A stretch of 64,000 nucleotides of DNA, from positions 211,210 to 275,209 of the forward strand of contig JAKOXL010000024.1 in the NCBI GenBank assembly GCA_029781045.1, read 5' to 3'. The notes under the pieces are model-generated. The model made no database searches, was not told the DNA's origin, and worked only from the letters and a program-made list of their open reading frames with translations. Numbering within the stretch: the first letter of the stretch is position 1; every line of letters starts with the position of its first letter. Below, in pieces: positions 1 through 64,000 of this stretch. The translations under genes and the position numbers were made by a program. Source of the DNA: Bacillota bacterium. Its GTDB lineage: Bacteria; Bacillota; UBA994; UBA5500.

Positions 1-534
1 GAGACATCTATTCGGAAGCGGATAGGTAGCCTGATCTACGGCTGTGGTCAAGATACTCTAGCCAGTGTATTAGGCCAGTTGTTGCGAGAGCGAGGCTACA
101 AACTGGCCTTGGCCGAATCCTGTACCGGTGGGCTATTGGGTAGTATGATAACCGATGTCCCCGGGAGTTCCGACTATTTCATAGCTGGTTACATCACCTA
201 TAGTAACGAGGTTAAGCAAACGCTTTTGGGTGTACCGGAAGAGATTATTGCCCGAGATGGTGCCGTAAGTGCTGCCTGCGCTCAGGCCATGGCAGCTGGT
301 GCCCGCAAGGTGAGCGGAGCGGATGTTGCTATTGCCATTACCGGTATTGCTGGACCTGCGGGTGGTACACCCGATAAACCAGTGGGTACTGTTTACGTGG
401 CGGTAGATGCTCCAGAAGGACAGTTGGTAGAGCGGCTCTCTTTGCGGGGTGAACGGGCTGCAATCCGCGCCCGGTCGGCCAAAGTGGCTCTCAACCTGGC
501 TCGACTTCTATTGTTGCAAGAAACGAAGAGATAA
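1..534 (+). CDS. cinA: CinA-family protein, C-terminal part (cut by window edge)
   Basis: The open frame runs in from base 1 without a start, so only about 177 C-terminal residues are visible. They form the CinA C-terminal (PncC-type) domain, which in the family deamidates nicotinamide mononucleotide to the nicotinate form in pyridine-nucleotide salvage. The family signature ESCTGG, the following GLLG, and a glycine-rich AITGIAGPAGG loop near the end are all present. The stretch before TTG at 79 still reads as CinA, so that TTG is internal. The gene precedes recA, the usual cinA-recA order in Bacillota. Full-length CinA has an N-terminal MoCF-like domain; whether it is present here cannot be seen. 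Confidence 0.93.
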   Translation, partial: ETSIRKRIGSLIYGCGQDTLASVLGQLLRERGYKLALAESCTGGLLGSMITDVPGSSDYFIAGYITYSNEVKQTLLGVPEEIIARDGAVSAACAQAMAAGARKVSGADVAIAITGIAGPAGGTPDKPVGTVYVAVDAPEGQLVERLSLRGERAAIRARSAKVALNLARLLLLQETKR

Positions 535-583
535 GGCGAAAAAGATAGTGTGAGAGAAGAAAGGGGCAGATAACAGCCTTTGG

Positions 584-597
584 CGAACATATGTGCG
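584..597 (+). promoter_or_regulatory. Probable LexA (DinR) operator upstream of recA
   Basis: CGAACATATGTGCG lies 69 bases before the recA start. The Gram-positive SOS box is CGAAC-N4-GTTCG; this copy differs at one base in the right half. Position and sequence suggest LexA repression of recA, as in Bacillus. No clean -35/-10 pair was identified around it, so the exact promoter geometry is open. Confidence 0.6.
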
Positions 598-665
598 ATT
601 AGATGGCAATGCATTAACATGCTATGCTACCATTAGGTAATTTAGGTTTATGGGGGGAAAGACAG

Positions 666-1697
666 GTGAACAAAGTCAGTGCATTGGAAATAGCTCTTAA
701 TCAGATTGAGAAGCAATTTGGCAAAGGTGCGGTCATGCGTTTGGGGGAGGAATCGACACGCTTAGTCCATGATGTTATTCCTACTGGTGCCTTAGCCCTT
801 GATATCGCCTTAGGAGTGGGGGGGATTCCCCGTGGCCGCATAATCGAAGTCTTTGGTCCGGAATCATCTGGTAAAACAACTGTAACCTTACACATGATTG
901 CAGAAGCGCAGAAGATGGGTGGAATTGCCGCTTTCATTGATGCAGAGCACGCTCTAGATCCCACCTATGCCCGTAACCTAGGGGTTTGTATCGAAGACCT
1001 GTTGGTTTCGCAACCCGATACGGGTGAGCAGGCATTAGAGATTACGGAGGCCCTGGTCAGAAGTGGTGCTGTGGATATCATTGTCGTTGACTCGGTGGCT
1101 GCTTTGGTGCCACGAGCCGAAATCGAAGGAGAGATGGGCGATTCTCATGTGGGTTTACAGGCTCGCTTGATGTCACAGGCCTTACGGAAACTGGCTGGCG
1201 CTATTAATCGTTCCCGGGCCGTGGTAGTCTTTATTAATCAGTTAAGAGAAAAAGTAGGAGTTATGTTTGGCAATCCGGAAGTCACCCCTGGTGGCCGTGC
1301 TCTTAAGTTCTATTCCTCGGTTCGCTTGGAGGTACGCCGAGTGGAAACCCTCAAGCAGGGGACAGAAATGGTGGGCAACCGCACTCGTGTCAAAGTAGTC
1401 AAGAATAAGGTGGCACCTCCCTTTAAACAGGCCGAGTTTGATCTCATGTACGGCGAAGGCATTTCCCGAGAAGGCAACATATTGGATATCGGCGTGGAAA
1501 CCGATATCATTGTCAAGAGTGGAGCTTGGTATTCTTATAACGGCGAACGCCTGGGGCAGGGCCGTGAGAATGCAAAGGCTGCTCTGAAAGCCAACCCGGA
1601 ACTGGCACAAGAAATAGAACAACGTATCCGGGAGAAGTTCCAATTGGGGCAGGCTATGGCCAAATCGGTGAGCGAGGATGAAGGAGACGCGGAGTAA
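666..1697 (+). CDS. recA: Recombinase RecA
   Basis: RecA forms the ATP-dependent filament on single-stranded DNA that drives strand exchange and LexA cleavage. The 343-residue product has the Walker A motif GPESSGKT at residues 64-71, the [10 protein letters not shown] Walker B strand and the INQLREKVG segment of DNA-binding loop L2. The GTG at 666 is chosen because a purine-rich site (GGGGGGAAAG) lies just upstream and the protein then begins like other RecA proteins; an ATG at 624 would add 14 unrelated residues. The C-terminal tail is acidic, as usual. It overlaps recX by 20 bases, suggesting coupled translation, and a LexA-like box precedes it. Confidence 0.98.
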
Positions 1698-2172
1698 ACC
1701 CAAGAGTAGTGCCCGTTCCTATGCTTTATGGCTTTTAGGGAGGCAATCCTATACTGCGCAAAAACTGAAAGAACGCTTGCTCCGCCGTGGTTATGATGAA
1801 CTAGAGGCCAGTGACGCCATCAGTTATCTGTTGGAGATAGGGTATTTAGACGATGCTGCCTTTGCGGCTAACTTTGTGGCTAATCGTGTTTTAGCTGGAC
1901 ATGGTCCCCGGAAACTACGTTGGGAACTAAAGAGCCGTGGGGTTGCGACCGATTTAATAGATGAAGCTGTTGCTCTTGTGCCGCAGGAAACCCTGTTGGA
2001 GCGGGCGGAGCAATTGGCCTTGAGTCGTCTCCGGGGTAAAGATCCACAAGACCCTAGGGTAATTTCTAATGTATATCGCTACCTTTTGCAGCGTGGCTAT
2101 AATTATGATCTGGTGGAAGAGGCGGTGCAAAACGTGTTGCATTATCTTGACAGGGACGAGCCTAATAGTTAA
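1678..2172 (+). CDS. recX: Regulatory protein RecX
   Basis: RecX binds RecA filaments and modulates their activity. The 164-residue product shows the family pattern of three-helix repeats: an [13 protein letters not shown] start, [21 protein letters not shown], then FAANFVANR and the [13 protein letters not shown] segment. It begins inside the last codons of recA, with a purine-rich GAGCGAGG just before its ATG. A strong intrinsic terminator follows at 2262, closing the cinA/recA/recX unit. Length and position match the family well. Confidence 0.93.
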
Positions 2173-2261
2173 AATCTTGCCAGAGAGGGTATATAAGCGC
2201 CCCTGGAATTGGGGTCGGCTTTGACTGGTATCGCAGCCAGAAAAGTGATTTTTATCTTTTA

Positions 2262-2286
2262 GGCCGAGAGCTCTCGGCCTTTTTTA
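2262..2286 (+). terminator. Intrinsic terminator after recX
   Basis: A GGCCGAGA/TCTCGGCC self-complementary stem is followed directly by six Ts. It lies about 90 bases after the recX stop and before the rny leader. Confidence 0.88.
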
Positions 2287-2405
2287 CAGTGTAGAGGTGT
2301 GGTCGTAGGCCTTTCTGTCTATGCTTTAGCTGTAGGCAGAAGAACGACACCACATGCTAGCCAGCATAGCCTCACATTTATGGGGTGGAGTACCTTGAAA
2401 ACTAA

Positions 2406-2425
2406 AAAAGGAGGTTTGAATTATA
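2406..2425 (+). promoter_or_regulatory. rny ribosome-binding site with a non-canonical AUA (or AUU) start
   Basis: AAAAGGAGG at 2406-2414 is followed after 8 bases by ATA at 2423, in frame with RNase Y. ATT at 2420 is the only other codon between the site and the upstream in-frame TGA at 2417. No ATG, GTG or TTG is in frame until GTG at 2483, which would remove the membrane anchor. The TTG at 2416 is in another frame and runs into a stop within about 30 codons. Confidence 0.6.
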
Positions 2426-3970
2426 GATACGGGACAGGTAATTCTTTGGGCAGTAATTGTAGTAGGTATCCCGCTAGCTGGAGTGGCTGGCTATTTATAT
2501 CGTAAGCAGATTGCCGAGAAGATGATCGGTGGTGCTGAGCAAGAAGCCCTCCGCATAGTAGAGGAAGCTAAGAAACAAGCAGAGGCTAAGCAAAGAGAGG
2601 CTCTATTAGAAGCTAAAGAAGAAGTTCACCGCTTGCGTTCTGACTTTGACAGGGAAGTGAGAGACCGCCGTGCCGAGTTGCAACGAATGGAACGGCGTGT
2701 CATTCAGAAGGAAGAGACGCTAGAACGCAAGCTGGAACAGGTAGAGAAGAAGGAAGAGCAGGTACAGCGCAAGAGTAACGAACTGGATCGGCAAAAGGAA
2801 AAGATCAATGAAATCATTGCCCAACAACAGGCCGAATTGGAGCGAATATCTGGCTTAGGCTCCCAGGAGGCTAAGCAGATGCTCCTGGAAAGCATTGAGA
2901 AGGAAATTCAGCAGGAAGCAGCAATGCTGATTAAGGATATTGAAACTCAGGCGCGGGAAGAAGCCGAAAAGCGGGCAAGAGAAATCATTACCCTGGCTAT
3001 TCAACGTTGTGCGGCAGACCATGTGGCTGAAACAACCGTCTCCGTGGTTGAGCTGCCTAATGACGAAATGAAGGGGCGAATAATCGGAAGAGAAGGCCGT
3101 AATATTCGTACCCTAGAGACCCTAACGGGCATCGATTTAATCATAGATGATACACCGGAGGCCGTAATTCTATCGGGCTTTGATCCGATTAGAAGAGAAG
3201 TGGCAAGGGTAGCGTTAGAACGCCTAGTGGCCGATGGCCGTATTCATCCTGCCCGCATTGAGGAGATGGTGGAAAAGGCTCAACGAGAAGTCGACGTTCG
3301 TATTCGCGAAGAAGGCGAACAGGCTATTATGGAAGTGGGCATACATGGAATCAACCCCGAGCTGGTTAAACTGCTGGGGCGTCTACGTTTCCGTACCAGT
3401 TACGGTCAGAATGTGTTGAAGCACTCCATTGAGGTGGCGCATTTGGCAGGTATTATGGCTGCCGAGTTGGGAGCCGATGTCAACATAGCCAAGCGGGCCG
3501 GTCTCTTGCATGACATCGGTAAGGCTATTGACCATGAAGTAGAAGGTCCGCACGTGAGTATCGGTGCCGATCTGGCTAAGAAATATCGCGAGCATCCCGC
3601 GGTTGTGCATGCCATAGCGGCTCATCATAATGATGTAGAGCCGCAGACATTGGAGGCTATCTTGGTTCAAGCCGCCGATGCCGTTTCGGCTGCTCGACCG
3701 GGCGCCCGACGCGAAAGCCTGGAGAGCTATATTAAGCGCTTGGAGAAGCTGGAAGAGATTGCTGATTCCTTTGAAGGCGTGGATAAGGCCTATGCTATTC
3801 AGGCGGGCCGTGAAATTCGTATTATTGTCAAGCCCGAAAAAGTGGACGACTTAGCGTCTGTACGTATTGCTCGTGAGATCGCTAAGAAAGTAGAGAATGA
3901 GCTGGATTATCCGGGACAGATAAAAGTAACGGTGATCCGGGAGACGAGAGCTGTCGATTATGCCAAATAG
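2423..3970 (+). CDS. rny: Ribonuclease Y
   Basis: RNase Y is the membrane-anchored endoribonuclease that starts mRNA decay in Bacillota. From the ATA at 2423 the product is about 515 residues, close to the usual 520. It has an N-terminal hydrophobic segment ([20 protein letters not shown]), a long charged coiled coil (about residues 25-190), a KH domain with the [11 protein letters not shown] loop, and an HD domain with [12 protein letters not shown]. The C-terminus [11 protein letters not shown] is typical. Starting at GTG 2483 would give 495 residues lacking the anchor, so the unusual start is preferred, although a one-base sequence error (ATG read as ATA) is possible. It is followed by a terminator and then ymdB-spoVS, the order known in Bacillus. 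Confidence 0.95.
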
Positions 3971-3994
3971 CGGTGGGTTTCCACCGCTTTTTTT
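3969..3994 (+). terminator. Intrinsic terminator after rny
   Basis: The stem AGCGGTGG/CCACCGCT with a GTTT loop is followed by seven Ts. It begins within the rny stop codon. Confidence 0.88.
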
Positions 3995-4058
3995 GTCTCC
4001 GGGAGGCAGAGAAGGTAGAATAGGAATAGAACACTGTTAATAGGAAAGGGTTGAGCAC

Positions 4059-4850
4059 ATGCTTGGAATACTTTTCATTGGTGATGTGGTCGGCAGGCCT
4101 GGCCGACAGAGCCTACCAACACTCATCAGCAGGGTGAAGCGGCAGCATGCGGTTGATCTTGTGATCGCTAATGGCGAGAATTCCGCGGGTGGAACCGGTA
4201 TTACACGGGAAGTGGCGCAGCAACTGTTTCATGCAGGAGTAGATATAATCACTAGTGGTAATCACATCTGGGATAAACGAGAAGCGCTCGATCTGCTGCA
4301 TGAAGAGAGGCGCATTATACGCCCAGCCAATTATCCGCCTGGCGTACCGGGACAAGGTAGTGTGGTCGTGGAGGTTGGCTTGCCACCTCGGCGGGTGCTG
4401 ATTACCAATCTTTGCGGTCGCACCTTCATGCCCGACTTGGATTGCCCATTTCGCACTGCTGACCATGTTTTAGAGACGCAAGCTCAACCGGGTGACATCA
4501 TCATAGTTGACTTTCACGCCGAGGCGACTTCGGAGAAGGCAGCTTTGGGTTATTATCTTGATGGCAGGGTAACGGCTGTATTAGGCACTCATACCCATGT
4601 GCAGACTGCTGACGAGCGCTTGTTACCACGGGGAACTGCCTATATCTCCGATGTAGGGATGGTTGGGCCGAGGGACTCTATCTTGGGGGTAGAGGCGGAG
4701 TCGGTGGTCCACAAATTCTTGACAGCTTTGCCGGCTCGTTTCGAAGTGGCCAAGGGGCCTGTTATCGCCAATGGCGTTTATCTTGCTGTAGGGACCGAAG
4801 GCCCCATGGCAGTGAGTCCTCCGCTGCGGATTAATGAAATAATCGATTGA
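4059..4850 (+). CDS. ymdB: YmdB-family metallophosphoesterase
   Basis: YmdB proteins are dinuclear-metal phosphodiesterases acting on 2',3'-cyclic nucleotides; in Bacillus they influence biofilm formation and RNase Y-dependent decay. The 263-residue product begins with FIGDVVGRPGR and has the metal-binding blocks NGENSAGG, TSGNHIWDKRE, DFHAEATSEK and GTHTHVQTAD. Its length matches the family. It follows rny and precedes spoVS. The start ATG has AGGAAAGGG upstream. Confidence 0.95.
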   Translation: MLGILFIGDVVGRPGRQSLPTLISRVKRQHAVDLVIANGENSAGGTGITREVAQQLFHAGVDIITSGNHIWDKREALDLLHEERRIIRPANYPPGVPGQGSVVVEVGLPPRRVLITNLCGRTFMPDLDCPFRTADHVLETQAQPGDIIIVDFHAEATSEKAALGYYLDGRVTAVLGTHTHVQTADERLLPRGTAYISDVGMVGPRDSILGVEAESVVHKFLTALPARFEVAKGPVIANGVYLAVGTEGPMAVSPPLRINEIID

Positions 4851-4969
4851 TTAGCAGCCAGTGGAAAAGGACTTGGTGGAGGCTTATTGAATATAGTCAT
4901 AGACAAACAGAATGGCTGCTTAGCAGTGGCTTAACTTCTTACCAAAATCCGGGGCAAGGAGGAATAACG

Positions 4970-5230
4970 GTGGAGCTATTAAGAGTTTCAGCTAAATCAA
5001 ATCCAAATTCGGTAGCAGGCGCATTAGCAGGAGTTATTCGTGAACGCGGGGCAGCAGAGTTACAAGTAGTTGGTGCTGGAGCCCTGAATCAGGCTATCAA
5101 AGCTATCGCTATTGCCCGTGGCTTCGTGGCGCCCAGCGGGATCGATTTAATTTGCATTCCTGCCTTTACTGATGTTGTGATTGATGGAGAAGAGCGCACC
5201 GCTATTAAGCTAATAGTAGAGCAGAGATAG
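4970..5230 (+). CDS. spoVS: Stage V sporulation protein S
   Basis: SpoVS is a small Alba-like protein that affects septation and coat assembly in spore formers; homologues also occur in non-sporulating bacteria. From GTG at 4970 the product is 86 residues, the family length, with the conserved SAKSNPNSVAGALAG, GAGALNQAIKA and IPAFTDVVIDGEERTAIKLIVE blocks. An AAGGAGG site lies 7 bases upstream. The frame stays open back to about 4847, but those residues match nothing in the family. The 119 bases after ymdB hold no other clear element. Confidence 0.95.
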   Translation: MELLRVSAKSNPNSVAGALAGVIRERGAAELQVVGAGALNQAIKAIAIARGFVAPSGIDLICIPAFTDVVIDGEERTAIKLIVEQR

Positions 5231-5266
5231 TCCTTGTTTCGGCAAAGGCATAGAGGAGGGAGTTCC

Positions 5267-6268
5267 ATGGACGAAAGAGCTCGGTGTTTGCACCAAGATG
5301 CGATTGTTGTTGATACCCACTGTGATACCCTGTTGCGGGTCTTGGGGCGCTCTTTCTATCAGCAACAGCAAAAACCTTACCGTCTGGCTGAGCGGCATGA
5401 AGAGGGGCATATTGACCTGCCACGCCTCAGAGAAGGTGGGGTCAATGTCCAGTTCTTCGCTGCCTATATTGAGCCCATATATAAACCGGATCGGGCGTTA
5501 AAGCGTGCCATGCAGATATTTGATGCCTTCTTTAGCGAGTTGGAAGCCAATTCTGATTCCATGATGTTGGCTACCACAGTTCAGGATATTATGACTGCGA
5601 AAAAGCAAGGAAAAGTAGCGGCCGTATTGGCTATTGAGGGTGGGGAAGCTCTGGAAGGTGACCTGGGGGTCCTACGCATGTTCCACCGTCTCGGGGTGCG
5701 CTCCATTGGGCTCACCTGGAATGAGCGCAACGACATTGCCGATGGTGTGGGCGATGCCAGGAGTAACGGTGGCTTAAGTGCCTTTGGAGCAGCGGTCATT
5801 GCAGAGATGAATCGTTTGGGAATCCTGGTGGATGTTTCCCATCTTTCCGATGCTGGCTTTTGGGATGTGGTAGAGATTAGTAAGCATCCTATTATTGCTT
5901 CCCACTCTAATGCACGAGCCGTGTGTAACCATCGCCGTAATCTAACCGATGAGCAGATTAAGGCACTTGCCAAGAACGGCGGAGTCATGGGCATGAACTT
6001 TGCCGCCGGGTTTGTCAAAGAAGATGGGCAGGCTACTCTGGATGATCTCCTTGACCACATTGATCATATTGTCCAACTGGTGGGGCCTTATCATGTGGGT
6101 CTCGGTTCCGATTTTGATGGTATTAGTGCTACTCCCGATGGGCTGGGCAACGTTTCAGCCATGCCCTTGATTACAGAAGGATTGGTGAAGCGGGGCTATA
6201 GCGATGAACATATTCGTCTCATACTGGGAGAAAACTACTTAAGGGTTCTCCGAGAGGTGTGGGGTTAG
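5267..6268 (+). CDS. Membrane-dipeptidase-like zinc peptidase (family M19)
   Basis: Family M19 enzymes hydrolyse dipeptides with a dinuclear zinc centre. The 333-residue product has the first metal motif DTHCD near residue 22, the bridging glutamate in AIEGGEAL, histidines in DVSHLSD and ASHSNARA, and the GSDFDG block near the end. The ATG at 5267 follows GAGGAGGGAG. There is no signal peptide, so the enzyme is probably cytoplasmic and could recycle dipeptides. That would suit an amino-acid fermenter, but this is inference. It is 3 bases from the next gene. Confidence 0.92.
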   Translation: MDERARCLHQDAIVVDTHCDTLLRVLGRSFYQQQQKPYRLAERHEEGHIDLPRLREGGVNVQFFAAYIEPIYKPDRALKRAMQIFDAFFSELEANSDSMMLATTVQDIMTAKKQGKVAAVLAIEGGEALEGDLGVLRMFHRLGVRSIGLTWNERNDIADGVGDARSNGGLSAFGAAVIAEMNRLGILVDVSHLSDAGFWDVVEISKHPIIASHSNARAVCNHRRNLTDEQIKALAKNGGVMGMNFAAGFVKEDGQATLDDLLDHIDHIVQLVGPYHVGLGSDFDGISATPDGLGNVSAMPLITEGLVKRGYSDEHIRLILGENYLRVLREVWG

Positions 6269-6271
6269 TAC

Positions 6272-7069
6272 GTGGCCATCGATCTGCATGTCCATTCCAG
6301 CTACTCCGACGGTTGTCTCAGTCCAAAGCAGTTAGTGGAGCGGGCTCACCAGCTGGGCGTCAGTGCACTAGCTATTACAGATCACGACACTTTAGCTGGG
6401 GTGCCCGAAGCGCTATCTTATGGCCGGGACCTGGGAGTATTCGTATTGCCGGGAATCGAGCTCAGCTGCGAAGGATACCATATTCTGGGTTATGGAGTGG
6501 ACTGTGGCTACCAGCCTTTGAGAGAGCAGTTGGAGGAACTGGCGCAGGCCCGAGCGGAGAGGGCAGCGCGCATAGTCGACAGGTTGGCCGTCGCTGGCAT
6601 TCATCTGTCGCTGGAGCGGGTGCAGGAGTTGGCCGGTGCAGGGGTAGTAGGACGGCCCCACGTGGCTGCCGCTCTCGTGGAAAAAGGCTACGCCAGTAAC
6701 ACGAAGGACGCCTTTGCGCGTTTTTTGAACAAGGGGCAGCCCGGCTATGTGCCGCGTTATCGGTTAAGTGTTGACCGGGCTATTAACTTGGTAAAGGGCG
6801 CCGGTGGTATCCCCGTCTGGGCCCATCCTGGTGACCGTTTCTCACGCCAGTGTCTGCAGGAACTAAAATCCTGTGGGGTGATGGGTGTTGAAGTCTGGCA
6901 CCCCGATCATAACAAGGATCAGATGCTTTGGTTTGCCGACCAAGGGGCTCGCGAGGGTCTGCTGGTCACTGGGGGGTCCGACTTTCACTGCCCTCAGCTA
7001 GGTGAGGCTGAGCTGGCGAGTCATGCCACGCCCTTGTGGGCTTGGGCGGCGCTGAGGGCCGCGTTTTGA
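6272..7069 (+). CDS. PHP-domain phosphoesterase (TrpH/YciV type)
   Basis: The 265-residue product is a PHP-fold metal-dependent phosphoesterase. Metal ligands are visible in DLHVHSSYSDG at the N-terminus, ITDHDT near residue 35, WAHPGD near 180 and GGSDFHCP near 230. Characterised relatives degrade short oligonucleotides or 3',5'-nucleoside bisphosphates; the substrate here is unknown. The start is GTG, three bases after the dipeptidase stop, so the two genes are very likely co-transcribed. A terminator follows at 7079. Confidence 0.88.
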   Translation: MAIDLHVHSSYSDGCLSPKQLVERAHQLGVSALAITDHDTLAGVPEALSYGRDLGVFVLPGIELSCEGYHILGYGVDCGYQPLREQLEELAQARAERAARIVDRLAVAGIHLSLERVQELAGAGVVGRPHVAAALVEKGYASNTKDAFARFLNKGQPGYVPRYRLSVDRAINLVKGAGGIPVWAHPGDRFSRQCLQELKSCGVMGVEVWHPDHNKDQMLWFADQGAREGLLVTGGSDFHCPQLGEAELASHATPLWAWAALRAAF

Positions 7070-7078
7070 AGAAGCTGC

Positions 7079-7124
7079 AACCTTCTGACCGGGCCGTATG
7101 GCCTGGCAGGAGGTTTTTGTTTTT
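7079..7124 (+). terminator. Intrinsic terminator after the PHP gene
   Basis: Imperfect inverted arms AACCTTCTGACCGGGCC and GGCCTGGCAGGAGGTT, with a GTAT loop and one bulge, are followed by TTTGTTTTT. It separates the upstream hydrolase pair from the regulator and fermentation cluster. Confidence 0.75.
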
Positions 7125-7243
7125 CAAGCAGAAGTTACGAAAACTTCATAGAGACCTTATAGGAACAAGTCGTACCTTGCCGAATAATGTATAGTAGAAT
7201 TGGAGTGATGGACTATTCCATTAGGCCTAGAAAGGTGGTGCAT

Positions 7244-8227
7244 ATGGCATTTGAACTATCTAGGAAATCGGGCATTCCGTTGTATATCCAGCTCAAGAAC
7301 CAGATCAGACATCAAATCGAAACGAATGCTTGGCGGCCAGGCTTCCAGCTTCCTACGGAAAGGCAGTTGGCTACCCTGTTAGGTGTTAGTCGCAACACAG
7401 TTAGTATGGCCTATCAAGAGCTTGAGGCGGAAGGTGAACTGGTTTCTTACCAAGGGAAAGGGACTTTTGTGGCTGAGGCAGCGGTGGAACGGTTAAGTGA
7501 AAGTCGTAAGCAGCGATTAGAGCGTAGCATTGAAGATATGTTAGATACGGCCACGAGCCTAGGCTTTAGTCCTGATGAAGTCCTTGACCTGGTGAGAGCG
7601 CAACTTGAGGCCAAGCAGAAGCTCTTGAATCGCATTAAGATCGCCTTTATCGAGTGTAATCGTGAACAGGTGGATTACTTTGCCCGCCAATTGGAACTAG
7701 ATTCGGGCGTGGCCATTACTCCTTTGGTGTTGGGGGAAATCCGTAATGATATGGAGTATGTCCGCTCTATTGCAAGAGAAGTAGACCTAGTTGTGACAAC
7801 CTTTTTCCATCAGGACGAGGTTAGAGCTATGATTCCCGCTGAACGACAGGTGCTGGCAATAGCCTTGGATCCACAGTTGGAGACCATTGTGAGGATAGCC
7901 CGTATTCCCAGGGGTTTTCGCTTAGGACTAGTTTGCCTCTCCAGCAACTTTGCTGAAAAGGTGATAAACTCCATCCGTTTGGCGGGTATAGACTATTTAC
8001 CCATTGAGAGTACTATCTCCATGGAAGAGTCGGTTGTACAACGACTTATTGAACGTAGTGATGTTTTGCTGGTTTCGCCCGGGAGGCGAAGGGAAGTGGA
8101 GAGACTTTGCCCTGAGGGCAAGGAGATAATCGAGTTTGTTTATCGTCCCGATCAAGCATCGGTGAACCTGCTCAAGAGCGCTCTTTTGGAGTTAGGGAGT
8201 CAGCAAGCAAGAGAGGAAGGGGTTTAG
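7244..8227 (+). CDS. GntR-family transcriptional regulator
   Basis: The 327-residue product has an N-terminal GntR winged-helix domain (residues about 10-75: PLYIQLKNQIRHQI, then LPTERQLATLLGVSRNTV and GKGTFV) and a C-terminal domain of about 200 residues not matched to a known effector family. It lacks the aminotransferase domain of MocR regulators. The ATG at 7244 follows AAAGGTGGTG. It ends 3 bases before korD, so it leads the 2-oxoacid/propionate gene run and is the natural candidate regulator of it. The effector is unknown; an acyl-CoA or 2-oxoacid is only a guess. Confidence 0.9.
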   Translation: MAFELSRKSGIPLYIQLKNQIRHQIETNAWRPGFQLPTERQLATLLGVSRNTVSMAYQELEAEGELVSYQGKGTFVAEAAVERLSESRKQRLERSIEDMLDTATSLGFSPDEVLDLVRAQLEAKQKLLNRIKIAFIECNREQVDYFARQLELDSGVAITPLVLGEIRNDMEYVRSIAREVDLVVTTFFHQDEVRAMIPAERQVLAIALDPQLETIVRIARIPRGFRLGLVCLSSNFAEKVINSIRLAGIDYLPIESTISMEESVVQRLIERSDVLLVSPGRRREVERLCPEGKEIIEFVYRPDQASVNLLKSALLELGSQQAREEGV

Positions 8228-8230
8228 ACA

Positions 8231-8446
8231 ATGGGAGGAAAGTTCAAGATAACTATCAACCCAAAGTGGTGCAAGAGATGTGGCATTTGTGCCGCGTTCT
8301 GCCCACGCCAAGTGTACACGTTTAAGACAGGGCAAATACCAGAGATTACTGCTGAAGACAAATGCATTGGTTGTCGCCAGTGCGAGCAGCGCTGTCCCGA
8401 TTTTGCTGTCACTGTAAGGGGGAAGAACGATGAGTCCGACAGTTAA
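8231..8446 (+). CDS. korD: 2-oxoacid:ferredoxin oxidoreductase, delta (ferredoxin) subunit
   Basis: This 71-residue protein is a 2[4Fe-4S] ferredoxin-type subunit with two full cluster motifs, CKRCGICAAFCP and CIGCRQCEQRCP. In KorDABC/VorDABC complexes the delta subunit passes electrons from the thiamine centre to free ferredoxin. It lies 3 bases after the GntR gene and overlaps korA by 17 bases, so assembly with the next three products is strongly suggested. Confidence 0.93.
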   Translation: MGGKFKITINPKWCKRCGICAAFCPRQVYTFKTGQIPEITAEDKCIGCRQCEQRCPDFAVTVRGKNDESDS

Positions 8447-9560
8447 GCTTTTGCAAGGCAACGAGGCCTGTGTAGAAGGGGCTTTAGCCGCGGGTCTCCG
8501 ATTTTTCGCTGGCTATCCCATCACGCCTTCTACGGAAATCGCTGAGGCCTTGTCCGAGCGTTTGCCAAGAGTAGGTGGCCGCTTTATCCAGATGGAGGAT
8601 GAAATCGCCAGCATGGCGGCTGTGATTGGTGCTTCGCTCACGGGAGCTAAAGCTATGACGGCTACCAGCGGCCCCGGCTTTTCTTTGAAGCAAGAGAATC
8701 TAGGTTTTGCCATGTTGACCGAAGTGCCATGTGTGGTCGTCAACGTTATGAGAGGCGGTCCTAGTACTGGATTGCCCACCTCTCCTGCACAGGCAGATGT
8801 CATGCAGGCCCGTTGGGGTACGCACGGCGACCACCCTGTCATTGCTCTTTATCCCGCATCGGTGCCGGAGGTCTATGAAGTAACCATCAAGGCCTTCAAC
8901 CTCGCCGAGAAGTTCCGCACTCCTGTCATTCTGCTCATGGATGAGGTAATAGGGCATATGAGGGAGCGCATTGAACTTCCAGATACACCACCGGTGCCTG
9001 TAGTGGAACGGCAGCGGCCTACTGTCCCTAAAGAAGATTACTTGCCTTATGACAACAGTCAGGACGTGCCTCCTTTGGCCAGTTTCGGTGACGGCTATCG
9101 TTTCCATGTTACCGGTTTGATTCATGACCAGAAAGGTTACCCGACTAGCGCGCCGGCTAAAGTAGAGGCGCTGCTAACTCGATTACAGAACAAGATCCAG
9201 AGCAACTTAGATGAGATTCTGATGTGGGAGACCATCGGCATGGAGGATGCCGAAGTGGCAGTTTTTGCTTATGGTGCCACGGCCCGTTCAGCCGTTCGTG
9301 CTGTTCGTATTGCCCGTGAGCAAGGCATTAAGGTTGGCTTGTTGCGGCCCATAACCATTTGGCCTTTCCCCGATAAGCTGATAAGCCAATATACTTCCCA
9401 GCTGAAAGCATTGATTGTTGCGGAAATGAACTTGGGCCAGCTGGTGGATGAAGTGGAAAGAGCGACCAAAGGGCAAGTCCCGATTAAACGAGTGCTACAG
9501 GCCAATGGTGAGTTGATTGCTCCCGATACAATCCTGCGAGCCGTATTGGAGGTAAAGTAA
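8430..9560 (+). CDS. korA: 2-oxoacid:ferredoxin oxidoreductase, alpha subunit
   Basis: The 376-residue alpha subunit carries pyrimidine-binding and transketolase-C-like regions. It starts with the family block GNEACVEGALAAGLRFFAGYPITPSTEIAE and contains QMEDEIASMAAVIGASLTGAK and TSGPGFSLKQENLGFA. Its partner subunits follow directly. Such complexes convert a 2-oxoacid plus CoA to acyl-CoA, CO2 and reduced ferredoxin. The sequence alone does not separate 2-oxoglutarate from branched-chain 2-oxoacids. 2-Oxoglutarate is favoured because glutamate dehydrogenase and methylmalonyl-CoA mutase follow. Confidence 0.92.
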   Translation: MSPTVKLLQGNEACVEGALAAGLRFFAGYPITPSTEIAEALSERLPRVGGRFIQMEDEIASMAAVIGASLTGAKAMTATSGPGFSLKQENLGFAMLTEVPCVVVNVMRGGPSTGLPTSPAQADVMQARWGTHGDHPVIALYPASVPEVYEVTIKAFNLAEKFRTPVILLMDEVIGHMRERIELPDTPPVPVVERQRPTVPKEDYLPYDNSQDVPPLASFGDGYRFHVTGLIHDQKGYPTSAPAKVEALLTRLQNKIQSNLDEILMWETIGMEDAEVAVFAYGATARSAVRAVRIAREQGIKVGLLRPITIWPFPDKLISQYTSQLKALIVAEMNLGQLVDEVERATKGQVPIKRVLQANGELIAPDTILRAVLEVK

Positions 9561-10376
9561 ATGCTGGCAGAGAAATACTTGCGTGACGCAATGATGCCGC
9601 ACATTTGGTGCCCCGGCTGTGGCCATGGCATCATCTTGCAGGCAGTTCTTAGAGCTATTGAGAAAGCCGGGTTAGATCAGGATAAAACGGTCATCGTCTC
9701 TGGCATCGGCTGCTCTTCTCGCGCCTCCGGTTATGTGAACTTTGACACCCTGCACACAACCCACGGTCGGGCCCTAGCCTTTGCCACCGGTGTAAAACTG
9801 GCAAAGCCCGAGTTGAACGTTATTGTGCTTACTGGTGACGGTGATGCTTTGGCTATCGGCGGTAACCATTTTATTCATGCCTGCCGTCGCAACATTGACA
9901 TCACTACCATTGTGTTCAATAACTCCATCTATGGTATGACTTCAGGCCAGTATTCTCCCATGACTCCAGCAGGGAAGTTTGCCACCACCTCACCCTATGG
10001 CAATATTGACCGCAACTTTGATGTCTGCGAGCTAGCTAAGGCTGCTGGGGCTACCTACGTGGCCCGAAGCACTGCTTACCATGCGGCCAGCATGCCCGAT
10101 TTGATCGTGAAGGCCATCAAGAACAAGGGGTTTTCGGTAGTTGAAGCCATTTCCCAGTGCCCAACCTACTATGGGCGTCGCAATAAGATGGGTTCGGCCG
10201 TCGACATGTTGAACTGGCAGAAAGAGAACACGGTAAACGTGGCAGCAGCGGCTCGTTTGCAACCGGAGCAATTGGCGGGCAAGATAATTATAGGCGAGCT
10301 GTACAATAACCCGGCTCCCGAGTTTACCCAGCAATACGAGGAACTGATTGCTCGCCTGCAAGGGGGGGAAGAATAG
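9561..10376 (+). CDS. korB: 2-oxoacid:ferredoxin oxidoreductase, beta (thiamine diphosphate) subunit
   Basis: The 271-residue subunit binds thiamine diphosphate and Mg2+. It has an N-terminal WCPGCGHG cysteine motif and the metal-cofactor motif GDGDALAIGGNHF, ending in NNSIYGMTSGQ. It starts directly after the korA stop and shares one base with the korC start, so the four subunits should be made from one message in equal amounts. Confidence 0.94.
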   Translation: MLAEKYLRDAMMPHIWCPGCGHGIILQAVLRAIEKAGLDQDKTVIVSGIGCSSRASGYVNFDTLHTTHGRALAFATGVKLAKPELNVIVLTGDGDALAIGGNHFIHACRRNIDITTIVFNNSIYGMTSGQYSPMTPAGKFATTSPYGNIDRNFDVCELAKAAGATYVARSTAYHAASMPDLIVKAIKNKGFSVVEAISQCPTYYGRRNKMGSAVDMLNWQKENTVNVAAAARLQPEQLAGKIIIGELYNNPAPEFTQQYEELIARLQGGEE

Positions 10377-10933
10377 TGGCAGTTCGACATGAAGTGCGTC
10401 TCAGCGGAAGTGGTGGTCAAGGTATGCTACTTGCTGGTATAATCTTGGCAGAGGCTGCTATTTTGGCTGGCAAGAATGCGGTGCAGTCACAGAGTTATGG
10501 ACCAGAGGCTCGCGGTGGTGCTAGCCGTTCTGAGGTTATCATCAGCAATGGTGAGATAGATTATCCAAAGGTTACGGAACCCGAGGTTTTTATGGCATTG
10601 ACACAAGAGGCTTATCAGAAATATCGCCATGACTTGGGACCCAATGCTTTGCTGGTAGTGGACGAGTCCTTGAATCTGGGCGACGATCTGCCAGAGAACG
10701 TGAAGGTTGTGCGGGTGCCTATAATTGCCAGTGCGGTGGAAACCTTAAAGCGTCCGATTGTGGCTAACATAATAGCGCTTGGTGTTTTGGTCGGTGCCAG
10801 TTCCATTGTGGAGAGAAAGTACCTGGAGCAAGCAGTATTGCGACGAGTGCCTCGGGGCACAGAGGAACTTAACCAGAAGGCTTTGGAGCTAGGATTTCAA
10901 CTGGCGGCAGCTGCTGTCGGTGGAAATAAATAG
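10376..10933 (+). CDS. korC: 2-oxoacid:ferredoxin oxidoreductase, gamma subunit
   Basis: The 185-residue gamma subunit has the characteristic N-terminal block LSGSGGQGMLLAGIILAEAA, followed by QSYGPEARGGASRSEVIIS. The GTG start overlaps the korB stop (TAGTG). It completes a four-subunit KorDABC-type enzyme. A 26-base gap with a GAAGGGGG site leads into gdhA. Confidence 0.93.
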   Translation: MAVRHEVRLSGSGGQGMLLAGIILAEAAILAGKNAVQSQSYGPEARGGASRSEVIISNGEIDYPKVTEPEVFMALTQEAYQKYRHDLGPNALLVVDESLNLGDDLPENVKVVRVPIIASAVETLKRPIVANIIALGVLVGASSIVERKYLEQAVLRRVPRGTEELNQKALELGFQLAAAAVGGNK

Positions 10934-10959
10934 TATTATCCTGAAGGGGGAAGTTTATA

Positions 10960-12216
10960 GTGGCAGGTAATAGTGCAGAGACCTTACGTCAAGTTCAGAA
11001 GCAGATTAAAGATGCTTGTGATCTCCTCGGTCTAGACAACAACTATTATGAGATCCTCAAACAACCGATTCGCGCCCTCGAGGTTGCAGTTCCTGTGAAG
11101 ATGGACGACGGTACTGTACAAGTTTTCCGTGGTTATCGCTCCCATCATAACGATGTAATGGGACCTGCAAAGGGTGGCCTTCGTTATCATCCGGATGTAG
11201 ATCTAGACGAGGTCAAGACCTTGTCCATGTGGATGACCTTTAAATGCAGCGCTTTGGGTCTGCCCTATGGTGGTGGTAAGGGTGGTATCTCCGTAGACCC
11301 CAGTAAGCTGTCGAAAGGCGAACTGGAGCGACTCACTCGCGCCTTCACTCGCGCCATGAGCGATTTCATCGGCGACGATCGTGACATTCCCGCTGGTGAC
11401 GTGGGTACCAACGCCCAGGTCATGGCTTGGATCTATGATGAAATGAGTAAGCAAAAGGGCCGCAACATGCCGGGCGTTGTTACTGGCAAACCCGTCTCAA
11501 TCGGTGGATCCTTGGGCCGCACGGAAGCCACCGGCCGCGGTGTTATAATTGCTCTCCGTGAAGCCGCTAAACGTTTAGGTATTGAGACCAAAGGTGCAAC
11601 CGTTGCTATCCAGGGCTATGGCAATGTGGGTAGCTATGCTGGTATTTATGCGGAAGAGTTGCTTGGTTCCAAGGTTGTTGGTGTACAAGACCACACCGGC
11701 GGCGTGTACAATGAGAATGGTTTAGACGCAAAAGCTTTGGCCGAGTACGTGGCTAAGAACGGCGGTGTTAAAGGTTATCCCGGCAGCACTAGAGAACTCA
11801 CCCGCGACGAACTGTTCGCTCTCGATGTGGACTTCCTGATTCCGGCTGCGCTTGAGAACCAGATCACCGATGAGAACGAGTACCTGATTAAGGCCAAGAT
11901 TTTGGTGGAGGCTGCTAATGGTCCTACTACTGCCTCTGCTTCCAAGAAGCTCTGGGATCGTGGCGTCTTCCTAGTCCCCGACATTCTTGCTAACGCTGGC
12001 GGTGTTACCGTTTCCTACTTTGAATGGGTACAGAATCTGCAGAACTTCTATTGGAGCTTAGATGAGGTCAACTCCCGCCTCGAGCGCTTGATGGTACAGG
12101 CTTTTGATGCCATCTATGAGCAACATAAAGAGCTGAAGATCGACATGCGCACTTCGGCTTACGTTATCGCTATCCGTCGCATAGCCGAAGCAATGAAGCT
12201 ACGTGGTTGGGTCTAA
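10960..12216 (+). CDS. gdhA: Glutamate dehydrogenase
   Basis: Catalyses reversible oxidative deamination of glutamate to 2-oxoglutarate and ammonia. The 418-residue product belongs to the short hexameric group. It shows the substrate block GPAKGGLRYHP, the catalytic-lysine region PYGGGKGGI, DIPAGDVGTN, and the dinucleotide loop GYGNVGSYAG. The GTG start has GAAGGGGG upstream. NAD versus NADP preference cannot be read with confidence. Its product is the expected substrate of the adjacent KorDABC, which argues for glutamate catabolism. Codon use looks strongly C-ending (GACCGCG-rich), consistent with high expression. Confidence 0.96.
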   Translation: MAGNSAETLRQVQKQIKDACDLLGLDNNYYEILKQPIRALEVAVPVKMDDGTVQVFRGYRSHHNDVMGPAKGGLRYHPDVDLDEVKTLSMWMTFKCSALGLPYGGGKGGISVDPSKLSKGELERLTRAFTRAMSDFIGDDRDIPAGDVGTNAQVMAWIYDEMSKQKGRNMPGVVTGKPVSIGGSLGRTEATGRGVIIALREAAKRLGIETKGATVAIQGYGNVGSYAGIYAEELLGSKVVGVQDHTGGVYNENGLDAKALAEYVAKNGGVKGYPGSTRELTRDELFALDVDFLIPAALENQITDENEYLIKAKILVEAANGPTTASASKKLWDRGVFLVPDILANAGGVTVSYFEWVQNLQNFYWSLDEVNSRLERLMVQAFDAIYEQHKELKIDMRTSAYVIAIRRIAEAMKLRGWV

Positions 12217-12240
12217 CCACTCAGAATGTAACGGCTAATT

Positions 12241-12274
12241 TTGGCCCTCCCCGGCCGAGGCCGGGGAGGGCCAA
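12241..12274. repeat. Perfect 16-bp inverted repeat between gdhA and mcmA1
   Basis: Arms at 12241-12256 and 12259-12274 are perfectly complementary and very GC-rich, with a two-base GA centre. No T-tract follows on either strand, so it is not a standard intrinsic terminator. It may stabilise the upstream mRNA 3' end or terminate inefficiently, letting mcm be transcribed at a lower level. Confidence 0.85.
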
Positions 12275-12323
12275 ACAATAGTGAATCAAGTATACAAAAA
12301 ACATAACGAGGAAGGTGAGTAGA

Positions 12324-14003
12324 GTGAGCCCCAAAGACGATTTGCCGCAGATTAGGGATGCGCGAGTCAATTGGGAAGAGGGTACGCTGCAGAAGGTTCT
12401 CAGTCGTTTCCCGGAACGGAAGCCCGAGTTTAAGACTCCGTCGGGTACGGAAGTTAAACGGGTCTATACACCAGAAGATGTGGCCGAATTGGATTATAAC
12501 CGCGACTTAGGTTTCCCCGGCCTGTATCCCTTCACTCGGGGTGTTCAACCCACCATGTACCGAGGGCGCTTTTGGACTATGCGTCAGTACGCTGGTTTCG
12601 CTACGGCTGAGGAATCCAATGAAAGGTACAAGTATCTGTTGGCGCAAGGCCAAACTGGACTCAGTGTTGCCTTTGACTTACCCACCCAGATAGGATATGA
12701 TTCAGACCATAGTTTGGCGGCTGGTGAAGTGGGCAAGGTAGGCGTGGCTATCGACTCTTTAGCCGACATGGAGATTCTGTTTGACGGTATCCCCCTTGAC
12801 AAGGTTAGCACTTCCATGACTATTAACGCCCCTGCTGCCGTTCTTCTGGCCATGTACATGGGCGTAGCAGAGAAACAGGGGGTCCCCTTCCACAAACTCA
12901 ACGGAACTATCCAAAACGACATTCTGAAGGAATATGTGGCCCGTGGAACCTACATTTTTCCTCCGGCCCCCTCAATGCGTCTGATCACCAACATTTTCGA
13001 GTTCTGTTCCCAACATGTTCCTGAGTGGAACACTATCAGTATTAGTGGCTATCACATCCGCGAGGCCGGTTCCACAGCAGCCCAGGAGATTGCCTTTACC
13101 TTAAGCAACGGTATCGCTTATGTGCAGGCTGCTGTTGACGCTGGTCTTAATGTGGATGATTTTGCACCGCGTCTTTCCTTCTTTTTTAACTCCCACCTGG
13201 ACTTCTTCGAAGAGATTGCTAAGTTTAGAGCTGCGCGTCGCCTTTGGGCTCGTATAATGAAGGAACGTTTCGGTGCAAAGAAGGATAAATCGTTAATGTT
13301 GCGCTTCCACACCCAAACGGGTGGCTCTACCCTTACGGCTCAGCAGCCCGATAACAACATTGTGCGGGTAGCTTTACAGGCACTGGCAGCCGTCTTGGGC
13401 GGCACCCAGTCACTCCATACCAACTCTCGGGACGAGGCCTTGGCCCTTCCGACGGAAGAATCGGTACGAATTGCGTTACGCACCCAGCAGATCATTGCTT
13501 ATGAAAGCGGTGTGGCTGATACTATCGATCCGTTGGCCGGTAGCTATTATGTGGAGTCGCTGACTAACTCCCTAGAAAAGCAGGCTGAGGAGTACATCGC
13601 CAAGATTGATGAACTTGGCGGTGCCGTTAAAGCCATTGAAAACGGCTATATGCAGAGAGAGATTCAGGATGCGGCTTACGAGTATCAGCGCGCCATTGAG
13701 AAGCAAGAGCGCATAGTCGTCGGTGTGAACCGCTTCCAGATTGACGAGGAGCCTCCCAAAGGTCTTCTGCAAGTTGATCCGGCCGTTGGTGAGCTGCAGA
13801 AGAAGAAGCTGGCTGTTCTGCGCCAGAGTCGCGATAACATTGCCGTAGCCACTGTTCTCGATGAACTAGAGCAAGTTGCCAAAGGTAACGATAACTTGAT
13901 GCCAGTTATACTGAAGGCGGTCAAGTCTTACGCTACTTTGGGCGAGATCTGCGACCGCATGCGAAGAGTCTTCGGCGAGTATGTCGCCCAGGATTTATTG
14001 TAG
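12324..14003 (+). CDS. mcmA1: Methylmalonyl-CoA mutase, catalytic (large) subunit
   Basis: Catalyses interconversion of succinyl-CoA and (R)-methylmalonyl-CoA with adenosylcobalamin. The 559-residue product covers the TIM-barrel substrate domain, starting YTPEDV and [25 protein letters not shown]. It includes [27 protein letters not shown] and [12 protein letters not shown]. The cobalamin domain is absent here and supplied by the next gene, the archaeal/clostridial split arrangement. GTG at 12324 is preferred over GTG at 12315 because the GAGGAAGG site would overlap the latter. Confidence 0.96.
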
Positions 14004-14019
14004 GAGGAGGCGTGGCTTC

Positions 14020-14415
14020 ATGGAGAGAAAAATCCGTGTATTGGTGGCAAAACCGGGTCTAGATGGTCATGACCGCGGCGCCAAGGTGATTGCTCGTGCT
14101 TTGCGGGATGCAGGCATGGAGGTTATCTACACCGGCCTCCGACAAACACCAGAACAGATTGTGACTGCTGCTATACAAGAGGACGTAGACGCCATCGGTC
14201 TAAGTTGCCTATCAGGCGCCCACAATCATCTGTTCCCTCGGGTAGTGGAGCTCTTGAAGGAGCACAATGCGGAAGACATATTGGTTTTTGGCGGTGGCGT
14301 GATTCCTGACGCAGATATTCCCGGACTTAAGGCCGCGGGAATAAAAGAGATTTTTACTCCAGGCACCTCAACACAAGACGTCATCGCGTTTCTTGAAGCC
14401 CATGTCCGCCGGTAA
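14020..14415 (+). CDS. mcmA2: Methylmalonyl-CoA mutase, cobalamin-binding subunit
   Basis: The 131-residue product is a stand-alone B12-binding domain with the base-off signature [12 protein letters not shown] (cobalt-ligating histidine), SCLSGAH and the GGGVIPDAD loop. It pairs with the preceding catalytic subunit. The ATG at 14020 follows TAGGAGGAGG; an in-frame ATG at 13981 would overlap mcmA1 and add 13 unrelated residues. Its end overlaps meaB. Confidence 0.95.
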
Positions 14416-15385
14416 AACCGCATGGCAAGAGGCCTTTCTCTGTGGCGAGAGGAGGGCTTTGGCCCGTGCTATTTCAGCTGCCGAGAATGATCCCCCGGTC
14501 GTGCAAGCCTTCCTGCGGGAGCATAGCCAGCGGTTAGGGCGGGCACGTATTGTTGGTATTACTGGGCCCCCTGGTGCCGGCAAGAGCACATTGACGGGTT
14601 GTTTGGCTGCCGAGTTGGTCAACAGGGGGTTTTCGCTAGGTCTGCTATTAGTCGACCCGTCCAGCCCCTTCACTGGCGGAGCCATCCTGGGAGATCGACT
14701 GCGCTTACCCGATATCGCTCAGCATCCGCAGGTGTTCGTCCGGAGTATGAGTTCCCGCGGTAGCATGGGAGGACTGTCGAAGGCTACTAGTGATGCCGTC
14801 AAGTTGCTGGATGCCTTTGGTATGGACTTCGTTCTGATTGAAACCGTAGGTACAGGGCAGGCCGAAACCGATATTGTCTCCGTTGCCGACTCAGTCATTG
14901 TAGTGGCGGTTCCCGGTCTAGGCGACGACATTCAAGCGTTGAAGGCCGGTATACTGGAAATAGCTGATCTTTTTGTGGTCAATAAGGCCGACCGCGAAGG
15001 AGCCGAAAAAACGGAGCGGGAGTTGCTGCATATGCTGAAGATGCAGCCCTCCAGTTCCGGCTGGACGATTCCGGTAATAAGAACCGTCGCCACGAAGAAC
15101 GAAGGTATAGGGGAACTAGCCAACAAATTGTTGGCCCATTACGAGTTCTTGCGGGAAAGTGGCCTCCTCTTAAGGCAGCGCGTGGCTCGGGCGGAGCAGG
15201 AGCTCAAGGATCTCTTGCGTTCCCGCATGATGCAGGAATTTGAGCGGCTGATGGGACCTGCTCTTTACCGAGACTTAGCCCAAGAGATTGTGGCTGGGGA
15301 GCAATCGCTCTATGATACAGCTGATAAACTGTGGCAACAGTTCTTAGTTAGAATTACGCAGAAAGGAGGTTCCGCTAGTGATTAA
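14402..15385 (+). CDS. meaB: MeaB-type GTPase, methylmalonyl-CoA mutase chaperone
   Basis: MeaB (ArgK) GTPases load and protect adenosylcobalamin in methylmalonyl-CoA mutase. The 327-residue product has Walker [10 protein letters not shown], the [15 protein letters not shown] switch region, ETVGTGQAE and the NKAD guanine motif. The ATG at 14402 lies inside the end of mcmA2; an alternative TTG at 14393 adds three residues. The overlap on both sides (mcmA2 and mce) indicates tight translational coupling in the mutase operon. Confidence 0.94.
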
Positions 15386-15782
15386 GAAAATCGCCCATCT
15401 GGGAATTGCCGTTAAAGATCTGGAAGCTGCCAAGAGTTTCTACCTGGACGTCTTGGGGTTAGACTGCACGGGAGAAGAGGAGGTTCCTTCTCAAAAGGTG
15501 AGAACAGCTTTTATCCCAGTAGGAGAAGTGAATATCGAGTTGCTTGAGTCTACTGATCCGGAGGGCCCCATTGCCAAGGCCATCGAAAAGCGAGGTGAAG
15601 GCATTCATCACGTGGCCTTTGAAGTTGAAGACATTCATGCTGCACTAGCTGCCCTGAAGGCAAAGGGCGTGCGATTGATTGATGAGGAGCCGCGGGAAGG
15701 GGCTCATGGAGCGAAGATTGCCTTCATTCATCCCAAGGCCAGTATGGGTGTCTTAGTAGAACTATGCGAGTATCCGCATTAA
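15378..15782 (+). CDS. mce: Methylmalonyl-CoA epimerase
   Basis: Interconverts (R)- and (S)-methylmalonyl-CoA. The 134-residue glyoxalase-fold protein has metal ligands in [28 protein letters not shown] and LVELCEYPH. The GTG start overlaps the meaB end by 8 bases and is preceded by AAAGGAGG. It connects the mutase with the decarboxylase that follows. Confidence 0.95.
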
Positions 15783-15827
15783 CCTTTGAGGTAGAAGTGA
15801 GAGCAATGGCTAAAGGAGGTAGGCCTC

Positions 15828-17378
15828 ATGTCGATGGATAAGAAACTTGAGCAGTTAGCTCAAGAGAAGGAAAAGGTCCTTGCTGGTGGCGGTGCCAAAC
15901 GCATAGCCGCCCACAAGGAAAAGGGCAAGTTAACGGCTCGCGAGCGAATCCAGTTGCTACTGGATGAGGCTAGTTTTGTGGAGGTTGACGCCTTCGTCAA
16001 ACATAGAGCTGTTGATTTCGGCATGGATCAGAAAGAAGCGCCTGGCGAGGGCGTGGTCGTTGGCTACGGAACGATTGACGGCCGTCTTGTCTACGTTAGC
16101 TCCCAAGACTTTACCGTATTAGGCGGGTCTTTGGGCGAAATGCACGCTAAGAAGATCTGCAAAGTAATGGACATGGCTATGCAGAATGGGGCTCCATATA
16201 TTGCAATTAACGAGTCTTCGGGTGCCCGTATTCAGGAGGGTGTTGATGCCTTAGCCGGCTACGGCGATATCTTCTATCGCAATACGCAGGCATCGGGCTA
16301 TATACCCCAAATCTCTGTCATCATGGGCTCGTGCGCTGGTGGCGCTGTTTATAGCCCGGCTCTAACCGACTTTATCTTCATGACGGAAGGCACCAGCCAA
16401 ATGTTTATCACCGGACCTCAAGTGATTAAAGCCGTAACTGGTGAAGATGTGACTCTAGAGCAGCTGGGTGGTGCAGCTGTTCACAATCAGATCAGTGGTG
16501 TAGCTCATTTCTATGCCACTAGTGAGGAAGAAACCCTGGCCCAAGTGCGTCGTCTACTTAGCTTCCTGCCCAGCAATAACCTAGACGAGTCGGAGCTGGT
16601 CTATGCCGGTGATGATGTGGCACGACAGAATGACGAGTTGCTGAGCATCGTGCCTGCCGATCCCAATCGGGCCTATGATGTCCACGAGGTTATTGCCAGC
16701 ATAGTAGACAACGGCGACTTCATGGAAGTGCAGGCTGCTTATGCTCAGAACATTGTGGTCGGCTTTGCCCGCATAAACGGGCGGTCGGTGGGCATAGTGG
16801 CTAACCAGCCTAAGGTTCTAGCCGGGTCCTTAGACATAAATGCCTCGGATAAAGCATCTCGCTTTGTCCGCTTCTGTGATGCTTTTAACATCCCGCTTGT
16901 TACTTTGATCGATGTTCCCGGCTATATGCCCGGCGTGCAACAGGAGTATGGCGGTATCATCCGTCACGGTGCTAAAATGCTTTACGCCTACTCGGAAGCG
17001 ACAGTACCGAAGATCAGCGTCATAATACGCAAAGCCTATGGTGGAGCCTACCTGGCTATGTGCAGCAAGTCTCTCGGGGCCGATGCCGTTTTTGCCTGGC
17101 CAACAGCTGAGATTGCAGTCATGGGACCGGAGGGAGCGGCCAACATTATCTTCCGTGATGAGATCAAGGATGCGGAGGATCCGGTGGCAGTACGTCAAGC
17201 GAAGATTGCCGAATACCGTGAGAAGTTTGCCAACCCGTATGTGGCAGCCGCACGCGGCATGGTCGATGACGTAATAAATCCTCGTGACACTCGCAGAATG
17301 ATCAGCAATGCTCTGGAAGCCAACGCCACCAAGAGGGTCCACCGTTTAGCGAAGAAGCACGGTAATTTCCCCGTCTAG
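15828..17378 (+). CDS. mmdA: Methylmalonyl-CoA decarboxylase, carboxyltransferase (alpha) subunit
   Basis: The 516-residue acyl-CoA carboxyltransferase moves the carboxyl group from (S)-methylmalonyl-CoA to biotin. The two crotonase-like halves are visible: SSQDFTVLGGSLGEMHAKK, NESSGARIQEGVDALAGYG and SCAGGAVYSPAL in the first, and VDVPGYMPG-type and RKAYGGAYLAM blocks in the second. The same fold serves propionyl-CoA carboxylase. No biotin carboxylase gene is nearby and membrane pump subunits follow, so a decarboxylase is the better call. AAAGGAGG precedes the ATG. Confidence 0.94.
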   Translation: MSMDKKLEQLAQEKEKVLAGGGAKRIAAHKEKGKLTARERIQLLLDEASFVEVDAFVKHRAVDFGMDQKEAPGEGVVVGYGTIDGRLVYVSSQDFTVLGGSLGEMHAKKICKVMDMAMQNGAPYIAINESSGARIQEGVDALAGYGDIFYRNTQASGYIPQISVIMGSCAGGAVYSPALTDFIFMTEGTSQMFITGPQVIKAVTGEDVTLEQLGGAAVHNQISGVAHFYATSEEETLAQVRRLLSFLPSNNLDESELVYAGDDVARQNDELLSIVPADPNRAYDVHEVIASIVDNGDFMEVQAAYAQNIVVGFARINGRSVGIVANQPKVLAGSLDINASDKASRFVRFCDAFNIPLVTLIDVPGYMPGVQQEYGGIIRHGAKMLYAYSEATVPKISVIIRKAYGGAYLAMCSKSLGADAVFAWPTAEIAVMGPEGAANIIFRDEIKDAEDPVAVRQAKIAEYREKFANPYVAAARGMVDDVINPRDTRRMISNALEANATKRVHRLAKKHGNFPV

Positions 17379-17394
17379 GGAAGGAGGCCAACCA

Positions 17395-17754
17395 ATGACT
17401 TCTTCTTTGATTGATAGCCTTCGGCTCACCTTCATAGGGATGGCCATAGTGTTCGTTTCCCTCTATGCTCTATCCTTAATCATGGACATCTTCCCAAAAC
17501 TGTTTGGGCAAGAGAAAAGGCAAGAAGAGAAACAGGCAGCCGTCCCCTCCCCCATGGTTCAGGAACCCCCAGTTGGTGGGTCCAGTACCGATGGGAATAG
17601 GGTATCGCCCCAGACCATTGCAGTCATTGCTAGTGCGGTAGCAGCTTACTTGGGGCGAGCACCGGAAGACCTAAACCTAATTAGCATAAGGCGTACTGGT
17701 CCCAGTCTGAGCCCTTGGGCTTTACAAGTGCGCCGCGAGAGTGTTAAGAATTAA
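17395..17754 (+). CDS. mmdD: Sodium-pump decarboxylase, delta/gamma (OadG-like) subunit
   Basis: The 119-residue protein has one N-terminal membrane helix (about residues 10-32, TFIGMAIVFVSLYALSLIM), a charged proline-rich linker and a short C-terminal domain ending PWALQVRRESVKN. This is the OadG/MmdD pattern: an assembly subunit that anchors the carboxyltransferase and biotin carrier to the membrane beta subunit. AAGGAGG lies before the ATG. Low sequence conservation is normal for this family; context supports the call. Confidence 0.85.
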   Translation: MTSSLIDSLRLTFIGMAIVFVSLYALSLIMDIFPKLFGQEKRQEEKQAAVPSPMVQEPPVGGSSTDGNRVSPQTIAVIASAVAAYLGRAPEDLNLISIRRTGPSLSPWALQVRRESVKN

Positions 17755-17782
17755 AGAATTGGCGAAAGGGGAACAGGCAACA

Positions 17783-18217
17783 ATGAGCAAGAAGTTCCGT
17801 ATTACCGTTAATGGCGAAACTTACGAGGTTGAAGTTGAAGATTTGGGCGGAGACGCTCCGGTGCGCCGCGCACCAGTGGCTGCTGCTCCAGTGAGCACAA
17901 CAGCTGCAGTCCCTGTTAGTGTGCCACAGCCGCAACCGGCTCCTAAGCCCGTTGCTCCAGCTCCTAAAGCGGAAGTTAAGCCAGTCGCAAAAGCAGCTGC
18001 TGGGGAGAAGGATGTGACTGCTCCCATGCCGGGTACCATTCTAGACATCAAGGTTAATGTTGGTGATGCGGTAGAAAGAGGCACAACGGTTCTGATTCTG
18101 GAAGCAATGAAGATGGAAAACGAAATCGCTGCGCCTGCCGCTGGTACCGTAAAGGCCATACATGTAAGTAAAGGGGCAGCCGTCAATCCGGGTGACATCC
18201 TCATCACGATTGAATAG
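17783..18217 (+). CDS. mmdC: Biotin carboxyl carrier subunit of the decarboxylase
   Basis: The 144-residue protein has a short N-terminal domain (KKFRITVNGETYEVEVE), an alanine/proline-rich linker (about residues 35-75) and a C-terminal biotinyl domain with the EAMKMEN motif; its lysine carries biotin. It shuttles CO2 from MmdA to the membrane subunit. The ATG at 17783 follows AAAGGGG and gives a typical start; an upstream in-frame start at 17741 would overlap mmdD. Confidence 0.95.
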   Translation: MSKKFRITVNGETYEVEVEDLGGDAPVRRAPVAAAPVSTTAAVPVSVPQPQPAPKPVAPAPKAEVKPVAKAAAGEKDVTAPMPGTILDIKVNVGDAVERGTTVLILEAMKMENEIAAPAAGTVKAIHVSKGAAVNPGDILITIE

Positions 18218-18237
18218 CCCCGAGGGGAGTGCATGAT

Positions 18238-19626
18238 GTGATTTGGCAGACTTTGGTTGATCTGTGGTACGGCACGGGCTTTGCTAATATGACGGTGCAG
18301 AACCTAATCATGATTGGCATTGCCCTATTCCTGATTTATTTGGCTATTGCTCGTGGCTACGAGCCCCTGCTCTTGCTACCCATTTCCTTCGGTATGTTGA
18401 TTGCTAACTTGCCTTTGGGTGGGCTGATGCAGGGCCCTACCACCAAACTGGATGGTTTGCTCAAAATCTTGGAGCAAAAAGAACTACTAACGGCGGCGGC
18501 AATTGCCGAGGTAAAGGCTGCCGGCGCCGACGGTCTTGGGGTGCTAATCCAGCTGTTGCTCAAGGCAGGCATGGATGCCAGCGCCATAGATTGGGTCTTG
18601 GCGAAAGGCCCCTTGTCGTTGGAAGCCTTAGTTAATGTGCTGCATAGTACAGGCGTGTTGACGGCAGCAGATGTTTCTGCCTTTGCAGCCTATAATCCCT
18701 CCCCTGGCGGGCTACTTTACTATCTCTACCAGGGCGTTAAACTGGGAGTATATCCGCCCCTCATTTTCCTAGGGGTGGGTGCCATGACTGACTTCGGTCC
18801 CTTGATTGCCAATCCCAAGACATTCCTCTTAGGTGCAGCTGCCCAATTTGGCATCTTCTTCACCTATGTCGTGGCAGCCTCTGTATTGGGCTTTACCCCA
18901 CAAGAAGCCGGTGCCATAGGGATAATCGGGGGAGCCGACGGGCCTACGGCTATCTACACAGCTACCCGATTGGCACCACACCTGCTGGCATCGATAGCGA
19001 TAGCCGCTTATTCCTACATGGCACTGGTGCCCATTATTCAACCCCCCATCATGCGGCTTCTAACCACCAAGGAAGAACGCGAGTGTGTGATGGAGCAGTT
19101 GCGGGTCGTGTCCAAGAAGGAGAGAATTCTTTTTCCCATCATTGTTACCCTAGCAGTGGGGCTCCTGCTACCAGATGCCATTCCCTTGGTGGCTATGCTT
19201 ATGCTTGGTAACTTGCTAAGAGAATGTGGCGTGGTTGACCGCTTGTCTAAGACAGCACAGAACGAGCTGACCAACATTATCGTCATCTTCTTAGGCCTAA
19301 CGGTGGGTGCCACCGCTAACGGGGAGAACTTCCTGCGGCCTCAGACTTTATATATCATCGCTCTCGGCCTTGTGGCTTTCGCTTTTGGAACGGTGGGCGG
19401 TGTATTGTTGGGTAAAATCATGTACAGACTTACCGGCGGTAAGGTTAATCCCCTCATCGGTTCTGCCGGTGTTTCCGCTGTACCCATGGCCGCTCGCGTG
19501 TCACAGATAGAGGGTCAAAAAGCTAATCCCACCAACTATTTGCTCATGCATGCCATGGGACCGAATGTGGCGGGAGTTATCGGTTCGGCTGTGGCAGCAG
19601 GTATACTCATATCAGTCTTGGGCTAG
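18238..19626 (+). CDS. mmdB: Sodium-translocating decarboxylase, beta (membrane) subunit
   Basis: This multi-pass membrane protein decarboxylates carboxybiotin and exports Na+. The 462-residue product carries the conserved blocks PLIFLGVGAMTDFGPLIANP, IGIIGGADGPTAIY, YSYMALVPIIQPP, PLIGSAGVSAVPMAARVSQ and HAMGPNVAGVIGSA. A helical segment of about 85 residues (roughly 65-150) lies between the first membrane part and the core. It is much longer than in short MmdB proteins and nearer to OadB length. GTG at 18238 is chosen because GAGGGGAG ends at 18229; GTG 18229 would overlap that site. Confidence 0.94.
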   Translation: MIWQTLVDLWYGTGFANMTVQNLIMIGIALFLIYLAIARGYEPLLLLPISFGMLIANLPLGGLMQGPTTKLDGLLKILEQKELLTAAAIAEVKAAGADGLGVLIQLLLKAGMDASAIDWVLAKGPLSLEALVNVLHSTGVLTAADVSAFAAYNPSPGGLLYYLYQGVKLGVYPPLIFLGVGAMTDFGPLIANPKTFLLGAAAQFGIFFTYVVAASVLGFTPQEAGAIGIIGGADGPTAIYTATRLAPHLLASIAIAAYSYMALVPIIQPPIMRLLTTKEERECVMEQLRVVSKKERILFPIIVTLAVGLLLPDAIPLVAMLMLGNLLRECGVVDRLSKTAQNELTNIIVIFLGLTVGATANGENFLRPQTLYIIALGLVAFAFGTVGGVLLGKIMYRLTGGKVNPLIGSAGVSAVPMAARVSQIEGQKANPTNYLLMHAMGPNVAGVIGSAVAAGILISVLG

Positions 19627-19628
19627 TT

Positions 19629-19689
19629 GCTATGATCTAGCCATAGCTGGCTCATAGCGGCCCCGTGAAGGTTTTCACCGAGGGGCCGC
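19629..19689 (+). repeat. Two adjacent hairpins between mmdB and pduL
   Basis: The first hairpin pairs GCTATG with CATAGC and AGCCA with TGGCT (19629-19658). The second pairs GCGGCCCC with GGGGCCGC (19657-19689). The T content after the second is weak, so it could be an attenuating or mRNA-stabilising structure rather than a full terminator. pduL begins 30 bases later. Confidence 0.65.
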
Positions 19690-19719
19690 CTTCCCTTCAA
19701 AGAAAGGAGGCAACATGCG

Positions 19720-20292
19720 ATGAAACCCATCGTTGTAGGCGTGTCTAACCGCCATTTACATCTCTCTCAAGCAGATTTGGAGACTCTATTCGGGCCTGGC
19801 TACCAGCTCACCAAAGTGAAGGACTTAGGCCAACCGGGTCAGTATGCCGCCGAAGAAACAGTTACCCTCATTGGTCCCAAAGGCAGCATTCCTGGTGTCC
19901 GAGTTCTCGGTCCCGTACGTTCTCGGACCCAGGTGGAGGTGGCAATGACCGATGCTTATCGCCTAGGCGTTAAGCCGCCGGTACGCGACTCAGGTAATCT
20001 GGAAGGTGCAGCTCCCATTACCATTGAGGGGCCTTGCGGTTGTGTCCAGTTGGAAGAGGCCGTAATCCTGGCCTGGCGCCATATCCATATGCATACCAGT
20101 GATGCGGAAGCCTATGGCGTTAAGGACAAGGACATGGTGCAAGTACGTGTGGGCGGAGATCGCGGTGTGATATTTGACAACGTGCTAGTACGGGTGCGAG
20201 ATGATTTCGCTTTAGAAATGCATGTGGATACCGACGAAGCCAACGCCGCATTACTGCGCAATGGGGATGTAGTGGAAGTTGTGAAGCCCTAG
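19720..20292 (+). CDS. pduL: Phosphate propanoyltransferase (PduL type)
   Basis: PduL interconverts acyl-CoA and acyl phosphate and is unrelated to Pta. The 190-residue product shows the zinc-binding NRHLHLS near the N-terminus and the HIHMH block near residue 122, with TKVKDLGQPGQYA and RDSGNL. There is no N-terminal encapsulation peptide of the microcompartment type, so it is probably free in the cytoplasm. Placed after the methylmalonyl-CoA genes, it most likely acts on propionyl-CoA; acetyl-CoA is an alternative. Confidence 0.93.
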   Translation: MKPIVVGVSNRHLHLSQADLETLFGPGYQLTKVKDLGQPGQYAAEETVTLIGPKGSIPGVRVLGPVRSRTQVEVAMTDAYRLGVKPPVRDSGNLEGAAPITIEGPCGCVQLEEAVILAWRHIHMHTSDAEAYGVKDKDMVQVRVGGDRGVIFDNVLVRVRDDFALEMHVDTDEANAALLRNGDVVEVVKP

Positions 20293-20307
20293 TGTCTAGG
20301 AGTAAGA

Positions 20308-20347
20308 CAGCCGATTCAGAGGCAACTGAATCGGCTGCTTTTCTTTT
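20308..20347 (+). terminator. Intrinsic terminator after pduL
   Basis: A perfect 12-bp stem (20308-20319 with 20326-20337, six-base loop) is followed by CTTTTCTTTT. It marks the end of the propionate cluster and lies between convergent genes. Confidence 0.9.
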
Positions 20348-20705
20348 AATCGTCTTTCTTCGGACTTACCACCAGTTGATAAACTCCCATAGCTAACAAG
20401 TAGAGGGCAAAGATTCTGCGCAAGACAGTTGGTTCCAGTGTTTGGGCCAACTTGGCTCCTAAGAAGGCGCCCACCCCACCGCCAAGAGCCAGTTTTGCGG
20501 CCAGTCTCCATTGCAGGTTACCATACTTAAGATGGGTTATGATGGCCAGCAGGGAGGTGGGGAGGAAGATCACCAGAGAAATTCCCTGAGCCACATGCTG
20601 GGGTGTTCCCTGTAAGAGAACTAAACCTGGGACCAGCAGAGTGCCTCCACCGACGGCTAGACCAGCCAGGATTCCGGAGCACAGGCCGAGTATAGTGACT
20701 AACAT
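20346..20705 (-). CDS. Half-size TauE/SafE-family membrane protein (second of pair)
   Basis: The 119-residue hydrophobic protein corresponds to one half of a TauE/SafE permease: a glycine-rich first helix (GLCSGILAGLAVGGGTLLVPG), QGISLVIFLPTSLLAI, then two further helices. Its ATG shares a base with the stop of the upstream half-size paralogue (TGATG), so they are translated together. Full TauE proteins have two such repeats in one chain; here a heterodimer is likely. The substrate is unknown; family members export sulfite, sulfonates or related anions. Confidence 0.85.
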   Translation of the reverse strand: MLVTILGLCSGILAGLAVGGGTLLVPGLVLLQGTPQHVAQGISLVIFLPTSLLAIITHLKYGNLQWRLAAKLALGGGVGAFLGAKLAQTLEPTVLRRIFALYLLAMGVYQLVVSPKKDD

Positions 20706-21064
20706 CAGAAGAGCATGCGCAATCCAGTCAGCAACATGTAAAGGGCAAAGCCCTTCCGCAGCCAACTGGGTTTGCAGTAGTTCATGAGAATAGCGCCGCC
20801 AATGGCTCCAATGGATGTGGCCAGTGCCAGACCGAGAAGGGATGCAATTGGAACATGGCCGTGACGGTGGTAAACCAGCATGCTAATGATCGAAGTTGGT
20901 AGCACAATTAAGAGGCTGGTGGCGTGGGCCTGGTGCTGCTTGACTCCCAGCCAGTAAACCATACCTGGAATCAAGATGGTGCCACCTCCGATTCCTAACA
21001 AGCCGTTTACTACTCCGGCAGCGAACCCGATCAAACCGTAAGGAAGCCAGGACTTAGACTGCAC
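20705..21064 (-). CDS. Half-size TauE/SafE-family membrane protein (first of pair)
   Basis: This 119-residue protein has the same plan as its downstream partner: GLIGFAAGVVNGLLGIGGGTILIPG, ATSLLIVLPTSIISM and two C-terminal helices. GTG at 21064 is chosen because AAAGGAGGGAGG lies 8 bases before it; a GTG at 21073 would touch that site. The two proteins have equal length and clear similarity (GGGT-L-PG; LPTS), so they look like an internal repeat split or duplicated as separate genes. Confidence 0.85.
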   Translation of the reverse strand: MQSKSWLPYGLIGFAAGVVNGLLGIGGGTILIPGMVYWLGVKQHQAHATSLLIVLPTSIISMLVYHRHGHVPIASLLGLALATSIGAIGGAILMNYCKPSWLRKGFALYMLLTGLRMLF

Positions 21065-21117
21065 TGTTGCCACCTCCCTCCTTTAGCTATTCCCCAAAGC
21101 AGGGAGGAAGATGAGAA

Positions 21118-21837
21118 TCAAAGTACCGTTAGAATAATGGCAAAACCTATGGTGATTCCCAAGGCAGTAAGTAGGCGAGACGAATCGTGAGATGCGGGTA
21201 TCAGCTCGTCAGCCACTACAAAGACCATGGCGCCCGCTGCAAAGGCCAAGCTTACAGCTATCGCTTGCGGTGAAAGCTGCAACAGTGCCAGACTAAGCAA
21301 CGTTCCTATGGGCGTTACCAACGCTACTAGCAGACAGACACCAAGTATCTGCACTGGTTTCCATCCGCCGTAAAGCAAGGGAAGCGAAAGGCCGATGCCC
21401 TCAGGGATATTATGGAGACCGATGGCGATGGCTAAGAGAGTGCCCAACTCATCTGTGGCGGCAAAGCCGGCACCGATGGCCAAACCTTCCGGAAAGTCGT
21501 GGAGGGCAATTCCTAAGGCCACCAATATACCCATGCGAATAAAGGAATGGCGCTTGTCAAAGCTGCTTCTTCTGCGGCGTCGTCTGGCCATCCAATTGCT
21601 AATAGATGCTAGTAGTGCCATACCTATGGCGAAACCCATGATGGTGGAGCTGCGGGTACCGTGCTCTAGGGCGGCAGGCAGCAAATCAAGCGCTACCACC
21701 GCCAGCATAACCCCCGATGCCGTGCCTAACCAAAAAGCTAGGGCTCTGACATTGGGACGTCCAAGAAACAAGACTATTGCCCCACCCAACACGGTAGCTA
21801 ACCCAGCCAGCAAACTAGAAAGCAAAACCTGCGGCAA
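21118..21837 (-). CDS. ZIP-family metal transporter
   Basis: The 239-residue membrane protein is of the ZIP (ZupT-like) group that imports divalent metals such as Zn2+. The paired metal-binding motifs HDFPEG (near residue 113) and HNIPEG (near 142) are intact, with a basic loop (RRRRRR) before them. TTG at 21837 is preferred because GGGAGG lies 8 bases upstream and the protein then begins directly with its first membrane helix; GTG 21882 would add 15 polar residues. It heads the TauE pair on the same strand. Confidence 0.9.
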   Translation of the reverse strand: MPQVLLSSLLAGLATVLGGAIVLFLGRPNVRALAFWLGTASGVMLAVVALDLLPAALEHGTRSSTIMGFAIGMALLASISNWMARRRRRRSSFDKRHSFIRMGILVALGIALHDFPEGLAIGAGFAATDELGTLLAIAIGLHNIPEGIGLSLPLLYGGWKPVQILGVCLLVALVTPIGTLLSLALLQLSPQAIAVSLAFAAGAMVFVVADELIPASHDSSRLLTALGITIGFAIILTVL

Positions 21838-21921
21838 CTTGCGTGCCTCCCAGCCAAATTGATAAGCGAGATGCTTACACACCTCGCTTAAAACCTATTC
21901 CAAGAGCCACTTAGACATGCC

Positions 21922-22776
21922 TCAAATTACCGTTGATAGCTCCTTAAACCCTTCGCCTAGAACTTCATGGGCATCGATAACTATCACAAAAGCTCGACTA
22001 TCAAGGGCCCTCACCAAGTTCTTGATGGTAATAATCTCGGAACGACTGACCACAACTAGCAGTGTCTTCTTGGGCGCTCGGCTAAAGCCGCCTTCACTAT
22101 GTAAATAGGTGACGCCACGCTCTAAATCAACCATTATCTGTTGGGCAATGGCTTCAGCCTGATCGGAGACGATCAGCAAAGCCTTGACGGCGAAGAACCC
22201 CTCGTTCACGTAGTCAATCACCCGGGTGGTAACAAAAATCGAAACCAGAGCATACATGGCCAAGTTAGGACCGAAAATATACCCGGCGGCGGTGACCACA
22301 AGGGCGTCAATTAGTAGCAGGGCCTGCCCGATAGGGAGACCGGTAAAACGGTGCAACAGACCGGCGGCCAAGTCGGTACCGCCAGTGGAGCCGCGGGAGC
22401 GAAAAACGATACCCATACCAATACCAGTGACAACACCACCGTACAGTGCCCCCAAGATGGGGTCGTCAGTCCAGGGTGCAATGTTGCTAGTCACATATAC
22501 CCAACCCGAAGTGGCCAAGCCACCGAGGACGGAGAACCAGCTGAAGCGCCAGCCGACCACCAAACCAGAGATAATAAGTAAAGGTACGTTTATCAGCAGA
22601 AGGGTGAAGCCGGGCTCAAATCCGGTCAGATGATATATGATGGTAGCAATACCGGCTGCACCGCCGGCAGCAATGCGGTTGGGAACTTGCAAGGCGTTTA
22701 CTCCTACGGCTGTGATGAAAGATCCCAGGACAATTCCCATGTACTGGGCTATAGTTCGTGTGAGATGTCGGCGCAT
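21922..22776 (-). CDS. YitT-family membrane protein (DUF161/DUF2179)
   Basis: The 284-residue product has an N-terminal domain with five or six membrane segments (GIVLGSFITAVGVNAL, GGAAGIATIIYHLTG, RSRGSTGGTDLAAGLL). A cytoplasmic C-terminal DUF2179 domain starts about residue 205 (FFAVKALLIVSDQ, ERGVTYLHSEGGFS). These proteins are common in Bacillota and lack a settled function. It precedes the ZIP gene on the same strand. Confidence 0.9.
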   Translation of the reverse strand: MRRHLTRTIAQYMGIVLGSFITAVGVNALQVPNRIAAGGAAGIATIIYHLTGFEPGFTLLLINVPLLIISGLVVGWRFSWFSVLGGLATSGWVYVTSNIAPWTDDPILGALYGGVVTGIGMGIVFRSRGSTGGTDLAAGLLHRFTGLPIGQALLLIDALVVTAAGYIFGPNLAMYALVSIFVTTRVIDYVNEGFFAVKALLIVSDQAEAIAQQIMVDLERGVTYLHSEGGFSRAPKKTLLVVVSRSEIITIKNLVRALDSRAFVIVIDAHEVLGEGFKELSTVI

Positions 22777-22820
22777 CCGAAGCCACTCCTAACTAAGTTG
22801 GTAAAGTAAGTTTACCATAT

Positions 22821-22853
22821 GACAAGAAAACCGTGCAGGGTCCACTGTACGGT
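22821..22853 (-). terminator. Intrinsic terminator after the aminotransferase (minus strand)
   Basis: On the minus strand, ACCGTACAG/CTGCACGGT (one wobble pair) with a six-base loop is followed by TTTTCTTGTC. It separates the aminotransferase-transketolase operon from the YitT gene. Confidence 0.7.
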
Positions 22854-22872
22854 CATTCTTTTCTGTTAGCGT

Positions 22873-24048
22873 CTATCTCAATTTGCGCACTGCGGTTTCA
22901 ATGCGCTCCAATGCCAGCTGAATGTTCTCGATGGAGTTGGCATAGGAAAGACGCAAATGACCTTCTCCGTATTCGCCAAAGTCGGTGCCTGACAACACTG
23001 CCACGCCCGCTTCTTCCAAGATGTAGTTGGCAATCTCGGAACTGGACTTGCCCAGTGCCCGAATATTGGGGAAGGCATAGAAGGCACCTAATGGTTTTCG
23101 ACAGCTAATGCCAGGAATGGAGTTGAGGCCATCAACTATAATGTCGCGGCGCTTCTTAAACTCGGCCTTCATATGCTCCGCCCCCTCCTGGGAGCCGGTG
23201 AGCGCTTCTATACCAGCCATCTGGGTGAAGGCCGCGGCGCAAGAGTTAGTATTTATCGCCAGACGTGCCACGTGTTCCACCAGGTCCAGCGGCAGTACAC
23301 CGTATCCGAGGCGCCAACCGGTCATGGCATATGTTTTCGAGAACCCGTCAAGAATAATGGTCCGTTCCTTCATCCCCGGTAGCGAGGCGATGGAAACCGG
23401 CTCATCCTCATAGACGAGGCGATCGTAAATCTCATCGGACATGATAAGTATATTCTTATCGCGGACCAGATCGGCTATCTGCTCCAGATTCTCCCGGGAA
23501 AGCAGACCTCCTGTGGGGTTGGCCGGCGAGTTGATAATGATCAGCTTGGTGCGCTCATTGATTTTCCGCGCCAGATCATCAATGTCCAATTTGAAGTCAT
23601 TTTCTTCTAACAAAGGCATAGGAACAGCTTTACCACCCACAAAGTTGATGGCCGATTCGTAGATGGGGTAGCCTGGATTAGGATAAATCACTTCATCACC
23701 CGGGTTAATAAGCGCCAACATGGTGTACAGCATAAGGGGTTTGGCACCGGGCATAAGCACTATTTCTTCTGCCTTTGCTGGTACCTTCTTGTACTTGGTC
23801 ACATAACTGGCAACCGCTTGGCGAGCTTCCTGTATACCACAGGCGGGAGTGTAATGGGTATAACCGTCGTTGAGGGCCCTAATAGCCGCATCGATAATGT
23901 TGCGAGGTGTATCGAAATCGGGCTCTCCGATTTCTAGGTGTACGATGTGCTTGCCCTGAGCTTCAAGAGCCTTTGCCTTGGCCAATACCTCGAAGGCCCT
24001 TTCCGTCCCCAAACGCTGCATGCGCGTTGCCAACATCTGGTTGATCAC
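22873..24048 (-). CDS. PLP-dependent aminotransferase, class I
   Basis: The 391-residue fold-type I aminotransferase has the PLP lysine in DGFSKTYAMTGWRLGY, the INSPANPTGG block, MSDEIYDRL, and a C-terminal arginine in HLRLSYANS. It resembles the AspC/AlaA/PatA subgroup; aspartate, alanine or aromatic amino acids are all possible substrates. GTG at 24048 has GAGGGG upstream. It follows the split transketolase with about 20 bases between, suggesting one operon, perhaps tied to aromatic or pentose metabolism. Confidence 0.92.
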   Translation of the reverse strand: MINQMLATRMQRLGTERAFEVLAKAKALEAQGKHIVHLEIGEPDFDTPRNIIDAAIRALNDGYTHYTPACGIQEARQAVASYVTKYKKVPAKAEEIVLMPGAKPLMLYTMLALINPGDEVIYPNPGYPIYESAINFVGGKAVPMPLLEENDFKLDIDDLARKINERTKLIIINSPANPTGGLLSRENLEQIADLVRDKNILIMSDEIYDRLVYEDEPVSIASLPGMKERTIILDGFSKTYAMTGWRLGYGVLPLDLVEHVARLAINTNSCAAAFTQMAGIEALTGSQEGAEHMKAEFKKRRDIIVDGLNSIPGISCRKPLGAFYAFPNIRALGKSSSEIANYILEEAGVAVLSGTDFGEYGEGHLRLSYANSIENIQLALERIETAVRKLR

Positions 24049-24069
24049 AGCTAATCCCCTCTTCTTGAA

Positions 24070-25005
24070 CTATTTTCTGTTTAGCACTCTGCGAACTGCA
24101 GTCATGATATCTCTATGGGTAAGGCCATACTTGATCGCCAGTTCATCGGGATTCCCCGATTCACCAAAGGTATCCATAATGCCTACCATCTCGACGGGTA
24201 CGGGCTTGTTCTTCACCAATACTTCCGCCACCGCACCGCCTAATCCGGCGTTAACCTGATGTTCTTCCACAGTCACAATAGCCCCGGTTTCCTCCGCCGC
24301 GGCCACGATGGCCTCTGTATCAATGGGTTTGATGGTATGCATATTAAGCACACGGCAAGAGATGCCTTCCTGTGCCATCTGATCTGCAGCTAAGAGCGCT
24401 TCATAGAGAATGGGCCCACAACCGATAATGGTTACATCGGTGCCAGCCCGCAGTAGGTTGGCCTTACCAAACTGCCATTCATCCTCTTCTTTAGTGAATA
24501 TGGGAGTAGCCTCGCGAGCAAAACGCAGGTATACGGGGCCGGGGATTTCAGCGGCCGCTAGAGTGGCTTTCCGACCTTCAATGGCGTCGCAAGGAACTAT
24601 CATTTTCATGTTGGGTATGACCCGCATAAGCGCAATTTCTTCTAAAGCCTGGTGGGTGGCGCCATCCGCACCAACGGAAATGCCTCCGTGCATGCCACCG
24701 ATCTTTACATTCAGGTTGGCGTAGCAGATGGTGGTGCGAATTTGATCCCAGGCTCGGCCTGCAATGAAGACGCCGTAGGTGGTGGCAAAAGGAATTTTGC
24801 CGCCCATGGCCAACCCGGCGGCAGTGCCTAACATATCCTGTTCGGCAATGCCGATATCAAAGAAACGTTCTGGATACTTATCTCTGAACCAGTTGGTGCG
24901 GGTAGACATGGCCAAGTCTGCGTCCAAAACGACCACATCAGGGTTTGACTCACCAAGAATCAGTAATGCCTCGCCGTAGCCATCTCGTGTGGGTTTCTTA
25001 ATCAT
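24070..25005 (-). CDS. Transketolase, C-terminal subunit
   Basis: The 311-residue protein comprises the pyrimidine-binding and C-terminal domains of transketolase. Visible blocks are GIAEQDMLGTAAGLAMGG, the GGMHGGISVGADGATHQALEE region and VTVEEHQVNAGLGGAV. The ATG has GGAGG upstream. It pairs with the N-terminal subunit encoded just before it. Split transketolases are frequent in clostridia and thermophiles and act in the non-oxidative pentose phosphate pathway. Confidence 0.94.
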   Translation of the reverse strand: MIKKPTRDGYGEALLILGESNPDVVVLDADLAMSTRTNWFRDKYPERFFDIGIAEQDMLGTAAGLAMGGKIPFATTYGVFIAGRAWDQIRTTICYANLNVKIGGMHGGISVGADGATHQALEEIALMRVIPNMKMIVPCDAIEGRKATLAAAEIPGPVYLRFAREATPIFTKEEDEWQFGKANLLRAGTDVTIIGCGPILYEALLAADQMAQEGISCRVLNMHTIKPIDTEAIVAAAEETGAIVTVEEHQVNAGLGGAVAEVLVKNKPVPVEMVGIMDTFGESGNPDELAIKYGLTHRDIMTAVRRVLNRK

Positions 25006-25025
25006 GAATCTAGACCTCCTCCAGC

Positions 25026-25844
25026 TTAGTTGGCCAACTCGGCCAAAGCCTTGGCTAGCTCTTCTTGGTTAGGAGCCCGCCCGTGCCAGCCGGCCACGTT
25101 TTCCATGAAGGAAACGCCCTTGCCTTTAATGGTTTTCGCGATGATCACGCTAGGCTTGTCCTTCACATTCTCGGCTTCATCATAGGCAGCCAGCACTTGC
25201 TCCAGATCATGGCCATCGATGGAAATGACGTGCCAGTTGAAAGCCTGCCACTTATCCGCAAGGGGATGGAGCCCAATAACTTCTTCCACTGGGCCGTCTA
25301 TTTGCAGGTTATTGTAGTCCACTATGGCACAAACACTTGACAGTTTGTAATGAGCAGCTGTCATAACCGCCTCCCATACTTGGCCTTCTTGCAGCTCCCC
25401 ATCGCCTAGCAGGCAGTAAACCCTATAATCTTGCTTATTCAACCGGGCGGCCAAGGCCAAACCGTTGGCTTGTGATAGGCCTTGCCCTAAGGAACCGCTG
25501 GAGTTGTCAATACCAGGTAGGCTTAACATACTAGGATGTCCTTGTAATCGGCTTCCCAGTTTGCGTAGAGTGAGGAGCTCCTCGACGGGGAAATAACCGG
25601 CGCGGGCTAACACGCTATAGAGGACGGGAGCCACATGTCCCTTGGAAAGAATAAAACGGTCCCGGTCTGCCCAATCAGGGCGCTGGGGATCGTGCCGCAT
25701 CTTGGCGAAATAGAGGCCAACCAGCAACTCCACAGAAGACAGGGAGCCGCCCGGATGCCCCGAACCGGCTGCTGCCGTCATCTTCACAATATCTCGCCGT
25801 ACCTCTTTGCAGAGCGCTTTCAGTTCCTGCAGATCAGCTCGCAT
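25026..25844 (-). CDS. Transketolase, N-terminal (thiamine-binding) subunit
   Basis: The 272-residue subunit binds thiamine diphosphate: GSGHPGGSLSSVELL, DRFILSKGH, SSGSLGQGLSQANG and the GDGELQEGQVWEA...NN motif. The ATG at 25844 has AAAGGAGAC 10 bases upstream; the frame is open further but adds only 10 residues. It is first in the operon tktN-tktC-aminotransferase, behind a promoter at about 25902. Confidence 0.94.
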   Translation of the reverse strand: MRADLQELKALCKEVRRDIVKMTAAAGSGHPGGSLSSVELLVGLYFAKMRHDPQRPDWADRDRFILSKGHVAPVLYSVLARAGYFPVEELLTLRKLGSRLQGHPSMLSLPGIDNSSGSLGQGLSQANGLALAARLNKQDYRVYCLLGDGELQEGQVWEAVMTAAHYKLSSVCAIVDYNNLQIDGPVEEVIGLHPLADKWQAFNWHVISIDGHDLEQVLAAYDEAENVKDKPSVIIAKTIKGKGVSFMENVAGWHGRAPNQEELAKALAELAN

Positions 25845-25901
25845 TGGCGCATAGTCTCCTTTCAACAATAGCATATATTAACTGGCATTTTACCCTCATT
25901 G

Positions 25902-25910
25902 ATTATAGCA
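25902..25910 (-). promoter_or_regulatory. Extended -10 promoter for the transketolase operon
   Basis: On the minus strand TGCTATAAT is a perfect TATAAT -10 with the extended TGn element. No good -35 is seen at 17 bases. It lies 58 bases before the start codon in AT-rich DNA. Confidence 0.5.
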
Positions 25911-26021
25911 TATTAGAAAAGCCGACACACATCTACACGGTTTTGACGGGGTTAAAGTTTGTTCGCTCTTGGGTGAGGAGAGCAAAGCTCCACGGGAGTA
26001 TCTGGAGTCGCAGAATAGATT

Positions 26022-26528
26022 CTACGGTATGGAAGCTCCGTTCAGTTCAAATAGTGTTCCATCAATTTCTACATATATCGCCACATTCCGCGTTTGGGGG
26101 TTAAGTGGAGGGAACACTAAGGTATAGCGCCAGATGTGGCAACCGACGGACTCCATGCCCTCAATGTGGAGTTGTTGATAGCGTTGCCCCAAGTCATCGA
26201 CGATACTGGCCGTGATACTGGCGGGTGCGTTAACTGTTGACTGATCTAGTTGTTCTAGCAGCAAGGAGATCCGGGTGTGGTTCTTAGTCGTGGCCAGCGG
26301 TGAATGGATGACATAGTTCTTGTGCTTAGCTATATACTCCAAGCTCAACCGCCGCCCGTCTTCTAGGCAGAAGACACTGGAGGGAGCCGGCGGCGGGGAG
26401 CTTTCCTGCACTTGACGATCAGTGTTGAGATAATAAACAAAGACGTCTTCCGTCTTGGCGGGAAGAACCAGGCTAATTCCGGTAGTAAGCAACACCAAGA
26501 AGGTTAGCAGCAGAAAGGCTTTACGCAT
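26022..26528 (-). CDS. Secreted or membrane-anchored protein of unknown function
   Basis: I do not recognise the family. The 168-residue product starts with a positively charged, hydrophobic signal-like segment (RKAFLLLTFLVLLTTGISLVLPA), followed by a polar domain with a proline-rich stretch (SSPPPAPSS) and only two cysteines. The ATG at 26528 follows AGAGGTG. It has its own space between the transketolase operon and mgtE. About 60 bases downstream of its end begins the transketolase promoter region. No functional claim can be made beyond likely export. Confidence 0.6.
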   Translation of the reverse strand: MRKAFLLLTFLVLLTTGISLVLPAKTEDVFVYYLNTDRQVQESSPPPAPSSVFCLEDGRRLSLEYIAKHKNYVIHSPLATTKNHTRISLLLEQLDQSTVNAPASITASIVDDLGQRYQQLHIEGMESVGCHIWRYTLVFPPLNPQTRNVAIYVEIDGTLFELNGASIP

Positions 26529-26583
26529 GCACATCACCTCTTTGCTGCAGTTTACGCTTAGAGAGGTCCAATAATGTGCAGAA

Positions 26584-26605
26584 ATCCCTGGCTTTCGCCA
26601 GGGAT
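26584..26605 (-). terminator. Hairpin after mgtE (minus strand), probable terminator
   Basis: ATCCCTGGC/GCCAGGGAT with a GAAA tetraloop lies 10 bases after the mgtE stop on the minus strand. The following TTTCTG is a weak T-tract. Confidence 0.6.
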
Positions 26606-26614
26606 AAGAGTCAT

Positions 26615-27979
26615 TCAGGCTAAGTCTAACAGCAACTCACCAATCTTGAAGTAGGTGATGAGAGCTAGGGCATCTACAATGGTGGTGATCATCGGCCCAG
26701 CCATGATAGCTGGGTCCAGGTGCACCAGCTGAGCCAAGATAGGGAGTGTACTGCCCACCAGCTTGGCAAGGACAACGGTGACTACCAATGTTAAGCTAAC
26801 AACAAGGGCGACTTCCAGCGGGTACTTCTCCAAGAGCAGAATGCGTAGGAAATTGACCGATGCTAATCCCAAGCTAACCAGACTGCTGACGGCCAGTTCT
26901 CGCAGTACCACCCGCCACCAGTCCCTAAGTTGGATATCACCTAGAGCCAAACCTCGGATAACGAGAGTAGATGCCTGCGAACCAGCATTGCCGGCCGTAT
27001 CCATTAACATGGGGATAAACACGGCCAAGATCACAACTTGCGCCAGTAGTTCTTCATAACGCAGCATGATGCGCCCAGTAAAGAGGGCAGAAATCATCAG
27101 AACCAGGAGCCAGCCGAAACGCTGGCGGGCCAACTTGAATATGGAAGCAGACAGATAAGGGGTATCACTGGGCTGCAAAGCAGCCATGCGCTGAATGTCT
27201 TCCGTGGCTTCTTCGTCAACTACATCAATAATGTCGTCGCTTGTAACGATACCTTTCAGTATCCCATTTTCATCGACAACTGGAAGGGCCATCAGGTCGT
27301 AACGCCGGAAGAGGGCCGCCACCTGCTCCTGATCTTCTGTGTCGGTTACTTGCACCGGGTTAGTGCGCATGATGGAGGCTATTTGCGCACTGGGTGGAGC
27401 TAGGACCAACTCGCGCAAAGAAAGCACGCCAACTAAACGACCACTTCTATTTGTTACATAGGTATAGTATATGGTTTCTGCCTTCTCTGCCTCGGCCCGG
27501 ATTACTTGCAGGGCCTGTTCCACCGTCCACTCGGGGCGCACCGTAAGGTACTCGGTGGTCATGAGACCGCCTGACGACTCTTCTTCGTAGGCTAGTAGGT
27601 TGCGCAGAGGGCTGTCGCTGGGCAGAGCTGATAGAATCCTCTCTTTCAGTTCAGCTGGCAGCCATCGTAGCATATCGACTGCGTCGTCATCCGACATGGC
27701 TTCAATAATCTCTAAAGCCAATTCGGTCGGCACCATGCTAAGAAGTCGATTGGCTTGAAACTCATCAAACTCCTGTACCACTATAGCCAGCATCTCAGGG
27801 CTAATGTGGGGTAGAAGCTGCATTAGCTCTTCATCGGAAAAAGAGGCTAAGGCGTCGGCCAAGTCGGCCGGCATGGCATCAGCAAAGAGACTATCCAGTT
27901 GGCTTGGGTTTTCCAGCAATAGCTGTCTGATCAGTTCTTTAGGCAATTTCAGCACCACCTTTGCAGGTGGCGCCACCAA
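26615..27979 (-). CDS. mgtE: Magnesium transporter MgtE
   Basis: The 454-residue product has the complete MgtE plan. An N-terminal superhelical domain with repeated DLADAL and LRWLP elements is followed by two CBS domains (about residues 135-260, including SIMRTNPVQV and GIVTSDDIIDVVDEE). Five C-terminal membrane helices follow, with the pore region PMLMDTAGNAGSQASTLVIRGLALG. Cytoplasmic Mg2+ closes such channels. The start is not certain: TTG 27979 or GTG 27976 fit the length, but their ribosome-binding site is weak and they sit inside a hairpin region overlapping a small upstream reading frame. Confidence 0.94.
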   Translation of the reverse strand: MVAPPAKVVLKLPKELIRQLLLENPSQLDSLFADAMPADLADALASFSDEELMQLLPHISPEMLAIVVQEFDEFQANRLLSMVPTELALEIIEAMSDDDAVDMLRWLPAELKERILSALPSDSPLRNLLAYEEESSGGLMTTEYLTVRPEWTVEQALQVIRAEAEKAETIYYTYVTNRSGRLVGVLSLRELVLAPPSAQIASIMRTNPVQVTDTEDQEQVAALFRRYDLMALPVVDENGILKGIVTSDDIIDVVDEEATEDIQRMAALQPSDTPYLSASIFKLARQRFGWLLVLMISALFTGRIMLRYEELLAQVVILAVFIPMLMDTAGNAGSQASTLVIRGLALGDIQLRDWWRVVLRELAVSSLVSLGLASVNFLRILLLEKYPLEVALVVSLTLVVTVVLAKLVGSTLPILAQLVHLDPAIMAGPMITTIVDALALITYFKIGELLLDLA

Positions 27980-28151
27980 CGATCATCTTTCTGAGCATAA
28001 GAAGCGCCTCCTTTGCGAGGAGGCGCTCATAAATGGCCTGTTCTAGGGCACAAGAAACTAGGCGCCGCAAGAATTGGGCCCGACGACGCGCCTCCTCAGA
28101 ATATATTGGATTGTCTTCGGTAGAGGATAACCGTCGCTTTCCACGACCCAA
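27939..28151 (-). CDS. Possible 70-codon small protein or leader ORF overlapping mgtE
   Basis: A TTG-initiated frame of 70 codons lies in the mgtE leader and overlaps the mgtE start by 41 bases. AAGAGGTG lies just before it, though with only about 2-3 bases of spacing. The product would be basic and helical (EEARRRAQFLRRLVSCALEQ, then YERLLAKEALLML) with no family I know. It could be a real regulator, a leader peptide that couples translation to mgtE, or chance. Confidence 0.35.
   Translation of the reverse strand: MGRGKRRLSSTEDNPIYSEEARRRAQFLRRLVSCALEQAIYERLLAKEALLMLRKMIVGGATCKGGAEIA
27953..28027 (-). promoter_or_regulatory. Stem-loops over the mgtE start: candidate leader control element
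   Basis: On the minus strand a perfect 9-bp stem AGCGCCTCC/GGAGGCGCT (28003-28027) is followed by GGTGGCGCCACC, a palindrome covering the mgtE start codons. The GCGCCACC half can instead pair with the downstream GGTGGTGC. Two mutually exclusive folds at a start site suggest control of translation. It does not match the M-box magnesium riboswitch consensus I know. Confidence 0.4.
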
Positions 28152-28202
28152 TTCACCTCTTAATAGAATGAATTTGGGAGCTATTACTCCCTAACCATTA
28201 CC

Positions 28203-28231
28203 ATACTATGCATAGGAGAGGCAGTTGTCAA
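28203..28231 (-). promoter_or_regulatory. Promoter for the mgtE leader
   Basis: On the minus strand, TTGACA (28226-28231) and TAGTAT (28203-28208) are separated by 17 bases. Transcription would start near 28196, leaving a leader of about 217 bases before mgtE. Confidence 0.75.
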
Positions 28232-28328
28232 TGCGATTGAAGCCATTTGATCGGCAATGACAAAAATTAAATCTTATGCCGCTCCCAACGTAAGTAGAAC
28301 AGCTATTCCCACAGAGATATGATTGGCA

Positions 28329-28357
28329 TTGGTATCTGGCTGGTTTTGTCGTACAAT
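28329..28357 (+). promoter_or_regulatory. Promoter for miaB
   Basis: TTGGTA (28329-28334), a 17-base spacer and TACAAT (28352-28357). It supports the TTG start of miaB at 28376, because an upstream start at 28319 would precede the promoter. Confidence 0.6.
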
Positions 28358-28375
28358 AAATTGGGGGTGTTTACC

Positions 28376-29704
28376 TTGAGTACAAGATCGAAACGATACT
28401 ATAAGATCATCACCTATGGTTGTCAGATGAATGAGCATGATGCGGAAGTTCTGGCAGGTCAGCTGGAGGAGCTTGACTACTTACCCACGGAAGAGGAAAA
28501 CAGGGCTGATCTGATAATCTTAGTTACCTGCGCTGTTCGTGAGCATGCGGAGCAGCGAGTCTATGGTAAGATTGGCGAGCTTTATCGCTTGAAACAGGCA
28601 AACCCCAATCTGGTGTTGGCTGTTGGCGGCTGCATGTCGCAGCAGAGTGAGGTGGCAAAAAAACTTAAGCAGCGCTTCCCCTACCTGGACATTATCTTTG
28701 GCACCCACAATCTAGCTGACTTCCCCGACCTGTTGCGGGCCGCCGCCGAAAGCCAAGAAACAGTTATGGAGATCTGGGACCGGGAAGGTGAAGTGAGGGA
28801 GCACTTGCCGCGGGTGCGCCAGGATGGCTTAAAGGCCTGGACTACCATTATGTATGGTTGCAACAATTTCTGCACTTACTGCATTGTTCCCTATGTGCGA
28901 GGTAGAGAACGCAGCCGACAACCGGAGAGTATAATCGCTGAGGTAAGAGAGCTGGTGGATAGGGGCTATAAAGAAGTAAGCCTCTTGGGCCAAAACGTGA
29001 ACAGCTATGGCAAAGATTTAGGTCGCGATTATGACTTTGCCGATCTTCTATACGCTGTCAATGAAACGGGTATTGAGCGCATCCGCTTCACGACTTCCCA
29101 TCCGAAGGATATCAGCCCACGGCTGATAGAGGCTATGGCTAAGTGTGAGCACGTGATGGAGCACCTGCACCTGCCAGTGCAGGCCGGTAGCAACCGCATC
29201 CTGCGGGCCATGAACCGCCGTTATACACGGGAACGCTATCTGGAGTTGATTGAGCAAATCCGCAAAGCTGTTCCCAACATCACCCTTACCACGGATGTCA
29301 TCGTTGGTTTCCCCGGAGAAACGGAGGAGGACTTTGCCGACACCTTGAGCTTGGTGGAAACGGTGCGTTATGACGCCGCTTTTACTTTTGCCTATTCACC
29401 CCGCGGCGGGACACCGGCGGCCAAAATGCAGGAGCAAGTGCCGGAAGCGGTGCGTAAAGACCGGCTGCTCCGTCTGATCGAACTGCAAAACCGTATCAGT
29501 TTGGAGCGCAATCAAGAGCTGATCGGCGGTGAGCAGGAGCTGTTGGTGGAGGGGCCTAGCAAGAATGATCCAGATAAACTAACCGGCCGTACCCGCGGCA
29601 ACAAGCTGGTGCATTTTGTGGGGGCAGAAGGACTAACGGGGCAAATCGTGCAGGTGCGTATTACTGATGCGCAAACCTGGAACCTCTTTGGTGAGCTCAT
29701 CTGA
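28376..29704 (+). CDS. miaB: tRNA methylthiotransferase MiaB
   Basis: MiaB is a radical-SAM enzyme that adds the 2-methylthio group to N6-isopentenyl-adenosine at tRNA position 37. The 442-residue product has the N-terminal UPF0004 domain with cluster cysteines (YGCQMNEHD, VTCAVREHA, GGCMSQQ), the radical-SAM motif CNNFCTYCIVPYVRGRERSR, and a C-terminal TRAM domain. TTG at 28376 follows GGGGGTG and a good promoter. The stop is followed at once by a decayed gene. Confidence 0.95.
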   Translation: MSTRSKRYYKIITYGCQMNEHDAEVLAGQLEELDYLPTEEENRADLIILVTCAVREHAEQRVYGKIGELYRLKQANPNLVLAVGGCMSQQSEVAKKLKQRFPYLDIIFGTHNLADFPDLLRAAAESQETVMEIWDREGEVREHLPRVRQDGLKAWTTIMYGCNNFCTYCIVPYVRGRERSRQPESIIAEVRELVDRGYKEVSLLGQNVNSYGKDLGRDYDFADLLYAVNETGIERIRFTTSHPKDISPRLIEAMAKCEHVMEHLHLPVQAGSNRILRAMNRRYTRERYLELIEQIRKAVPNITLTTDVIVGFPGETEEDFADTLSLVETVRYDAAFTFAYSPRGGTPAAKMQEQVPEAVRKDRLLRLIELQNRISLERNQELIGGEQELLVEGPSKNDPDKLTGRTRGNKLVHFVGAEGLTGQIVQVRITDAQTWNLFGELI

Positions 29705-29809
29705 ACCCTTCCCAGCTGGCCGTGCTGAGATTGAGATTACCCAAAGAGATCCAGGCCTTTCCTATAGCAGGAATTGGTTTCCGCTACTCGAATAAATGCA
29801 TACTGTTAG

Positions 29810-30258
29810 TGGTCGGCCTACTGTGCATCACTATGCTGCCACTGCCACGTTTGCTTTTGCTCGGCTACGGGGCCGATGGCCTTTTGGAGGGGCGCCCCTT
29901 CTCAGAGGGGATTTCTCCGGTGCAGGGTGCCACTTGCCATAGCCGTAATTGAGTCTACTTCCAAAATGGACCGTCTGCTGGCAGGTGGCATCTTGCTGAA
30001 TCTCAAACTCATGCCATAGCTCTTGGCCGATGAGGCGGCGATAGGGGAATAATGCAGTTGGTGCCCATCTATTTCCGCCTGGATGGCCATCACATACGAT
30101 TTAACGTGAGGAATGCGGCCACCTGCGGACCCCAAGAGTCTCCTGAACAGTTTCGGGACCTGATTGCTCGTGTGGGCGGCTATGGCGACTATTTTTGCAA
30201 CCTAAGCCGACCATTGCATAATAAGATAACAGCTCGCACTGAGCACCAGCAGGTTTAA
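29810..30258 (+). pseudogene. Glycyl-radical enzyme remnant (C-terminal region, several frameshifts)
   Basis: Joining the three frames gives a continuous glycyl-radical-enzyme C-terminus. VHHYAATATFAFAR is read near 29827. GRPFSEGISPVQGA follows near 29895 in another frame, then AVIESTSKMDRLLAGGILLNLKLMP near 29942 in a third, ended by TAG. Finally 30052-30258 gives YFRLDGHHIRFNV and RDLIARVGGYGDYF, ending ARTEH. RVGGY is the glycyl-radical site. In intact members (PFL-like, dehydratases, lyases) these blocks are one chain of about 800 residues. At least two frameshifts and stops show decay. About 100 bases before 29810 hold nothing I can assign. Confidence 0.85.
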
Positions 30259-30284
30259 CAAATAGGAAATAGAGGTGACAAATT

Positions 30285-31091
30285 ATGCAGAAGAAAGCCG
30301 ATGTAGGTGTATTTGGAGGTTCTGGGTTCTACAGTTTCCTTTCCGACGTGGAAGAGGTACATATTGAAACGCCCTATGGTAGTCCCAGCGATACCTTTAG
30401 GTTGGCTCGTCTAGGCGACAAAGTGGTGGCCTTCTTGCCGCGTCACGGTTCCAAACACACCATTCCGCCCCACAAGATCAACTATCGCGCCAATTTGTGG
30501 GCCATGCACAGCCTGGGTGTGCGTCACATTATAGCCCCCGGTGCAGTAGGCAGCTTGCAGGCCCATATTGCCCCTGGTGAGTTTGTTATCTGCGATCAGT
30601 TTGTTAATCGTACCTGGGGACGGGCCGATACATTCTTTGAAGGTCCGGAAGTGCGGCATGTGAGTGCCGCCGATCCCTATTGCCCTCGTTTGCGGGCTCT
30701 CATTGCCAATGTGGCCGAAGACTTGGGTATCAAGGCTCATCCAAACGGCACCATGGTGGTTATTAATGGGCCTCGTTTCTCTACGAGAGCAGAAAGCCGC
30801 GAGTATAGTGCCAATGGTTGGCATGTAATCGGCATGACTGGGTACCCCGAGGCCATGCTGGCAAGGGAGCTGGAAATCTGTTATGCCAATATTTCACTTG
30901 TTACCGACTACGATGTCGGTTTGGAAGGGCGTTCCGATATAGAGGCGGTCACCCACCAGGCGGTGATGGAAGTCTTTGCCAAGAACGTGGATAACGTCAA
31001 ACGCCTGCTGTTCTCCGTAATTGAACGCTTACCCCTTGACGCAGAGCGCAATTGTGTTTGTGCCACTGCTTTGGCGTCAACGGGAGAATAG
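30285..31091 (+). CDS. mtnP: S-methyl-5'-thioadenosine phosphorylase family
   Basis: Phosphorolyses methylthioadenosine (or a related nucleoside) to adenine and methylthioribose-1-phosphate in methionine/purine salvage. The 268-residue product has GVFGGSGFYSF, LPRHGSKHTIPPHKINYRANLWA, PRFSTRAESR, GMTGYPEAMLARE and VTDYDVG. The TDYD aspartates usually mean preference for 6-aminopurines. However, MTGYPE resembles enzymes active on other purine nucleosides, so specificity is open. The ATG has AGAGGTGAC upstream. It ends just before the valS promoter. Confidence 0.9.
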   Translation: MQKKADVGVFGGSGFYSFLSDVEEVHIETPYGSPSDTFRLARLGDKVVAFLPRHGSKHTIPPHKINYRANLWAMHSLGVRHIIAPGAVGSLQAHIAPGEFVICDQFVNRTWGRADTFFEGPEVRHVSAADPYCPRLRALIANVAEDLGIKAHPNGTMVVINGPRFSTRAESREYSANGWHVIGMTGYPEAMLARELEICYANISLVTDYDVGLEGRSDIEAVTHQAVMEVFAKNVDNVKRLLFSVIERLPLDAERNCVCATALASTGE

Positions 31092-31121
31092 CATTTCGAA
31101 GTAGATTCTTGGCTGAAAATG

Positions 31122-31151
31122 TTGACAGCCATCGTCGAGGCGGCATATAAT
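31122..31151 (+). promoter_or_regulatory. Promoter of the valS T-box leader
   Basis: TTGACA (31122-31127) and TATAAT (31146-31151), both perfect hexamers, with an 18-base spacer. Transcription should start near 31159. Confidence 0.85.
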
Positions 31152-31158
31152 AAGCAAA

Positions 31159-31400
31159 AGATTTAGGCGTTGATGCGGAGGAGTAGTACCCTCTTTCGCC
31201 CCAGAGAGGGAAGGTCACCGGCTGCAAGCCTTCCTGGTGGAAATGGTACGAACGTCGCCGCGGAGCTTTGCGGTAAGCCCTTTCAGGTTAAGCCGCACGG
31301 GTTTGCCCGTTAGCGCAAGAGCGAGTGCAGGGTTCTCCTGCAGTAAGGTGGTACCGTGGAAGCGAGCCTTCCGCCCTTATGGGGTGGAAGGCTTTTCTAT
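31159..31400 (+). promoter_or_regulatory. T-box riboswitch controlling valS
   Basis: The T-box core AAGGTGGTACCGTG is at 31345-31358, followed by a terminator stem GCCTTCC/GGAAGGC and TTTTCT (31366-31398). Upstream Stem I has the AGAGAG element and a GGCTGCAAGCC distal loop. The likely specifier codon is GTA (31246-31248), a valine codon in the GGAAATGGTACGAAC context. Uncharged tRNA-Val would favour the antiterminator and valS expression. Confidence 0.92.
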
Positions 31401-31438
31401 TACTAGGGATGTTCGTGTTTGAAAAGGAGGTTGTGTCT

Positions 31439-34087
31439 ATGAGCGAAAAGCATCTGCCGACCGTCTACGACCCCCAGGCCGTGGAGGAGAAATGGTATCG
31501 CTATTGGCAAGAGAAGGGTTACTTCCATGCGGAAGTAAACCCCAATAAAGAACCTTTTACCATCGTGATTCCGCCACCTAATATCACCAGTGCTTTGCAT
31601 ATAGGGCATGCTATGAACAACGCCCTGCAAGACGTGATCATTCGCCGTAAGCGCATGCAGGGTTATGAAACCCTGTGGATGCCAGGCACCGATCACGCCA
31701 GTATTGCCACCACGGTGAAGATAGAAGAAGCCTTGGCAAAGGAAGGCCTTACTCGCCATGACCTGGGTCGAGAGAAGTTTCTGGAGCGGGCTTGGGATTG
31801 GTACAAGGAGTACGGCGGGACCATCATTAATCAGCTAAAGAAGATCGGTTGTTCTTGCGACTGGGAGCGGCTGCGATTCACCATGGATGAAGGTTGTTCT
31901 CGGGCCGTACGCGAAGCCTTTGTGAAGTTGTATAATGAGGGATTGATTTACCGGGGCAGTTATATCACCAACTGGTGCCCCAGTTGTCAAACGGTTATCT
32001 CCGATGATGAGGTGGAGCATGAGGACCACGATAGCCAAATCTGGCACCTACGCTATCCGTTGGCTGATGGCAGTGGTTATATTGAAGTAGCTACCACCCG
32101 CCCCGAAACCATGTTGGGCGATACGGCTGTGGCCGTGCACCCAGAGGATGAGCGCTATCAGGCTCTGGTTGGGAAGGAAGTTCGGCTGCCGCTTATGGAT
32201 CGTCTCATACCCATTGTTGCCGACGACTACGTGGATCCCGAGTTCGGTACTGGTGCTGTTAAGGTTACCCCAGCCCACGACCCCAATGACTTTGCCATTG
32301 GCCTGCGGCACAAGCTGCCCCAGGTGGTGGTCATCGGGAAAGATGGCAAGATGACGGCCGCGGCCGGCCAGTATGCGGGACTAGAACGTTACGAAGCCCG
32401 AAAAGCAGTGGTGGCTGATTTGGAAAGCGGTGGCTATTTGGTGAAGATTGAGCCCCACCAGCATTCGGTGGGCCACTGCTACCGTTGCCATAGCGTCATC
32501 GAGCCGCTGGTAACGCTACAATGGTTCGTGAAGATGGAGCCCTTAGCCAAACCTGCCATCGAGGCGGTACGCCGCGGCGATACTCGCTTTGTGCCCGAAC
32601 GGTTTGCGCGCACCTACTACCACTGGATGGAGAATGTGCACGACTGGTGCATTTCCCGTCAACTGTGGTGGGGGCATCGCATCCCAGTCTGGTATTGCCA
32701 GGACTGTGGTGAAGTGATGGCGGCTGTTGAAGACCCCACCAACTGCAGCAAATGTCAATCAAAGAACTTGCAGCAAGACCCCGATGTGTTGGATACCTGG
32801 TTCAGTTCGGCCCTCTGGCCTATGTCTACCCTCGGTTGGCCCGATGAGACTCCCGAGTTGGAGTATTTCTTCCCCACCGATGTGTTAGTCACCGGTTACG
32901 ACATCATCTTCTTCTGGGTCGCTAAGATGATCTTCAGTGCGCTGTATTTCAAAGGCCAAGTGCCTTTTAGAGATGTGCTACTCCACGGCTTGGTGCGTGA
33001 TGCCGAGGGACGTAAGATGTCCAAGTCATTGGGCAACGGCATTAACCCCTTAGAAGTGATTGAGCAATATGGAGCCGACACGTTGCGGTGGAGCTTGCTG
33101 ACGGGTAGCACTTTAGGCAACGATACCCGCTATTATCAGGAGAAAATTGAAGCGGCCCGCAACTTTGCTAACAAATTGTGGAACGCCTCTCGTTTTGTGC
33201 TCATGAACTTGGGCGACTTCGGGGCAGAAGAAATAGATGCAGAGCACAATCTTGAGCTGGCCGATCGTTGGATACTCAGCCGCATCAACGAAGTGACCAA
33301 AGAGGTTGACTACTTCTTGGATAGCTACAACTTCGGTGAAGCAATGCGTAGCCTCTATGAGTTCACCTGGAACGAGTACTGCGATTGGTACATCGAAATC
33401 GCCAAGAGTCGCCTTTATGGTGAAGACGAAAGGGCTAAGGTTACAGCCAAGTCGGTCTTGGTCCATGTGCTGGAGCAGACGCTGCGCCTGTTGCATCCTT
33501 TCATGCCTTTTATCACTGAGGAAGTGTGGCAACACCTGCCGCAAACCGGAGAGAGCATTATGATTGCACCTTGGCCTGAGTTTGAAGAGGCCTTGGAAGA
33601 CAAAGGCGCGGAGCAGGCCATGAGCATGGTGATGGATGCCATCAAAGCAGTGCGCAACATCCGGGCCGAATTGGGTGTGGCGCCGGGCAAACGGGTGGAG
33701 TGCCACATTCATGCGGTGGGTCCCGCAGAAAAGGACCTTCTAGAGGAGGCGGCCCCCTACTTCCATAAACTGGCGGGAATCTCGCGGTTGACCATCGGGC
33801 TCTTTGGCGATGCTAAGCCTCCTAAGGCCATGTCAGCGGTGGTTAGCGGTGCCGAACTCTATCTGCCTCTCAGTGGGTTGATTGATATCGCCCAAGAGAT
33901 CAAGCGTCTAGAGGCCGAGTTGGAAATGCTTAACCAAGAGGTATCGCGAGGAGAGAAAAAACTGTCCAATCCGGGTTTTGTCAACAAGGCACCGGCGGAA
34001 GTGGTAGAGAAGGAGCGAGAGAAGCTGGCTGATTGGAAGCTGAAACGTCAGCGGGTGGAAGAACGCCTAAGAGAGCTGCAGGGCTAG
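31439..34087 (+). CDS. valS: Valyl-tRNA synthetase
   Basis: The 882-residue class I synthetase has the HIGH-type motif ALHIGHAMNNA in PPPNITSALHIGHA, the editing domain (TTRPETMLGDTAVAVHP), KMSKS in GRKMSKSLGNGINP, and a C-terminal coiled-coil tail with IKRLEAELEMLNQEV. Its length matches bacterial ValRS. ATG at 31439 has AAAAGGAGG upstream; an in-frame start at 31325 would lie within the T-box leader. It is controlled by the upstream T-box and closed by a terminator at 34106. Confidence 0.97.
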   Translation: MSEKHLPTVYDPQAVEEKWYRYWQEKGYFHAEVNPNKEPFTIVIPPPNITSALHIGHAMNNALQDVIIRRKRMQGYETLWMPGTDHASIATTVKIEEALAKEGLTRHDLGREKFLERAWDWYKEYGGTIINQLKKIGCSCDWERLRFTMDEGCSRAVREAFVKLYNEGLIYRGSYITNWCPSCQTVISDDEVEHEDHDSQIWHLRYPLADGSGYIEVATTRPETMLGDTAVAVHPEDERYQALVGKEVRLPLMDRLIPIVADDYVDPEFGTGAVKVTPAHDPNDFAIGLRHKLPQVVVIGKDGKMTAAAGQYAGLERYEARKAVVADLESGGYLVKIEPHQHSVGHCYRCHSVIEPLVTLQWFVKMEPLAKPAIEAVRRGDTRFVPERFARTYYHWMENVHDWCISRQLWWGHRIPVWYCQDCGEVMAAVEDPTNCSKCQSKNLQQDPDVLDTWFSSALWPMSTLGWPDETPELEYFFPTDVLVTGYDIIFFWVAKMIFSALYFKGQVPFRDVLLHGLVRDAEGRKMSKSLGNGINPLEVIEQYGADTLRWSLLTGSTLGNDTRYYQEKIEAARNFANKLWNASRFVLMNLGDFGAEEIDAEHNLELADRWILSRINEVTKEVDYFLDSYNFGEAMRSLYEFTWNEYCDWYIEIAKSRLYGEDERAKVTAKSVLVHVLEQTLRLLHPFMPFITEEVWQHLPQTGESIMIAPWPEFEEALEDKGAEQAMSMVMDAIKAVRNIRAELGVAPGKRVECHIHAVGPAEKDLLEEAAPYFHKLAGISRLTIGLFGDAKPPKAMSAVVSGAELYLPLSGLIDIAQEIKRLEAELEMLNQEVSRGEKKLSNPGFVNKAPAEVVEKEREKLADWKLKRQRVEERLRELQG

Positions 34088-34105
34088 ACAGTGCAGCAAG
34101 ATTTA

Positions 34106-34131
34106 GGGGCTGTTGCAATACAGCCCCTTTT
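34106..34131 (+). terminator. Intrinsic terminator after valS
   Basis: GGGGCTGT/ACAGCCCC with a TGCAAT loop, followed by TTTT. Confidence 0.85.
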
Positions 34132-34182
34132 CCCACCAGTTTTGTTGTGCTAGGTAGGTGGTTATAGCTGGAGGAGAAGTAT

Positions 34183-34735
34183 ATGGACATTTGCTATCTG
34201 CGGCGAGGGAACAGCAAGCAAAAGGCAGCCTATGATGTGTTGGAGAGGCTGAAGTTATTTACTGTCCTCAGGAGATATGATCCAGTTCTAGTAGGGACGA
34301 TTCCCATCGGAATCGATGTGGCGAACAGTGACCTTGACATTATCTGCGAAGTTCATGAACATGAGGAGTTTGAGAGGATTATCCCCAGTCTGTATGGAAG
34401 CTATGAAGGATTCCAAGTCGACAGGCAAGTGGTTGATGGACTTGAGACAACCTTAGTGAGCTTTGTCGCTGATGGGTTCTGTGATATTTGGCCAAGCTCA
34501 GCCAGTTATGAAGCAGAATGGTTACCTCCATATGATGATAGAGCATAGATTATTGGTTCTAGGGGGAGAAGCATTACGCGCGGACATACGGAGGTTGAAA
34601 ACTCTGGGAATAAAAACGGAGCCCGCCTTTGCGTACTACTTGGGGCTTAAGCAGGATCCCTATGCTGCCTTGTTGGAGCTATCCTCGCTCTCAGACGACG
34701 TGCTATTGCAGCTGTTACAGCGAGTCGGCAGATAA
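34183..34735 (+). pseudogene. DUF4269-family protein, frameshifted
   Basis: Two overlapping frames together make one DUF4269-like protein. The first (34183-34548) gives RYDPVLVGTIPIGIDVANSDLDIICEV and continues to about VADGF. The second (from about 34480 to 34735) gives VIFGQAQPVMKQNGYLHMMIEHRLL, then KTLGIKTEPAFAYYLGLKQDPYAALLEL. The switch falls near 34478-34488, where a single missing base would explain it; in the first frame a nonsense tail (WPSSASYEAEW) runs to a stop. The family is of unknown function with nucleotidyltransferase-like SDLDI. The ATG has GGAGGAGAAG upstream. It is either a true frameshift mutation or a sequence error. Confidence 0.85.
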
Positions 34736-35121
34736 TCAATTGTCAACAGTGTTCCCGCGTTCCCTGGGAGCAGCAGGGGCCTAAGAAGCATCGTGGCTTT
34801 AACTAGTGTCCTGGCAGAGTCCCCCGATTCAGTTAGGCTTTTCCTTGCGTCGAAAATGGGTGGTTGTTGTGCCATCGCGTAACACAGCGATGGCTTTTAT
34901 GCTTCCTTCCCCGGCTGGGCGATAGTAACAGGCGCGCGCCCGGGCTGGGTGTTTACCGTGAAGTTTGGGACAGTAGAACGCCTTTACACCCTTAACAAGG
35001 ATGATATTCCATGCATCGACCCCGTATTGGATATAGCTTGCCTGCAAGCAGGAAATCTTAGGATTTTTTTGGGCGGGCCCGGACAAAATAAGTCAGGAAC
35101 GAATTACGGGGGGGATGCTCT
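34736..35121 (+). other. 386-bp stretch without a recognisable gene; one terminator-like hairpin
   Basis: At 34871-34898 GCCATCGC/GCGATGGC with an eight-base loop is followed by TTTT, a terminator-like hairpin. A GTG-initiated frame (34949-35185) of 78 codons gives KFGTVERLYTLNKDDIPC and related residues with no family I know; it overlaps the next gene and has no clear ribosome site. Near 35039 CCTGCAAGCAGG is a short palindrome. No cobalamin riboswitch core was found. It may contain gene debris. Confidence 0.5.
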
Positions 35122-36468
35122 TTGGTTAGGGATTACTTTAGCCTTGTTCGCCACCCAGATAATGCGGCTTTGTTTCAGGCAGTAGAAATGTCTATTCTGG
35201 CAGCGCAAAGCGGCCTACCGTTGCATATTCATGCCGAAGGCTTGCGGGGCACAGGCAAGACCAGTATTCTGCGGGCCGCTAAGAGTATTGTCCCACGGAT
35301 AGAGCGGGTAAAAGGCTGTCTGTTTAACTGTGATCCTCAGGCTCCCCATTGTCCGGAACACGCTTCTTTAGGACCAGCAGAAATCGCTCAGCTTGGTACT
35401 GAATGGATACCGATGCCCTTCCTCGAGATCTCCCATTCTGCCAAAGTGGCCACTGTAGTTGGTGGTATTGACTTAGAACGACTGGTAAACCGTGCCCACC
35501 CAGAGGCCGCCCTCTTACCGGGTACTTTAGCACAGGCCCACCGAGGAATTGTGTTTGTGGACGAGATCAACCGGCTGGCTGATACGTCGCCCGAACTGGC
35601 CGATGTTCTGCTTGATGTTATGGGAACTAAGCCTGGTCGCCTGCAAATAGAAGACCCAGGTCTGCCGAAAATTGAGATAAGCAGTTTGGTAACCGTTTGG
35701 GCAGCCTCCAACCCCGATGAGGATCCGGGGCCCTTGGAAGGCATTCGTCGCCAGCTGGCTGATCGCTTTGACCTCTGCATTGGTGTAAAACGCCCTACCA
35801 GCTTTGCTACTCTGATGGCCATTTTGCAGCCCCAGCAGGAAAGCCTACAGCAAACCGAGAAGGGGCGGCAAGCTGTGGCGGCCCGCCTGAGCAATGGCCT
35901 GGGGCGTTTGCAACAGCTAGAAGTTGGTGTAGATATCCTCTCCTTCTTGGCTCAGACTTACCTTGACCACGGGCTTGAGAGTCTGCGGGCCTTAGAGGCT
36001 ATTACTTTGGCCGCTAGATTGCATGCGGCTCTGGCGGGCAAAAAGCAGGTGGATAAGGCCGACTTGCAGGCAGTGATTCCTTTGGCCCTTAAACACCGGG
36101 CAGCCCCCCATGTAATAGCTGATATAATGGAATGCCTAAGTAAGAAAGGGCAAGAAAAGCCGGTTGAGGTGCAAGAGGTGCCTGCGGTTGCTATGGAAAC
36201 GGGAGCACAAAACCGAGGCTTTCTCAGTCGCCTTTTCGGCTCTTTACGAGAGCAGGAGTCAGAAGAGAAAAGAGGGCACCTCACTGTGTCGACACCGTTA
36301 GCCATGCCCCCCCGTGGTGAAGAAAAACGTGCGGCTGTGGTGGAGAGCAATCTGCTTAATCCTGAGCTGATAACTATAGTAGCCCCTCCCAATGCGGCTA
36401 AACCGCTGACTGAGGTGGCGGAAGGTCGTATGGTTATGGGTGAGGCTGAGCTTGACCGTGATAAGTAA
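35122..36468 (+). CDS. Chelatase-like AAA+ ATPase (ChlI/BchI type)
   Basis: The 448-residue product has an AAA+ module. Its Walker A is GLRGTGKTS (near residue 41), Walker B is GIVFVDEINRL, and it has the chelatase-I features KVATVVGGIDLERL and AASNPDE. A cysteine-rich insert CLFNCDPQAPHCPEH near residue 68 looks like a metal site not typical of BchI. The C-terminal 100 residues are low-complexity. The TTG start follows GGGGGGG. It overlaps the VWA gene. In Mg-chelatase these two act together, but no porphyrin gene is near, so the true substrate (Mg, Co, Ni or a protein) is unknown. Confidence 0.85.
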   Translation: MVRDYFSLVRHPDNAALFQAVEMSILAAQSGLPLHIHAEGLRGTGKTSILRAAKSIVPRIERVKGCLFNCDPQAPHCPEHASLGPAEIAQLGTEWIPMPFLEISHSAKVATVVGGIDLERLVNRAHPEAALLPGTLAQAHRGIVFVDEINRLADTSPELADVLLDVMGTKPGRLQIEDPGLPKIEISSLVTVWAASNPDEDPGPLEGIRRQLADRFDLCIGVKRPTSFATLMAILQPQQESLQQTEKGRQAVAARLSNGLGRLQQLEVGVDILSFLAQTYLDHGLESLRALEAITLAARLHAALAGKKQVDKADLQAVIPLALKHRAAPHVIADIMECLSKKGQEKPVEVQEVPAVAMETGAQNRGFLSRLFGSLREQESEEKRGHLTVSTPLAMPPRGEEKRAAVVESNLLNPELITIVAPPNAAKPLTEVAEGRMVMGEAELDRDK

Positions 36469-38173
36469 CATCTATTTCAGCAAACAAAGGGATCTACTGC
36501 GCTACCTGAAGGCGGATGCTGGCTGCCGTGTGGGGGAGGCCGCCGTATGTAGCCGCAAGGTGCACATGGTGGATCCCTACCATCCGGAAATTGTGACGGT
36601 GGTAAGCAATGCTGATGCGGGACAGGTGTTTTACAAGCGCCGGCGTCCCGGCGAGATCATTCATATGGATATCTTCCACGAAGTTGGGAAGATCAGTCCC
36701 CAACCAATCGCCCAGGCGGTACGGAAAGGGATAGAGCACTACGCCCAGCATGTCACTCTGGAACGGGGTTATGAAGAGGCCAAGAACTTACACCAGTTGG
36801 CCCATTTCTTCGATGTCCAAACCGGCACTGGTGGCGGTCGAGTCACTGGCTCCCAACTATTTGGGCAAAAAGAATCGGTAAAGAAGGCACATTTAAACCA
36901 CGTACATCTCAGCGGAAAACTGGGAGACCATGATCTGGCCGCCGTGTTCTTCATTGTGGCTGCCGTTGAGCGGGAGATCCTGCGGCAGGGCTTGGAACTG
37001 CGACGTATTGAGTTGCTTCAGCATGAGCAGAACCAGTTTACAACCCAGTACGAGGACCTTTCTCCCTATACGGCTTTCACCGATAGTTTTCTGCGTGAGC
37101 AACCCCCTCTATCCGACGATCAGGCCTACGGCTACGAGCTGGCCATGGTAGCCGATATTATGGAAAGCTTGAATGATCTGCAGGAACTAAGCCATATGCT
37201 CAAGGAAGTGCAGGCTGGTGGGCGCTTGCCCTCAGGCGGAACCTATGGCTCCTGCTGGCAAGACACATGGATCAAGGTGGAAGGGTATGGTCTAGTCTCC
37301 CGTCAGGGCAATCGTTACCGCCTAACTGAGGCCGGTTTAGAATTGAGTCGGCGCTTGTTAGTCAACGCCAGGGAGATCGAGACCAGTTTGCGGCAACAGA
37401 GCATTCTGTGGGCAAAACAGGCGGGGTGGAGTGGAGGAAACCTCGGTGCCCCCTATGGAGGTGAAACGGTGCGCCGAGGGCTAACTAGGCGTAAAGTTGT
37501 GCCGTGGAGGGGGGAGTTCTTGGCTGTAAGCCCTACCATTATCAACGCCTTCACGCGCTCCGGGCTGTTGAGGGGAGAGCAGTGGAGTATTGCACAAGAG
37601 GACTTGCGTTTCGAGCAGCGGCAAGCCAGAAGCAGTATTGACATCTGCCTCTTGCTGGATGCATCTGCCAGCATGTTGGGTAAGCGAATCAAGGCAGCCA
37701 AGAATCTGGCGGAGCACCTAGTGCAGAACAGTCGGGACCGCATTTCGGTAATAACCTTCCAGGAGCAGGCGGTGAATGTGGTGGTGCCCTTTACCCGCAA
37801 TCGACTGCTTATTAGGCGCTGTCTTGACACCATTAAGCCGGGGGGATTGACTCCTTTGGCTGCCGGGTTGCGCAAAGCAACCGATCATATACGGGCCCAA
37901 TGTCGCCGTCCCGGCCTCTTATTGCTGGTCACCGATGGTATCCCCACCCTAGGGGAGAAAGAGGTGGACCCTTTGCAGGACGCACTGGTAGCGGCCCGAG
38001 ACTTCCGGGCCAAAACCAACTTTCATCTCTGCTGCATCGGTCTGCAACCGAATCACAATATCCTGCGTAAAGTCGTGGGCGAGGCCGCCGGTAGCCTACA
38101 TATTATTGAAGAACTGGATGCAGCCAGTCTCCTGCGCATTGCGGCTAGCGAGCGTAACAAGGCTGGGCAGTAA
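36440..38173 (+). CDS. VWA-domain chelatase-like protein (ChlD type)
   Basis: The 577-residue partner of the preceding ATPase has a C-terminal von Willebrand A domain with a MIDAS motif DASASM (about residue 404) and LVTDGIPTLGE. A long N-terminal region resembles no enzyme I can name (QTGTGGGRVTGSQLFG). The likely start is GTG 36440 or GTG 36458; both overlap the ATPase end. ATPase plus VWA pairs form ring complexes that insert metals or remodel proteins. Function here is not known; the pair is a candidate for cobalt, nickel or magnesium insertion. Confidence 0.83.
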   Translation: MRLSLTVISNIYFSKQRDLLRYLKADAGCRVGEAAVCSRKVHMVDPYHPEIVTVVSNADAGQVFYKRRRPGEIIHMDIFHEVGKISPQPIAQAVRKGIEHYAQHVTLERGYEEAKNLHQLAHFFDVQTGTGGGRVTGSQLFGQKESVKKAHLNHVHLSGKLGDHDLAAVFFIVAAVEREILRQGLELRRIELLQHEQNQFTTQYEDLSPYTAFTDSFLREQPPLSDDQAYGYELAMVADIMESLNDLQELSHMLKEVQAGGRLPSGGTYGSCWQDTWIKVEGYGLVSRQGNRYRLTEAGLELSRRLLVNAREIETSLRQQSILWAKQAGWSGGNLGAPYGGETVRRGLTRRKVVPWRGEFLAVSPTIINAFTRSGLLRGEQWSIAQEDLRFEQRQARSSIDICLLLDASASMLGKRIKAAKNLAEHLVQNSRDRISVITFQEQAVNVVVPFTRNRLLIRRCLDTIKPGGLTPLAAGLRKATDHIRAQCRRPGLLLLVTDGIPTLGEKEVDPLQDALVAARDFRAKTNFHLCCIGLQPNHNILRKVVGEAAGSLHIIEELDAASLLRIAASERNKAGQ

Positions 38174-38195
38174 GAAGTCTGTCGGTACCATAGAG

Positions 38196-38225
38196 ATAAG
38201 GGACTGTTTGCTGACAGTCCCTTAT
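38196..38225. terminator. Bidirectional hairpin between convergent VWA and chemoreceptor genes
   Basis: A perfect 12-bp stem ATAAGGGACTGT/ACAGTCCCTTAT with a six-base loop. It lies between gene ends on both strands; T-tracts are weak on either side. Confidence 0.65.
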
Positions 38226-38235
38226 TGCTTATATA

Positions 38236-40188
38236 CTATTTACTCAACTTAAAGGCGCCTATGGCTGTCCGCAGTTGATCAGCTAAGCGGCTAAGATCAT
38301 TGGCCGCCTTGCTAATCTGCATGATCTGTGATGTCTGCTCTTGGGAAGCGGCCGTAACTTGCTCTGCCGAGGCCGCGCTTTGAGTGGATACGGCACTCAC
38401 GTTATGAATCACTTGTACCACCGATTGGGCGTGCTCCATTAATGCCTGCAAACCCGAGGTTATACCGGCCACTTGATTGTCGGTCTGCTCGATGGCCTCC
38501 GTAATGCTATGGAAGGAATCGGCGGTTTGCTGCACCGCGGAACGGGCATGGGCTGCCGCCTGGCGGCTGGCTTGCATTTCTTGTACCGCCTGCTCCGTCC
38601 CATGCTTCACTCGTCTGATCAGTTCTGCGATCTCCTTGGTGGAGTTGTCGGTCTGTTCCGCCAAGACTCGCACCTGCTCAGCCACCACCGCAAAGCCTAG
38701 GCCGTGCTCACCGGCGCGGGCTGCCTCTACCGCCGCGTTCAAGGCCAGTAGATCAGTCTGACCTGATATGCCGCCAATAATCTCCACGATGCGGCCGATT
38801 TCCTCCGAATAGAGGTTTAGCTGGCGGATTGTGGCTTCCGCATTATCAACGGCGTTAACTGTTTGCTCCACTGCCCGGTTCTGCTCATCCACCACCAGAA
38901 GTGCCTGGCGGGCCATTTCCTTAACTTGTCTACTGGTCGCTCCGGCTTGCGTAGCCTGATCCAACATACGTTGTGCCGAAGCGGCCATCTCTTCCACCAG
39001 ATGACTGCCGTGGGTTGCTTCTTCTGCTAGACGGGCAGCGCCGGTGGCTACTTCTTGAATGGTAGCACTGACCTGTTCCGTAACATAACCAGCTTCCTGA
39101 GCATTAAAGGCTAGCGTTTCAGAGGCCGCCACCAACTCGCGGGCGGCTCCTTCCATATCTCCCACCAGCTGGCGTAGACTCCTGACCATGGCATTAAAGT
39201 TGTTGGCCAGCACTTCCAGTTCGTCTTTAGTCGATATTTCTACTTGCTGATCCAGCTGACCGCTGGCCAGGACCGACGTGGCTGCCGAGAGGCGAGTGAT
39301 GGGGTTTACCAACGTGCCCGAATAGAAATAGACTAACGTACCCGCAGCCAGCAAGCAAACAAGTCCCACCAGGATGATGTTACTCTGGCCTCCCATCTGA
39401 GCATATGTAGCCGTCTTGGTTGGAATGAGATGGGTTAGCCCCCAATCGGTGGTGGCCACTGGCGCATAGGAAATCAGGTAAGGGGTCCCATCCAGCGGGA
39501 AGGCAGTAATACCACTCTCACCGAGCAGCACATCTCGGTAGGCATCACCAATGGCCCCATGTCGAACTCCTCGCCGTAAATCGCCCTGCATAATGGCACT
39601 GGGATCGCTGCTCAGCACTGCCTCGCCAGACTGGTTGATAACAGTAATTTGACCTCCGGCAGATGCTAACCAATCTGAAAACGATTGCAGATTGAGCAAA
39701 TAGCCAAAGACTCCTGCGATCTCGCCATTATCGGCCGTGATGGTGGTCCAAATAGGCATTTGCCAATAGCCTTCAGCGTGAAGTAAGGGGTCAGCAACAC
39801 CGGCGGCTAGCTCACTCAAGGGCAGAGCTGCCAGGTCGTCCCAGATAGCTCCTACGGCTAGAATCTCATCTTGCCAGCGTAAGTATACACCCGTCAAGTC
39901 GGAGTTGGCTGCCAGTAAACGCTCAAGGTCCTCGGTTGTCAGTTGTGTTGCAGGGGTAAGGGTAAGGGTATGGTACAGTTGGTCTTGATACTGGTCAATC
40001 TGTTGGCGTAGCTGTTGGGCCAATGTCTGCGTATTGGCCAATGCCTCCGCCCGCACAATGGAGGACAGAGTGTTACTTACAGTTTTGCTTAGAGTAAGGC
40101 CAACTGCAACGATGGCAATAGCTATGAGAATGATAACGGTTAGGGTCAAGCGGTTGCGCAAGCTCCCATATGTAGTGCTTTTGCTCAT
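38236..40188 (-). CDS. Methyl-accepting chemotaxis protein
   Basis: The 650-residue chemoreceptor has one membrane helix near residues 13-35, an extracellular dCache-like sensor to about residue 270, a second helix (about 275-298), a HAMP domain with [20 protein letters not shown], and a cytoplasmic coiled coil. The signalling tip [45 protein letters not shown] is conserved. The ATG follows AAGGAGG. There is no CheR-binding pentapeptide at the C-terminus. The ligand cannot be predicted. No other chemotaxis gene lies in the window. Confidence 0.94.
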
Positions 40189-40370
40189 GCTGAAACCTCC
40201 TTGGCGTCCTCTATGGAAAACAATGCTATAGTACTTATTTGGACGTATTTTGACATTTTCCTTCTAGATTTGCCAAAGTTCATATCCCCATGCCGTCTAC
40301 CCCTTTGGGTATTGGCAGGATATTGACCGCATGAGGGTGAATCTTCTTAAGGGGAAGAAGGTGAGACATC

Positions 40371-42830
40371 TTGCGGGATGAAGTTTGGCAGATTAAGGAA
40401 AGAGAGCGGGAGCTAGCTCGTGCCATCGCACCAAAGTTTGATTTGCATCCGGTAGCTGCCGAAGTGATGCTGCAGCGGGGAATAAGGGAAGAAACGGCCA
40501 TGCGGCGATTTCTTTACCCCGATTTAAGTCACCTGCACGATCCCTGCTTGCTACCAGCAATGGACAGAGCAGTGCAACGTATTCGTTGGGCCATTGAGCA
40601 GAGAGAAACCATAGCTATATACGGTGACTACGATGTGGATGGCCTCACGGCAACTGCCCTTTTGGTTAGCTACTTTCAGGAATTGGGAGTTGATGTGATC
40701 TATCATATACCCCAAAGGCTGGAGGAAGGCTATGGTGTCCATAGAGAAGTAATAGCTGAGCTGGCTCAGCGGGGCGTGCAACTGCTGATTACGGTAGACT
40801 GTGGTATCAATGCCCAGGAGGAAATTGTCTTTGCCCAAGAGTTGGGCATGGATGTGATAATTACCGACCACCATACGCCCGAGGCTTCGCGGCTACCGGA
40901 TGCCCTAGCTGTTATCAATCCGAAGTTGGCCCCCGCATACCCCTTCAAGGAACTGGCCGGGGTAGGGGTGGCATTGAAGTTGGTGCAGGCATTGGGCGGA
41001 CTGGCGGCAGCAGCCAAATACTTGGACTTGGCGACTCTGGGTACCATTGCCGACGTGGTGCCGTTGTTGGATGAGAACCGAGTCATTGTTCGCTTTGGCC
41101 TTGAGGCATTGGGTAACAGCCAACGGCCCGGAGTCAAGGCTCTATTGGCGGTAGCCGGCTTGGACCCCAGTAAGCTAGGTGCAGGGCAAGTGGCTTTCAT
41201 CATAGCGCCTCGTCTCAATGCGGCTGGCAGACTAAACGAGGCTCAGGTTGCCCTTGAGTTGCTACTTACAGGGGACTATACTTTGGCATTGGAGCTGGCT
41301 GAGAAACTGGAAAGCTTTAATGCGCAGCGCCAGACGGTAGAACAACGCATATTCGAAGAAGCTGATGCAATGGTTGCCCAGCTGGCCCCGGACGAACGCT
41401 GGTGCCTTGTCTTAGCCAAGGCCGATTGGCACCCGGGGGTTATTGGCATCGTGGCCTCCCGTCTGGTGGAGCGTTATCACAGACCAGCTATTCTTTTGAC
41501 CATTGCAGGTCAGGAAGCCAGGGGCTCGGGCAGGAGCGTTCCCGGCTATGACTTGGTGGCCAGTTTGACAGAGCATGCTCATCTTTTGCTGTCCTACGGC
41601 GGGCACCGAGCGGCAGCGGGACTTACCTTGGCCACGTCTCAGATTCCGGCTTTGCGAGCCGCTCTCAATACCCATGTGCGGGCCCGTCTCACGGCCGAGC
41701 AGCTCCGACCCTGTGTTTATCTAGACGGAGAGTTGGACCCGTCAGAGATTACCCTAGATTTAGTTCATTCCTTAGAAAAACTGGGGCCCTATGGGGCGGG
41801 GAATCCGGAGCCCGTGTTCTGCAGCAAACGTTGGCATGTGCAACGGGCTAACCCTTTGGGCCGGGAATGCCAACACGTTAAACTGGAACTCAATGGTGGT
41901 GGGCTGCCGTGGGAAGTATTGGCCTGGCGGCGTAGCCAGGACTTGGCCCAGTTTAACCAGACCCAGTGGCTCGATGTGGCCTATACGCCGCAAGTTAACC
42001 ACTGGAACGGGCAGGAGCGTCTAGTTTTGCACCTGAAAAGCTGGCGTCTCCCCCCTCCCGATGAGACAATAGCGGTCTACGATGCCCGTTTTCTTTTGAA
42101 TAGGGAATCCTACTTACAAGGGCTATTTGAACAAGAAAAGACTGTTTTGGTGCTATTCTGGCCGGCTTTCAGCTTGCCAGCGTGGCCGACTTTGCAATCA
42201 GCCCTGGAGGAGCTTCCTTTGTGGCAGTCTCCCCACCCCCTCTATCTGCGACTAATTGAAGGGCGTTGGCAAGCGGCTCCTCCCCAGTCACTACCGGAGG
42301 CCTGTGATCTGGTATGGCTTGATGTTCCCCAAGGCTTGCCCAGTCTGGAACGGCTAACTGCCGACTTGGGCGAGAGCCTCTACCATCACAGAATCCATCT
42401 ATTGTATAATGTGAATGATGTTGACCGCATCTATAGCTTTTGGGCAGAGAACGGACCGAACCGCTCGGCCCTAGCCACCCTCTATCGCGGGTTGAAGACG
42501 GCAGGACAACGTAGCTGGCGCTGGGGGGAGATCGCCCGCATTGTGCAGAAGGACGGTTTCTTAGGCTTGCCAGATCAGATTCACTTTCATCTACGAGTGT
42601 TAAAGGAGCTGGCGCTAGCCGAATATGCCTGTAGTAGCGAAGGGGTTTCGATTGACTGGTTGCCTGAGCCGATGGAGCGGCAGCAGCTTTCTAACTCTAC
42701 CGCCTTCGTACAGGCTCAAGTCGCATTAGCCGCTTTTGCGGAAGCGAGGAACTGGCTCCGTGGGCCCGATGCTGGCAGTATTGTTGCCCGCAGCCTTCGC
42801 AGCTTGATTCCCGCCACCGTTTCAAGATAA
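40371..42830 (+). CDS. recJ: Single-stranded-DNA-specific exonuclease RecJ
   Basis: RecJ is a 5'-3' exonuclease in recombination and repair. The 819-residue product has the DHH-phosphoesterase motifs GDYDVDGLTATALL (near residue 84), VDCGINA, ITDHHTPEASRLPDA and the DHHA1 block APRLNAAGRL. An OB-like region follows, and a C-terminal extension of about 200 residues common in clostridial RecJ. TTG start with GAAGAAGGTGAG upstream. It begins a recJ-apt-relA-dtd gene run of the standard Bacillota order. Confidence 0.95.
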   Translation: MRDEVWQIKERERELARAIAPKFDLHPVAAEVMLQRGIREETAMRRFLYPDLSHLHDPCLLPAMDRAVQRIRWAIEQRETIAIYGDYDVDGLTATALLVSYFQELGVDVIYHIPQRLEEGYGVHREVIAELAQRGVQLLITVDCGINAQEEIVFAQELGMDVIITDHHTPEASRLPDALAVINPKLAPAYPFKELAGVGVALKLVQALGGLAAAAKYLDLATLGTIADVVPLLDENRVIVRFGLEALGNSQRPGVKALLAVAGLDPSKLGAGQVAFIIAPRLNAAGRLNEAQVALELLLTGDYTLALELAEKLESFNAQRQTVEQRIFEEADAMVAQLAPDERWCLVLAKADWHPGVIGIVASRLVERYHRPAILLTIAGQEARGSGRSVPGYDLVASLTEHAHLLLSYGGHRAAAGLTLATSQIPALRAALNTHVRARLTAEQLRPCVYLDGELDPSEITLDLVHSLEKLGPYGAGNPEPVFCSKRWHVQRANPLGRECQHVKLELNGGGLPWEVLAWRRSQDLAQFNQTQWLDVAYTPQVNHWNGQERLVLHLKSWRLPPPDETIAVYDARFLLNRESYLQGLFEQEKTVLVLFWPAFSLPAWPTLQSALEELPLWQSPHPLYLRLIEGRWQAAPPQSLPEACDLVWLDVPQGLPSLERLTADLGESLYHHRIHLLYNVNDVDRIYSFWAENGPNRSALATLYRGLKTAGQRSWRWGEIARIVQKDGFLGLPDQIHFHLRVLKELALAEYACSSEGVSIDWLPEPMERQQLSNSTAFVQAQVALAAFAEARNWLRGPDAGSIVARSLRSLIPATVSR

Positions 42831-42875
42831 ACTTTAGTGTTGCCAGTTTTAGACACTGGAGAAGGAGGCCGTTTG

Positions 42876-43388
42876 ATGAACCTTTACGAAAAAATCCGTG
42901 ACATCCCAGATTTTCCTCACGAAGGCATAATGTTCCGTGATATTACACCCCTCTTGCAGGACGCTGCCGCTCTCAAGCAGGCGATAGACACCCTGAAGGA
43001 GAAACTAGAACCCTATGATTTTGACATTATAGTGGCCCCTGAGGCACGGGGCTTTATTCTAGGTGCGCCGTTGGCCTATAGTCTAGGGAAGGGCTTTGTG
43101 CCAGCTCGCAAGCCGGGCAAGTTGCCTGGCAAGACACGACGGATTACTTACGAGCTGGAATATGGTACCGATGCACTTGAAATTCACGCTGATGCCATAG
43201 TCCCCGGACAGAAAGTGCTGGTGCTCGATGATCTACTGGCTACCGGTGGCACTATTCTATCGACTATCAAGCTGGTCGAAGAGGAAGGCGGGGAAGTTGT
43301 GGCTACAGCTTTCCTCATTGAGCTGCTAGACCTGAAGGGACGCGAGCAATTGAGTAAGTACCCGGTGATCTCGCTGCTACAGTATTAA
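42876..43388 (+). CDS. apt: Adenine phosphoribosyltransferase
   Basis: Converts adenine and PRPP to AMP. The 170-residue product has DIPDFPHEGIMFRDITPLL at its start, APEARGFILGAPLA, ARKPGKLP and the PRPP motif VLVLDDLLATGGT. The ATG at 42876 follows GAAGGAGG; the frame opens 13 codons earlier without family similarity. It lies between recJ and relA as in Bacillus. Confidence 0.97.
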   Translation: MNLYEKIRDIPDFPHEGIMFRDITPLLQDAAALKQAIDTLKEKLEPYDFDIIVAPEARGFILGAPLAYSLGKGFVPARKPGKLPGKTRRITYELEYGTDALEIHADAIVPGQKVLVLDDLLATGGTILSTIKLVEEEGGEVVATAFLIELLDLKGREQLSKYPVISLLQY

Positions 43389-43421
43389 GGGGGATCGCAC
43401 GGCAGGCAAGAGGTTGAGAGC

Positions 43422-45593
43422 ATGTTTCCACCCGAATTACTTCCTCTGTTGGAGAAAGTGCAAAGCTATAACAAGCAAGCCGATTTCTTAAGAATTGAGC
43501 AGGCCTATCTTTATGCTGCCCGCGCCCATGCCGGGCAGCTACGCGCATCTGGGGAAGATTACATTATCCATCCCTTGGGTGTTGCCATTGTTTTAGCGGA
43601 GATCGGGCTCGATACGGATACAATTGTGGCCGCCTTACTCCACGATGTGGTTGAAGATACGGATGTCACTCTGGCAGAAATCGAAGAGAAATTCGGCTCT
43701 ACTGTGGCTCGCTTGGTGGACGGAGTCACAAAACTTAGTCGTCTAGAAGACTTGAATCGGCAGGAACGGCAAGCTGAGAATCTGCGCAAAATGTTTTTGG
43801 CCATGGCTGAGGATCTGCGGGTCATCTTAATAAAGTTGGCGGATCGCCTACACAACATGCGAACTCTAAGCTATCAGCCTCCGGAGAAGCAAAAGGAGAC
43901 GGCCCTAGAAACCCGAGATATTTTTGCTCCCCTTGCCGGTCGCCTGGGGATTAGCCGCATCCAATGGGAGCTGGAAGACTTGTCCTTTCGCTACCTAGAA
44001 CCCCAGAAGTACCGTGAAATTGCGGAGTTGGTAGCGCGTAAGCGGGAAGTACGAGAGGATATCATTAACCATGCCATCGCGGATCTGCGGGAACGGCTGC
44101 GGGAGGTAGACATCGAAGCTGATATATCGGGTAGACCTAAGCATTTTTACAGTATATACCGCAAGATGCAGGCGGGACGCACTTTTGAGGAGATCTATGA
44201 CCTAACGGCTATCAGGGTTATCGTTAATACTGTTAAGGAATGCTATGAGGTCTTGGGGCTTATTCACAGCATTTGGCGCCCCATACCCGGCCGCTTTAAG
44301 GATTATATTGCCGTCCCCAAACCCAACATGTATCAATCGCTGCATACCACGGTGATCAGTGACCGGGGTGAGCGTTTGGAAATCCAGATCCGTACCTGGG
44401 AGATGCACCGGGTGGCTGAGACAGGAATTGCTGCCCACTGGCAATACAAGGAGGGCGGCAAGACCGACCAAAAGCTGGCGGAGCGCTTTACCTGGCTGCG
44501 TAGCATTCTGGAGTGGCAACAGGAGCTCAGGGATGCGCAAGAGTTTGTGGATGGCGTCAAGATAGAGCTTTATCCCGATGAAGTTTTTGTTTTCACACCC
44601 AAAGGCGATGTTATTAATCTGCCGGCCGGCTCCATTCCGCTAGACTTTGCCTACCGTATTCATACCAACATTGGTCATCGTTGCGTTGGTGCTAAAGTGA
44701 ATGGACGAATAGTACCGCTTAACTATCAACTGCAAAACGGAGACTTGGTGGAAATCCTTACCTCCAACAAAGTCAAAGGGCCGAGCAAAGATTGGCTGAA
44801 GATGGTGCGCACTTCTGGTGCCAAGAGCAAAATTCGGGCCTGGTTTAAGCGCGAGCAGCGTGAGCAGAATATCAGCAAGGGCAAAGAGATGCTGGAAAAA
44901 GAAGTCAGCCGGCTGGGAATAGAGCCTCATGTTCTACTGACGGAAGAACGGCTGCAGCGGGTGATGAGCAAGTACAACTTCCAGGGTATTGATGATCTCT
45001 ATGCTTCCTTGGGATATGGTGGCACGTCGCTGATTGCTGTAATACAAAAACTAGTGGCCGATTACCGGGAAGAGCAGGGAGCGGCAGAGGCTATTAAGAT
45101 TCCCCTTGAGGAGCCAGTTCCGAAGCGCCACACAGATAGTGGCATTAGGGTCGAAGGCCTGCCCGATGCTCTCATTCGCTTTTCCCGTTGCTGTAACCCG
45201 GTTCCCGGCGACAGCATTATTGGCTACATTACTAGAGGACGAGGGGTCTCTATCCATACGACTACTTGTCCTAATGCGAAGGCTTTGCAGAAGGAACCGG
45301 AACGGCTTATCGAAGTCTACTGGGATGAACAGGATCGGGGCACCTATCCGGTGCGCATAGAGCTTACTGCCCTCGATCGCCCTGAGTTGCTGCGGGATGT
45401 GGTGCAAGTCTTGGCAGAGGCCAGTATCTCCATCAGTGCCCTGCAAGCGAGGGTAGAGAAGAACGGAACGGCTGTATTGACTTTTACCATCGTGGTGAGA
45501 GATCGCCAGCATCTGATTGCAACGCAGGAGCGCTTAGGACGCATCCGTGATGTGTTTACGGTGCAAAGAGTAGCTGCTCCGGGAGTCCATTAG
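43422..45593 (+). CDS. relA: Bifunctional (p)ppGpp synthetase/hydrolase (RelA/SpoT family)
   Basis: The 723-residue Rsh protein has an N-terminal HD hydrolase (HPLGVAIVLAE, LLHDVVEDTD), the synthetase domain with GRFKDYIAVPKPNMYQSLHTTV, a TGS domain (VFVFTPKGDVINLPAGS) and a C-terminal ACT domain (ALDRPELLRDVVQVLAEA). The RFKD form of the catalytic loop matches the RXKD of bifunctional enzymes, and the intact HD supports hydrolysis. AGAGGTTGAG precedes the ATG. Confidence 0.96.
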   Translation: MFPPELLPLLEKVQSYNKQADFLRIEQAYLYAARAHAGQLRASGEDYIIHPLGVAIVLAEIGLDTDTIVAALLHDVVEDTDVTLAEIEEKFGSTVARLVDGVTKLSRLEDLNRQERQAENLRKMFLAMAEDLRVILIKLADRLHNMRTLSYQPPEKQKETALETRDIFAPLAGRLGISRIQWELEDLSFRYLEPQKYREIAELVARKREVREDIINHAIADLRERLREVDIEADISGRPKHFYSIYRKMQAGRTFEEIYDLTAIRVIVNTVKECYEVLGLIHSIWRPIPGRFKDYIAVPKPNMYQSLHTTVISDRGERLEIQIRTWEMHRVAETGIAAHWQYKEGGKTDQKLAERFTWLRSILEWQQELRDAQEFVDGVKIELYPDEVFVFTPKGDVINLPAGSIPLDFAYRIHTNIGHRCVGAKVNGRIVPLNYQLQNGDLVEILTSNKVKGPSKDWLKMVRTSGAKSKIRAWFKREQREQNISKGKEMLEKEVSRLGIEPHVLLTEERLQRVMSKYNFQGIDDLYASLGYGGTSLIAVIQKLVADYREEQGAAEAIKIPLEEPVPKRHTDSGIRVEGLPDALIRFSRCCNPVPGDSIIGYITRGRGVSIHTTTCPNAKALQKEPERLIEVYWDEQDRGTYPVRIELTALDRPELLRDVVQVLAEASISISALQARVEKNGTAVLTFTIVVRDRQHLIATQERLGRIRDVFTVQRVAAPGVH

Positions 45594-45611
45594 GTGCAGA
45601 GAGGAGGAACC

Positions 45612-46061
45612 ATGCGAGCCGTAGTACAACGGGTCACGTATGGCAGTGTGACCATAGATGGTGAAATGGTAGCTTCTATTGGTCGGGGAGTGGTCGTCCT
45701 CTTGGGTGTGGGTGAGGATGACAACCCGGAAGATGCCAAGTATATTGCGCAGAAGGTAGTGGGGCTGCGCATTTTCAACGATGAGAATGGTAAGATGAAC
45801 TTGGATCTGAAGGACGTGGGAGGATCGGTTCTGGCAGTTTCCCAGTTTACCCTCCACGGTGACGCCAGACGAGGTAGGCGTCCCAGCTATAGCCAGGCCG
45901 CGCCTCCTACTTTGGCTGAAGAACTCTATTTGGTATGTGTGGAGGAAATGCGACAGTTGGGTGTGCCGGTTGCTACCGGCGTCTTTCAGGCCATGATGAA
46001 GGTTGAGATCCACAACGACGGCCCGGTGACGATCTTGCTTGACAGCAAGCGGGTTTTTTAG
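45612..46061 (+). CDS. dtd: D-aminoacyl-tRNA deacylase
   Basis: Removes D-amino acids (and glycine) mischarged on tRNA. The 149-residue product has [12 protein letters not shown] at the start, the [17 protein letters not shown] motif and [21 protein letters not shown] at the end, which includes the family's metal-free active-site elements. The ATG follows GAGGAGGAACC. It directly follows relA, as in most Bacillota. Confidence 0.96.
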
Positions 46062-46075
46062 GAGGAATGTGGCAT

Positions 46076-46699
46076 ATGCAAATACGAAAGCAGCGTATGG
46101 GTCCCTTGGGCACCAATTGCTACTTGGTGTGGGATGAGGTTAGCAATGAGGGCATGCTTATTGACCCGGCGGGGCGGCGGGAGCGCATTCTGGAAATCCT
46201 GGAGGGTTTTACGGGCCAAATTAAATACATAGTACTAACCCATGGTCACCCGGATCATGTCAGCGGGGTTCAGGCTACGAAAGAGATTACCCAGGCGCCC
46301 GCCTTGATCCATCGGCTAGACGCTCCGATGCTGACCGATCATGACAATATGATAGCTCGCTATTTGGGAATTACTGAACCGTTGCCCCCGGCCGATCGGT
46401 TGCTTGACGGGGGAGAGAACCTGCGATTGGGTAAACTAGTTTTCGAAGTCATCCATACCCCGGGTCATACGGAGGGCGGAATCGTCCTGTTTGGTGAAGG
46501 TGTACTATTCTCTGGTGATACCCTTTTTGCCGGTTCCATCGGTCGTTATGACTTACCGGGTGGTAACTGGGAAAAACTGAAAGAATCACTGCGACGGCTG
46601 ATGAAGCTCCCGGTTGACACGGTGGTTTATCCCGGTCACGGTGAGGCCAGCAGTATCGCTGAGGAACTGGTACATAACCGTTATTTGCCAGAACTTTAG
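46076..46699 (+). CDS. MBL-fold metallo-hydrolase (glyoxalase II-like, YqgX type)
   Basis: The 207-residue metallo-beta-lactamase-fold protein has the metal motif THGHPDHVSG, HTPGHTEGG, FSGDTLFAGSIGR and PGHGEASS. It could be a hydroxyacylglutathione-type thiolesterase or a bacillithiol-related hydrolase; the substrate is unknown. ATG 46076 lies 10 bases after GGAGG, whereas ATG 46067 would be too near. Confidence 0.9.
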   Translation: MQIRKQRMGPLGTNCYLVWDEVSNEGMLIDPAGRRERILEILEGFTGQIKYIVLTHGHPDHVSGVQATKEITQAPALIHRLDAPMLTDHDNMIARYLGITEPLPPADRLLDGGENLRLGKLVFEVIHTPGHTEGGIVLFGEGVLFSGDTLFAGSIGRYDLPGGNWEKLKESLRRLMKLPVDTVVYPGHGEASSIAEELVHNRYLPEL

Positions 46700-46723
46700 T
46701 TGCAGGAGTGGAGGAGAGTAAAT

Positions 46724-48517
46724 TTGAGTAAGTACTTTGCCTGGAAACGCACCCATTATTGTGGTGAGTTAAGGTCCACCCACGTAGGACAAGAGGTGGT
46801 ATTGTTGGGATGGGTGCAGAAGAGGCGTGATTTAGGCGGTCTCATTTTTATTGATCTAAGAGATAGAAGTGGTATTGTGCAATTGACCCTAGACCCGCAG
46901 CAGGCGCCAGCTGCCTTCCGAGCCGCGGAAGAAGTAAGAAGCGAGTATGTGCTGGCGTGTCGCGGCCGGGTGGCGATGCGCCCGGAAGGGGGCGCCAATC
47001 CACTGATGGCGACAGGAGAAGTGGAAGTTCACCTCACCGACCTGGAAGTGCTGAATCAGGCTAAGACGCCACCCTTCTACATTCAGCCCGACCTGGATGC
47101 GGACGAGACTTTGCGCCTCAAGTATCGTTATCTAGATCTGCGTCGACCCGACTTACAACATGGCTTAATTACGCGACACAAGATTGCGGCGGCTGTGCGT
47201 AGCTATCTAAATGCTAATGGTTTCTTGGAAATAGAAACTCCCATCCTCACCAAGAGCACGCCGGAAGGGGCCCGTGACTACTTGGTACCTTCTCGGGTTT
47301 CGCCGGGAAGTTTCTATGCCCTGCCCCAGTCGCCCCAGTTGTTTAAGCAGCTGCTGATGGTAAGCGGTTTCGATCGCTACTATCAGCTGGCCCGCTGCTT
47401 CCGGGATGAAGACTTACGAGCCGATCGCCAGCCCGAGTTTACGCAGATAGATGTGGAAATGTCTTTTGTAGGGGAGGCTGATGTGCAGCGCCTAACGGAA
47501 GGAATGATACGTCATGTCTGTAGCGAGGTTTTGGGCCTTGACGGCGAAAGCATTCAGTTTCCGCATCTCTCCTACGATGAGGCAATGGCTCGTTACGGCT
47601 CTGACAAGCCCGACATCCGCTTTGGGATGGAGTTGGTGGATGTAACGGCAGTGGCGAAAGAAAGCGAATTCCAAGTCTTTCAGGGAGCTCCGTGTGTAAA
47701 GGCAATTAACGCCAAGGGGGCGGCAAAGCGCTTTTCCCGCAAAGATATAGACAGGCTGACCGAATATGTGGCACGTTACGGAGCCAAGGGACTGGCTTGG
47801 ATGGCTATAGAGACCGACGGGGTGCGTTCCCCCATTGGCAAGTTTTTCACGGAAGATACGCTTTCCAAGCTGAAGGCCCAACTGGCTGCTGAGCCTGAGG
47901 ATCTCCTGCTGTTTGTAGCAGCTGAACCGGAAGTGGTGGCCACAGTGCTGGGCGCGTTGCGCTTGCATGTGGGAGAACTCTTGCAACTGATACCTGCCAA
48001 TACCTTTAATTTCCTCTGGGTAACAGATTTTCCCCTTTTAGAGTGGGACAAAGATGAAGGTCGTTTTGTGGCCCTGCATCATCCTTTTACCGCGCCCAAG
48101 GATGAGGATTTGCCCCTCTTGACTAGTGATCCGGGCCGTGTTCGCGCTAAAGCCTATGACTTGGTACTTAACGGAGTAGAGTTGGGAGGGGGCAGCATCC
48201 GCATTCATAGACGGGAAGTGCAGGAACAGATGTTCAAAGCCATTGGTTTGGAAATGGACGAGGCCAAGCGGCAGTTCGGCTTCTTGCTGGAGGCCTTTGA
48301 GTTTGGCACGCCGCCCCATGGTGGTATCGCCTTGGGTCTAGACCGTTTTGCTATGCTTTTGGCTAATCGCTCCAGTATTCGGGATGTCATTGCTTTCCCG
48401 AAAACCACCAGCGCCACCGACTTAATGACACAGGCTCCCGGCCCCGTGGCCCAGCAGCAGTTAAGCGAGTTGGGAATTTCTTTGGGACAAGTATTAGAAA
48501 AAAATGCTAATTGCTGA
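46724..48517 (+). CDS. aspS: Aspartyl-tRNA synthetase
   Basis: The 597-residue class II synthetase has an N-terminal OB anticodon-binding domain ([26 protein letters not shown]), motif 2 with [23 protein letters not shown], a GAD insertion, and motif 3 with [32 protein letters not shown] 46724 is preferred because GGAGGAGAG lies at 46710-46717; the frame opens at 46700. In Bacillus hisS precedes aspS; here it is missing and the gene follows the MBL protein. 6S RNA lies downstream. Confidence 0.96.
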
Positions 48518-48589
48518 CTTGCAATTGACGCCATCCTGTGTTAAGATTTTGTTAGAAATTCGCGTGAGCTCACTGGAAAGTACTACTTG

Positions 48590-48618
48590 TTGTCTACAAC
48601 GGGGATGACTGTTACAAT
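48590..48618 (+). promoter_or_regulatory. Promoter for the 6S RNA
   Basis: TTGTCT (48590-48595), 17 bases, then TACAAT (48613-48618) preceded by the extended TGT. Transcription should start at about 48625. Confidence 0.75.
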
Positions 48619-48624
48619 AAGTTT

Positions 48625-48848
48625 AAAGAACACGATAACAGCTTTTCTGCTGTGTGCGTGGGTTCGCTCTGTTTTGAACCAACACATTCACATGGGGCGC
48701 CGGATCTGCCGCGGCGTACATGCCCGCATAGTCCGGGACGTATAAAACGGACAGTATGGTGCCCACCCTGCGAGAGCGGGTTTCAAAAACGGAAAGAGCT
48801 CACGGCATGGTGGATCATTTTCCGGCGAGGTAATTACCTCGCCTTTTT
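48625..48848 (+). ncRNA. ssrS: Probable 6S RNA
   Basis: A non-coding transcript of about 224 bases lies between aspS and the next gene, with its own promoter and terminator. It folds by eye into a long rod with an interrupted closing stem: TGC/GCA and CGTG/CACG, GCTCT/AGAGC, TTTTG/CAAAA. A central bubble holds a 3'-side hairpin (CCTGC-GAGA-GCGGG), then an upper stem (TGGG-CGCC/GGTG-CCCA) and an apical stem (GTCCG/CGGAC). That is the 6S RNA plan, mimicking an open promoter to trap sigma-A RNA polymerase. In Bacillus, 6S RNA (bsrA) also lies near aspS and yrvM/rarA. I could not search a covariance model, so the name rests on fold and position. Confidence 0.7.
48824..48848 (+). terminator. Intrinsic terminator of the 6S RNA
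   Basis: Perfect palindrome GGCGAGGTAATTACCTCGCC followed by TTTTT. Confidence 0.9.
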
Positions 48849-48920
48849 GCTGTTGTGAGCAGGAGAAGCTAAAATAGTAGAGAACAAAGGTAATGTTTAT
48901 TGACTGAAAGGTGGAGTAGG

Positions 48921-49379
48921 GTGCAACAGCAACAACAAAGGGGCGTAGTCGTGGCTTGTGATTCGCAGCTGGCGCGGGTGCAAATAGTTCAGCATTCGGC
49001 TTGTGCCAGTTGCGGTAGATGCAGCATGAGCCAGGATGAGAGGACGCGGATCGTAACAGCCCGTAATCTGGTTTCGGCTCAGCCGGGTGATCGAGTCATT
49101 CTGTCCATGTCACAAGGGGAAGTGCTGCAAGCCGGGCTGTTGGCGTATACAGTCCCCCTTCTGACCATGTTCTTAGGTGCCTTTTTGGGCCAGCAAATCG
49201 CCGGGCAATTAGGTTCAGTTGTTGGCGGGTTTGGAGCACTAACCGTTACCTATCTGGTGCTACACCGTTTTTTGGAACCGCGTCTGCAGAAGGCTGCTAA
49301 ATTCACCATTAATATCACACAAATTATCGAAGATGAGGAGGCCAATTGTTGTGTCACAGATGATAACTGTCACCACTAA
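48921..49379 (+). CDS. RseC/MucC-family membrane protein
   Basis: The product, about 152 residues, has a CASCGRCS cysteine motif near residue 29 and two membrane helices (LLAYTVPLLTMFLGAFLG and GSVVGGFGALTVTYLVL). This is the RseC/MucC plan, known in the Rnf/SoxR-reducing and Alg regulation systems. The GTG at 48921 with AAAGGTGGAG upstream is favoured; a TTG at 48900 also has a usable site. It overlaps trxA by 29 bases, suggesting a redox partnership. Confidence 0.83.
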   Translation: MQQQQQRGVVVACDSQLARVQIVQHSACASCGRCSMSQDERTRIVTARNLVSAQPGDRVILSMSQGEVLQAGLLAYTVPLLTMFLGAFLGQQIAGQLGSVVGGFGALTVTYLVLHRFLEPRLQKAAKFTINITQIIEDEEANCCVTDDNCHH

Positions 49380-49674
49380 TACTTTTGAAACCGATGTGCT
49401 CAAAGCAGGCAGACCGATTCTGGTTGATTTTTGGGCAACCTGGTGCGGACCTTGCCGCATGGTAAGTCCCATCTTGGAGGAGTTGGCGCAGGAGTTGGCG
49501 GAGAAGTTGACCATTGCCAAGGTTGACGTGGACGCCGAACCAGCCATTGCGGCCAAGTACAATATAATGAGCATTCCCACCATGGTTTTGTTCAAAGACG
49601 GTAAAGAAGTGACGCGTTTGATGGGGGCCATGCCTAAGGCCGCTATTAAGCAGCGCATTGAAGCCTACTTGTAA
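49351..49674 (+). CDS. trxA: Thioredoxin
   Basis: The 107-residue product has the WCGPC active site (about residue 30), the following FxxDxxRP-like VDFWATWCGPCRMVSP and the cis-proline loop SIPTMVLF. It reduces disulfides in the cytoplasm. GTG 49351 lies about 9 bases after GAGGAGG, overlapping the end of the RseC-like gene. The tandem with an RseC protein and not trxB is notable, but a thioredoxin reductase may be elsewhere. Confidence 0.95.
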   Translation: MSQMITVTTNTFETDVLKAGRPILVDFWATWCGPCRMVSPILEELAQELAEKLTIAKVDVDAEPAIAAKYNIMSIPTMVLFKDGKEVTRLMGAMPKAAIKQRIEAYL

Positions 49675-49693
49675 AGGAACTGGGGGAAGAAAA

Positions 49694-50728
49694 ATGCGTT
49701 ATATCGACCTGCGCAGTGACACAGTCACAGTGCCCAGTGAAGGGATGCGCCAGGCCATGTACAAGGCCGAGGTGGGTGACGACGTTTATGGGGAGGACCC
49801 ATCGGTTAGACGCCTAGAGGAGTTAATGGCGGAACTAAGTGGAAAGGAAGCGGCCCTTTTTGTCACCAGTGGTACCCAGGGAAACCTAGTAGCCCTTCTG
49901 ACCCATTGTGATCGAGGCGCAGAAGTGATACTGGAAGCGGAAGCCCATATCTTCTTCTATGAGGTAGGAGGAATGTCGGCTATGGGTGGACTCATTCCCG
50001 TGCGGGTGCGGGGTGAGCGGGGTGTGCTACAACCCGACGCGGTGCGTGCCGCTATCCGCGGGCAGAACATACACTTTCCCCATACAGGGCTTATCTGCCT
50101 AGAGAACACCCATAATCGGGCCGGTGGCACTGTAACCACCATTGAACAGATGGAAGCGGTGCGCCAGGTGGCAAAGGATTTCGGCATTCCTATCCATATG
50201 GACGGTGCCCGCCTCTTCAATGCGGCGGTGGCTTTGGGTGAGCCTCTGGCCAAGATGTCAGCCCCAGTGGATTCGGTAAGTATCTGCTTATCCAAGGGTT
50301 TAGGCGCGCCTGTAGGTTCAGTGCTCTGTGGTAGCCGTGATTTTATAGAGAAAGCCCGTAAATATCGCAAAATGCTGGGTGGTGGAATGAGGCAGGCCGG
50401 TGTTTTAGCAGCTGCCGGTATCTATGCTTTGCAGCACAATGTGGACCGTTTGGCGGAAGACCATGCTAATGCCCGCCTCTTGGCTGAAGGATTGGCCAAT
50501 ATACCAGGCATCGCGATTGATATGGATTCGGTGCAGACCAACATAGTGGTCTGCGATGTGGCTGGCACGGAGCGTACAGCCACCCAGTTGACGACCCGCT
50601 TCTTGGAACACGGTGTGCGAGCCAATGCTACCGGTGAATACACCATACGTTTTGTAACTCACCTAGATGTGACCAGGGAAGACTGTCAAGTAGCTTTAGA
50701 GCGCATTAAACTAGCGTTAAACGGGTGA
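49694..50728 (+). CDS. ltaE: Low-specificity L-threonine aldolase
   Basis: PLP enzyme that cleaves threonine/allo-threonine to glycine and acetaldehyde. The 344-residue product has DLRSDTVTVP at the start, GDDVYGEDPSV, the HMDGARLFNAAVALG block, and the PLP-lysine region CLSKGLGAPVGS. ATG 49694 follows GGGGGAAG. It overlaps the next gene by one base (TGATG). It is inserted in the aspS-rarA-mnmA neighbourhood. Confidence 0.94.
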   Translation: MRYIDLRSDTVTVPSEGMRQAMYKAEVGDDVYGEDPSVRRLEELMAELSGKEAALFVTSGTQGNLVALLTHCDRGAEVILEAEAHIFFYEVGGMSAMGGLIPVRVRGERGVLQPDAVRAAIRGQNIHFPHTGLICLENTHNRAGGTVTTIEQMEAVRQVAKDFGIPIHMDGARLFNAAVALGEPLAKMSAPVDSVSICLSKGLGAPVGSVLCGSRDFIEKARKYRKMLGGGMRQAGVLAAAGIYALQHNVDRLAEDHANARLLAEGLANIPGIAIDMDSVQTNIVVCDVAGTERTATQLTTRFLEHGVRANATGEYTIRFVTHLDVTREDCQVALERIKLALNG

Positions 50729-52083
50729 TGATTGTGGATATTTTTTCCCATCATCGACAAGAGCTAATGAGAAGACAGGCTCCACTATCCGAGCGTATGC
50801 GGCCCCGTACCATCGATGAGGTGGTTGGGCAAGAGCATATCATCGGTGAAGGACGCTTGCTGCGCCGGGCGATTATTGCTGACCGCCTTACGTCGCTGAT
50901 CTTTTACGGTCCCCCGGGCACAGGGAAGACAACCCTGGCCCGGGTTATTGCTAATACTACCAGTATGGCTTTTGAACAACTGAGTGCAGTTACTGCTGGC
51001 GTATCGGATATCCGCCGGGTGGTAGCTGCAGCGGAAGAACGCTTGGGAATGAACGGTCAGGCGACGGTTCTTTTCATCGATGAAATCCATCGCTTCAATA
51101 GGGCTCAGCAAGACGCCCTTCTACCCCATGTGGAAGCGGGCACCATTGTGCTTATTGGGGCCACAACGGAGAACCCCTATTTTGAAGTAAACTCGCCACT
51201 GCTGTCCCGTTCCCGTATCTTCCGTTTGCACCCGCTTACTGAGGATCACATTCGTACCATTTTGCTACGGGCTCTTCAGGATGAGGAGCGAGGACTGGGT
51301 AGATACAAGGTACAAATGGATGAAGCGGCTCTTGAGCATTTGGTACGGGTGGCGGATGGTGATGCCCGTTCTGCGCTGAATGGGTTGGAGTTAGCTGTAT
51401 TAACCACCGAACCCGATGCCAATGGAGTACGTCACATCACAGCAGCCATAGCTGCTGAATCGGTGCAGCAACGGGTTATTGTCTACGACAAGCAGGGCGA
51501 CCAGCACTATGATTCAATTTCGGCCTTTATCAAGTCCATGCGAGGCAGTGACCCGGATGCGGCCGTTTATTGGTTGGCGCGCATGATCCGCGCCGGCGAA
51601 GATCCCAACTTCATAGCCAGGAGGATAATCATATGTGCTGCTGAAGACGTGGGAAATGCGGATCCTAGAGCCTTGATGGTAGCTGTGGCCGCAGCTCAGG
51701 CGGCCAACATGGTCGGCTGGCCAGAGGCCCGTATTCCGCTGGCCCAGGCAGCTATTTATCTTGCGTGTGCTCCTAAAGGAAACGCGGTGTGTAAAGCCAT
51801 AGACAAGGCACTTTCCGATGTGGATAACGAGTCCTTTGCTGGGGTGCCCAAACACCTGCGTGATAGCAGCTATAAGGGAGCTGCTCAACTAGGCCATGGT
51901 CAAGGTTATAAGTATCCCCATGATTTTCCAGGTCATTTCGTGGTGCAGCAGTATCTGCCTGATAACTTGCTGCAAAAACGGTATTACGAACCCAGCGCCA
52001 GTGGTTATGAACAAGTCCACCGCGAGAGATTGCAGCATTGGTATGGAGAGCGGGGGAATGCTAGTGATAAAGAAAGAGAATAG
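50728..52083 (+). CDS. rarA: Replication-associated recombination protein RarA
   Basis: The 451-residue AAA+ protein (MgsA/YrvN) acts at stalled forks. It has RPRTIDEVVGQEHI, Walker A GPPGTGKTT, Walker B LFIDEIHRFNRAQQDALLPHVE, sensor 1 GATTENPYFEVNSPLLSRSRIF, and a C-terminal tetramerisation domain. The ATG overlaps the aldolase stop (TGATG). In Bacillus rarA lies in the same region near 6S RNA. Confidence 0.95.
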   Translation: MIVDIFSHHRQELMRRQAPLSERMRPRTIDEVVGQEHIIGEGRLLRRAIIADRLTSLIFYGPPGTGKTTLARVIANTTSMAFEQLSAVTAGVSDIRRVVAAAEERLGMNGQATVLFIDEIHRFNRAQQDALLPHVEAGTIVLIGATTENPYFEVNSPLLSRSRIFRLHPLTEDHIRTILLRALQDEERGLGRYKVQMDEAALEHLVRVADGDARSALNGLELAVLTTEPDANGVRHITAAIAAESVQQRVIVYDKQGDQHYDSISAFIKSMRGSDPDAAVYWLARMIRAGEDPNFIARRIIICAAEDVGNADPRALMVAVAAAQAANMVGWPEARIPLAQAAIYLACAPKGNAVCKAIDKALSDVDNESFAGVPKHLRDSSYKGAAQLGHGQGYKYPHDFPGHFVVQQYLPDNLLQKRYYEPSASGYEQVHRERLQHWYGERGNASDKERE

Positions 52084-52708
52084 TCCGGAGATGTACACTA
52101 CAGTCGCGCAGTCGGTACGCGTGCGTATACCAGTGGGTTTGTGCCGATTCATTGCCTCAGTGAAAGAAGTGGGAAGTGAGGCAGAAGCTAAAGAGTTTAT
52201 TGAGGCTGTGAGTAAAGAGTTTGCAGATGCTACCCATAACGCCTGGGCCTATAAGATTGGTTTTGGGGACAGATGTATACGTCGCTTTAGTGATGCGGGT
52301 GAGCCTGCCAACACGGCCGGCCCGCCAATGCTGCAGGCCATAGAAGGTCAAGGGTTGACCAATGTGGTGGTAGTTGGCTCCCGCTACTTCGGTGGCGTAA
52401 AATTAGGGGTCGGAGGGCTGATAAGAGCCTATCGTGATACAGCTCTGGCAGGTTTAGAAGCCGCCGGTGTTCGTCAGGAAGTTATTATGGTTCCTGTTAT
52501 GGTGCGGTCGGTGGATTACGCTTATCTGGGTGATGTTCTGCGGGAGATAGAGAGTGCCAAGGGCATCATCGGTAACCTTGGGTACGGTGAGAAGGTAACC
52601 ATTCAGGCCCGTGTCAGGCCGGCTGAAATTGGTCAACTGCAGCAGCGTATTACTGATATTACCCGCGGACAGGCCAGTTTGGAGGTGGCAGATGACGAAA
52701 GCAACTAA
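52058..52708 (+). CDS. yigZ: YigZ/IMPACT-family protein
   Basis: The 216-residue product has the IMPACT N-terminal domain (SRFIASVKEV-like, ATHNAWAYKIG, FSDAGEPANTAGPPMLQAIEGQGLTNVVVVGSRYFGG-type blocks with KLGVGGLIRAY) and a C-terminal DUF1949. Function unknown; eukaryotic IMPACT inhibits GCN2, and E. coli YigZ is uncharacterised biochemically. ATG 52058 overlaps the rarA end by 26 bases. Confidence 0.9.
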   Translation: MLVIKKENSPEMYTTVAQSVRVRIPVGLCRFIASVKEVGSEAEAKEFIEAVSKEFADATHNAWAYKIGFGDRCIRRFSDAGEPANTAGPPMLQAIEGQGLTNVVVVGSRYFGGVKLGVGGLIRAYRDTALAGLEAAGVRQEVIMVPVMVRSVDYAYLGDVLREIESAKGIIGNLGYGEKVTIQARVRPAEIGQLQQRITDITRGQASLEVADDESN

Positions 52709-53780
52709 AGGGAAGGTGCTGGTGGCCATGAGTGGTGGGGTGGACAGCTCAGTGGCCGCCGTGTTGTTAAAGGAACAAGGGTATGAAGTCTGTGGGGCAA
52801 CCATGCGCCTTTGGGCGTCAGAGGCTGCCGATGCGGCTGCCGGTGGTTGTTGTTCTTTGGCGTCGGTAGAAGACGCCCGCCGGGTTGCCCAGCGTCTGGA
52901 CATTCCCTTTTATGTGTTAAACTTCCGCGATGCATTCCGGGAGCAGGTAGTGGAGGAGTTCATCGCTGAATACAGGGCTGGGCGCACCCCCAATCCGTGT
53001 ATTGCCTGCAACCGATACATGAAGTTTAATCTCTTTCTGCAAAAGGCACTGGCTTTAGGCTTTGACTATATAGCCACTGGCCACTACGCCAAACGGCAGT
53101 ATGATGTAGTAAGTGATCAGTTTTACCTAGAAATGGCAAGAGATGAACACAAGGATCAGACATATGCCCTCTATAACATAACCCCGCAGCAATTGGCTCA
53201 TGTTCTCTTTCCTCTTGGTGACTTGTATAAAGAGGAGGCACGGGAGGTGGCCCGTCGCTATCAGCTACCGACGGCGGAGAAGGAGGAAAGCCAAGAGATC
53301 TGTTTTGTTCCAGACAACGACTATCGCCGCTTCTTAACTGAGGAGGCCGGCCTACCCAGCGTTCCTGGGGTTATAGTTAATAGCAAGGGCGAAGTTCTTG
53401 GTACTCATGAGGGAATACACAACTTCACCATTGGCCAGCGCCGTGGTATTGGTCTAACCCATTCGGAGCCTTTGTATGTGATAGCTATCCGCCCCGAGCT
53501 GAATCAGGTGGTGGTGGGTACCAAAGACGAAGTTTGGACACAAAACCTGCTGGCTAGCCAGGTCAACATCCTTTATTGGCCTAGAGAAGAAAGACCTCAG
53601 CTAAGTGCCAAAATTAGGTACAGTGCTCCGGCGGTTCCCTGCCAAGTGGAGGTTCGGTCTGAGCAAGAACTACGGGTCGTTTTTGATAGCCCGGTGCGAG
53701 CAGCCACACCAGGACAAGCGGTAGTCATCTACCACGGGCGGAAGCTGGTGGGTGGCGGTACGATTCAAAAGGCATGGTAA
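52692..53780 (+). CDS. mnmA: tRNA-specific 2-thiouridylase MnmA
   Basis: The 362-residue product makes 2-thiouridine at U34. It has the PP-loop SGGVDSSVAA, the catalytic cysteines in NPCIACN and ESQEICFV, GHYAK and the C-terminal domain. ATG 52692 follows GGAGGTGGC and overlaps yigZ by 17 bases. It ends at a terminator. Confidence 0.96.
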   Translation: MTKATKGKVLVAMSGGVDSSVAAVLLKEQGYEVCGATMRLWASEAADAAAGGCCSLASVEDARRVAQRLDIPFYVLNFRDAFREQVVEEFIAEYRAGRTPNPCIACNRYMKFNLFLQKALALGFDYIATGHYAKRQYDVVSDQFYLEMARDEHKDQTYALYNITPQQLAHVLFPLGDLYKEEAREVARRYQLPTAEKEESQEICFVPDNDYRRFLTEEAGLPSVPGVIVNSKGEVLGTHEGIHNFTIGQRRGIGLTHSEPLYVIAIRPELNQVVVGTKDEVWTQNLLASQVNILYWPREERPQLSAKIRYSAPAVPCQVEVRSEQELRVVFDSPVRAATPGQAVVIYHGRKLVGGGTIQKAW

Positions 53781-53781
53781 C

Positions 53782-53822
53782 AAAAGGAGATGCGTTGTTG
53801 CGAAACAATGCATCTCCTTTTT
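53782..53822 (+). terminator. Intrinsic terminator after mnmA
   Basis: AAAGGAGATGC/GCATCTCCTTT with an inner TTGTT/AACAA stem, followed by Ts. Confidence 0.88.
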
Positions 53823-53929
53823 GGTGTTTTTCTGCGGGTTTGTAGCCAGGTATGCCTCTAACATAAGCGGGTAAAATAGTCATGGTGGTATTCCTCTCGC
53901 CCAGGTGCGGGCTAGAACGGGGGCGGCGT

Positions 53930-54472
53930 ATGTTTAGAGTCAGGCATCTGATTGGTCTCCCGGTCGTAAATGTGGTAACAGGTGAACGCATAGCGTCGGT
54001 GCGCTCTTTGGTAATCGACTTAGTCGCAGGACAATTGCAGGGTTTAGTGGTACAAAGAGGTAGTCTTTTCCGTGAACCTCAAGTTTTGGACTTCGGGCAA
54101 CTGCACGCCGTTGGGCAAGATGCGGTATTGGTAAAGGATGGGGAAAAGCCTTACGCATTACCTAAGCTGTTAGCCCAACGGCCAGAAGCACAGACTGAGG
54201 ATAAACTCTTTGGTCGTCCGGTTCTTACTTCTGATGGCAAAGCCGTAGGTGCACTTGAAGACCTCTTCTTTGATCCACACACCGGCACTATCTCCCACTA
54301 CTTGCTGGCCGATGGTTTGTTACAGAGCCTGCTGGAAGGGCCAGCAGCGATACCCGCCCCTAGGCAACCGATACTTGGTGAAGAGCATTTGATCATTCCA
54401 GTTGCGTCGGAAGAACCGGTAGAGCAGCTGATGATGGAGCATAGGGAGTCTACAGGCAGTAGCGAGGTGTGA
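53930..54472 (+). CDS. PRC-barrel domain protein (YrrD-like)
   Basis: The 180-residue product has two PRC-barrel repeats: LIGLPVVNVVTGERIASVRSLVID (about residues 7-80) and FGRPVLTSDGKAVGALEDLFFDPHTGTI (about 93-165). These beta-barrels usually bind other proteins or RNA. In Bacillus, yrrD follows the mnmA region. ATG 53930 follows GGGGGCGG. Confidence 0.85.
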   Translation: MFRVRHLIGLPVVNVVTGERIASVRSLVIDLVAGQLQGLVVQRGSLFREPQVLDFGQLHAVGQDAVLVKDGEKPYALPKLLAQRPEAQTEDKLFGRPVLTSDGKAVGALEDLFFDPHTGTISHYLLADGLLQSLLEGPAAIPAPRQPILGEEHLIIPVASEEPVEQLMMEHRESTGSSEV

Positions 54473-54478
54473 TGGATC

Positions 54479-54655
54479 TTGAATCCGTGGCTTTGTCCCA
54501 ATTGTGGTAGCCGGGCTGTTGGCAAGGTCGGACAGGATCACTATTATTGCTCCGATTGCTGTATTGAGTTTGCCAAACGCAAACAAGGTATAGTTCAGTT
54601 CGAAGTAGCCGCTGATGGTACGCTGGTGCTGTTGACAAATGGACAGCCTCAGTAA
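54479..54655 (+). CDS. Small zinc-ribbon-like protein (58 residues)
   Basis: A short TTG-initiated frame with GAGGTG 9 bases upstream encodes 58 residues with two cysteine pairs, CPNCG and CSDCC, about 18 residues apart. It ends in a hydrophilic tail (VLLTNGQPQ). This spacing suggests a zinc ribbon. It lies 6 bases after the PRC-barrel gene and before the next small protein, so it is probably co-transcribed. Function unknown. Confidence 0.65.
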   Translation: MNPWLCPNCGSRAVGKVGQDHYYCSDCCIEFAKRKQGIVQFEVAADGTLVLLTNGQPQ

Positions 54656-54684
54656 CAGTTGCAAGATGAAGGAGGGAATAGCGG

Positions 54685-54867
54685 ATGCGGCGCGGCTTGA
54701 TTGCGGGTATGATTATTGGTGGTGTAATCGGAACCTATTACGGAATGTCTTTAGGCAGTAGACAAGAGCGACGGCTTCGGAGAATGGCCGACGACATTCT
54801 CGATCGTAGCAGTGAAATGATGGAGCGTGTTAAAGAGCGGGCATCGCGCATGATGCCGATACACTGA
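54685..54867 (+). CDS. Small YtxH-like membrane protein
   Basis: The 60-residue product has one N-terminal glycine-rich membrane segment (GLIAGMIIGGVIGTYYGMSLG) and an arginine-rich amphipathic helix (QERRLRRMADDILDRSSEMMERV). This matches the small YtxH/DUF3918-type protein seen downstream of such loci. AAGGAGGG precedes the ATG. Terminator at 54881. Confidence 0.7.
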   Translation: MRRGLIAGMIIGGVIGTYYGMSLGSRQERRLRRMADDILDRSSEMMERVKERASRMMPIH

Positions 54868-54880
54868 TTCCAGTGCTGAA

Positions 54881-54915
54881 AGAGGCCAAGGTGCATTGCA
54901 AATTGGCCTCTTTTT
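54881..54915 (+). terminator. Intrinsic terminator after the YtxH-like gene
   Basis: AGAGGCCAA/TTGGCCTCT with a 13-base loop, followed by TTTTC. Confidence 0.82.
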
Positions 54916-55006
54916 CTGTGTAGAGGTTTTTGCGAGGACCAGATTAGGTTATAATGGGGCTGTAGTGTCAGCAATTTCCTTTGTACTTGGAAGGGAGGTA
55001 AAGGAG

Positions 55007-56047
55007 ATGAACGGTTCCAGCTTTTTCATCAGCCCTCGCAGTATTCTGCTCTGGGGTGCAGCCGCCATTGGTTTCTTCTTGCTCTATAGTTTTCGTGACC
55101 AGATCTTGCCGGCTCTAACCCCCTTTCTGTTTGCCATTCTCTTGGCCTACCTATTATCTCCCTTCGTTGAGGCATTAGAGAGGCGTAAAGTACCGCGTAC
55201 GGTAGCGATCCTCATCATCTACAGCCTGTTTATCTCTGCTTTGGTTATGGCCGGCGTTTATGGGGTGCCGACGATTGTCAGTGAGGTCAACGGCCTGATC
55301 AAACAGCTGCCTTCCCTCACCCAGCAGGTACAGGAGTTGCTGACCCGGGCGGAGGAGCAGTTCAGCCACTTCAATTTGCCGCCGACGGTTACTGAAGCGG
55401 TGAGCAACTACATACTTAAGCTTCAAGTGTATTTAGATCGCATGCTGAACGCTATTCCTCAGTTTGTACTAGGTCTGTTCGGTCGAATTCTGGCTATCAT
55501 TCTAATCCCCATTTTGTCCTTCTATATGCTGAAGGACATTGAACTAATCAAGCAGAGTTTGCTCAATTTGGTGCCCGGCGGCCATCGGGGGAGAATTCTA
55601 TCCCTTTTCAGCCGTATTGATGATAAACTGGGTGCTTGGATTCGTGGTCAACTAACGGTGGGCTTTATTGTAGGGTTTCTTACCTTCATTGGCTTGGAAA
55701 TCGTGGGTATGGATTTTGCTCTTGTGTTGGGGATTCTGGTGGGGATTACCAATATTATCCCCTACTTTGGTCCAATAATCGGTGCTACCCCGGCCTTGTT
55801 TTTAGCCTTATTGCGTTCACCGCTCATGTTTTTTAAGGTGTTGCTGGTACAGGTGGTGGCCCAGCAGCTGGAAAGCAACTTGATTACTCCGCAGATTCTG
55901 GGGCGGCAATTAGGGTTACACCCTCTCTTGATAATTTTCGCCCTCCTGCTAGGGGCTCAGTTCGGCGGCATTGCAGGAATGCTTTTCGCTGTGCCCATCA
56001 CAGCTGTGGTTCGGGAAATCATCATTTTCTGGAGGGAGCAGGTATGA
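55007..56047 (+). CDS. AI-2E-family transporter (YdiK/YrrI type), first copy
   Basis: The 346-residue membrane protein has about seven or eight helices. The blocks are LTPFLFAILLAYLLSPFVEALERRKVPRTVAI, PTIVSEVNGLIKQLP, LIPILSFYMLKD and the C-terminal GLHPLLIIFALLLGAQFGG. Family members export diverse small molecules or act as Na+/H+ antiporters; AI-2 export is not general. ATG 55007 lies 8 bases after GGGAGG. A possible -10 (TATAAT at 54950) lies upstream, though its -35 is poor. It overlaps its tandem paralogue. Confidence 0.9.
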   Translation: MNGSSFFISPRSILLWGAAAIGFFLLYSFRDQILPALTPFLFAILLAYLLSPFVEALERRKVPRTVAILIIYSLFISALVMAGVYGVPTIVSEVNGLIKQLPSLTQQVQELLTRAEEQFSHFNLPPTVTEAVSNYILKLQVYLDRMLNAIPQFVLGLFGRILAIILIPILSFYMLKDIELIKQSLLNLVPGGHRGRILSLFSRIDDKLGAWIRGQLTVGFIVGFLTFIGLEIVGMDFALVLGILVGITNIIPYFGPIIGATPALFLALLRSPLMFFKVLLVQVVAQQLESNLITPQILGRQLGLHPLLIIFALLLGAQFGGIAGMLFAVPITAVVREIIIFWREQV

Positions 56048-57123
56048 TGCTGGACCTCCAGCCGCCAGGCGACCGGAGGATATGGCCAGCCGGTTGGTTA
56101 CGGTGGCTAAAGGTGGGACTGGGCGTGGCCGCCGTTTATGGTCTGCGTACCAAATTGATCCCTGCACTAACCCCCTTTTTCTATGCCCTTCTCTTAGCTT
56201 ATTTTCTGGTCCCACTGGTTCGACAGTTGGAAGCTCGGGGGCTGCCACGGGTAACAGCCATTTTGGTTGTCTACCTTCTGTTGCTGGTTGGGGTTACGCT
56301 GTTAGGTGTATATGTTATCCCCACCATGGTGGCTCAGGTGAACAGTTTTATTAAGCAATTACCTACTATTTCCATACGAGCCCAAGAGCTGCTACTGCAG
56401 TTGGCTGATCAATATGAGCGCATTGACCTGCATCCGGCCATAATGGAATCAATTCAGAACAGCCTTCTGCGTTTGCAGGGTGGGTTGACTTCTCTTTTCG
56501 ATTTGATTGGGCAGTTTTTCTTCAGCCTTTTTAGTAGCGTGGTCGTCATTATCCTTGTCCCCATTTTGTCTTTTTATATACTGAAAGATATGGAGGCTAT
56601 TCAAGCGGGTATCCTTGATCTAGTGCCTGCCTCCTATCAGCCAAGGGTCAGGTTCTTGGCGGCCCGTGTTAATGCTAAGCTGGGTGCCTGGGTACGGGGG
56701 CAGGTTTTGGTAGGATTGATAACGGGGGCCCTTGTTTTTGCTGGCTTGCAGGTGTTGGGCATGGATTATGCCCTGGTATTGGGATTGCTGGTGGCGATGT
56801 TCAATGTTATTCCCTACTTTGGTGCGATTATGGGGGCAGTTCCTGCAGTCTTGCTGGGGCTGCTGCGATCCTTCAACCTAGGGATTAAAGTACTGATTCT
56901 GCAAGTGGTGGTGCAGCAGATTGAGAGTTTCGTGCTTGCACCACAAATATTGGGAAGAGAGTTGTCGGTTCATCCCCTGTTACTGATTCTTGCCCTGCTA
57001 ATAGGAACCCAGTTCGGCGGAGTATTGGGTATGTTACTAGCAGGCCCCGTTGTTGCTATTCTTCTAGATGTCGCCAAGCATTGGTGGTTGCGGCAGTGGG
57101 AGAAAGGCCAGGAGTCCAGTTGA
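56044..57123 (+). CDS. AI-2E-family transporter (YrrI type), second copy
   Basis: The 359-residue paralogue of the preceding gene has the same blocks (ALTPFFYALLLAYFLVPLVRQLEARGLPRV, PTMVAQVNSFIKQLP, LVPILSFYILKDMEA, ELSVHPLLLILALLIGTQFGG). It overlaps the first copy by 4 bases (ATGA). This is a tandem duplication that has diverged. It stops at the alaS promoter. Confidence 0.9.
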   Translation: MMLDLQPPGDRRIWPAGWLRWLKVGLGVAAVYGLRTKLIPALTPFFYALLLAYFLVPLVRQLEARGLPRVTAILVVYLLLLVGVTLLGVYVIPTMVAQVNSFIKQLPTISIRAQELLLQLADQYERIDLHPAIMESIQNSLLRLQGGLTSLFDLIGQFFFSLFSSVVVIILVPILSFYILKDMEAIQAGILDLVPASYQPRVRFLAARVNAKLGAWVRGQVLVGLITGALVFAGLQVLGMDYALVLGLLVAMFNVIPYFGAIMGAVPAVLLGLLRSFNLGIKVLILQVVVQQIESFVLAPQILGRELSVHPLLLILALLIGTQFGGVLGMLLAGPVVAILLDVAKHWWLRQWEKGQESS

Positions 57124-57148
57124 CACTTGGGTAGCCATTAGGTATGAT
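57120..57148 (+). promoter_or_regulatory. Promoter of the nucleosidase-alaS T-box leader
   Basis: TTGACA (57120-57125, overlapping the preceding stop), 17 bases, then TATGAT (57143-57148). Confidence 0.85.
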
Positions 57149-57154
57149 TGGGTA

Positions 57155-57402
57155 AAATTAGCCTTAAAGTGATGAAGGGTCGAGACAGGTTAACTCCTAG
57201 TCAGAGAGAGGCCTACCTTTACCATGGTGCTGCGAGGGCCTTCTAGCGAGTGCATGTCAGCCAACCTGGAGCGGGTAGTCAAGACTATCCCGGCGGCAAC
57301 CGTTATCTGCCCCATGAGCGATCTCGTCCAAAGTCTAACGAGATAAGCAGGGTGGTACCGCGAGTTACTCTCGTCCCTGATTGGGGCGGGAGTTTTGTTT
57401 TC
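57155..57402 (+). promoter_or_regulatory. T-box riboswitch upstream of nucleosidase and alaS
   Basis: The T-box AGGGTGGTACCGCG is at 57349-57362. A terminator stem (57367-57402, ACTCTCGTCCC/GGGGCGGGAGT with wobble pairs, then TTTTGTTTT) follows. Stem I shows AGAGAGAG and a GGTGCTGCGAG distal loop. The likely specifier is GCA (57252-57254) in the GCGAGTGCATG context, an alanine codon. This fits alaS as the second gene of the transcript, with a nucleosidase gene inserted first. Confidence 0.88.
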
Positions 57403-57436
57403 CACGCAAATGGTAGGAGAAAGGGGTTGCGACAAA

Positions 57437-58171
57437 ATGGCATCTGGAGAGTTAACTGTCGGTATTGTAGTGGCCATGCGTCATGAGTTTGAAGTTGTTT
57501 GTGAGGTGTTGGCACCTAAGGCGTCGGTGGAGAGTCACCAGTACTCTTGCGTGGCAACTGCGACTTTGGGATCAACTCGCTATGTGATTGTGCAGTCAGG
57601 CGTGGGCACTACCAATGGGGCAATTGGAGCCTGTGATCTGCTGCATGACTATGGGCCCGATCTCCTATTGAACTTGGGTACGGCTGCTCTAATTACCAAC
57701 CCAGGAGGCAAGCTGAAGGTCGCCGATGTCCTTGTGGGCGAGCGCCACTGTCAGTGGGATTTGGACTTGGGTGGCCCCATAACGGCCGAGTGGGGACCAA
57801 AGCGCAGCTATGTGGATGTGCTAAAGACCAATTGTCTTTACCCCGACCAAAGTCTATTTGCCGCCACCCAAAGAGTGGATTTGCCCAAGGGCGTAGCCCA
57901 TTTCTTCACCGGCAATTCCTTTTTTGTCAGTGATGCTCAGCATCGTTTGTTGCCCACATCCGAGGCTCCTGTGGCGGTAGACATGGAGAGTTTCGCAGTG
58001 GCTCAGGTGTGTGCGCGCAAAGGAGTGCCTTTCCTCTGTATCCGCGGGATCTCCGACACTGGTACTGCCACTGCCAATCAGGATTTTTATGCCAACGTGC
58101 AGGCAGCCAGCCACGCTGCTGCCAGTTACGCTCAGCATTTGGTAACAGTTTTGCTAGCAAAGGAGGACTAA
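57437..58171 (+). CDS. 5'-methylthioadenosine/S-adenosylhomocysteine nucleosidase family
   Basis: The 244-residue purine-nucleosidase-fold protein starts GIVVAMRHEFEVVCEVL and has SGVGTTNGAIGACDLL, LGTAAL, HFFTGNSFF and VAVDMESFAVAQVCARKGVPFLCIRGISDTG. It could act on MTA/SAH, futalosine or other nucleosides. VDMESFA differs from the VEMEGAA common in MTA/SAH enzymes, so substrate is uncertain. ATG 57437 lies 10 bases after AAGGGG. It ends 3 bases before alaS. Confidence 0.85.
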   Translation: MASGELTVGIVVAMRHEFEVVCEVLAPKASVESHQYSCVATATLGSTRYVIVQSGVGTTNGAIGACDLLHDYGPDLLLNLGTAALITNPGGKLKVADVLVGERHCQWDLDLGGPITAEWGPKRSYVDVLKTNCLYPDQSLFAATQRVDLPKGVAHFFTGNSFFVSDAQHRLLPTSEAPVAVDMESFAVAQVCARKGVPFLCIRGISDTGTATANQDFYANVQAASHAAASYAQHLVTVLLAKED

Positions 58172-58174
58172 GCA

Positions 58175-60802
58175 ATGCAAAAGTACACCACCAATGAACT
58201 ACGACAGCTCTTCTTAGACTTTTTCGCCAGTAAGGGGCACGCCATCTTGCCTAGCGCCCCACTGGTGCCCAAGGATGACCCCACGTTGCTTTGGATTAAT
58301 GCAGGTATGGCGCCACTTAAGCCCTACTTTTCCGGTCAACAGCGGCCAGAAAACCCCCGGATGGCCAACTCCCAGAAGTGCATCCGCACCAATGATATTG
58401 AAAACGTAGGCAAGACAGCGCGTCACCATACCTTCTTTGAGATGTTAGGCAGTTTTTCTATCGGTGACTACTTTAAGCAAGAAACCCTGGTTTGGGGTTG
58501 GGAGTTTCTAAAGGATGTCATAGGGTTGCCGGAGGAGCGTATGTGGGCGTCTATTCACCCGGACGACGAGGAATCGCGCCACATCTGGCTCAACGTAATA
58601 GGCCTTCCTGTCGAGCGTCTTGTGGAGGATGCCGACAACTTTTGGGACATCGGTCCCGGACCCTGTGGCCCCAATTCAGAGATCTACTTCGACCAAGGGC
58701 CCGAGTTCGGTTGTGGCTCTCCCGACTGCGGTGTTGGTTGCGACTGCGACCGTTACCTAGAGGTTTGGAACCATGTGTTTTCCCAGTTTAACCACAACGA
58801 AGATGGCAGTTATACTCCTTTGCCAAAGAAGAACATCGATACTGGTATGGGCCTAGAGCGACTAGCAGCCGTGGTGCAGAGAGTGCGTTCCAACTTTGAA
58901 ACCGATGTCTTTCGGCCTATTATGCAGGCTCTTGCCCAGATCTCTGGGTTGACCTATGGGCAGGGCCAGAAGCACACTATGGCTTTCAATGTCATAGCCG
59001 ATCACATGCGGGCTGCCACTTTTGCCATTAGTGACGGCGTGCTGCCGGCCAATGAAGGTCGAGGGTATGTTATTCGCCGCTTGCTTCGACGGGCCGTTCG
59101 GTACGGTAAGACATTGGGACTTGATCACCCCTTCCTCTATCAGCTGGTAGGGGCGGTAGTTGAGGCAATGAAAGATGCTTATCCGGAACTCTGCGAAAAC
59201 CAGGCCTTTGTGGAGCGGGTTATCCGCATGGAGGAAGAGCGCTTCCATGAAACACTAGATGAAGGTGTCAACTTGCTCAATAGCTTGATTGCCGATCTGC
59301 AGGCAAGAGGAAAAGAGCAATTGGACGGCAGAGACGCCTTCCGCTTATATGACACTTTTGGTTTCCCCTTCGATCTTACGGAGGATATTGCCCGGGAGCA
59401 GGGAATTAGAGTAGACCGAGAAGGATTTGAGCAGGCTATGGCTAAGCAGCGGGAGCGGGCGAGAGCCGCGCGCTCCGGTATAGAGAGCAGTTTCGGCAAG
59501 CAGGGTATTTTCAATGAGATTTCTGGCGGCAACGTGTTTATCGGCTACACTGCGACCCGTTGCCCGGCTCAGGTAATCGCTATTGCTTCTGGTGAGAGTC
59601 TGGTTGATGAGGCATTCGCCGGCCAGGAGATAGGCCTCCTTCTGGACCAAACGGTCTTCTATGCTGAAGGGGGCGGCCAGGTGGCCGATATAGGTGAAAT
59701 GACAGGTGATGGCGTAAAGCTGCAAGTTAACCGGGTCAGTAAGGTGGCTGGTGATAAGATACTCCATCACTGCCTGGTTTTGGAGGGTTGTGTTCAAGCG
59801 GGGCAGATGCTGGCCCTGCAGATTGATACCGATCGACGCCTGGCCATTCAACGGGCCCACTCAGCCACCCATTTGGTGCATAAGGCTTTAATGAATGTGC
59901 TGGGTGGCCATGTGCATCAAGCCGGTTCTCTGGTGGAAGCCGACCATTTACGTTTTGACTTCTCCCACTTCAGTCCACTAACGACCGAGGAACTGCAGCA
60001 GGTGGAATGGCAAGTCAACCGCCAGATCCTTTTTGGTCATCAGGTGACGGCGGAAGAAATGCCTCTGGAAGAGGCCCGTGCCAAGGGAGCTATAGCTCTC
60101 TTTGGTGAGAAGTATGGGGAACACGTGCGAGTTGTACGCATGGGGGACTATAGTATTGAGCTTTGTGGTGGCACCCATGTGAGCAACGTGGGCATGATCG
60201 GGCAGTTCCGGTTACTCTCCGAAAGCGGTATCGGTGCTGGACTAAGGCGTATAGAAGCTGTTACCGGTGAAGCCGCCTATCGTTATGCTCTGGAGCAGGA
60301 AGAGCGGTTGGCACAAGTGGCCGCCCTTTTGAAGGTAAAGCCGGAGGATGCACCACGCCGAGCTGAGCAGGTTCTTCAACAGCTAAGGGCGGCAGAGCGG
60401 GAGGTAGAAGCGTTACTAAGCAGGCAAGCGGCTCAGGAGGTTGATGCCTTCCTAGCCGAAGCGGTGAAAGTGAATGGTATTCCTGTTGTGGCTCGTCAGG
60501 TCAAAGCCAAAGATATGGATAGCCTGCGGCAGATAGCAGATACTGTTAAGGATAAGCTACAGAGTGGCATTATCGTACTAGGTGCTGTGGTTGAAGACAA
60601 GGTCAACCTGGTAGCCATGGTCAGTGATGACCTAGTGGAGAGAAGGCTCCACGCGGGCAAACTGATTAAAGAAGTGGCGCAGATCACCGGTGGTGGCGGA
60701 GGTGGTCGACCCCAGATGGCTCAGGCTGGCGGAAAGGATCCTAGCAGATTGGTTGAGGCTTTGGGCAAGGTGCCGGCTTTGGTGAAGCAACAGCTGGGGT
60801 AA
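58175..60802 (+). CDS. alaS: Alanyl-tRNA synthetase
   Basis: The 875-residue class II synthetase has the catalytic core INAGMAPLKPYFSGQ and RHHTFFEMLGSFSIGDYF. The editing domain has the zinc-type motifs RAHSATHLVH and ELCGGTHVSNVGMIGQF, and the C-terminal DHHA1 domain ends in GGGGGGRPQMAQAGGKDP. ATG 58175 follows AGGAGGACTAAG. It shares the T-box transcript with the preceding nucleosidase. Confidence 0.97.
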   Translation: MQKYTTNELRQLFLDFFASKGHAILPSAPLVPKDDPTLLWINAGMAPLKPYFSGQQRPENPRMANSQKCIRTNDIENVGKTARHHTFFEMLGSFSIGDYFKQETLVWGWEFLKDVIGLPEERMWASIHPDDEESRHIWLNVIGLPVERLVEDADNFWDIGPGPCGPNSEIYFDQGPEFGCGSPDCGVGCDCDRYLEVWNHVFSQFNHNEDGSYTPLPKKNIDTGMGLERLAAVVQRVRSNFETDVFRPIMQALAQISGLTYGQGQKHTMAFNVIADHMRAATFAISDGVLPANEGRGYVIRRLLRRAVRYGKTLGLDHPFLYQLVGAVVEAMKDAYPELCENQAFVERVIRMEEERFHETLDEGVNLLNSLIADLQARGKEQLDGRDAFRLYDTFGFPFDLTEDIAREQGIRVDREGFEQAMAKQRERARAARSGIESSFGKQGIFNEISGGNVFIGYTATRCPAQVIAIASGESLVDEAFAGQEIGLLLDQTVFYAEGGGQVADIGEMTGDGVKLQVNRVSKVAGDKILHHCLVLEGCVQAGQMLALQIDTDRRLAIQRAHSATHLVHKALMNVLGGHVHQAGSLVEADHLRFDFSHFSPLTTEELQQVEWQVNRQILFGHQVTAEEMPLEEARAKGAIALFGEKYGEHVRVVRMGDYSIELCGGTHVSNVGMIGQFRLLSESGIGAGLRRIEAVTGEAAYRYALEQEERLAQVAALLKVKPEDAPRRAEQVLQQLRAAEREVEALLSRQAAQEVDAFLAEAVKVNGIPVVARQVKAKDMDSLRQIADTVKDKLQSGIIVLGAVVEDKVNLVAMVSDDLVERRLHAGKLIKEVAQITGGGGGGRPQMAQAGGKDPSRLVEALGKVPALVKQQLG

Positions 60803-60910
60803 GCCGTCTGTAACGCAATTGAAATATGATGAGTAGAGGATATCGCGCCGTGTTCGTTGAACATAATGATGATGGTATATGTCAGCGTTCAGAAAGAGAG
60901 GGGGAGTGAA

Positions 60911-61165
60911 ATGGCGGAGAACCATGAGGCCACCAGAGTTATTCCCAAGGTGGATACAGGGCGGAAAGAAGAGGTCCATAAGGTTCTGATGGCTGTTGCA
61001 GCCGCTCTACGGGAAAAAGGCTATAATCCGAGTTTCAACATCACCGGCTACTTGCTTTCGGGTGACCCCGCTTATATTACCAGCCATAACAATGCCCGTA
61101 ACTTAATTCGGCGCATTGAGCGTGACGAGATCATCGAGGAGCTCTTGCAACACTACCTGCGATGA
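60911..61165 (+). CDS. ireB: IreB family regulator (UPF0297)
   Basis: The 84-residue product has the IreB core [58 protein letters not shown]. In Enterococcus, IreB is a substrate of the Ser/Thr kinase IreK, with a threonine near the N-terminus; a T lies in EATRVIP here. ATG 60911 follows GGGGAGTG. It overlaps the next gene by 4 bases. Confidence 0.93.
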
Positions 61166-62118
61166 GTCTGGAATATCGTTATCTAGGTCAAACCGGCTTA
61201 TTAGTCTCTCGGCTCTGTTTTGGTTCCCTTACCTTGGGACCGATGCAAGCCAATCTTAGTGTGCAAACAGGCGGCCGCTTGCTGGAGGCCGCCTTTGCCA
61301 TGGGCATTAACTTTGTGGACACGGCGGAGATCTATGACAACTACGACCACATTCGCTGGGCTTTGGAGAAAGGTTGGTCTCATAGAATCCACATCGCCAC
61401 CAAGTCGTATGCGGCTACGGCTGCCGAAATGGAGTTAAGCTTAGAGCGGGCTCTACGGGCATTGGGGCGCGACTACGTCGATATCTTTCTCTTGCATGAA
61501 CAAGAGTCGAACCTTACTTTGCGTGGCCATGAGGGCGCGCTAGAGTATCTGGCGCGGGCGAAGGAAAAGGGGCTGGTACGGGCGATTGGCCTTTCCACTC
61601 ATCATGTGGCCGGCGTCCGAGCGGGTGCTCTCCATCCTCTGATTGATGTGATCCACCCCCTGATTAATCGACGAGGCTGGGGTATTGTGGACGGCAGTGT
61701 GGAGGACATGGTGGCGGCTATCCGCTTTGCTGCCTCGCTGGGAAAAGGGTTATATGGTATGAAAGCCTTGGCGGGCGGGCATCTTTATCATGACGCTTCC
61801 AGTGCCTTCCAGTTTGTGCTGTCTATACCGGAACTGGCAGCGGTGGCGGTTGGTATGCAGAATGAGACAGAGTTGAAAGCCAACCTCCTATATTTTAGTG
61901 GCAAAGACCTGCCTGCTCCGCTGGCGCAGCAACTGCAACGACAGCCCCGACGCCTCCGTATCGCCGATTATTGTGAGGGCTGTGGCAAGTGTCTGGCGGC
62001 ATGCCCCAGTCAAGCTTTAACGCTGGTGGCTGGCCGCGCTCAAGTGGATGGGGACCGTTGTGTCTTGTGTGGCTACTGCAGCCGAGTTTGCCCCAACTTT
62101 TGCTTGAAGGTGATCTGA
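61162..62118 (+). CDS. Aldo/keto reductase fused to a 2[4Fe-4S] ferredoxin domain
   Basis: The 318-residue product has an AKR barrel ([31 protein letters not shown], then [14 protein letters not shown]) and a C-terminal ferredoxin domain with [16 protein letters not shown] and [13 protein letters not shown]. Such fusions occur in anaerobes and may use ferredoxin as electron partner. It is inserted between ireB and ruvX, which are often adjacent in Bacillota. Substrate unknown. It shares a TGATG with ruvX. Confidence 0.9.
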
Positions 62119-62534
62119 TGCAGAGAATAATTGGTTTGGATGTGGGCGACAAAACCATAGGGGTGGCGGCTAGTGATCCTTTAGGCTTGACCGCTCAAGG
62201 AGTAACGGTTATCAGGCGGACACAACTGGAGGCCGACTTGCAGGCGGTAGAGGAAATCTTGCGGCGTTATGAAACGCGAGAAGTGGTGATTGGCCTGCCT
62301 CTGAACATGAATGGTACCAAAGGACCACAAGCGACGGTGGCAGAGGCCTTCGGCGCCGCCCTAAGCCAGAAAGGGATTAACGTTGCTTTCGTAGATGAGC
62401 GTCTTACCACTGTTGCTGCCGAGCGGACCCTCTTGGCTGGCGACGCGCGGCGTAGCAAACGCAAGCAAGTGATAGACATGTTGGCGGCCCAGTTGATTCT
62501 GGAGATTTATCTGCGACGGAAGCAAACGGAGTAA
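62118..62534 (+). CDS. ruvX: Holliday-junction resolvase-like protein RuvX (YqgF)
   Basis: The 138-residue RNase H-like product has IIGLDVGDKTIGVAASDP, GLPLNMNGTKGP and VDERLTTVAAE with catalytic acidic residues. It is involved in rRNA processing or DNA resolution. The ATG overlaps the TGA of the AKR gene; further upstream starts belong to that gene. Clustered with ireB, yrzB and mltG as in Bacillus. Confidence 0.93.
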   Translation: MQRIIGLDVGDKTIGVAASDPLGLTAQGVTVIRRTQLEADLQAVEEILRRYETREVVIGLPLNMNGTKGPQATVAEAFGAALSQKGINVAFVDERLTTVAAERTLLAGDARRSKRKQVIDMLAAQLILEIYLRRKQTE

Positions 62535-62585
62535 TAGGTTTAACCTGTGGGAAAGAGGGTAAATTAGAAATAGCTTCGCACCTGA

Positions 62586-62614
62586 TTGACTTTTAAAAGG
62601 GGCTCTTATACAAT
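62586..62614 (+). promoter_or_regulatory. Promoter for the DUF1292 gene
   Basis: TTGACT (62586-62591), 17 bases, then TACAAT (62609-62614). AGGTG lies before the ATG at 62645. Confidence 0.75.
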
Positions 62615-62644
62615 GAAGCTACATTATGGAAATGAGGTGTAACT

Positions 62645-62956
62645 ATGACCGAGCATGAGCATGCCGAGGATTTCGTTATCCTGACCGATGAGGATGGAAA
62701 CGAATACGAGTTTGAGGTTGTCGACGTTATCGAAGTCGATGGCAATAGCTACGCTATCCTTTATCCCGTGGATGAAGAGGCGGAAGATGAAGGCTATGTA
62801 ATTATGCGTTTTGCTTTAGACGAGGACGATGAGGAGATCCTCGTTGACATCGAAGACGATGAGGAATGGGAAAAAGTCGTCGCTGTCTGGGAAGAGTTAT
62901 TGGAAGAAGAAGATTTTGAAGACGACGAAGAAGACGACGAGGATGACGTTCAATAA
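62645..62956 (+). CDS. DUF1292 family protein (YrzB-like)
   Basis: The 103-residue product is highly acidic, with FVILTDEDGNEYEFEVVDVIEVDGNSYAILYPV and a C-terminal run of aspartate and glutamate. The family occurs in this position in Bacillota; function unknown. It has its own promoter, a start at 62645 with AGGTG, and a following terminator. Confidence 0.9.
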   Translation: MTEHEHAEDFVILTDEDGNEYEFEVVDVIEVDGNSYAILYPVDEEAEDEGYVIMRFALDEDDEEILVDIEDDEEWEKVVAVWEELLEEEDFEDDEEDDEDDVQ

Positions 62957-62984
62957 GGGTAGCAGCTTAAAATAGAGCATAGCA

Positions 62985-63013
62985 AGGGGACCCGGCAGTG
63001 CGGGTTCCCTTTT
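62985..63013 (+). terminator. Intrinsic terminator after the DUF1292 gene
   Basis: GGGGACCCG/CGGGTTCCC with a six-base loop, one wobble, followed by TTTTGTTT. Confidence 0.85.
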
Positions 63014-63074
63014 GTTTGCTCAAAAGCTATAATTAGCATATCGTAACTTTAGTCTAATCTTGGAGGATGAGCTT

Positions 63075-64000
63075 ATGCTAGAGCGAATCCGTCTCAGCAA
63101 TTGGCGCATTAGAATCGCCGTCCTAGCTTTAGTCCTGTTGGGGACCTTTCTTCTGTACGTAGTTGATCTCCTCAGCCCGGTGAGCCGGGATCCACAGGCG
63201 GAGGTTAAACGTATCGTGATTTCCTCCGGCATGACGGCCCGCCAGATTGCGAAGCTCTTGGAGCAAGAGGGAATAATAAAAAGCAGTACCGCCTTTCATC
63301 TGCTGAGTCGCTATAGTGCCGCCAGTGGTCGTATGCAGGCTGGCGTCTATGATATGTCACCCAATGAGTCTCCGAAGCGTCTCCTAGAGCGACTATATAC
63401 CGGCGATACGGTGGACTTAGCCGTCAAGGTAACTATCCCCGAAGGGTATACTATTAAGCAGATTGCTAAAGTGTTGGAAGAGCGGGAAATAGTTGCGGCC
63501 CAGGAGTTCTTGGCCTATATAGCAACTGCACCACTACCCTACGACTTCCTCGAGTCGGCCGTGGCCAAACGGGAACCAGAGAGACGTCTAGAAGGCTATC
63601 TCTTCCCCGACACCTATGATTTCTTACCCGGAACGTCGCCGACAGAGGTGGTTAGGGCCATGACCAACCGCTTTAAGCAGGTGATTGAGGCCCTGGTCCC
63701 GGCGGAAGTGTTGCAGGGAGGCCAACTGGCCGACTTGCCTGTACCCCTAACCCTTGATGAGATCATCATCCTTGCTTCCATAGTGGAGAAGGAGGCGGTG
63801 GTTGATCCGGAGCGGCCCACCATCGCTGGGGTGTTTTTTAACCGCTTGAAGATCAACCAGCGTCTGCAGTCATGTGCCACAGTTCAATACATTCTGGAAA
63901 AACCAAAACCTATTCTGAGTGACGCGGAAATGGCTATTGACTCGCCCTATAACACCTATGTGAATGACGGTTTGCCCATTGGCCCTGTGGCCAATCCGGG
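63075..64000 (+). CDS. mltG: Endolytic transglycosylase MltG (cut by window edge)
   Basis: The visible 308 residues form a membrane-anchored YceG/MltG protein: an N-terminal membrane helix (IAVLALVLLGTFLLYVVDLL), a LysM-like domain (about 45-120), then the YceG domain with the catalytic glutamate in ILASIVEKEAV, FFNRLKINQRLQS and SPYNTYVNDGLPIGPVANPG. MltG cuts nascent glycan strands, acting as a terminase of peptidoglycan synthesis. ATG 63075 lies 8 bases after GGAGG. The C-terminal end is outside the window. Confidence 0.93.
   Translation, partial: MLERIRLSNWRIRIAVLALVLLGTFLLYVVDLLSPVSRDPQAEVKRIVISSGMTARQIAKLLEQEGIIKSSTAFHLLSRYSAASGRMQAGVYDMSPNESPKRLLERLYTGDTVDLAVKVTIPEGYTIKQIAKVLEEREIVAAQEFLAYIATAPLPYDFLESAVAKREPERRLEGYLFPDTYDFLPGTSPTEVVRAMTNRFKQVIEALVPAEVLQGGQLADLPVPLTLDEIIILASIVEKEAVVDPERPTIAGVFFNRLKINQRLQSCATVQYILEKPKPILSDAEMAIDSPYNTYVNDGLPIGPVANP

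Follow-up and report, generated by a model that had tools for sequence, protein, structure and literature searches.

HypD, the trans-4-hydroxy-L-proline dehydratase, is an oxygen-sensitive glycyl-radical enzyme (GRE) described from C. difficile (PDB 6vxc and 6vxe) and represented by the equivalog model NF043068. It converts hydroxyproline to pyrroline-5-carboxylate by dehydration, and its description names H160, D278, S334, D339, F340, C434, E436, Y450, T645 and G765 as essential or substrate-contacting (PMC7077986). The MtnP of Synechococcus elongatus is reported to cleave 5′-deoxyadenosine, a by-product of radical-SAM enzymes (PMC8102628). Our word searches of the literature, which can miss items, found no paper on a pseudogene of a glycyl radical enzyme hydroxyproline dehydratase, no mention of UBA5500, and nothing linking deoxyadenosine, methylthioadenosine phosphorylase and glycyl radical.

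Here, a locus of a Bacillota bacterium of the UBA5500 lineage is compared with these systems. The window is the whole stretch of DNA that was analysed (64,000 nucleotides). The segment between miaB and mtnP is almost certainly the remnant of a hypD gene, left by a net deletion and subsequent decay of the 3′ fifth. Hydroxyproline dehydration would thereby have been lost, and an old promoter may now drive mtnP. The features are collected in Table 1.

Table 1. Features of the locus, in window coordinates.
Feature	Position	Strand	Description
miaB (tRNA methylthiotransferase)	28319..29704	+	intact left neighbour; named from its domains, UPF0004, Radical_SAM and TRAM, all over the Pfam cut-off
sigma-H-like promoter block	29769..29794	+	AGGAATT-N11-nnnGAATA; relatives have it conserved 5′ of their activase gene
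deletion junction, approximate (net loss ~2.8 kb)	29795..29802	+	from spacing against relatives
hypD pseudogene remnant	29802..30258	+	remains of the last 165 codons in three frames; stop codon 30256-30258
68-aa open frame	30052..30258	+	closes the remnant and contains what was its glycyl-radical loop, RVGGYGDYF; matches PF01228 and NF043068
mtnP (S-methyl-5′-thioadenosine phosphorylase)	30285..31091	+	intact right neighbour; matches NF005876 and TIGR01694

The comparison draws on a PF01228 (Gly_radical) search of 101 genomes, comprising the window's own genome (G000) and 100 relatives, among which G001 and G002 belong to the same genus and G003 to the same family. A preliminary description of the window had proposed a decayed GRE C-terminus between miaB and mtnP, spread over three frames and carrying the RVGGY site, frameshifts and stops. 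Profile and translated searches bear this out. The 68-aa open frame matches PF01228 with an E value of 5.2e-8 (33.8 bits against a cut-off of 22.2), and tblastn of the GRE protein of G001 against window positions 29601-30400 gives a match with an E value of 2.8e-36; searches of this stretch were run with composition correction and the low-complexity filter off. A block in the third frame, with IAVIESTSKMDRLLAGGILLNLKLMP, was found in the same stretch using the G003 protein (E 2.7e-10). Intact GREs of the relatives align over 29802-30255, distributed across the three frames. The location first proposed, 29810-30258, thus holds, apart from its start: homology begins slightly earlier, with a TV(N/S)GRPTV block at 29802-29825 whose short tblastn match has an E value of 0.24 by itself.

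The remnant is directly flanked by its two intact neighbours, and mtnP passes two models (348.1 bits for NF005876, cut-off 306; 294.6 bits for TIGR01694, cut-off 274.85). Relative to the three intact genes, six small deletions are present. Five break the frame (17, 5, 7, 8 and 1 nt, near 29825, 29841, 29872, 29938 and 30044) and one of 3 nt, near 30123, is in frame; the exact places are alignment-dependent. An in-frame TAG stop occupies 30017-30019. The radical loop reads RVGGYGDYF in the window versus RVAGYSDYF in the intact relatives.

The same locus is informative in these relatives. Each of the three other genomes returned for the genus and family carries a single intact PF01228 match, at this very place. 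The gene order in G001, G002 and G003 is miaB, a radical-SAM activase (295-297 aa), the GRE (786 aa) and mtnP. The three intact proteins score 1366.4, 1363.8 and 1379.2 bits, respectively, with NF043068 and pass its cut-off of 1100. C. difficile HypD (6vxc) aligns without gaps to the proteins of G002 (1094 bits) and G001 (1072.5 bits). Numbered from the ungapped 6vxc alignment, all ten residues listed above are kept in nine aligned homologues (G001-G005, G007, G009, G011 and G014); G013 was omitted, its GRE being partly N. More widely, PF01228 hits occur in ten of the relatives at class level or closer, and the seven scanned with NCBIfam (G001-G005, G009 and G014) all pass the HypD cut-off. 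G005 and G007 each have a second PF01228 match.

The fragment itself points in the same direction. Its best model is NF043068, with 69.9 bits (E 1.2e-19) over model positions 718-783, followed by a model with 50.0 bits. That the remnant comes from a different type of GRE (PFL, choline lyase or diol dehydratase) is hardly credible: the fragment alone does match several GRE models, but HypD is the top one, and HypD occupies the locus in all three family relatives. At the level of sequence, the intact orthologues at the locus settle the identity of the lost gene as the trans-4-hydroxy-L-proline dehydratase gene hypD, which improves on the earlier view that the fragment could not set the subfamily. 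The relatives' orthologues are thus like C. difficile HypD in score and residues, and the fragment corresponds to its C-terminus. Unlike HypD, the segment retains no more than frame-broken remains of the last fifth. It lacks the Cys loop (C434 and E436) along with the bulk of the substrate-binding part, and as aligned the 5-nt deletion takes in the T645 codon. In place of a full-length open frame with both Cys loop and Gly loop, the segment is a pseudogene and not a member of the family. A further difference from the described system concerns the neighbourhood, as mtnP follows hypD in G001, G002 and G003.

The adjacent activases are less sharply defined. For all three, the HypD-activase model NF043069 is the best one, with 354.7, 360.1 and 371.6 bits against a cut-off of 425, and the general GRE-activase model TIGR02494 is passed. 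Because the NF043069 scores fall under the cut-off, the assignment of the activase's partner rests on linkage.

The extent of the large deletion follows from spacing. The promoter block is separated from the (T/I)VNGRPTV codons by 2812 bases in G001, 2818 in G002 and 2798 in G003 versus 7 bases in the window, where TVSGRPTV is the next homologous stretch after the block. Therefore the activase gene and 621 of the 786 hypD codons were removed, a net ~2.8 kb relative to the relatives, and the earlier proposal that the 5′ part was deleted as well as shifted was correct. By this comparison, an activase gene once existed here and was lost together with the first four fifths of hypD, in one or more events. 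No activase remnant was found in 29705-29800; with the G002 activase, tblastn against 29601-30400 gave chance-level matches, the best (E 0.08) lying elsewhere, and what is conserved in 29705-29800 is the promoter block.

Loss of coding constraint was assessed by counting sites in 29802-30255 at which one genome alone differs from the agreeing others. Such unique changes at codon positions 1/2/3 number 17/23/14 in the window, 2/0/19 in G001, 2/3/13 in G002 and 11/4/24 in G003. The flanking genes of the window served as controls, with 13/10/42 for miaB and 5/3/21 for codons 1-190 of mtnP. In Fisher tests of positions 1 and 2 against position 3, the remnant differs from G001 and G002 (p 8e-8), from all three relatives (p 2e-7), from its own mtnP (p 6e-5) and from its own miaB (p 4e-5). 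Since first- and second-position changes far exceed those of intact relatives and flanking genes, the remnant has lost constraint. Per site of agreement among the relatives, the window changes amount to 14/34 at third, 17/123 at first and 23/137 at second positions. This third-position excess suggests that constraint was lost part-way along the branch, or that a little would be retained.

The same counts bear on whether assembly or sequencing errors conceal an intact gene. The genome is in 57 contigs, and some read types commonly produce small indels. Against such errors stand the absence of ~2.8 kb in addition to the six small deletions, the 40 first- and second-position changes at sites where the three relatives agree, and the flanking miaB and mtnP, which are open and third-position biased. 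We consider this explanation extremely unlikely.

The 68-aa tail deserves separate attention, as it could be read as a functional spare glycyl-radical domain, retained in the manner of GrcA/YfiD to repair another GRE. It resembles these proteins in being a short C-terminal glycyl-radical domain, with an open ATG frame that includes the radical loop, and per agreeing site its third-position changes (5/14) exceed those at first (7/51) and second (8/61) positions. However, the GrcA models are far under their cut-offs (32.2 bits versus 158 for GrcA3, 22.9 versus 145 for GrcA2), and constraint is lost or nearly so: in 30045-30255 the unique changes are 7/8/5 versus 9/5/28 for the three intact genes combined (p 0.003, a weaker signal than for the whole remnant). 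Moreover, no PFL-type GRE was found in the genome that such a domain would serve. A spare domain is therefore very unlikely, and we retain the reading of the tail as part of the hypD pseudogene.

Searches of the rest of the genome agree with a loss of the activity, as had been proposed. The 68-aa place is the sole PF01228 match in G000 (whole-genome profile search, E up to 0.001), and PF02901 (PFL-like) has no match in this genome (E up to 1). An activating enzyme gene and an intact paralogue had been suggested earlier as things to look for; neither an activase orthologue nor a further PF01228 match was found in the assembly of 57 contigs. Its listed completeness is 100%, and a hypD copy in a missing part is improbable. 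Specifically, G000 yielded no activase orthologue but six weak partial matches, the best with an E value of 3.6e-9 at 31% identity; for the one adjoining nrdD (43% over 37 residues), nrdG is the probable identity. G000 does keep NrdD (anaerobic ribonucleotide reductase), a glycyl-radical enzyme of a different kind, and proC, which stands for the following step, to proline, is present in G000 and in all three relatives.

Absence of the domain is not confined to the window's genome. Of the 14 relatives sharing the class or a lower rank, four (G006, G008, G010 and G012) have no PF01228 match, and the hypD trait looks dispensable or often missing in the class. Three of these four belong to one genus (g5); further HypD losses are possible.

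Just 5′ of the deletion, the sigma-H-like block has survived. Its sequence in the window is AGGAATT-N11-CTC-GAATA (AGGAATT-N11-CTCGAATA), and conservation with the relatives ends with it, where the gap begins. The spacer of 11 nt is shared with G001 and G002, while G003 has a 12-nt variant. The block is similar to the sigma-H consensus, RnAGGAwww-N11/12-RnnGAAt, except at one position, and the R of the −10 element is matched solely in G002. A sigma-H gene scores over the cut-off in three of the four genomes (G000, G002 and G003) and not in G001, a 510-contig assembly. A pattern built from the block occurs once in the window versus 0.13 expected, with 13 of 100 shuffles reaching 1; a strict pattern, devised once the sequences had been viewed, has 5 matches in G000 versus 2 for the reversed control. 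The motif by itself is weak evidence, and the argument is its conserved place. The block has outlived the genes once 3′ of it and now stands upstream of mtnP.

Another predicted mtnP promoter could lie inside the remnant, where a sigma-70 scan of 29650-30330 returned two overlapping 9/12 matches (30194-30222; 0.5 expected). A ribosome-binding-like GAGGTGA precedes mtnP in all four genomes. Other RNA-related elements were seen further along the window: a T-box leader (31161-31381; 93.7 bits, gathering 93) before a long synthetase-like frame 3′ of mtnP, and a 6S RNA (48641-48820, + strand; 89.9 bits, gathering 46.4).

The association with mtnP was also surveyed, using flanks of up to 6.5 kb, many of them shorter, and matching hypD and the activase at E 1e-8. 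The order activase, hypD, mtnP (G001 L023, G002 L022, G003 L024) is absent from the 78 other mtnP loci listed. A general linkage of hypD and mtnP was rejected: among the matches listed (at least 563 relatives), it appears at 2 of 80 mtnP loci, both on contigs of G002 and G003. The family operon of hypD, radical-SAM activase and mtnP might exist because MtnP clears the 5′-deoxyadenosine formed upon activation; the deletion would then have passed the sigma-H-like promoter to mtnP, with both kept for other radical-SAM by-products and MTA. We regard this proposal as tentative and rather doubtful.

Taken together, the ancestral order was miaB, GRE activase, hypD and mtnP, as three relatives still display. 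By comparison with them, a net loss of ~2.8 kb took away the activase gene and all of hypD but its 3′ fifth, which acquired its small deletions and stop and lost most of its coding constraint. Judging from gene content, the cell would no longer be able to dehydrate hydroxyproline to pyrroline-5-carboxylate; it keeps proC and NrdD. The block of the old operon may by now serve mtnP, with transcription running across the dead tail, and this presumed hand-over is the sole mildly novel point. Otherwise, this is ordinary gene loss and a well-supported pseudogene, now identified. The result puts a name to one loss of hydroxyproline use in the genus and illustrates that a fragment can be named from its intact neighbours in relatives. 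Finally, the linkage of hypD and mtnP would be a mild hint that 5′-deoxyadenosine disposal may be tied to glycyl-radical activation.
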